Shown: positions 1 to 25,600 of the stretch, piece by piece
Numbering within the stretch: position 1 is the first letter of the stretch
Layout: each line of letters starts with the position of its first letter
Virus record (IMG/VR): IMGVR_UViG_3300046010_004557
Span: 1 to 25,600 of that record
DNA: 25,600 nt
Reading direction: 5' to 3' (one strand)
Source of the DNA: a virus
Notes under the pieces: model-generated
What the model saw: the letters and a program-made list of their open reading frames with translations, nothing else
Databases searched by the model: none
What the model was told of the DNA's origin: nothing
Position numbers and translations under genes: made by a program

Positions 1-284
1 AGACAAGGGGAATCATTCCCCCCGACGAGCCCGAAATACATACGATTGTCGAGGCAAGCAAGGCACCGTCGCCGACACTGGCCAAGCGCAGGCTGCGCGA
101 ACTGGTCGAAGGGCATATTCGCCTTGCTGAGCTAGAGCGGATGCTGGCCGAGGTTATCCAAGCGCAGCAGATTGCCGACGAATTCGCGTATCAATCCATG
201 CTGCAAGACCTACAGCGGACGCAGCGCCAATTGACGAACCTGAACAACCGCAATGCGGTTTTAATCATGTTGGGACTTTTATGA
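1..284 (+). CDS. 3' end of a coiled-coil protein (5' truncated)
   Basis: A frame with codons starting at base 3 is open from the window edge to the TGA at 282-284, giving 93 residues with no start in view. The translation is rich in Glu, Gln, Arg and Leu, with heptad-like helical segments such as LRELVEGHIRLAELERMLAE and LQDLQRTQRQLTNLNNRN, so an alpha-helical coiled coil is likely. The last residues (AVLIMLGLL) are hydrophobic. The stop overlaps the next start as ATGA (281-284), which indicates translational coupling to the exported protein downstream. The function is not recognised; a virion or tail-associated protein is possible from position. The reading is supported by the clean open frame and the coupled junction, but the N terminus lies outside the window. 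Confidence 0.6.
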   Translation, partial: TRGIIPPDEPEIHTIVEASKAPSPTLAKRRLRELVEGHIRLAELERMLAEVIQAQQIADEFAYQSMLQDLQRTQRQLTNLNNRNAVLIMLGLL

Positions 285-763
285 AGATATTCATGTTGCT
301 TCTGCTGTTGGCGTCCAATGTCTACGCGGCCGACCATACCGTGCTCGGCGACCCGTCTGGTAACGACAATCCGGGCTATAACGGCAAGTATTCGCTGCGC
401 GTCAACTCCAGCGGACAAGTGACTACCACGCTACTGGCTGGAGAAGATCAAACCAACAACGTCATGAAAACAGAACAGCAGTTCAGCTACTGCGCGGGCA
501 TTGTTGCTGACGGCCAGTGCGGAAGCCCTGCAAGATTCCTCCACAGCGTGACATGCGCGGGCGATGACCCCGCCGCGACAGCCGGAAGCATGGCTATCCG
601 CGACGCCACCGCAGCCGGTGCCGGGACGATTATCCAGAATGTGAACTTCGCGGGCGCTTACTTTGCCCCCGTCACGATGATTTTCGACATCGTACTAACA
701 ACTGGCCTATATCTCGACTTCACGACCACGGCTGACGTGGAATGCTCCGCTAGCTACCGCTAA
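281..763 (+). CDS. Small exported protein with signal peptide
   Basis: This 160-residue protein starts with a textbook Sec signal peptide: Lys2, a hydrophobic core (IFMLLLLLAS) and a likely cleavage site after NVYA at about residue 16. The mature part is Gly, Ala, Ser and Thr rich with alternating hydrophobic residues, suggesting a beta-sandwich, and holds four cysteines in the middle (SYCAGI, GQCGS, VTCAG) and one near the end, compatible with disulfides formed outside the cytoplasm. The C terminus (GLYLDFTTTADVECSASYR) resembles endings of small beta-rich phage structural proteins, but those normally lack a signal peptide. GGGA-like GTTGGGA precedes the ATG. The stop and next start overlap (TAATG at 761-765). 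Exact function unknown; export is inferred from the signal peptide. Confidence 0.75.
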   Translation: MKIFMLLLLLASNVYAADHTVLGDPSGNDNPGYNGKYSLRVNSSGQVTTTLLAGEDQTNNVMKTEQQFSYCAGIVADGQCGSPARFLHSVTCAGDDPAATAGSMAIRDATAAGAGTIIQNVNFAGAYFAPVTMIFDIVLTTGLYLDFTTTADVECSASYR

Positions 764-2601
764 TGCGCGTCCTTCTACTGCTTTGTCTGGTGTGGGGGCA
801 GGCTTGGGGCGCGACTTGGTATGTGCGCCGCGCCCTTGACGATGACCGCACTTCGTTGACATACGGGACGGGCGCGGGCACCAGTTACGCAAACGCATGG
901 GCCGGGTGCGCTGCTATCTCCGGCACCTCGGCGGGAGACACCATAGAACTCGACACCGCAGAAATCTGGTACGAGCGTTGTGTGATAGACGAAAGCGGCA
1001 CCGCTGGCAGTTATCTGACTGTGAGAGGAAGTGGTGGCGGGACAGCGCAGTTCGAGCACACCGTGCCGATTGATGGAGCGGCGTCCTTCTCTGGTACGAC
1101 TACGTGGGCCAATACCGGCTATGCGTGGTCACAGGTAGCAGGCACCAACGTCTGGAAAAAGACGATGGAAACGTTCCCGTATCAGGCGACCGAGGACGGC
1201 AATCTTTTAACGGGCGTGAATTGCTATGCGGACGACGAATCGACGGCGGTCGGCAAACTATCTCCCGGCACATTCTGCAAGCGAAACACCAACCCGGACA
1301 CGTTCTATTACTACCCGACGACAGGGGTAGTCACAGATCACGCGGTGCGTGTGTCGGCGCACAATGACGATGCTAATCCGGCATTGTTCTACGTCAACGG
1401 GTCGCAGTATCTCAATCTCAGTGGGCTGAGTTTGAAGTACCACCGGGTCAATTCCATCGCCCTGCCGAACACGGGAGGATTGGGCCTGCTGAGTCCTGAT
1501 TACATCAATATCAGCGACGTGACATCGCAGTACAACTTTGACGGCATCGCGATAGACAGCGGGACGAATATCACGATTGCCTCGACGGTCAACGCTTCTT
1601 ACAACATGGGAAGCGGCGTCACTGTCGAGGGATTAACCGACAACGGCACAACGGGCGTGACGAACCTCACTATGTCCGCAACCGCGAACTATAACGGCCG
1701 CGCATTCGCGTATGACACTGACAATGGCTATCAAAGTAATACAGACGGTGACGGCTACGGTATCGGATACCTCGGGGGATTTGGCGTCAACATTCAGATT
1801 GTTGATGCAGAGTCGTGCTACAACGGGTCGCCAGATAACGACGGCGACCAAGGTGGCGCAGGGGTCATCGTTTCTACGGCGGACGCGAATACAGGGTTTG
1901 AGGTTCACGTTTTACGCTCAAAGATTTGCTACAACCACGGGAACGCGTTCAATGCTGGCGACGACTGGCGATTCGGCGATTTTATAGGCAACTTGGTATA
2001 TGAAAATTGTCGAGGCGGATGCGACAGCACCGCACAGGCATTAACATTCAGAAATACTCACGCCAGTTTCGCGCCGTTCACCGTGGCGCATAACAATATA
2101 TTTAACAACTACGGATCGCAGTCCGTTTACCTGTTCAACACCACACTAGCGAACGTGTTCACCGTCGCAAACAATATTATCAAGAACACGACGGCCGACT
2201 ATGGCGTATCGACGTTCAATGCGGAATTGCATATTGGAACCGCGCAGGCCAGTGTCGTGGAAGCCGGGAACAACATCCTTTCGAGCAATACAAGCAAGGC
2301 CCTCAAGTACGGGGCCACGACCTACACGCAGGCGCAGATTACTGGCGGAACGTGGGATGCGGTTGGGACTACGTTTGGCGAGCTGACTACCTCTGTGTCG
2401 CCCGGCTGGGTCGGTGGTGATTCTGCGGTTACGTCAGCGGCCCAGCGCCTCACTTCCAGCAGCGCACTACGCCGCGCAGGCAAAGACCTCAACATCGGCA
2501 ATGTGCAGGACTGCGCTAATCGAGCCTTTATGCACCCGCCAAGCATAGGCGCGTGTGAAGCAACAAGCGGTGACGCAGCCGCAGCGAGAACTGCAAGATA
2601 A
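763..2601 (+). CDS. Exported right-handed parallel beta-helix protein
   Basis: The 612-residue product begins with a second clear signal peptide (MRVLLLLCLVWGQAWG, cleavage before ATWYV). From about residue 190 to 490 it shows the irregular short repeats of a parallel beta-helix, with many Asn and turns of the type YLNLSGLSL, YINISDVTSQYN, NITIASTVNASYN and TNLTMSATANYN, as in pectate-lyase-like and tailspike folds. The end (PPSIGACE) resembles the DIGAYE-type terminal motif seen in many secreted beta-helix proteins. Such folds in phages usually bind or cut surface polysaccharide; no catalytic residues can be assigned by eye. The start is coupled to the preceding exported protein. A virion tailspike is the alternative, but a cleavable signal peptide would be odd for one. 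Confidence 0.8.
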   Translation: MRVLLLLCLVWGQAWGATWYVRRALDDDRTSLTYGTGAGTSYANAWAGCAAISGTSAGDTIELDTAEIWYERCVIDESGTAGSYLTVRGSGGGTAQFEHTVPIDGAASFSGTTTWANTGYAWSQVAGTNVWKKTMETFPYQATEDGNLLTGVNCYADDESTAVGKLSPGTFCKRNTNPDTFYYYPTTGVVTDHAVRVSAHNDDANPALFYVNGSQYLNLSGLSLKYHRVNSIALPNTGGLGLLSPDYINISDVTSQYNFDGIAIDSGTNITIASTVNASYNMGSGVTVEGLTDNGTTGVTNLTMSATANYNGRAFAYDTDNGYQSNTDGDGYGIGYLGGFGVNIQIVDAESCYNGSPDNDGDQGGAGVIVSTADANTGFEVHVLRSKICYNHGNAFNAGDDWRFGDFIGNLVYENCRGGCDSTAQALTFRNTHASFAPFTVAHNNIFNNYGSQSVYLFNTTLANVFTVANNIIKNTTADYGVSTFNAELHIGTAQASVVEAGNNILSSNTSKALKYGATTYTQAQITGGTWDAVGTTFGELTTSVSPGWVGGDSAVTSAAQRLTSSSALRRAGKDLNIGNVQDCANRAFMHPPSIGACEATSGDAAAARTAR

Positions 2602-2616
2602 ACGGCAATCACTACC

Positions 2617-2645
2617 TAGCGGCGGTCATTAGTTCGACCCCGCTA
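2617..2645 (+). other. Intergenic hairpin upstream of terminase genes
   Basis: TAGCGG-C-GGTC (2617-2627) pairs with GACCCCGCTA (2636-2645): ten base pairs with one bulged C and an 8-base loop ATTAGTTC. No T-run follows, so it is not a typical intrinsic terminator. It sits in the 83-bp gap before the terminase small-subunit-like gene and could be an mRNA processing or stability element, or a DNA recognition site. Confidence 0.5.
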
Positions 2646-2684
2646 AGACGAGACCAACGGGCTAGAGATAGCTCAGGAAAGGCA

Positions 2685-2969
2685 ATGAGTAAAGACGACC
2701 TCGCGGCACTGCCAAAAGACTTGAGCCTGGAGCGGCTAGTAGCTGCCTGCATCAAGCGTGGGGCTGACCCGCATGACGTAATTGCCATCGCCCTGTCCGA
2801 TGAGGCGCGATTAGACGCAAGCGAGACGGGCATGACTCTCAAGGCGCAAGCCGACCTGTCATGGAAAATCATCGACAAGGCCGAGCCTTCCAAGCAAGCA
2901 ATCAAGCATTCGGGCGACGACGAAGCGCCGTTCGTGATTCATTATTCGCGTGACGACGAAAAGCTTTGA
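2685..2969 (+). CDS. Probable terminase small subunit
   Basis: This 94-residue protein lies directly upstream of, and overlaps by 20 bases, the terminase large subunit gene. The small subunit normally recognises the phage packaging site and hands DNA to the large subunit. The sequence is short and helical: LERLVAACIKRGADPHDVIAIALSDEARLDASETGMTLKAQADLSWKIIDKAEP, with a possible HTH-like segment at 18-45 and an acidic tail. A good Shine-Dalgarno (AGGAAAGG) precedes the ATG. No family motif is decisive, and it is shorter than P22 gp3 (about 160 aa), so the name rests mainly on position and size. The rest of the 83-bp upstream gap holds the hairpin at 2617-2645. Confidence 0.55.
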   Translation: MSKDDLAALPKDLSLERLVAACIKRGADPHDVIAIALSDEARLDASETGMTLKAQADLSWKIIDKAEPSKQAIKHSGDDEAPFVIHYSRDDEKL

Positions 2970-4299
2970 GCTAACGGACAAACAGAAAGAGGCTTTCGGG
3001 CTTCTGGCGCAGGACCAGCGCTATACGCTTCTGTACGGCGGCACACGGTCGGCCAAGACGTTCACGCTGTTGCGCGCCATCATCATGCGGGCAATGAAGG
3101 CCCCCGGCTCGCGGCACTTGATAGCGCGATACCGAAAGAACGCTGTTGTCTCGACGGTGGTCAATCAAACGCTGCCGAATGTGCTTCGCTTGTGCTTCCC
3201 CGGCATGAAAGTGACGCCGAGGAAACAGGAAGGTATCTGGACCCTGCCGAATGGATCAGAACTGTGGTTCGACGGGCTAGACGAAGCCGACCGCGTTGAA
3301 AAGATTCTCGGCACTGAATTCGCCACGATTCTGTTTAACGAAGCCTCGCAGATACCTTATTCGACCTATCAAACGGTGCGACTCAGGGCCGCGCAGGTGG
3401 TCGCAGAAGAACGTACCGGCGAGCCTTTGAGCCAGCGGATTTATATCGACGAGAATCCGCCGTCTAAAATCCATTGGACATACTCGCTTTTCTTCAAAAA
3501 GGTTGACCCGGACACCAAAAGGAAGCTGCAAGACGCGCACGAATATGCGTGTTTGCAGATGAATCCGGCCGACAACCAGAAGAATCTGTCGAAGCAATTC
3601 ATGCGCGACCTTGAGACCGCCTCGGCGCGGTATCGGAAGCGCTTTTTTGATGGTGATTTTTCGGACAGCGACGAGAACGCTCTGTGGAATGACGAGATGA
3701 TCGACCGATACAGGTTGATTGACGAGCAACCCCCTGACTTTCAGCGGATTGTCGTGGCGGTAGACCCGTCCGGCAGTCGAGACGAGGAAGCGGCACAGAA
3801 TGACGCCATCGGTATCGCTGTGGTGGCACTAGGCACGAATGGCCATGCCTACCTGTTGGAAGATTTGACGAAGAAATGCGGCCCTGCAACGTGGGGCAAG
3901 ATTGTTACCTCGGCTTTTGAGCGGCACGACGCCGACCGTGTAGTGGCCGAGGAAAACTACGGCGGCGCGATGGTCGAGTTCGTTATCCGTACCGCGCGGC
4001 CTGAGACGCCCTATAAGGCTGTCAATGCGACAAGGGGCAAGGTAGTCAGGGCTGAGCCTATATCGGCGCTCTACGAACAAGGCAAGGTGCACCACGTCGG
4101 GTATTTCTCCGAGTTGGAGGAAGAACTGTGCGGATTCACCACGACGGGCTATCAGGGAGAACGCAGCCCTAACCGTGCTGACGCTCTGATTTGGGCCGTC
4201 ACTGCATTATTCCCCGGGCTGACCAAGCCTGAGAAGAAAGAGAAAAAGGCCATTCAAATGCACTACAGCACAGGACGCGACGGATGGATGGCCGCGTAA
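2950..4299 (+). CDS. terL: Terminase large subunit (packaging ATPase and nuclease)
   Basis: The 449-residue protein has the hallmarks of the DNA-packaging motor. Walker A is GGTRSAKT (30-37), Walker B with the catalytic Glu is ATILFNEAS (125-133, Glu131). The C-terminal RNase H-like nuclease shows VVAVDPSG (Asp272), VAEENYGG (Glu334/335) and NRADALIWA (Asp411), the three acidic clusters that bind metal. The enzyme pumps genomic DNA into the procapsid through the portal and cuts it. The start is GTG at 2950, because an in-frame TGA at 2935-2937 closes the frame just upstream; no good Shine-Dalgarno is visible, so translation probably depends on coupling to the overlapping upstream gene. It is followed by an overlapping 56-codon gene and the portal. 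Confidence 0.95.
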   Translation: MTTKSFELTDKQKEAFGLLAQDQRYTLLYGGTRSAKTFTLLRAIIMRAMKAPGSRHLIARYRKNAVVSTVVNQTLPNVLRLCFPGMKVTPRKQEGIWTLPNGSELWFDGLDEADRVEKILGTEFATILFNEASQIPYSTYQTVRLRAAQVVAEERTGEPLSQRIYIDENPPSKIHWTYSLFFKKVDPDTKRKLQDAHEYACLQMNPADNQKNLSKQFMRDLETASARYRKRFFDGDFSDSDENALWNDEMIDRYRLIDEQPPDFQRIVVAVDPSGSRDEEAAQNDAIGIAVVALGTNGHAYLLEDLTKKCGPATWGKIVTSAFERHDADRVVAEENYGGAMVEFVIRTARPETPYKAVNATRGKVVRAEPISALYEQGKVHHVGYFSELEEELCGFTTTGYQGERSPNRADALIWAVTALFPGLTKPEKKEKKAIQMHYSTGRDGWMAA

Positions 4300-4454
4300 A
4301 ACTCACCGTTCTCGACAAGTCGATTACCACTCGGAATCTCGCGCGATTGCTTATGAAAAAATCGACCAAAGCGGCAAAGCGCGCCGGCCTGAAAGGCGAA
4401 GCGGCAGAGCGGTTCAAGCTGAAATATATGGCGGCGATACATGCTCAGTCATAA
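4284..4454 (+). CDS. Small basic protein bridging terminase and portal
   Basis: An ATG frame of 56 codons overlaps the end of the terminase gene by 16 bases and the start of the portal gene by 14 bases, filling what would otherwise be a 141-base gap. The translation is strongly basic, with many Lys and Arg, e.g. LARLLMKKSTKAAKRAGLKG, and has an amphipathic helical look. No motif is recognised. The double overlap fits the coupled gene style of the whole region, which supports a real gene; a nucleic-acid-binding role is conceivable only from charge. A weak AGGACG precedes the ATG. Confidence 0.6.
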   Translation: MDGRVKLTVLDKSITTRNLARLLMKKSTKAAKRAGLKGEAAERFKLKYMAAIHAQS

Positions 4455-6645
4455 AGAATGCCTAGAGCAGTTTAAAGAGATACAAGAGGCCGAGTCGCAG
4501 AACCGCGAGCGCTGGCTTGAGGATCTTAAGTTCGGATTCTCTGCCGACCAATGGCCGGAAAGGCTTCGCCGTGCGCGGGAGAATAATCCCCACGGCGCGC
4601 GTCCGTGTTTGACGGTGAACAAGATACCGGCCCACGCACGCCAGATCCTCAACGACATGCGCCAAGCCCGTGCATCCATCAAGGTGCTGCCGGCCGACGA
4701 CAAGGCCGACGTAGAAACCGCCGACATCATTCAAGGCATCATTCGGCATATCGAGCACGTATCGAACGCTGACCAAGCCTACACGACCGCCGCAGAGTTT
4801 CAGGTAATGATGGGGGTGGGGTATTTCCGAATCGACACGGAATACACCGACCCCATTTATAACGAGCAAGAGATACGGATTAAGGCGATCCGCAATCCTT
4901 TTTCTGTCTACATGGACCCGTGGGGAATAGACATCACCGGCGGCGACGCGAAGGTCTGTTACGTCGCGACCGAATTCCCCAAGCGCGAATATGAGAAGAA
5001 ATGGCCGGACGCGCCACAATCCAACGTCGAAAAGATGGGGCCGAGCAACGCCTCGGGCTGGTTCACCGCCAACGGTGTGCGGGTCGCTGAGTATTTCTAC
5101 ATCGAGGAATACGACGATGAGTACGTTATCGTCAACGGCGTGGCTGTTCCTGTCGATAAGTACGATCCGAGTCTCGGCAAGGTAGACCGCGAAGCCAAAG
5201 CCCCACGCCAGCGTGTCAAATGGGCGTTGATGAATGGGCTGGACTTCCTCGAAGAAGAAACCGACAAACCCGGTGAGTTCATCCCGATTGTTCGCGTGGT
5301 CGGTGAGGATTACGACATCGATGGCGAAAGGATGGTGCATGGCATCGTCCGCCGCGCGCGAGATGCGCAGCAGATGTACAACTTCACTGTGTCGGCCATC
5401 GCTGAACGGAACGCTCTAGAGCCTAAAGCGCCTTGGCTGATTGCGGATGAAGCGGTCGAAGGTCATGAAGATGAATTCGGCGCAGCGAACCGTGAAAACT
5501 TGCCCTTCCTGCGTTACAACGCATTCTCCGAGGATGGCCAAGCTATCCCCGCCCCGCAAAGACAATTCCCGGTCGGGGCGAATTCTGCGCTGATTAATCA
5601 GATGCAGTCGTCGGATTCGGACATTCAGGCAACGATAGGCCAGTTTGCAGCGTCACTCGGCGAGGTAAGCAATGAGAAATCAGGCGCGGCCATTCGTCAA
5701 CGTCAACAAGTGGGGGACATTGCGACCTTCCACTACCCGGACAACATGTCACGCGCAATTCGTCAGGCTGGCCGGATCATCATTAGCCAGATCCCGGTTG
5801 TTTACGATACCGCGCGAGTGGCGCGAATTCTTGGCGAAGATGGCGAGGCCGAACAAGCAACCCTAGACCCTGAACTTCCGGAAGCCTTCGAGGACCGCAA
5901 AGAACTCGGCAAAATCTACAACGTCGGCGTCGGCAAGTACGACGTAGCCGTATCGACAGGCCCGTCTTACGCCACCAAACGCCAGGAAGGTGCCGAGCGG
6001 ATGCAAGCCTACCTCCAAGGAAACCCCGCGTTGTGGGGCGTGATAGGCGACCTCGCGATAAAGCTCGATGACTCTCCCTATTCCGAGGAAATGGCCAAGC
6101 GTGTCCGCGCCACCATCCCCCCGGAAATTCTACAGGACGAGGGATCCGAGCAGCCCCAGATGCCGCCAGAAGCCGCGCAGCAAATGCAGCAGATGGATAT
6201 GGCCATGCAAGAGCAAGGCGCGCAGATGGAGGAAATGGCGCAAGAGAATCAGAAGATGAAGCAAGCCATCGACGGCAAGCTAATCGACCAGCAAATAAAA
6301 CAGCAGGAATACGAATTCCGACAGATGGAGATGGCCCACGAGGCCCAATTGGCGCAACTCGAATACGAGATGAAAGCGCAAGAGATGCAGGTCAAGCAAC
6401 TCGAAGCGCAAGCCAAGATCCAGTTGCAAGCTGAAAAACAATTTGCGGAGGCTCAGTCTAGTGAAGCCACGCAAGCCGCATCCGCCGAAACCAACGCAAT
6501 CCTGTTGGAATTGGCGCGCGCAACTCAGATGCAGGGCGAAATGCTCGCAGTGATGTTGCAAGAGATGGTGAAGCCCAAACAGCTCACCGTTCAAACAGAT
6601 GAAGTCGGCAATATTGTCGGCGGCGTCTCACAAACGATTCAGTAA
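4441..6645 (+). CDS. Portal protein (P22 gp1-like)
   Basis: The 734-residue product matches the P22-type portal in length (P22 gp1 is 725 aa) and layout. The N-terminal part carries segments typical of this family: RPCLTVNKI, then ADVETADIIQGIIRHIEHVS and VMMGVGYFRIDTEY, and FSVYMDPWG with the conserved Asp-Pro. Residues of about 570-690 form a long Gln/Met/Glu-rich helix (QQMQQMDMAMQEQGAQMEEM), like the P22 portal barrel that projects into the capsid. The dodecameric ring is the DNA gate at one capsid vertex, docking terminase during packaging and the gp4-like adaptor afterwards. The ATG lies inside the preceding 56-codon gene, so coupling is likely; the local Shine-Dalgarno is weak. Confidence 0.92.
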   Translation: MLSHKECLEQFKEIQEAESQNRERWLEDLKFGFSADQWPERLRRARENNPHGARPCLTVNKIPAHARQILNDMRQARASIKVLPADDKADVETADIIQGIIRHIEHVSNADQAYTTAAEFQVMMGVGYFRIDTEYTDPIYNEQEIRIKAIRNPFSVYMDPWGIDITGGDAKVCYVATEFPKREYEKKWPDAPQSNVEKMGPSNASGWFTANGVRVAEYFYIEEYDDEYVIVNGVAVPVDKYDPSLGKVDREAKAPRQRVKWALMNGLDFLEEETDKPGEFIPIVRVVGEDYDIDGERMVHGIVRRARDAQQMYNFTVSAIAERNALEPKAPWLIADEAVEGHEDEFGAANRENLPFLRYNAFSEDGQAIPAPQRQFPVGANSALINQMQSSDSDIQATIGQFAASLGEVSNEKSGAAIRQRQQVGDIATFHYPDNMSRAIRQAGRIIISQIPVVYDTARVARILGEDGEAEQATLDPELPEAFEDRKELGKIYNVGVGKYDVAVSTGPSYATKRQEGAERMQAYLQGNPALWGVIGDLAIKLDDSPYSEEMAKRVRATIPPEILQDEGSEQPQMPPEAAQQMQQMDMAMQEQGAQMEEMAQENQKMKQAIDGKLIDQQIKQQEYEFRQMEMAHEAQLAQLEYEMKAQEMQVKQLEAQAKIQLQAEKQFAEAQSSEATQAASAETNAILLELARATQMQGEMLAVMLQEMVKPKQLTVQTDEVGNIVGGVSQTIQ

Positions 6646-6657
6646 CCCAATTTCGAC

Positions 6658-6694
6658 GCAGCACAGCCCGCTTGATTGCGGGTAATTGTGCTGC
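6658..6694 (+). other. Hairpin between portal and scaffold genes
   Basis: GCAGCACA (6658-6665) pairs with TGTGCTGC (6687-6694), and CCCGC (6667-6671) with GCGGG (6678-6682), around the loop TTGATT. The 13-bp two-part stem fills most of the 66-base gap. There is no T-run after it, so it may be a processing or stability element, or a leaky terminator that tunes scaffold and coat expression relative to portal. Confidence 0.55.
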
Positions 6695-6711
6695 TGTCGC
6701 CGGAGCCTTAG

Positions 6712-7479
6712 ATGGACCAAAACGAAGCCGCGCCGACTGACCCCGCAGAGGGCGAAGTAGAGGCAGAAGAAGTCTCGGCAACTTCAGAAGATGCGACCGA
6801 AGAAACCCCGAAAGTAGAGGACAAGCCTCGAAAGAATCGGCGGTCTTTTGAAAAGCGCATCGACCAATTAACCGCACAACTTCGCGCGAAAGAACGCGAA
6901 CTCGAAGAACACAGAACCAAGTCCACCACAGAACCCACGAAAGCCCCGCGCCGCGAGGACTTCGACGACTACGAAAGTTTCATCGAAGCCAAAGCCGAGC
7001 ACAAGGCAATCGAGGCCGCCGAGAAGCGCTTGGCCGATGCAGACGCAAAGGCAAGAGAGCGCGAAGCACGAGCGCAGGAAGAAAACCAGCAACGTAGTTT
7101 CGCCGAAGCCCGCGAAAGCATCTTAGAGAAAGGTGCAGAGGCTTACGCCGACTTTGAGGCTGTGACGACCAATGAGGACTTGTCTATCACCCCGGTGATG
7201 GCTGACGCTCTTTTGAGTTCAGAGAAGGGCCATGAACTGTGGTACCACCTCGGGAAACACCCCGACTTGGCCGACCGGATTGCCGAAATGCACCCGGTCC
7301 AGCAGTTGATGGAACTTGGCAGAATCGAAGCGACGTTGAGCGGCAGAAAGCCTTCTGCTGCGCCACGACCGACAGCGGCACTCACAGGCCGGGGACCGAA
7401 TAACAATTCGCTCTCTGACAAGTTGAGTGTTGACGACTGGATGAGGAAGCGGCGGGAGGAGATCCGTAAATCCTTCTAG
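6712..7479 (+). CDS. Scaffolding protein
   Basis: This 255-residue protein sits between portal and coat, the canonical place for the internal scaffold of P22-type phages. The N terminus is highly acidic (residues 1-42), followed by a long charged coiled coil (about 45-135: KRIDQLTAQLRAKERELEEH, EKRLADADAKAREREARAQE). The C terminus ends in a basic amphipathic helix, VDDWMRKRREEIRKSF, as expected for the coat-binding tail of scaffolding proteins. It would nucleate procapsid assembly and leave before or during packaging. The ATG follows GGAG at good spacing. Low primary sequence conservation is normal for scaffolds, so the assignment uses composition and order. Confidence 0.82.
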   Translation: MDQNEAAPTDPAEGEVEAEEVSATSEDATEETPKVEDKPRKNRRSFEKRIDQLTAQLRAKERELEEHRTKSTTEPTKAPRREDFDDYESFIEAKAEHKAIEAAEKRLADADAKAREREARAQEENQQRSFAEARESILEKGAEAYADFEAVTTNEDLSITPVMADALLSSEKGHELWYHLGKHPDLADRIAEMHPVQQLMELGRIEATLSGRKPSAAPRPTAALTGRGPNNNSLSDKLSVDDWMRKRREEIRKSF

Positions 7480-7491
7480 GAACTTCAATCA

Positions 7492-8673
7492 ATGGCTAAT
7501 ACGATCCTCACCCCCACGGCGGTGACCCGTGAAGCGCTGCGCATCGCGCATGAAATGCTCTCGTTCACCAACACTACTTCTCTCCAGTACGACTCCAGCT
7601 TTGCGAAAAGCGGCGGCAAGATTGGCGAGAACCTGAAAATCCGACTGCCGAACAAGTACACCGTCCGTACCGGCAAGGCGCTGAACGCCCAAGACACCAC
7701 CGAGGAAAGCGTGACTCTTGCAGTCGCGACCCAGAAGGGTGTCGATATGGTGTTTTCGTCCGCCGAACTGACCCTCGAAATGGACGATTTCAGCAAGCGC
7801 ATCCTGCGTCCGGCAATGGCCGTGCTGACCTCGAACATCGAAGCGGCGTACATGTCCTATGTGACGAAGAAAGTTTTCAACGCCGTCGGCACTGCCGGTA
7901 CGTTGCCGACTTTCGCGCAGATTGGCCTTGGTCGGGCCAAACTGAACCAGAACCTTGCCCCGAAAGACGGCGACCGTTGCATTCAGATGGAATCGGTTGA
8001 CGCGTCTGGCGTTGTCTCGGCCCTCACCACGCTGTTTCATGACTCGAAAGAGATCAGCAAGCAGTACCGTGACGGCATGATGGGCCGTGCGCTGGGTCTC
8101 GACTGGTACGAGAACGAGCGTGTCTATGCTCACACCTTGGGCGCGGACTTGTCCGGCACCATCAACGACACGATGGTAAGCGGTGACAACACCGTGACGA
8201 CCTCCAGCGTGACCATGACTGCCGGTGATGTGTTCGACTTTGGCACGACCTGCAAAGCGGTCCACCCGGAAACCAAAGCCGTTCTGGCCCACAACGCGCA
8301 GTTCGTCTGCACCGTGGCGACCGCTGGCAACTCGATTACGTTCTATCCGCCGATCATCTCAAGTGGTCCGTTGCAGAACGTGTCGGCCATCCCGGCGTCG
8401 GGTCAGACCATCACCGTCTACGGCACCACTCAGGGCACCGTTGTTCCCCAGCACTTGATGTATCACAAGGACGCATTCGCGATGGCGACCGCCGACCTTG
8501 AGATGCCGAGTGGTGTGGACTTCGCGGCGCGTGAGGTGTTCGACGGTCTGTCGATCCGCGTGGTTCGTCAGTACGATATTTCGTCTGACAACTTCCCGTG
8601 TCGTATCGACATTCTCCACGGCTTTGAAGCCATACGCCCCGAGTGGGCTTGCCGCGTCTACGGCGATTACTGA
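7492..8673 (+). CDS. Major capsid protein (P22 coat-like)
   Basis: The 393-residue protein has the pattern of the P22-type coat: an early segment GENLKIRLPNKYTVRTGKAL, then LTLEMDDFSKRILRPAMAVL, and the YRDG box followed by LGLDWYENERV at about 193-212, which mirrors the YRDG...FDDVLRS region of P22 gp5. A beta-rich inserted segment of about 213-315 corresponds to the I-domain that bulges from the HK97 fold in this family. The end (FPCRIDILHGFEAIRPEWACRVYGDY) matches the typical CRIA...GWKAIRPE-type finish. AGGAAC precedes the ATG. It forms the icosahedral shell with the help of the scaffold immediately upstream. Confidence 0.92.
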   Translation: MANTILTPTAVTREALRIAHEMLSFTNTTSLQYDSSFAKSGGKIGENLKIRLPNKYTVRTGKALNAQDTTEESVTLAVATQKGVDMVFSSAELTLEMDDFSKRILRPAMAVLTSNIEAAYMSYVTKKVFNAVGTAGTLPTFAQIGLGRAKLNQNLAPKDGDRCIQMESVDASGVVSALTTLFHDSKEISKQYRDGMMGRALGLDWYENERVYAHTLGADLSGTINDTMVSGDNTVTTSSVTMTAGDVFDFGTTCKAVHPETKAVLAHNAQFVCTVATAGNSITFYPPIISSGPLQNVSAIPASGQTITVYGTTQGTVVPQHLMYHKDAFAMATADLEMPSGVDFAAREVFDGLSIRVVRQYDISSDNFPCRIDILHGFEAIRPEWACRVYGDY

Positions 8674-8685
8674 GGAGTTTGAACA

Positions 8686-8910
8686 ATGGCAATTGAACGC
8701 GGAACTGATGTCCAGTACATCGGCAGCAACGCATCGGGCGGCATGGTGCTGGGTGCGTCCAGCACTGAGCTGATCGGCTTCTACGGCGCGACCCCCATCG
8801 CCAAGGCCACGATGACCGCCCACAACACCAACACGACCACTGGATTGACCCGCACCGTGAAAAGCATCACGGCCACGCTGGTCAACCTGGGCTTGATCGT
8901 CACGGCGTAA
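8686..8910 (+). CDS. Small capsid-adjacent, decoration-like protein
   Basis: A 74-residue protein follows the coat gene after 12 bases with a strong Shine-Dalgarno (GAGGAG). It contains LIGFYGATPIAKAT, a segment that recurs in small phage proteins encoded beside capsid genes and in the tips of head-fibre-like proteins. A hydrophobic C-terminal helix (SITATLVNLGLIVTA) follows, as is common in that group. A role as a minor virion or decoration component is inferred from position and this motif. The gene ends eight bases before an intrinsic terminator, so it seems to close the head operon. Confidence 0.65.
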   Translation: MAIERGTDVQYIGSNASGGMVLGASSTELIGFYGATPIAKATMTAHNTNTTTGLTRTVKSITATLVNLGLIVTA

Positions 8911-8917
8911 CCGCAGG

Positions 8918-8945
8918 ACGGCGCGGGGCAACTCGCGCCGTTTTT
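8918..8945 (+). terminator. Intrinsic terminator after the head genes
   Basis: ACGGCGCG (8918-8925) and CGCGCCGT (8934-8941) form a perfect 8-bp GC-rich stem with loop GGGCAACT, followed by TTTTT (8941-8945). This is the clearest Rho-independent terminator in the window. It directly abuts the ATG at 8947 of the next gene. Confidence 0.85.
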
Positions 8946-8946
8946 C

Positions 8947-10185
8947 ATGGCAAAGCTTTACATTGACGAGGGCGCTCCTTCATTGGGGCGCAAAATCATG
9001 CTAGCGACCACCGTCTATGGTGATTGCGATGCAAGCTATACGTTTTCCATTCAATCCAGCCGACAGGCATTGCACGAGGCGGGCTTTCAAACCGCTTACT
9101 ATCTCCTGCAAGGCAATTGCCACGTAGACGACGCCCGCAATGACATTGCGTGCAAGTTTCTGGCGTCCGATTGCGACGCTTTGGTGTTCCTCGACGCCGA
9201 CGTCAGTTGGGGCGCTGAGGACTTGGTTAGGTTGTGCAAACACGACCGTGACCTTGTAGGCGGGATTTACCCCTATCGTTCGGAGCTAGGACAAGAAAAA
9301 GTCCCGGTTCGCGTGAAACATGGGGAGATGGTAGACGACGACGGACTGTTAGAGGTCGAAGGACTGCCAACGGGATTCATGAAAATATCCCGTCATTGCA
9401 TGGAAACCGTGGCGAAGGACTGCCAGACGTTTGTGCATGAGAACGAAGAAAGGAAGTTAATTTTTCAGCGGACTTTGATGCACGGCACTCGATGGGGCGG
9501 AGACCTCCATTTCTGCAACCTCTGGCGAGCAACAGGCGGAAAGCTGTATGCGGACTATGAAATGGTCTTAGGTCATGCAAGCCGATCAGTGATTAGCGGC
9601 TCGCTGGCGTCGCATGTCAGGAAGTCCACCGGCCGCACCCTTCGGCATGTCTGCGACAAGATAAAGGCCGGCACATGGACGATGCGCGACCTGACCGAAG
9701 CGAAACGGTACGCGGACAACTTCTGGGGCGCGCAAGAGGATGTGCTTGCGGCCGCGGTGTGTCTTGCCAAAGAGGCAAACGGGCCGATTATCGAGACGGG
9801 TTCCGGCCTAACCTCGATTGTCATGGCGGCAGCTACCTCTCAGACCGTGTATTGCTTAGAGCACGACCCCTACTACGCTTCACGCCTCATCAAAATGGCC
9901 ACAGAGGCCGGTGTCGAGGTCGGGCTGTGCCGTGTTCCGCTTGTCGGCGAATGGTACGACCTGAGCGAATTCAAGGGCCTTCCTGAGCGTTTCGCGTTAG
10001 GACTTAACGACGGGCCGCCGAGGTATTTGGGCGGGAACAGAAAGCTGTTTTTCTCCAAGATGAAATGCGACGTAATCATTAGTGACGACGCGGACGATAG
10101 AGACTATGCCGCGTTTTTACGTGAATGGGCCGAGGATAACGATATGCAGTGCGACATTGGCGGCCGTCTGGCGGTGTTAAGGTAA
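8947..10185 (+). CDS. Glycosyltransferase-methyltransferase fusion
   Basis: The 412-residue protein has two enzyme-like halves. Residues 16-225 look like a GT-A (GT2-like) glycosyltransferase: KIMLATTVYGD opens the nucleotide-binding fold, ALVFLDADVSW carries the metal/UDP-sugar DxD (Asp83, Asp85), GGIYPYR follows, and GGDLHFCNLWRATGGKLYAD with LGH (184-210) resembles the acceptor-side motif. Residues 255-412 look like a class I SAM methyltransferase: motif I IIETGSGLTSIVMAAA (281-296), acidic VYCLEHDPYY (301-310), NDGPPR (354-359) and VIISDDADDRDY (376-387). No Shine-Dalgarno precedes ATG 8947 because the terminator lies there; ATG 8998 (residue 18) follows GGGGCG and is an alternative start. 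The stop overlaps the next ATG (TAATG). Virion protein or DNA modification is possible; the substrate is unknown. Confidence 0.8.
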   Translation: MAKLYIDEGAPSLGRKIMLATTVYGDCDASYTFSIQSSRQALHEAGFQTAYYLLQGNCHVDDARNDIACKFLASDCDALVFLDADVSWGAEDLVRLCKHDRDLVGGIYPYRSELGQEKVPVRVKHGEMVDDDGLLEVEGLPTGFMKISRHCMETVAKDCQTFVHENEERKLIFQRTLMHGTRWGGDLHFCNLWRATGGKLYADYEMVLGHASRSVISGSLASHVRKSTGRTLRHVCDKIKAGTWTMRDLTEAKRYADNFWGAQEDVLAAAVCLAKEANGPIIETGSGLTSIVMAAATSQTVYCLEHDPYYASRLIKMATEAGVEVGLCRVPLVGEWYDLSEFKGLPERFALGLNDGPPRYLGGNRKLFFSKMKCDVIISDDADDRDYAAFLREWAEDNDMQCDIGGRLAVLR

Positions 10186-10886
10186 TGGCGACTGCGCGCG
10201 ACCTTATTCATCGGTCACTGAGGCTGATTCACGTATTGGACTCGGGCGAAGATCCAACCGCCGACGAAGCCAACGACTCGCTGACAGCCTTAAACGACAT
10301 GCTCGACTCCATGAGTGTGCCGGGGCTGTTTATCTATGCTACTAAGGAGGATGTCGTATCGTGGACGGGTGGGCAGGAAAGCCGCACCATCGGCGCATCG
10401 GGTGATTTCAATATCACTCGCCCGACACGGATTGAAGATAGCACTTTCTTCACGACTTCCTCGGGCGAGGATTACCCACTCAAAATCATTCGGAGTCGCG
10501 CGGCGTATTCGGGAATCACAGACAAAGCGACCTCGACGGACTTCCCTGAATTTCTGTATTACGAGCCGTCTTATCCTCTGGGCAAGCTGTTCATCTGGCC
10601 CGTCCCGGCGCCCACCTTGTCAATCAGCCTGCATACGCAAGAGCAGTTGACCCAATTGACGACGCTCGATACTGCCTTATCGATTCCGCCAGGGTACAAG
10701 GAATTACTCACCGCCATGCTTGCCGCGCGATTAGCCCCGGAGTTTGGCGTGGCGCTTCCTCCCGAAGCACAGGACATTATGCGTCGTGCCTCTCGCGCTG
10801 TTCGTCGCGCCAACGCGCGCAACGTCTACTCGCAGATCGAAGCCCCCGGCATGGTCGGGACTTACAGCATTTACTCGGACAGCTAA
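10185..10886 (+). CDS. Head-completion adaptor (P22 gp4-like)
   Basis: The start at 10185 gives 233 residues beginning MATARDLIHRSLRLIHVLDS, with the helical DPTADEANDSLTALNDMLDSM that typifies the N terminus of gp4-like tail accessory factors; a frame extension to 10149 inside the preceding gene is ignored. The middle is beta-rich (DFPEFLYYEPSYPLGKLFIWPVP), and the C-terminal helices are basic (DIMRRASRAVRRANARN). In P22 this protein binds beneath the portal after packaging and holds the DNA in. The product is longer than P22 gp4 (166 aa). It is coupled upstream by TAATG and directly abuts the gp10-like gene. Confidence 0.75.
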   Translation: MATARDLIHRSLRLIHVLDSGEDPTADEANDSLTALNDMLDSMSVPGLFIYATKEDVVSWTGGQESRTIGASGDFNITRPTRIEDSTFFTTSSGEDYPLKIIRSRAAYSGITDKATSTDFPEFLYYEPSYPLGKLFIWPVPAPTLSISLHTQEQLTQLTTLDTALSIPPGYKELLTAMLAARLAPEFGVALPPEAQDIMRRASRAVRRANARNVYSQIEAPGMVGTYSIYSDS

Positions 10887-12281
10887 GTGCGATACCCGAT
10901 TTTTGGCATTGGGCTGCAAGGCAAGTCCAGCAACGTAACGGCGCAGTCCAGAAACAACCTGTACATAGACATCCAGCCGCAGGAGGACAAGTCTCAGATT
11001 AGCCTCCATTCGCGTCCGGGGCTGACGCTGTTTACTTCCTTTGGTGATAACCCTGTCCGTGGTGCCATCGTCGTCGGGTCGGTTATGTACGTTGTCCACC
11101 GTGGCGTGTTCTGGGAGGTGTCTGTAACTGGCGTCAAGACTTCGCGCGGGACGTTAAGCACGACTTCGGGCAGAGTAGGCATGGCCGCGAATCAAGGCGG
11201 GCAGGTGATGATTACCGACGGCACAGCCGGGTATATCTACGACATCGCAACAACCACCTTAACGGCTATTGCGGACGCCCAATACATCGACGCTGCGACC
11301 ACAGTGGCGTATCACGATGGGTACTTTATCGTGGAACGTCCCAACACTGCCGAGTTTTATATCTCGTCCGCCGACGACGGTACGGCATGGGATGTGCTGG
11401 ATTTTGCCACCGCTGAGAAGTCGCCCGACAACCTGGTGCGAGTGGTGGATAACACGACCGAGATTCTGTTGCTGGGCGTGGATTCAATCGAGTGGTGGAA
11501 CAATACCGGCGCGGCGGATTTCCCCTATGAGCGCATTTCTGGGGGCGTGGCCGAGATTGGCCTACAAGCCAAGTGGAGCGTTGCGCGTCTAGGTGAGTCA
11601 TCTATCGTCATGCTTGGCGTGAATCGAGAGATGGGCGGCGTGAAGGTGATTCGGATTGAAGGCTACCAGTACACCGTTATCAGCAATCCAGAATTCGAGA
11701 CCATCATCAACGGCTACACCACCAGCGACGCGACTGGCTTCACGTACCAGTATCAAGGCCATTCGTTCTATCAACTCAACTTCCCAACAGACGAGCAATC
11801 GTGGTGCTATGACACGGCGACTAACCTATGGTCGCGGGTGTCCTACGGCAGCAACGGCGAAAGGCACCGCAGCGAAATAGGATTGGCATTTAACGGCGGC
11901 TTCTACACCTTCGACTATTCGACCGGCGACATGTACCGACATGACGATGTGTTCGCCGATAACGGCGTGCCGTTTGCGGGTGAAGTCATAGGCCGGCACA
12001 TATTCGATGAGAAGCCGATTCAGATCTCGCGTCTATGGGTGGACTGCGAATCCGGCGTCGGAAATGAGGCGGGAGACGATCCGAAAATAACCATTTCTAT
12101 CTCGAAAGACGGCGGGCATACCTGGGGCAACGAAAAGACCGCTTCCATTGGAAAGATGGGCGAGTACGGAAAGCGAGCCATATTCCGGCGTATGGGCCGA
12201 GGCTATGACTGGACTTTCAAGCTCAGGATTACCGACCCTGTTAAACGCACCTTAATTGGCGCCTGGGTGAATCCCCTTTGA
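10887..12281 (+). CDS. Packaged-DNA stabilisation protein (P22 gp10-like)
   Basis: A 464-residue protein in the position of the P22 tail hub gp10, which is a beta-propeller-like plug between the gp4 ring and the tail spikes. The opening (MRYPIFGIGLQGKSSNVTAQ, then NNLYID and RPGLTLFTSFG) and the many short beta segments with Gly, Trp and Tyr (YFIVERPNTAEFYIS, LLLGVDSIEWWNN, SWCYDTATNLWSRV) match this family. It starts with GTG directly after the previous stop (TAA-GTG), so coupling by termination-reinitiation is likely; no better start is visible. Its end overlaps the next small gene. Confidence 0.82.
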   Translation: MRYPIFGIGLQGKSSNVTAQSRNNLYIDIQPQEDKSQISLHSRPGLTLFTSFGDNPVRGAIVVGSVMYVVHRGVFWEVSVTGVKTSRGTLSTTSGRVGMAANQGGQVMITDGTAGYIYDIATTTLTAIADAQYIDAATTVAYHDGYFIVERPNTAEFYISSADDGTAWDVLDFATAEKSPDNLVRVVDNTTEILLLGVDSIEWWNNTGAADFPYERISGGVAEIGLQAKWSVARLGESSIVMLGVNREMGGVKVIRIEGYQYTVISNPEFETIINGYTTSDATGFTYQYQGHSFYQLNFPTDEQSWCYDTATNLWSRVSYGSNGERHRSEIGLAFNGGFYTFDYSTGDMYRHDDVFADNGVPFAGEVIGRHIFDEKPIQISRLWVDCESGVGNEAGDDPKITISISKDGGHTWGNEKTASIGKMGEYGKRAIFRRMGRGYDWTFKLRITDPVKRTLIGAWVNPL

Positions 12282-12499
12282 ACTTCAATTTTCCCTTAGA
12301 TAAATCCATGCCTCGCGCGCAGATCGCGTGGTATGGCGCAATCGGCCGACTCTGCAATGCAATCACTGGATCTGGCACCACTGCACAAAGACCAGCGAAA
12401 GGCTTGTATGTAGGCCGTCCGTATTTCGACACGACTTTAGGTCAACCCATTTGGTATTCCGGTACCGCATGGGTGGACGCAACCGGCGCAGGAGTTTGA
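12278..12499 (+). CDS. Small virion-associated protein
   Basis: This 73-residue frame begins with TTG overlapping the preceding stop (TTGA); an ATG at 12308 (residue 11) is the alternative start. It contains RPAKGLYVGRPYFDTTLGQPIWYSGTAWVDAT, a compact motif (GxPYFDTTLGxPIW.xGTxWVDATG) that recurs in short phage proteins near tail genes and in the C-terminal parts of fibre proteins. The exact role is unknown. Its location between the gp10-like gene and the first ejection-type gene suggests a tail or needle component. Confidence 0.65.
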   Translation: MNFNFPLDKSMPRAQIAWYGAIGRLCNAITGSGTTAQRPAKGLYVGRPYFDTTLGQPIWYSGTAWVDATGAGV

Positions 12500-12500
12500 T

Positions 12501-13133
12501 ATGGCTGGAATGTGGGACTGGATAGGTAAAAACGCATGGAACCTTGGCGGCGCTGGCCTCAATCTGGCTGGCGGCGTAGCGGGCTACATGGCGTCACAGA
12601 ACGCAGGCCGACAACAGCGCGATGCTGCGAACGCTGCCGCTGCGAACTTCCGACCGTATGCTGCTATCGGCGACCAAGCAGCGGGAGAAATGGCGGGACG
12701 ACTGAACAAAAACAGCCTACTCCGCGACTTCGCCCCCGGCGACATGAAGAAAGACCCCGGCTACCAATTCCGCCTCGACCAAGGCAATCAGGCCATCGAT
12801 CGCGCTGCTGGTGCGCGTGGGTCTCGTTACTCAGGCGCAACCCTGAAAGGACTTCAGCGGTACGCGCAGGACTACGCCACAGGCGAGTATCAGAACGCCT
12901 ACAACCGCTATAACCAGAACAGGACGATGAACTACAATTTCCTCGCGGGGCCGATGCAGATGGGCATGGGCGCGCAGGGGCAGGTAGGCAACTACATGAG
13001 CAACGCGGCAGATGCGAGCGCAGCCGGCGCGATGGGCGGAGCTAATAGCCTGTGGGGTGGAATCAACGACGCATACAACAACCTGACCCCTCGCGACCAG
13101 AACAACCCATACATCTACTACGGGCGGACTTAA
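12501..13133 (+). CDS. DNA transfer/ejection protein (P22 gp7-like)
   Basis: A 210-residue protein with a Gly/Ala-rich hydrophobic N terminus (LGGAGLNLAGGVAGYMASQ) and the family core KDPGYQFRLDQGNQAIDRAA, ARGSRYSGATLKGLQRYAQD and YATGEYQNAYNRYNQNR. This PGYxFRLxQG...SGxTLK pattern belongs to DNA transfer proteins of podovirus-like virions. In P22, gp7, gp20 and gp16 leave the capsid before DNA and assemble a conduit across the cell envelope. AGGAG sits at good distance before the ATG. It is the first of four consecutive ejection candidates; the stop overlaps the next start (TAATG). Confidence 0.8.
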   Translation: MAGMWDWIGKNAWNLGGAGLNLAGGVAGYMASQNAGRQQRDAANAAAANFRPYAAIGDQAAGEMAGRLNKNSLLRDFAPGDMKKDPGYQFRLDQGNQAIDRAAGARGSRYSGATLKGLQRYAQDYATGEYQNAYNRYNQNRTMNYNFLAGPMQMGMGAQGQVGNYMSNAADASAAGAMGGANSLWGGINDAYNNLTPRDQNNPYIYYGRT

Positions 13134-14350
13134 TGAATCCTAACATCGCAATGGGCTTTCAACGCCCACGCTTCGACCCGCAGGAAGGCCAGCGTAACGC
13201 CCTTGCTATGCGTCAGGCGCAGATGCAGGAAGCGACGCAGGTGATGCAGATGCAGCAGGCGCAGCAGGCCGCACAGCAGCAGGCCGCGCGACGTAATGCC
13301 TTGGCCTCTGCCGATTGGAATTCACCCGAAAGCCTGACGCAAGCTCGTGGCGCATTAGGGCAGCAGGGCGACATCGACGGCGTGATGGCTATCGACAATC
13401 ACATCCGCTCGCTTGGCAAAGACCGCCGCGACGCTGCAATAGCTGAGATAGACGCCATCCCGAAACTGGCAGGCGGATTGTCTAACCCGACGACCTATCA
13501 GCAGACGCGGGCAATGGCCGCGCGTGTAGCGCCTGAATTCGCCGCAGGACTCCCCGAAGAATTTGACCCGCAAATCGTTGACCCGATAAACCGCGCGGCT
13601 ATGTCTGCGACAGACTGGCGTAATCAGCAGAACACTGATCGCACCTTTGGCGAAACCTCTCGACATAATCGCGCAATGGAAGCGCGCCCCGTAGCGGGCG
13701 GCGTGACGCTGGTCAATCAGCAGGAAAGCGCCGAGAAGAAAGCGCGCGGCACAAACCTGGTCAAGCAATACGACGAAGTGCGCGCGGCTGCTGACATGGC
13801 TCAAGGTGAATTAGGATCATTGCAGCAATTGCGCGGTATCAACGTCCAGTCTGGCAGGCTTGAAGAACTGAAAGCCGGTATTGCCAGCTATGCGCAGGCG
13901 CTGGGCATTGACCCGGCGACTCTGAATCTCCAAGACCCGACTAACGCTCAATCGTTTATCGGCACCGCACAGCAACTCGTGCTGCGCGTCATGCAAGCCC
14001 AGAAAGGCCCGCAGACCGAGAACGACGCCAAGCGTATCGAGCAGACCGTGGCAAGCCTTGGGAATACCCCGCAAGCGAAAGACTTCCTGATTGATTCGGC
14101 GATGGCTGTTCGCAAACGAGACATAGAGCGCGCGGACTTTTTTGATACGTGGTACGAGGACAAAGGCACCTACGACGGCGCGCGCAAGGCGTGGCAAATG
14201 CGCATTGAGAAGATCCCGCTTCTCGGCAACAACCCGAAAACCGGACTGCCGGTGTTCTATGACCAGTTCCGCTCTGCCGTGATGGAGGCCAACCCCGGCA
14301 TGACCGAGGCCGAAGCCGAGACGATGTGGCGGAAGAAATATGGCCGATAA
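13133..14350 (+). CDS. Ejection/internal virion protein (gp20-like)
   Basis: Starting at the ATG in the TAATG junction, the product has 405 residues; a longer reading from 13052 runs inside the previous gene and is ignored. The N-terminal 60 residues are Gln/Ala/Met-rich (AMRQAQMQEATQVMQMQQAQ) and helical. The central part is charged helix, and the C-terminal part has VMQAQKGPQTENDAKRIEQT, a segment recurrent in internal virion proteins of podovirus-like phages, followed by MTEAEAETMWRKKYG. Role: ejected pilot protein lining the DNA path, by position and pattern. It overlaps the next gene by 11 bases. Confidence 0.72.
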   Translation: MNPNIAMGFQRPRFDPQEGQRNALAMRQAQMQEATQVMQMQQAQQAAQQQAARRNALASADWNSPESLTQARGALGQQGDIDGVMAIDNHIRSLGKDRRDAAIAEIDAIPKLAGGLSNPTTYQQTRAMAARVAPEFAAGLPEEFDPQIVDPINRAAMSATDWRNQQNTDRTFGETSRHNRAMEARPVAGGVTLVNQQESAEKKARGTNLVKQYDEVRAAADMAQGELGSLQQLRGINVQSGRLEELKAGIASYAQALGIDPATLNLQDPTNAQSFIGTAQQLVLRVMQAQKGPQTENDAKRIEQTVASLGNTPQAKDFLIDSAMAVRKRDIERADFFDTWYEDKGTYDGARKAWQMRIEKIPLLGNNPKTGLPVFYDQFRSAVMEANPGMTEAEAETMWRKKYGR

Positions 14351-16385
14351 GTACACCGACCCGTTCGACGCCGCTGGCCCGCCGAAAACCGCGAAGTCTG
14401 CCGGCCCTGAAAAGTACACCGACCCCTTCGACGCAGCCCAACAGTATTACGGCGGCGGCGCAAAGCAAGGCGGCACGTTCGAGACCCCCAGCGGCCAGAT
14501 GCCCGGTGTACCAACCCTAAGCGACACCGACCGCCCGCTAGGCGTGATGGACCGTATGCAGTCCGGCACGATTGAAGATCCGCAAGCCAAGCTACAGTTC
14601 TTCGCGTCTCGCCGATTCCCCGAAATGCCGATAGAGGAATCTATCAAGCGTTACGGGTACGTCGATGGGGATGCCGTCTACCTCGATGACTCGGGCGGGC
14701 TTCGCAGGGAAAACCAAGGCGATACCATGATTCCCGGCAACGTCGCTGCGTGGATTGGCGCGAATGCGTTGCCGACCATTGGCGGCACGGTGGGCGGTGT
14801 AGTCGGTGGGGCTCCAGGTGCAGCACTAGGCGGCGCAGCAGGCAAGGCATACACGAAGCTCGCAGGACAAGCATTAGGCGACCGCCAAAGCGCGCTAGGT
14901 AACGCCGCAGGACTGGCGGGCGAGGCCGCGATGCAGGGCATCGGGTGGAAGGCTGGCGAAGTATTGGGCGGGGCAACCGTTGACCGCCGAGTGATGCGTG
15001 ACGCCGCAAAATTCCAAGGCGCGGACGCCAAGCGGTTAATCAAAATCGCCAAGGATGAATTCGGCATCGACATAACGCCCGCAGAAGCATCAGACCTCGG
15101 GAGCCTGATTAGTCAGCAAACGCGGCTAGGCATGGGCTTTGACGAGGCCGGCGACATCATGCGCCAGTTTCTACAGAACCGCGCCGGACAGGTAGACGAA
15201 GCGGTGACAGGGTACATCGGAAAGCCTCCCCCTGCCGCAACCGTAGGCAACTACGCGCGCGACGTAGGCCGGCAGGCGGTCGATGATGTGACCGCAGCGA
15301 GGACGGCCGCGACCAAGACGAATTACAGAATCATCGATAAAGCTAATCCTGTCATCCCCGACAGCGAACTGACAGCGCTCGATTCTGACCGGCTGGTTAA
15401 AAGCTACATAGACCGCGCGCTTAACGACCCCGAACTCGGGTTAGAAGGGCAGGCGCGGAATTCATACCGCGTGCTGGATCAAGCGCAGAAGATGATGCGC
15501 GACGCGGCAGACAAGGCAAAGCTATCGGCGGAAAATTTCCGAGCAGGCAACATCGGCGGCGGCAGGCAGAAGATCATTTCTGCGCTCGATCGAGTCGCGC
15601 CGGGGTATCGAGATGCGGGAGCAACCTTCGCCCGTCAGTCCAAGCCCATCGAGGAAGTCGCCGCCAGCCTTGAAGGCACCTTAGCGAACATCAAAGACAC
15701 CGGACTTAAAAACGCGGCTAACAGCATTTTTCAAGGGCAGAACGTAGGCCCGCGAGAAGTGGCGTCAGTTCGTCGGCAGTTCGTCAGCCAAGGCAAAGAA
15801 AAGGAATGGAACGATGTCCTAAATCACTGGCTGCGCAGTCAGTGGGAAGGACCGGCCACCAAGGACGTACAAGCCGGCGCAAGCCTTAGCGCAGGGGCAA
15901 ACTTCCGCAAGGCTGTATTCGGCACGAAGAATCAAAAGCAAATCATGCGCGAAGCAATGGGACCAGACCGCTACGCGACATTTGAAAGGCTTATGGATGT
16001 CCTAGAAGCCACCGGCCGCGTGCCGAGGTCTCAATCGATGACTGAGCCTGCACAGCAAGCCGCAAAGGCTGAGATGGCAGAGGCCTCCCCGATTGTGTCG
16101 AAGCTGCGCGGGTTTGGCGTTGCTGGCTTACGTGACTGGTGGGTGGATGCCAAGGTTGGCGACTGGCGCACGACACTCGCGAAGGCGATCACCTCACCGG
16201 ACGGTGTTCTAGAACTTGAGAAACTGCGCAAGCTGAAAGGCATGGACCCGTCCAGCAAGGCGGCTATGTCAATCGTAACAACCGCCTTAACCAAGGCTGG
16301 CGTGTACGTGCCGGCGAACTTGCTTGAAGTTGGTCAGCCCGCTGACGAATTGCCCCGCCAACTACAGCAGACGCCGCGCAGATAA
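14340..16385 (+). CDS. Large ejection/internal virion protein (gp16-like position)
   Basis: The 681-residue protein starts 11 bases before the previous stop, with GGAAGA upstream of the ATG. Its N terminus carries KYTDPFDAA twice (residues 4-12 and 25-33). Then RRFPEMPIEESIKRYGYVDGD and a Gly/Ala-rich hydrophobic segment (about 130-205: WIGANALPTIGGTVGGVVGG, then PGAALGGAAGKAYTK) could insert into or cross the inner membrane. The rest is helical and charged. This is the usual build of podovirus pilot proteins that enter the cell with the genome. No lytic transglycosylase motif was seen. The C terminus is overlapped by a hydrophobic antisense frame. Confidence 0.7.
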   Translation: MADKYTDPFDAAGPPKTAKSAGPEKYTDPFDAAQQYYGGGAKQGGTFETPSGQMPGVPTLSDTDRPLGVMDRMQSGTIEDPQAKLQFFASRRFPEMPIEESIKRYGYVDGDAVYLDDSGGLRRENQGDTMIPGNVAAWIGANALPTIGGTVGGVVGGAPGAALGGAAGKAYTKLAGQALGDRQSALGNAAGLAGEAAMQGIGWKAGEVLGGATVDRRVMRDAAKFQGADAKRLIKIAKDEFGIDITPAEASDLGSLISQQTRLGMGFDEAGDIMRQFLQNRAGQVDEAVTGYIGKPPPAATVGNYARDVGRQAVDDVTAARTAATKTNYRIIDKANPVIPDSELTALDSDRLVKSYIDRALNDPELGLEGQARNSYRVLDQAQKMMRDAADKAKLSAENFRAGNIGGGRQKIISALDRVAPGYRDAGATFARQSKPIEEVAASLEGTLANIKDTGLKNAANSIFQGQNVGPREVASVRRQFVSQGKEKEWNDVLNHWLRSQWEGPATKDVQAGASLSAGANFRKAVFGTKNQKQIMREAMGPDRYATFERLMDVLEATGRVPRSQSMTEPAQQAAKAEMAEASPIVSKLRGFGVAGLRDWWVDAKVGDWRTTLAKAITSPDGVLELEKLRKLKGMDPSSKAAMSIVTTALTKAGVYVPANLLEVGQPADELPRQLQQTPRR

Positions 16386-16494
16386 GCGCCGCGACGATAT
16401 AGATGGCTATCGCAGTTTCTCCGCGCATGAAGCAATAAATGATGCCGTATACGACGCCGGTCAATAAATATCCCATCAAGGAATCGTAGCACAT
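16264..16494 (-). CDS. Possible antisense small membrane protein
   Basis: A 76-codon minus-strand frame covers the 107-base gap between two plus-strand genes and the last 122 bases of the upstream one. Two hydrophobic segments (YLLTGVVYGIIYCFM and AIAIYIVAALICAASAVVGG) precede a basic tail rich in Arg, as in a small inner-membrane protein. AAGG lies eight bases before its ATG on that strand. The ATG falls opposite the start of the next plus-strand gene. Against it: no other minus-strand gene lies in the virion block, and the last third is a plain shadow of coding sequence. It may be chance. Confidence 0.25.
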   Translation of the reverse strand: MCYDSLMGYLLTGVVYGIIYCFMRGETAIAIYIVAALICAASAVVGGAIRQRADQLQASSPARTRQPWLRRLLRLT

Positions 16495-17647
16495 GGCAAA
16501 TGCCTTGAACGCGAAGAATCTGCCATTTACTCAGCCTGGGGCTGGCTTGGCATTGGGTGGCGTGACCGACCGCAACCTCTATGCGAAATACGACAAGCTG
16601 CGTGGCGTCCGCGACGAAAAGGCCGGTGGATCGCGTCAGCTATGGCAGAACCTGTCCCGCTACACCACGACCCCGCAAGCGGCCAAACTCGACCCAGAGC
16701 AAGGCCGGCTGTTCAACGAGTACATGCAGACCGGGGTCAAACCCGCAGGACTGCAAGACGCCACCGCGTCGCGTGCAATGGATTGGGGCTTGCGTGAGGC
16801 TGGACGATTTCAGCAGCACAAGCCCATTTCCTTGCTTGAGAAGATAGCCGGCCCGGTTCTGACCATTGCCGCCTCCGCAATCCCTGTGATTGGCCCTTAC
16901 GCTGGCGCGGCGGTGGGCGCTTACATGGGGCAGCGGAACGGAGGTGGCGCGCTTGGCGGGCTTCTGGGCGCTGCTGGCGGCTATATGGGCGGCACATCAA
17001 TCGCCAATGCGGGCGGCGTCTCAGGCATTTACAACAGCGCAAGGAACGGACTTAGCAACCTTTTTGGCAGTGGTGGCGGATTCACCAATACCGGCGCGCT
17101 AGGCATCACCGGACTGCCGGGGGCGAACTTCGCCAGTATGCCGGGGGCCTTTCCTTCGACGCTAGGCGCTACTGGCTACGGCGCTAATGCGCTTGGTGCG
17201 TCAGGGGCTAACCTTGGACTCAATTTCGCGTCTGGCGCGATTAGAGGGCTTCCTGTGGGGGGCTACGGCAATTCCGCTATCGGTGGCGACCCCGCGAGTC
17301 TGTACACCCCGCAATCAATGGGACCGCCCAAGCCGTCGATAGGCGACCGCGTGCTTGATGTGGTCGGCAATCTGCCGGGGCTTCCAATGGGCGGCGCTCC
17401 GTCAGGCGGCGGTGGCGGTGGTCCGGCTATCTCAGGCCCCACAGAAACGCCGCCAATGGCCTTACCTCCCCCTGGCGCACCACCGCCCACGAATTCCTTC
17501 GACGTGTCTCTCATGGGCGCAGGAAAGGCTCCTGCGAATGCTTTAGCTATGTCCGGCATGGGGGCAGGGCTTCTGCCGGACAGGGGCATGGGTCGCGTGC
17601 CTGGCTATCAATTAAGGCCATTTGCTAATTACCTGATGAGACCGTAA
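16493..17647 (+). CDS. Gly/Pro-rich ejection-type virion protein
   Basis: The 384-residue protein follows AAGGAA. The first 110 residues are a folded, charged domain (KYDKLRGVRDEKAGGSRQLW, LDPEQGRLFNEYMQTG). Residues of about 115-165 are hydrophobic and Gly/Ala-rich (IAGPVLTIAASAIPVIGPYA, LGGLLGAAGGYMGG) and may enter membranes. The remainder is low-complexity Gly, Pro, Ala and Met, with PSGGGGGGPAISGP and PPMALPPPGAPPP. This is the fourth of the ejection block and resembles internal head proteins by composition only. The function is not recognised. A hairpin begins two bases after the stop, and the gap downstream is the only sizable break in the virion block. Confidence 0.6.
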   Translation: MANALNAKNLPFTQPGAGLALGGVTDRNLYAKYDKLRGVRDEKAGGSRQLWQNLSRYTTTPQAAKLDPEQGRLFNEYMQTGVKPAGLQDATASRAMDWGLREAGRFQQHKPISLLEKIAGPVLTIAASAIPVIGPYAGAAVGAYMGQRNGGGALGGLLGAAGGYMGGTSIANAGGVSGIYNSARNGLSNLFGSGGGFTNTGALGITGLPGANFASMPGAFPSTLGATGYGANALGASGANLGLNFASGAIRGLPVGGYGNSAIGGDPASLYTPQSMGPPKPSIGDRVLDVVGNLPGLPMGGAPSGGGGGGPAISGPTETPPMALPPPGAPPPTNSFDVSLMGAGKAPANALAMSGMGAGLLPDRGMGRVPGYQLRPFANYLMRP

Positions 17648-17648
17648 C

Positions 17649-17672
17649 CGAAGAATCAGCCCTGATTCGTCG
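17649..17672 (+). other. Hairpin after the ejection gene block
   Basis: CGA-A-GAATCA (17649-17658) pairs with TGATTC-G-TCG (17663-17672): nine pairs and one A-G mismatch around the loop GCCC. It begins two bases after the TAA of the preceding gene. No clear T-run follows, so it could be a Rho-associated or RNA-stability element rather than an intrinsic terminator. Confidence 0.55.
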
Positions 17673-17733
17673 GAATTTCGCGAGAACTTTAATAGGCGTG
17701 TCGGGATGCCGATTAATGCCGCCGTCATGTCTG

Positions 17734-17778
17734 TGTCCACAGCGATACCCAAAGGGGCATCGGACTGTCCACAGCGAT
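17734..17778 (+). repeat. 13-bp direct repeat upstream of the tail fibre gene
   Basis: TGTCCACAGCGAT occurs at 17734-17746 and again at 17766-17778, 32 bases apart, about three helical turns. AAAGGGG (17751-17757) just after the first copy can pair with CCCCTTT (17779-17785) just after the second. This lies within the 159-base gap before the tail fibre gene. A protein-binding site or late control element is possible. A TTTAAT at 17688-17693 is the best -10-like box in the gap, but no good -35 goes with it. Confidence 0.5.
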
Positions 17779-17806
17779 CCCCTTTTGCGCAGCACGCGAG
17801 GCTTTA

Positions 17807-18817
17807 ATGGCTACATATTTCAGATTGCTTGATGTCGGTAGGCAGTTCTTCGACTCAAACGGCGACCCGCTGAACGGCGGCAAGTTGTACACCTACGAAG
17901 CCGGCACGACAACAAACAAGGCCACGTATCAGGATGACGCCGGGGCAAGCGCGCACGCGAATCCGATTATTCTTGATTCGGCTGGCCGGGTGTCGGCGGA
18001 AGTCTGGGGTACGACCGGGGCGTACAAGCTCAAGCTAGACAACTCGCTAGACTCGAATATATGGACCCGCGACGACATCGTGGGATTCAACGACACGGCC
18101 GAGACTTCTGCGAGTGAGTGGATTGCGTCGGTACTGACGCCGACCTATGCCGGCGGGTCAACATTCACGTTCGCGGGCGACCAAACGACCGTTTACCACG
18201 CCGGCCGACGACTGAAAATCACGGACAATTCCGGGACTGTCTACGCCTCGATTATCAGTTCAGCTTTCGGCGCGAGCACGACCGTTACCGTAGATGTGGA
18301 TAACGGCGGCTCGCTGACATCGCCAGTTACCGCAGTTCAGTACGGCGTCATGTCGGCGGTGAATACCTCACACCCGCTTGCCTCTCCCGCGACGCTGTGC
18401 GCGTTCTACGCCGAGCCATCGGGCAATCAAGCTAGCATCGTGTCGGGCGCTTTAACGAAAATCCTCTATCAAACCGAGTCATACGACTACGGTTCAAACT
18501 ACGCCAGTAGTGCCTTTGTCGTGCCGAAAACGGGCATTTATCGATTAACGGCCGTTGTTCAAACATTGACCAGTCTAACCATCGGTAAGGTCGGCGTCGC
18601 TTGGTTTTCGATAGGTGGCGCTGCAACTCCGCTAGCCGGCACCCGCGAATCAATGGGCGGGACAGATTTTGTGACGCTGAATATATTCTATGAAGGCCCG
18701 CTAACAGCCGGCGATAGCGTGGCGGTGTACTTTAGCCATGACCTTGGGTCGGACGTTACCACAAACGCCAACGGAACTATTGCGGGCATGTTTTTTAGTG
18801 GATCGATGGTGGCCTAG
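17807..18817 (+). CDS. Tail fibre with head-binding-like N terminus and C1q-like C terminus
   Basis: The 336-residue protein opens with the podoviral fibre pattern: QFFDSNGDPLNGGKLYTYEAG, TTTNKATYQDDAGASAHANP and ILDSAGRVSAEVWGTTGAYKLKL. This N-terminal module attaches fibres and spikes to the virion. Residues of about 105-175 form a linker. Residues of about 195-336 look like a C1q/TNF jelly roll: FYAEPSG, YDYGSNYASSAFVVPKTGIY, LTAGDSVAVYF and the final GMFFSGSMVA. C1q-like trimers at fibre tips are known receptor-binding heads. GCGAGG precedes the ATG. The stop overlaps that of the convergent leftward operon. It is the likely host-recognition protein, perhaps with the beta-helix protein at 763-2601. 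Confidence 0.8.
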   Translation: MATYFRLLDVGRQFFDSNGDPLNGGKLYTYEAGTTTNKATYQDDAGASAHANPIILDSAGRVSAEVWGTTGAYKLKLDNSLDSNIWTRDDIVGFNDTAETSASEWIASVLTPTYAGGSTFTFAGDQTTVYHAGRRLKITDNSGTVYASIISSAFGASTTVTVDVDNGGSLTSPVTAVQYGVMSAVNTSHPLASPATLCAFYAEPSGNQASIVSGALTKILYQTESYDYGSNYASSAFVVPKTGIYRLTAVVQTLTSLTIGKVGVAWFSIGGAATPLAGTRESMGGTDFVTLNIFYEGPLTAGDSVAVYFSHDLGSDVTTNANGTIAGMFFSGSMVA

Positions 18818-19302
18818 TTATTTATCCGCAGCACTTTGAGCCCACATGCCTCAGCCGATACGCGCAGCGGGGATAAGTCGGCTTTGTTTGAGTACGTCAT
18901 GACCACGACGGATAGTTTGATTTCCGGCTGATAGGTGGTCGCCTCGTACCACGCCGCTGGCCGGCTGCGCTGGTGATGCCCGCTTCTGTGCCCGACGTTT
19001 CCTCCGCCGTAAAACGAACTGCCGTCGCTCGGGTCAAGTCCTTTGCATGTTGGATCGCAGACGTTCACAAAGGTAGTCACCCCGACGGGCAATCCGGGCG
19101 CGTCAACCTGGGCGAATCCGTCAATGTCTAGGATCTCTCCCGGCTGTACGTCATAGATTGACATGCGGCACATAGAATATGGGTTTTGCCATATTCGCAG
19201 CGGCACCGCAATATCAACCATAGGGCGCTCTGCCGTGTGGTAAAGAGTCGTGTCTGCGTAGGCAGATGCGGACAAAATGATGGCGATCATTGCTGTTTTC
19301 AC
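18814..19302 (-). CDS. Small exported protein at the end of the leftward operon
   Basis: A 162-residue product with a GTG start and signal peptide (MKTAMIAIILSASAYA, cleavage before DTTLY). The mature part has four or five cysteines (MCRMS, VCDPTCKG, EACGL), a Gly/His/Arg-rich stretch (GGGNVGHRSGHHQRSR) and beta-like ends, compatible with a disulfide-stabilised periplasmic or surface protein. No family is recognised. It is the last gene of the leftward operon, 25 bases after the Mom-like gene, and its stop overlaps the tail fibre stop by a few bases. An in-frame TGA just upstream of the GTG fixes the longest start. Superinfection exclusion or surface change is a guess from export and early-operon location. 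Confidence 0.7.
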   Translation of the reverse strand: MKTAMIAIILSASAYADTTLYHTAERPMVDIAVPLRIWQNPYSMCRMSIYDVQPGEILDIDGFAQVDAPGLPVGVTTFVNVCDPTCKGLDPSDGSSFYGGGNVGHRSGHHQRSRPAAWYEATTYQPEIKLSVVVMTYSNKADLSPLRVSAEACGLKVLRINN

Positions 19303-19327
19303 GGATCACCGCTCTTGGCGAGGGCAA

Positions 19328-19906
19328 TCATGGCGTAACGACCGGAGCGAGGCGGTAGATAAACCTGTACTTGGACACGCGCGGAATGCGTTGAATTTCC
19401 ACGCCCGCCGGGATATGCCCACGGCGGCTATACCGCTTGCCGCTTGCCGCATCAGCATAATCAAAGCGCGGGGTTTTACGATCATCGTCCGTTCGACCAT
19501 CTGCTTCCCAATTCGCTGCTTTGTATATCATCCCTGAGTGCCCCGCTGAAGGATCTGCGTACGACACCAGCACCTTTACTGCTGGGTAAACCGACTTAAT
19601 GTGCCGGATAGCGCGGGCGATAAGGTAGGTTTCCGCATTTTGCGGAACACTATCGTCCACCCACAATCGCGCCAGTTCCCAGGTCGCGCCGCCGTACCGC
19701 TTGGCGGTTTCGCGCGGCGGCAACGCAAAAACGATCACGCCCAGCAACACGTCTTGCTTTTTCAGCGCTAACCGTAGAACACAAACACCGGGCCAACGGC
19801 CCAGATAATGTCGGCGGATCATTGCGTTTGCAGCGTCCTTGGTGACTGACACAACGACACAACTTGAACGCCATGTCTTGTCAAATGTTGGGCAATCCGG
19901 TTTCAC
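19328..19906 (-). CDS. mom: Mom-like adenine modification protein (GNAT fold)
   Basis: The 192-residue protein carries the conserved set of the Mom family: RRHYLGRWP (31-39), VLLGVIVFALPPRETAKRYG, WELARLWV (76-83), RNAE-like QNAETYLIARAIRHIK (89-104), LVSYADPSAGHSGMIYKAAN (113-132) followed by Trp133, and DGRTDDDRKTPR. In phage Mu, Mom converts a fraction of adenines to N6-(methylcarbamoyl)adenine, which blocks many restriction enzymes; the His-Tyr pair at 33-34 and Asp118 align by eye with residues considered important in Mu Mom. The GTG start overlaps the preceding stop (GTGA) after AGGAG. No com-like translational activator is seen; the upstream gene encodes a coiled coil. Its role here would be protection of phage DNA. 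Length and motifs are complete. Confidence 0.85.
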   Translation of the reverse strand: MKPDCPTFDKTWRSSCVVVSVTKDAANAMIRRHYLGRWPGVCVLRLALKKQDVLLGVIVFALPPRETAKRYGGATWELARLWVDDSVPQNAETYLIARAIRHIKSVYPAVKVLVSYADPSAGHSGMIYKAANWEADGRTDDDRKTPRFDYADAASGKRYSRRGHIPAGVEIQRIPRVSKYRFIYRLAPVVTP

Positions 19907-20391
19907 TCGGCGCTCCTGGCAAGGGCTGCTTGAAGCATATTGGCGCAGGTATACCCGCGCGCATGTCCGTCACCGTGGCCAAATAAAACAACTTCTCCAA
20001 CAGCCTGCCGCAACTCCCGCAGCCGCGCCTCTGCGGATTCGCGGGCGCTGAAAAGGTGGGCAGCATAATCCTCGGCTCGTTTGACTTCTGATGCCAGCCT
20101 CGCCGCTTCTGCGCGCAGTTCGGTAGCAGTTCGCAAATGCTCCGCTGCGCCCTCCGCGTTATTAATGGCTAACTGCGCGGCCGCATCGCGTTGCTGTTCA
20201 GCCTCGGCGAGTTTGGCGCGTAGTTCGTCATTCGCTGCGCCCATTGCAAGAATGCCGCGTGACAGGCCATCGCACTCTTGCCGTATCGACAGCACTTCGC
20301 CGCCGATGTCTATTGGCTGACCTGCGTCTACGTCAACGACGCCTTGCGCTTTCCCCAGAATCACGCCGAGGTTTTTGATATAGCCGCTCAT
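19903..20391 (-). CDS. Coiled-coil protein of the early operon
   Basis: The ATG at 20391 follows GGGGGAGA at ideal spacing and gives 162 residues; an upstream TTG at 20415 is less likely. The first 55 residues are mixed, including DVDAGQPIDIGGEVLSIRQE. Residues of about 58-130 form a long helix rich in Ala, Glu, Arg and Leu (LRAKLAEAEQQRDAAAQLAI and LRAEAARLASEVKRAEDYAA), a probable coiled coil. The tail is GHGDGHARGYTCANMLQAALA. This pattern is common in phage early proteins of unknown function. It lies between the SSB-like gene and the Mom-like gene, is coupled to the latter by GTGA, and its own start falls one base after the stop of a 16-codon mini-frame. Confidence 0.75.
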   Translation of the reverse strand: MSGYIKNLGVILGKAQGVVDVDAGQPIDIGGEVLSIRQECDGLSRGILAMGAANDELRAKLAEAEQQRDAAAQLAINNAEGAAEHLRTATELRAEAARLASEVKRAEDYAAHLFSARESAEARLRELRQAVGEVVLFGHGDGHARGYTCANMLQAALARSAE

Positions 20392-20392
20392 T

Positions 20393-20443
20393 TCATCTCC
20401 CCCCAGCGCCGCCAAAGTAGATAATGCCGTCGTGGTTTTCCAT
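20393..20443 (-). CDS. Possible 16-residue peptide or leader frame
   Basis: A perfect AGGAGG (20448-20453) that overlaps the stop of the SSB-like gene precedes ATG 20443 by four bases. The frame MENHDGIIYFGGAGGR ends at TGA 20393-20395, one base before the start of the coiled-coil gene. Its very strong ribosome site and exact fit suggest it is translated, either as a tiny peptide or to couple the two larger genes. The length is too short for any family assignment. Confidence 0.4.
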   Translation of the reverse strand: MENHDGIIYFGGAGGR

Positions 20444-20451
20444 GATTCCTC

Positions 20452-20727
20452 CTAAAACGGCAGGTCTGAGTCGAATCCGTCATCATCAACCGGCGCGGCT
20501 TTCCTCGGCGCTTCCCCGTCTCGCGGTTTCGGGTCGTACAGGTTGGCGGTGATTCGCATATCGCCTTCCTTGCGCGGGAAGGCTGCGAGGTTTACGTCGG
20601 CGTTAAGCGTCAAATAATCGCCATACTGGCCGCTGTGCATGTGGCCGATGATGGTGTATCGCTTGCGCTCGACGCCGCTGCGGTCGTTGTACTTGGTCGT
20701 GATAACGACGTTTTTAAGGATGGTCAT
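20452..20727 (-). CDS. Probable single-stranded DNA-binding protein
   Basis: A 91-residue protein whose middle, YTIIGHMHSGQYGDYLTLNA, reads like the strands of an OB fold, and whose end is acidic with a terminal DDDGFDSDLPF. That ending closely copies the SSB C-terminal tail (DDDIPF-type) which docks recombination and replication proteins. It sits between the zinc-HNH-like and coiled-coil genes, near Erf, as expected for a phage recombination cassette in which SSB coats DNA for annealing. The length is short against bacterial SSB (about 170 aa). The ATG overlaps the preceding stop (ATGA). The tail motif is strong; the OB fold is inferred. Confidence 0.65.
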   Translation of the reverse strand: MTILKNVVITTKYNDRSGVERKRYTIIGHMHSGQYGDYLTLNADVNLAAFPRKEGDMRITANLYDPKPRDGEAPRKAAPVDDDGFDSDLPF

Positions 20728-21158
20728 GCGGGCTTCCTCGTGTAAGAACCTAAAGATAAATGCCTCTCAGCATGATGAGGCTGGCAAAGCCAGACAACAT
20801 CGAGCGGGCGGTCATAGTTGTCGTGGTGTCCGTGAGACTTTGGGTTACCGCATATCACGCACGGCGCTCGGAACAAGTCGCCGCGCCTTATGGCGTTTCT
20901 GACGTCGTACTTGGCGCGTTGCTGGTGGGGATTCCGCTCATTAAAAGCGCGATGAGAAATCGCCGCTCTATCTCGGTTCCTTACATGCCACGCGCGGATT
21001 GCGCGGCTCATTGTGACCCTGCCGCGCTCCGTTTTTGCCCACGCGTTTTTGCATGGAACGCAGACATAATTACCTTTGCGCAGCATGTAGTCCTTGATTT
21101 CAATCGGCGCGGAGCAATTCCGGCACGATCCAATCTCGCCCAGGACGTACTTTTTCAT
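20724..21158 (-). CDS. Zinc-binding HNH-like protein
   Basis: The coupled ATG at 21158 (ATGA with the Erf stop) gives 144 residues; a longer frame to 21263 lies inside the Erf gene and is ignored. The N terminus has two CxxC pairs (Cys12/15 and Cys33/36), a zinc ribbon. The C terminus has CVICG (Cys100/103), HGHHDNYDRPL (109-119) and WLCQPHHAERH (123-133), the Cys/His arrangement seen in phage HNH or endonuclease VII-like zinc modules. Between them lies a basic helical region. As it sits between Erf and the SSB-like gene, a recombination nuclease or an accessory zinc protein is plausible; a homing endonuclease is the alternative. The catalytic class cannot be settled by eye. Confidence 0.65.
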   Translation of the reverse strand: MKKYVLGEIGSCRNCSAPIEIKDYMLRKGNYVCVPCKNAWAKTERGRVTMSRAIRAWHVRNRDRAAISHRAFNERNPHQQRAKYDVRNAIRRGDLFRAPCVICGNPKSHGHHDNYDRPLDVVWLCQPHHAERHLSLGSYTRKPA

Positions 21159-21982
21159 TGTTCGCCCCCCATTAAAGAGCGCCGCGCAGCGCTCCATGCG
21201 TCCGACTTCATAATGGCCCGTTCGCTGGTCGAAAATATTCCGCCACGAGTAGGCGCAACCCACAAAGCCCTTTTTGTCTCATCATCCACTTCGGCCCATG
21301 CCTCAACGGCTCGATCAAGTTCGCCGTCGCGGATGGCAATCTTGACTGCATAGATGGTCTCGAAGTAATCACGCACTGCCTCGTTGTGAGTGCGCAGAGA
21401 ATCAACATTTGCCACCCCCGCTGATTTACCGTCGTCGTCGTCATTGGCCGAGGCGATACCTAGAACGCCTATCAATGTGTATCGCTGCAAGTACGTTACG
21501 GCAGACCCGCGCTGCTGAATGTCATTCTTCGCCCCGGAGTCGTCAGGCATTGCGGACATGGAGTTATGCTCGCTGTGCCCGTCGCAGTGAGACAGGATGC
21601 AGGACACCTCGATCTGGTGTTCCTTGCCTTTGTCGTCTATCTCCCATCGGAAGGTCAGGCCGCACTCTGAGAGAGGCTGCTTAACCTGCCGAATGATTCC
21701 CGGCAAGCTGGCGTACTTGTACTTAAACGAGTTGCCGCCGCCTTCCTTGTCCTTGACGATTTCAGGGCACAAAGACTGAAACCGTGCGCGAGCAGCATGG
21801 AACGCTTTACGTGCCTGTTCGGCCTCCCAGCGTTCATGCAGGGCCATGAGCTTTTCAAGCTGGTCAACCTGCGCGCCACGCTCGACGGCTATCGTCATCA
21901 ACGCGAAAGGCGTCTGCGCCGGGGTGATTTGCATGGGCGGGATTATCTCTATGCCGCCCGGTTCAATTGATACTGCGCTCAT
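21155..21982 (-). CDS. erf: Erf-type single-strand annealing protein
   Basis: The 275-residue protein shows the ERF signature: FQSLCPEIVKDKEGGGNSFK, YKYASLPGIIRQVKQPLSEC followed by GLTFRWEID, and SAVTYLQRYTLIGVLGIASA followed by NDDDDGKSA. In P22 and relatives, Erf binds single strands and anneals them during recombination and circularisation of the injected genome. The C-terminal region (about 185-275) is acidic and helical, likely the variable partner-binding part. Start ATG at 21982 follows GAGGGG and overlaps the stop of the acidic microprotein gene upstream. It is the best-recognised gene of the leftward operon. Confidence 0.9.
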   Translation of the reverse strand: MSAVSIEPGGIEIIPPMQITPAQTPFALMTIAVERGAQVDQLEKLMALHERWEAEQARKAFHAARARFQSLCPEIVKDKEGGGNSFKYKYASLPGIIRQVKQPLSECGLTFRWEIDDKGKEHQIEVSCILSHCDGHSEHNSMSAMPDDSGAKNDIQQRGSAVTYLQRYTLIGVLGIASANDDDDGKSAGVANVDSLRTHNEAVRDYFETIYAVKIAIRDGELDRAVEAWAEVDDETKRALWVAPTRGGIFSTSERAIMKSDAWSAARRSLMGGEQ

Positions 21983-22140
21983 TTCCCCTCCTCAAAGTCC
22001 AATTCTTTAAGCCCATCATCGGGCAGATCCTCATAATCCTCATCCTTCGTGTATTCCAGGCCCCGCAAATCATCGTCAAGCAGGTCGGTCACGGTCGCCC
22101 CTTCGTCGGGGTCGAAGTCGAATATCTTGCGCTTGCTCAT
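21979..22140 (-). CDS. Acidic 53-residue protein upstream of Erf
   Basis: ATG 22140 follows GGTGGGG and the frame ends in ATGA with the Erf start. Of 53 residues about 20 are Asp or Glu and 7 are basic, e.g. LLDDDLRGLEYTKDEDYEDL, so the net charge is strongly negative. No motif is known. The two-sided ATGA overlaps show a real gene. Its charge would suit a DNA-mimic or a partner of DNA-binding proteins, but this is inference. Confidence 0.7.
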   Translation of the reverse strand: MSKRKIFDFDPDEGATVTDLLDDDLRGLEYTKDEDYEDLPDDGLKELDFEEGK

Positions 22141-22304
22141 TTCCCCACCTCCATCACCGCCAGCGCGAAAGTCGCCGCCGACACCAAAACCACCACAGCG
22201 TAGGCGATGCCCTCGCTGAGTACGTGGCGCAGATTGTCGCGGTCCATTGCCTTACTGCGAGCCTTTTCGGCAGCGCGGTAAGCGTAATCGGTTGATGTGC
22301 TCAT
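22137..22304 (-). CDS. Small single-pass membrane protein
   Basis: A 55-residue protein starting at ATG 22304 after GAGGTG. The first 33 residues are charged (DYAYRAAEKARSKAMDRDNL), followed by one membrane segment (IAYAVVVLVSAATFALAVM) and a four-residue tail. Overlaps of ATGA type join it to both neighbours. The function is unknown; the topology is probably N-terminus inside given the basic residues before the segment. Confidence 0.7.
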   Translation of the reverse strand: MSTSTDYAYRAAEKARSKAMDRDNLRHVLSEGIAYAVVVLVSAATFALAVMEVGK

Positions 22305-22678
22305 GATTCACCTCGCGCTTTAAGCAATGCGGTTTGCGCAATCTCTAGTAGGCCAACATCAAAATTGAATTTACTGGCCCAATTGACGCGCTTAGATTCT
22401 TGCAGCAATAGGTCGAGCGCTTCGTAAAGCAGTGGCGCGGCGCAAATCAGGTTGACGTTAGCGGCTCGCTCATCAATTGGCTCGTCCGTCATGTCCAGTT
22501 CGGCTATCTCAATGTCGCCGTAAGGCTCTTCGTCGCAGTCGTATTCTCCGCTAACAAGCTGAGTGAACCCGTCATCGGACAGGACCGGCGCAGATGAAAC
22601 CCCAACAATCCGAACGCATGGATATGGATCGTCGCTTTCAACAAAGCTCCAAGGCCCCGGCGTAAATTCAACGCTCAT
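22301..22678 (-). CDS. Small phage protein with TPGPW and AANxxLI motif
   Basis: The ATG at 22678, in an ATGA overlap with the preceding gene, gives 125 residues; a frame extension to 22720 inside that gene is ignored. It begins EFTPGPWSFVES and contains RAANVNLICAAPLLYEALDLLL, a pairing (TPGPW ... AANARLIAAAPELLEAL) very common in short early phage proteins of unknown role. The acidic middle (about 40-75) is variable. It belongs to the cluster of small genes at the promoter end of the leftward operon. Confidence 0.75.
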   Translation of the reverse strand: MSVEFTPGPWSFVESDDPYPCVRIVGVSSAPVLSDDGFTQLVSGEYDCDEEPYGDIEIAELDMTDEPIDERAANVNLICAAPLLYEALDLLLQESKRVNWASKFNFDVGLLEIAQTALLKARGES

Positions 22679-23076
22679 GACTGATACTCCTTCGCATCCG
22701 CATACCGCTCGCGCTGCCATTCTGCCTGCTGTTCGGCCCGTTCTTCACGCGCAATCAGCGCGGTCAGTTCGTGCTCTGCCCGCACTTCAAGTATTGCCGC
22801 GTCAACCGTCCACGCAATGCCTTCCCAGAAGCGCTTTTGCAGGTATATGGCAGCCATCTCAGACTCCATGCCGCAAGCGAACAATGCAAGCGTGCGGCAC
22901 TCGTCGGGCGTGTTAGATCCGCTGAGCATGGCTTCGTCTAAGTCGATGTCATTCGCAGTGTCCAGCCATGCGCGGATAATCTCGCCGCGCAAGTCTGCCG
23001 GAATGTCTGACGCGTCATCAATGGCGTCGCCACCACGCCGCGTATCTTCAAGTAATTCCGCGATTATGTTTTTCAT
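22675..23076 (-). CDS. Acidic helical protein of unknown function
   Basis: The 133-residue protein starts at ATG 23076 after GAGGGGAAT. It is largely helical and acidic, with LRGEIIRAWLDTANDIDLDE near the start, SEMAAIYLQKRFWEGIAW in the middle and a charged tail REERAEQQAEWQRERYADAK. No known motif is seen. The stop overlaps the next start (ATGA). It is a typical small early phage gene. Confidence 0.65.
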   Translation of the reverse strand: MKNIIAELLEDTRRGGDAIDDASDIPADLRGEIIRAWLDTANDIDLDEAMLSGSNTPDECRTLALFACGMESEMAAIYLQKRFWEGIAWTVDAAILEVRAEHELTALIAREERAEQQAEWQRERYADAKEYQS

Positions 23077-23091
23077 ATTCCCCTCGCTGTT

Positions 23092-23115
23092 AAAAAAGCG
23101 GTGTCCGGTGCCCGC
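23092..23115 (-). terminator. Weak terminator-like element in the leftward operon
   Basis: On the minus strand GCGG (23115-23112) and CCGC (23101-23098) frame a 10-base loop and are followed by six T residues (23097-23092). The stem is only four GC pairs, so termination would be inefficient. It sits in the 54-base gap between two genes, the largest in this operon, and could attenuate transcription. Confidence 0.3.
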
Positions 23116-23130
23116 AAGTGGAGAGTTCGT

Positions 23131-23370
23131 TTAGGCGCGAGCCTTTAATATAGACTGCATGGCGCATTTGAACTTGGCTGCGCGAACAAGAATTATTGCG
23201 TCGTCGGGAATGGCGGATAAAGACCCAACAAACTCCACGTCTGCAAAAAATCCTTCCAGCGCTTCATATAAATCCATGGCTATTTCGATCAATTCTTCTG
23301 TTTCCGCGTGACGCCACCGCATCTCCATGGCGTCAAGGTCGTCTGCGCGGGATTCGTCGAAAGCAGCCAC
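23131..23370 (-). CDS. Small acidic helical protein
   Basis: A 79-residue frame starting with GTG directly after the TAA of the preceding gene, with AAGGCGG upstream; ATG at 23328 is an alternative start. The sequence is helical and acidic (ETEELIEIAMDLYEALEGFF), ending with a more basic AKFKCAMQSILKARA. No family recognised. Its place as second gene of the leftward operon suggests an early host-interaction function, unproven. Confidence 0.6.
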   Translation of the reverse strand: MAAFDESRADDLDAMEMRWRHAETEELIEIAMDLYEALEGFFADVEFVGSLSAIPDDAIILVRAAKFKCAMQSILKARA

Positions 23371-23523
23371 TTAGGCCGCCTTGACGCGCAGGGCGTCGTA
23401 CAGGTCAGAGGCAAGGGCTTCGTAGGAACCAGCGCCTAAGACTTCGTTGATAGCTTCGTCAACGGGCTTGCCTGTGGCGACAAGGGCCAGAATTTGGCGG
23501 CTGATTTCAGTGGTCTTGCTCAT
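23371..23523 (-). CDS. First gene of the leftward operon, 50-residue protein
   Basis: ATG 23523 with GAGGAA upstream opens a 50-residue frame: ISRQILALVATGKPVDEAIN, then EVLGAGSYEALASDLYDALR. Similar short proteins with a VDEAINEVLG...SYExxAxxLYDALR pattern are frequent near early promoters in phages; the function is not known. It is contiguous with the next gene (TAA then GTG). The control region lies directly upstream. Confidence 0.7.
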   Translation of the reverse strand: MSKTTEISRQILALVATGKPVDEAINEVLGAGSYEALASDLYDALRVKAA

Positions 23524-23690
23524 TTCCCATTCCTCGCTAGTTAAGTCCCGGCCCGTTGTTTGGCCGTGAGTTAAGCATGGGCTAGCAATGCGCCTGAGTC
23601 AATACAATTTGTGCGATTTATTAAAATATATTTTCGACAGTATGTGCGTTATCGCTTGATTCGAGTTACTACATAATGTACGCTACTCGA
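23524..23690 (+). promoter_or_regulatory. Divergent early control region
   Basis: This gap separates the leftward and rightward operons. It is AT-rich at 23600-23636, with ATTTATTAAAATATATTTT. For the leftward operon, TTGACT on the minus strand (23607-23602) is a good -35 candidate, with a weak CATGCT at the right distance. For the rightward operon no fully convincing pair is seen. CGGCC...GGCCG (about 23550-23567) forms a short inverted repeat. The palindrome at 23659-23692 overlaps the first rightward start. No repressor gene fits here. Confidence 0.6.
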
Positions 23691-23692
23691 AT
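23659..23692 (+). promoter_or_regulatory. Large palindromic operator candidate
   Basis: ATTCGAGT (23659-23666) and ACTCGAAT (23685-23692) are perfect inverted copies, and the centre TACATAATGTA (23670-23680) is itself a perfect palindrome around A23675. The two are almost concentric (23675 and 23675.5). This nested symmetry fits an operator for a dimeric or tetrameric repressor, probably the Cro-like protein encoded from here (autoregulation), or an RNA hairpin over its start. Confidence 0.65.
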
Positions 23693-23891
23693 GAATGAAG
23701 TAACCCGATTTATTGAATGGGCTGGCGGGCCGTCAGAGGCCGCTTCTAGGCTGGGGTGCTCGCTGGCGCTCATCTATGCCATGCGCAAAGGAAAGCGGGC
23801 CGTATCAAGCAAGAACGCCAAAAAGATAGTTGCTATGGGCGGTCGAAGGTTCTCGCTGGGCAGGCTTTTGGCATCGGAAGATGCAAAATGA
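23691..23891 (+). CDS. Cro/YdaS-like transcription regulator
   Basis: The 66-residue product MNEVTRFIEWAGGPSEAASR continues with LGCSLALIYAMRKGKR, a compact helix-turn-helix of the Cro/YdaS type (AGGPSEAARRLGCS and then the recognition helix). ATG 23676 gives five extra residues (MYATR); neither start has a clear Shine-Dalgarno, and I prefer 23691 because the palindrome covers the upstream stretch. As first gene of the rightward operon it stands where lambda cro does and probably binds the adjacent operator to control both operons. Its stop overlaps the next start (ATGA). Confidence 0.75.
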   Translation: MNEVTRFIEWAGGPSEAASRLGCSLALIYAMRKGKRAVSSKNAKKIVAMGGRRFSLGRLLASEDAK

Positions 23892-24637
23892 GGGCCAGCA
23901 AAAAGAAAATAGACGCGCTGTCAGAGCAGATGGCCGCAGCGCGGGATAAGCGCAGAGCGGAGATCGCCGAGCGCTACAGGAAAGGCGAGACGCAAGAGCA
24001 AATCGCGCCGGATTACGGGGTAAGTCGTGAGCGCGTCAGGCAAATACTTGCCGAGGCCGGACTATACCGCAACGATGGGGGCGCATATGCAAAAGCAAAG
24101 CGACGCCATGAATCAGCAGAATCGGCCAGAGACGCGAGATATTTGCGCAAGTACGGGGTGTCGTTCTGCGATTACAAAGCCATCCCCGCAAGAGCAAGGC
24201 GCGCGTACATAGAGCATCGGCGCAATGCCGGCGGTCGCGGCATTAAATGGGAATTCAACCTAGCCGGGTGGTGGCGCGTGTGGCAAGAGTCTGGCAAGTG
24301 GGGGCAGCGCGGACCGGGGAAAGGTTACTGCATGGCCCGCATTGGCGATGCCGGCCCCTATGCTGCCGATAACGTCTATATTTGCACCATTGGCCAAAAC
24401 TTTGCCGATAGCTACGTATGGAGGCCAGCAAGCGCGAGAAATCGCGTTCAGTCGAAGAAATATGAATTCAGGGGGCAGATGCTTTGTCCTCGCGATATTG
24501 CAAAAATAATCGGACTTAGGACTAACACATTGTGCTCTCGACTTTCTCGCGGCTGGTCAATGGAGCGAGCTATATCAACGCCGACCATTGCCAATAATTC
24601 TCATCTTCGGAGACTTAAGTTGGAGCAGCGTGTATGA
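23888..24637 (+). CDS. Multidomain DNA-binding protein (HTH, GDxGPY, NUMOD-like)
   Basis: The ATGA-coupled start gives 249 residues; a frame from 23756 lies inside the regulator gene. Residues of about 18-58 (EIAERYRKGETQEQIAPDYG, SRERVRQILAEAG) look like a sigma-70 region 4 or resolvase-type helix-turn-helix. Residues of about 113-175 hold the conserved IKWEFNLAGWWRVWQESGKW, RGPGKGYCMARIGDAGPYAA and DNVYICT block found in phage proteins of unclear nuclease-related function. Residues of about 195-235 (FRGQMLCPRDIAKIIGLRTN, RLSRGWSMERAIST) match the DNA-binding modular repeat that often follows HNH nucleases. It may regulate transcription or act as a homing-type nuclease. No complete HNH triad is seen. 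Confidence 0.7.
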   Translation: MRASKKKIDALSEQMAAARDKRRAEIAERYRKGETQEQIAPDYGVSRERVRQILAEAGLYRNDGGAYAKAKRRHESAESARDARYLRKYGVSFCDYKAIPARARRAYIEHRRNAGGRGIKWEFNLAGWWRVWQESGKWGQRGPGKGYCMARIGDAGPYAADNVYICTIGQNFADSYVWRPASARNRVQSKKYEFRGQMLCPRDIAKIIGLRTNTLCSRLSRGWSMERAISTPTIANNSHLRRLKLEQRV

Positions 24638-24954
24638 TTTATCCGGCGCGTTCCCCCTGGCGCGCCAATGGCGATACCGCTCCCCTCGGTGTCCAAGCTG
24701 GTTCCCGGTTCCAGTTCGCCGAAAATACCGGGGCTTTTAATGACTGCGGCGTCACTCGTCGCGCGAGTGCGGCAGAACGCGGAAAATTGAGAGCGCCTAC
24801 CCTCTCTCAGCTTGCCCCGCCGGACGCTTTAGTAAACGGCCGGAAAGCGCTGCAAACGCAACCCGGCCCGCAGTCACCTCTCTTAACCCTAATCGCAGTC
24901 CTCACCGTGCCGGCTATCGTCGTCGCGGTCGGGCTTGTGTGGAGTCAGTTATGA
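24634..24954 (+). CDS. Tail-anchored membrane protein
   Basis: A 106-residue protein with ATGA overlaps at both ends. The first 80 residues are hydrophilic with Pro, Arg and Gln (FAENTGAFNDCGVTRRAS, LAPPDALVNGRKALQTQPGP), and the last 25 form a membrane segment (LLTLIAVLTVPAIVVAVGLV). It is therefore probably anchored by its C terminus with the soluble part in the cytoplasm. No family is recognised. It is the third gene of the rightward operon. Confidence 0.6.
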   Translation: MIYPARSPWRANGDTAPLGVQAGSRFQFAENTGAFNDCGVTRRASAAERGKLRAPTLSQLAPPDALVNGRKALQTQPGPQSPLLTLIAVLTVPAIVVAVGLVWSQL

Positions 24955-25061
24955 CCCTAATCACCGACACCCTCGGCCCGCTACTCCTGACAGGCTCCGG
25001 CCTAGTTGTGCTGTGTTTATTGGCCGTGATGATTTTGACATTTCCGGAGAAAAATCAATGA
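24951..25061 (+). CDS. 36-residue single-pass membrane protein
   Basis: ATG 24951 overlaps the preceding stop and the frame ends at 25061, overlapping the next start (ATGATG). It encodes 36 residues with one hydrophobic segment, LLLTGSGLVVLCLLAVMILT, and a short polar tail FPEKNQ. The two coupled junctions support it. The last 36 bases are partly repeated at 25540-25575. The function is unknown. Confidence 0.6.
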   Translation: MTLITDTLGPLLLTGSGLVVLCLLAVMILTFPEKNQ

Positions 25062-25375
25062 TGAAAAGATATACCTGCATCAAGCGCGAAGTGATGAACG
25101 GACTAGGCACGCACATGGAGTACGCCAGAATTCCCAACGTGAACGGTTCGTGCTGCGATGCGCAAGAGGCGATGGAGTTATCCGCCAAACTTGATGCTGC
25201 CAATGAAGAAATACGGCGACTCAAGCGTATGGACGCCGGAGTCGCTGAGCGCTGGCACGCGCACATGCAAACTCACGAGGCCGTCGTTAAAGAGCGGGAC
25301 GAGCTTCGTTCGGAAGTAGCGCGATTGAGACAGAAGCCGCGCACTACGATGCGATTCATTCAGGAAATAGGCTAA
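25058..25375 (+). CDS. Coiled-coil early protein
   Basis: Starting at ATG 25058 (GGAG upstream), 105 residues begin MMKRYTCIKREVMNGLGTHM, followed by a predicted coiled coil from about 42 to 95 (AKLDAANEEIRRLKRMDAGV, VKERDELRSEVARLRQKPRT). A longer reading from 24935 crosses the membrane-protein gene and is ignored. The stop overlaps the next start (TAATG). This coiled-coil layout is common in phage early proteins of unknown function. Confidence 0.65.
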   Translation: MMKRYTCIKREVMNGLGTHMEYARIPNVNGSCCDAQEAMELSAKLDAANEEIRRLKRMDAGVAERWHAHMQTHEAVVKERDELRSEVARLRQKPRTTMRFIQEIG

Positions 25376-25530
25376 TGAACATAGCCGCGACAACAATCAA
25401 CTTTGTTTTTGGTTTCGTTTCAGCGTGGATGATTTGCTCACCGGGCACAGAATCTTTGTTCGGGGAGTATGTTTGGGCGGCATGGGGGCTCCCCATTAGC
25501 ATGTATTTTGTTGGGCTTGCGACGACTTAG
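25375..25530 (+). CDS. 51-residue membrane protein with two hydrophobic segments
   Basis: ATG 25375 lies in a TAATG junction; the 51 residues hold two hydrophobic stretches, INFVFGFVSAWMIC (8-21) and VWAAWGLPISMYFVGLA (33-49), separated by a short acidic loop. This looks like a hairpin membrane protein. No family is recognised. Confidence 0.6.
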   Translation: MNIAATTINFVFGFVSAWMICSPGTESLFGEYVWAAWGLPISMYFVGLATT

Positions 25531-25571
25531 CGCGCGGCTGTGATGATTTTGACGTTACCGGGAGGTAAAGA

Positions 25572-25600
25572 ATGATCTGGGTTGTGGAGCACAGTGAAGA
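25572..25600 (+). CDS. 5' end of a gene cut by the window edge
   Basis: A strong GGGAGG (25560-25565) six bases before the ATG and an open frame (MIWVVEHSE) to the window end indicate the start of another gene of the rightward operon. Too little is present for a function. Confidence 0.55.

Follow-up and report, generated by a model that had tools for sequence, protein, structure and literature searches.

The closest described system is the Mom protein of phage Mu, a GNAT-fold enzyme whose gene is accompanied by com and stands last in the late region. Beyond Mu, a Mom-like protein with neither Com nor C was found in the Bacillus pumilus phage Riggi in 2013 (PMC3853051), the short-tailed Bacillus podoviruses Thornton and SerPounce carry a Mom homologue (PMC9965433), and Mom domains occur in jumbo phages (PMC7824862). 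Our work here concerns a mom-like gene in the window, a 25.6 kb linear fragment of the virus collection record IMGVR_UViG_3300046010_004557. It shares the lack of com with Riggi, which differs in host and phage type and is likened here by description, and the short-tailed phage type with Thornton and SerPounce, which infect other hosts and are again likened by description. We consider it probable, at roughly 0.82, that the gene specifies a functional Mom that acts in a com-less setting, placing a methylcarbamoyl-type (momyl) group on adenine N6 and thereby protecting phage DNA from restriction.

The gene (19328..19906, minus strand) opens with a GTG codon and encodes 192 residues predicted to adopt a GNAT fold. 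Pfam PF25680 (Mom) matches residues 18-188 with 107 bits (E=1e-30) against a curated cut-off of 27.1 bits, and PHROG 1384, described as a 'Mom-like DNA modification protein', matches with E=1.6e-34. Mu Mom (PDB 8bv8) is itself reached by phmmer (E=3e-11), and BLASTP aligns the two proteins with 28% identity over 165 positions (E=1e-16 for the pair). An AlphaFold model computed from 23 sequences, those of the window and related loci, has a mean pLDDT of 88, and the structural comparison with Mu Mom proposed in the preliminary description returned 8bv8 as the best match: Foldseek placed it at the top of the PDB matches (E=1.6e-11), with a human N-acetyltransferase as the next protein (1.8e-05), and VIA superposed it over 169 residues at 3.3 Å with Z 17.9, the next best reaching Z 14.1. 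By sequence and modelled fold, the product is a Mom-family protein, and its gene is genuine and to all appearances intact; it adds one more unexceptional member to an established family and leaves current knowledge of Mom unchanged.

Conservation around the active site extends this picture to individual residues. Across an alignment of 24 homologues, Mu included, all sequences are identical at H33, Y34, E77, R80, S115, D118, Y128 and N132 (window numbering), so that the His-Tyr pair and the aspartate singled out earlier are retained and the full Mom motif set claimed for this protein is borne out as far as homology shows. In the 241-aa numbering of Mu the invariant positions are H58, Y59, E108, R111, S146, A148, D149, G156, Y159, A161 and N163, equivalent to H48, Y49, E98, R101, S136, A138, D139, G146, Y149, A151 and N153 in the shorter 231-aa form; H58/Y59, E108, R111, D149 and Y159 are thus kept along with the GNAT fold. 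Work by Karambelkar in 2020 is said to have assigned roles in Mu Mom to H48/Y49, D139 and Y149 (231-aa numbering). Mu S124 (241-aa numbering) is represented by Thr93 in the window and by Ser or Thr in all 24 sequences; the title of PDB 8bv8 denotes an S124A inactive mutant, and its crystal sequence reads NSEAR where the wild type has NSESR. Compared with six homologues, third codon positions of mom differ at 58-65% and first and second positions at 17-27%, so that the former are saturated and the latter conserved, a pattern which indicates that mom is under purifying selection and kept as a protein.

Several other readings have to be weighed against these data. The strength of the codon-position signal, the retention of every active-site residue, the intact reading frame and a coupled start with a Shine-Dalgarno-like site make it scarcely credible that the gene is a decayed or non-expressed remnant, an idea that could draw on the occurrence of accessory genes in such genomes and on the failure to find a promoter of its own. 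Neither do we see much room for a GNAT acetyltransferase acting on a protein or small molecule, as the 'acetyltransferase' annotations of phage genes would have it: the fold is indeed common to N-terminal and small-molecule acetyltransferases, and several relatives carry no annotation beyond that word, but Mu Mom is the best match by both sequence and structure, ordinary GNATs score clearly lower, and the Mom-specific residues are invariant, which renders this reading very improbable.

A Mom-family DNA modifier belonging to a subfamily whose acyl group or site departs from that of Mu Mom is unlikely as well. The points that stand against a Mu-like function are the 28% identity, a length about 50 residues below that of Mu Mom, the Thr at Mu S124 and a His at Mu R154, and the last two of these also favor this reading. 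The exchange of Arg for His is found in 23 of the 24 sequences, and the C-terminal half of the subfamily conserves a PRxDY...GKRYSRR...RVPRVSKxRF pattern absent from Mu; the different C-terminal part of the window protein could alter site choice. Yet every other residue tested is invariant, Ser and Thr alike offer a hydroxyl, and Mom proteins commonly differ from one another at the C-terminus. The subfamily in question comprises proteins of uncultivated phages that begin with MKPxxPxFD (L025, L002, L027-L040 and L043) and are 54-77% identical to the window protein, mostly over the full length, with all key residues present where aligned. That its members both use a group or site unlike Mu's and, in the phage studied here, act early, during replication and recombination and not just before packaging, is a speculative proposal to which we attach little weight.

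We therefore favor a functional Mom of the Mu type. A GNAT-fold enzyme would attach the methylcarbamoyl-type (momyl) group to adenine N6 within a short degenerate site in double-stranded DNA, and phage DNA made in one cell would thereby escape restriction when it enters the next host; both the acyl group and its target are presumed to be those of Mu. The preliminary description placed this activity before or during replication, a timing that would follow if the gene order reflects early transcription of mom.

The gene order itself is clear. Overlapping or closely spaced leftward open reading frames run from 23523 to 18814, all on the minus strand, and mom is the second-last gene of this tightly packed operon. 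Promoter-proximal small frames occupy 21979..23523 (21979-22140, 22137-22304, 22301-22720, 22675-23076, 23131-23370 and 23371-23523), several with GGAG or GAGG upstream, and are followed by an Erf single-strand annealing recombinase (21155..21982; Pfam ERF 3e-17, phrog_155 1e-38), an endonuclease VII-like HNH protein with a CxxC...CxxC motif (20724..21263; phrog_2340, E=6.5e-22), a 91-aa frame weakly matched by phrog_18187 (20452..20727; E=4e-4) and a 170-aa coiled-coil-like frame (19903..20415), for which family searches returned weak coiled-coil matches and nothing significant. Behind mom, the last gene (18814..19302; 162 aa, signal-peptide-like start) belongs to no family in our searches and converges on a tail gene. 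The gap at 23524..23675 separates the operon from a rightward unit whose first frame (23676..23891, plus strand) was read from the sequence as a 71-aa Cro-like small helix-turn-helix protein, with no NCBIfam match; this gap presumably holds the leftward promoter and control region, and a scan for sigma-70 promoters and terminators did no better than on shuffled sequence. Searches of viral contigs with exact peptide patterns found no relative of the operon that shares Erf or the 170-aa gene.

The rightward genes identify the carrier as an uncultivated short-tailed phage with P22-like head genes, to judge from its gene content: a terminase large subunit, a P22-like portal protein (4441..6645, plus strand; PF16510, E=1e-160), a scaffold, a coat or major head protein (7492..8673, plus strand; phrog_283, E=8e-68), the head closure protein Hc3, a DNA ejection protein, a weakly matched possible head-tail adaptor Ad3 (10149-10886) and the tail gene that converges on the mom operon (17807..18817, plus strand; phrog_26190). 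The tail gene has an N-terminal domain common to tail-fibre-like proteins, and phrog_26190 also matches a gene at 2324-2998 of L025, the contig that carries the closest relative of mom found in our searches. With Erf, the packed reading frames and these head genes, the early-type leftward operon in a short-tailed phage described beforehand is confirmed. Close phage relatives (L013 and L014, with the portal at 81% and the terminase at 96%) are contigs too short to extend to the mom region, and searches of the window for tRNAs and Rfam families found none. Upstream of the terminase lie two frames with signal-peptide-like starts (281-763 and 763-2601); the 612-aa product of the second resembles a secreted beta-helix protein and has no PHROG or Pfam match.

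The absence of com, also noted previously, withstood a profile search. The Com HMM (Zn_ribbon_Com), which found Mu com in a positive control (E=1.2e-10), matched nothing in the window record or in 13 records with close homologues, and three cultured phages that carry Mom-like genes likewise gave no match. A search of the operon for CxxC..CxxC patterns left the endonuclease VII-like protein as the bearer of its sole credible zinc motif; we considered this protein as a candidate for Com and rejected it on its phrog_2340 match; the overlapping upstream neighbour of mom, the 170-aa frame, is unrelated to com. The control region of mom in Mu-type operons has GATC (Dam) sites; in the window, the first GATC met on going upstream from the start of mom is 1.2 kb away, at 21127, four GATC sites lie within the gene, and no promoter of its own was seen. 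The GTG start overlaps the stop codon of the upstream gene by 4 bases and is preceded by a Shine-Dalgarno-like AGGAG. Because mom overlaps its upstream neighbour in this way, we suggest that Mom would be made without Com, by ordinary translational coupling to that gene.

How unusual is such an arrangement? The preliminary description treated a com-less mom in an early operon as a surprise, an assessment that does not hold: of 50,697 phage records searched with tblastn, 285 contain relatives of Mom, with hosts as diverse as Listeria, Vibrio, Mycobacterium and a haloarchaeon, and replication or recombination operons commonly hold a Mom gene that lacks com. The Mom-like gene adjoins DNA polymerase I in Salmonella phage FSL SP-031, is found near that polymerase gene in Mycobacterium phage Ohno789 and stands behind RecT, helicase and SSB in Microbacterium phage Bush; all three are com-less, as in the window, and belong to other phage groups, with Mom-like proteins about 30-36% identical to that of the window. 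Among uncultured relatives, mom sits beside a DNA polymerase (L028, L003) or a primase-helicase (L033, L035, L037). With Riggi known since 2013, the early-type position, the absence of com and the short tail each have precedent.

Placement is variable. In contrast to Mu, the window carries mom in a leftward recombination operon with Erf, and to this extent the claimed difference from the late position in Mu stands, but the arrangement is not conserved. In L025, whose Mom is 75-77% identical to that of the window, mom shares one strand, the late one, with a tail-fibre-like gene and an endolysin gene that precede it, and Erf and NinB/Orf genes are on the opposite strand, convergent with mom; from its gene order, mom of L025 is in a late unit at the same genome junction as in the window. 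Given this late-strand location behind the endolysin gene, early placement is probably not a fixed trait. Subfamily neighbours include DNA polymerase, primase-helicase, a tRNA-like sequence or an upstream endolysin gene, and four contigs (L002-L005) share no window gene besides mom. These differing contexts give mom the appearance of a mobile accessory gene, one that occupies different positions in different phages and takes on the timing of its neighbours.

Individual relatives add observations of their own. In L002 (7700-8640) a mom 74% identical to that of the window directly follows a tRNA-like sequence and has a terminator-like hairpin behind it, resembling, when read by eye, a self-standing accessory gene. 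A 62.9 kb contig listed as linear (L040/L041; IMGVR_UViG_3300038468_000027) begins and ends with the same exact repeat, about 3.4 kb long and with mom inside it, which probably reflects an unrecognised terminal redundancy. A scan of a bacterial and archaeal genome collection for the subfamily yielded one contig only, an 8.9 kb piece in a Patescibacteria MAG (L056), which is probably a phage contig binned with that genome.

The 'other modification enzyme' with which the preliminary description supported DNA modification was given no position, and is likely the 412-aa product of 8947-10185 (model pLDDT 89). If so, the support fails. Residues 12-214 match GT-A glycosyltransferase folds (LH3, and also STIV A197) with Z about 16, residues 222-412 match O-methyltransferase-type folds with Z 15-16.6, and the gene, which has relatives in 26 viral contigs, sits between the coat and head-tail genes. 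A glycosyltransferase joined to an O-methyltransferase-like domain and encoded in the head gene cluster gives no grounds for inferring DNA modification, and we did not confirm the protein as a DNA modifier; given its location, it more likely modifies a virion protein or sugar, and it may glycosylate and methylate the capsid.

The tetranucleotide content of the window offers a separate observation. GATC is the most under-represented of the 256 tetranucleotides, with 56 found against 112 expected under a Markov model, and it is also low in L013 and L014 (0.67 and 0.53 of expected). GATC falls outside the known site of Mu Mom, and for this reason its shortage may reflect pressure from restriction against which Mom would give no protection. 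Eight of the 56 sites lie within 765 bases that cover mom and the downstream gene (19053-19817; scan p about 0.04), which hints weakly at a foreign origin of this segment.

By combining family profiles, structural models and gene contexts, our analysis outlines a subfamily of Mom that is well conserved, environmental, com-less and found in many gene contexts. Being shorter, with Thr in place of the Ser mutated in the Mu crystal and with a different C-terminal part, it would make a useful comparison with Mu Mom for the enzymology of the family.
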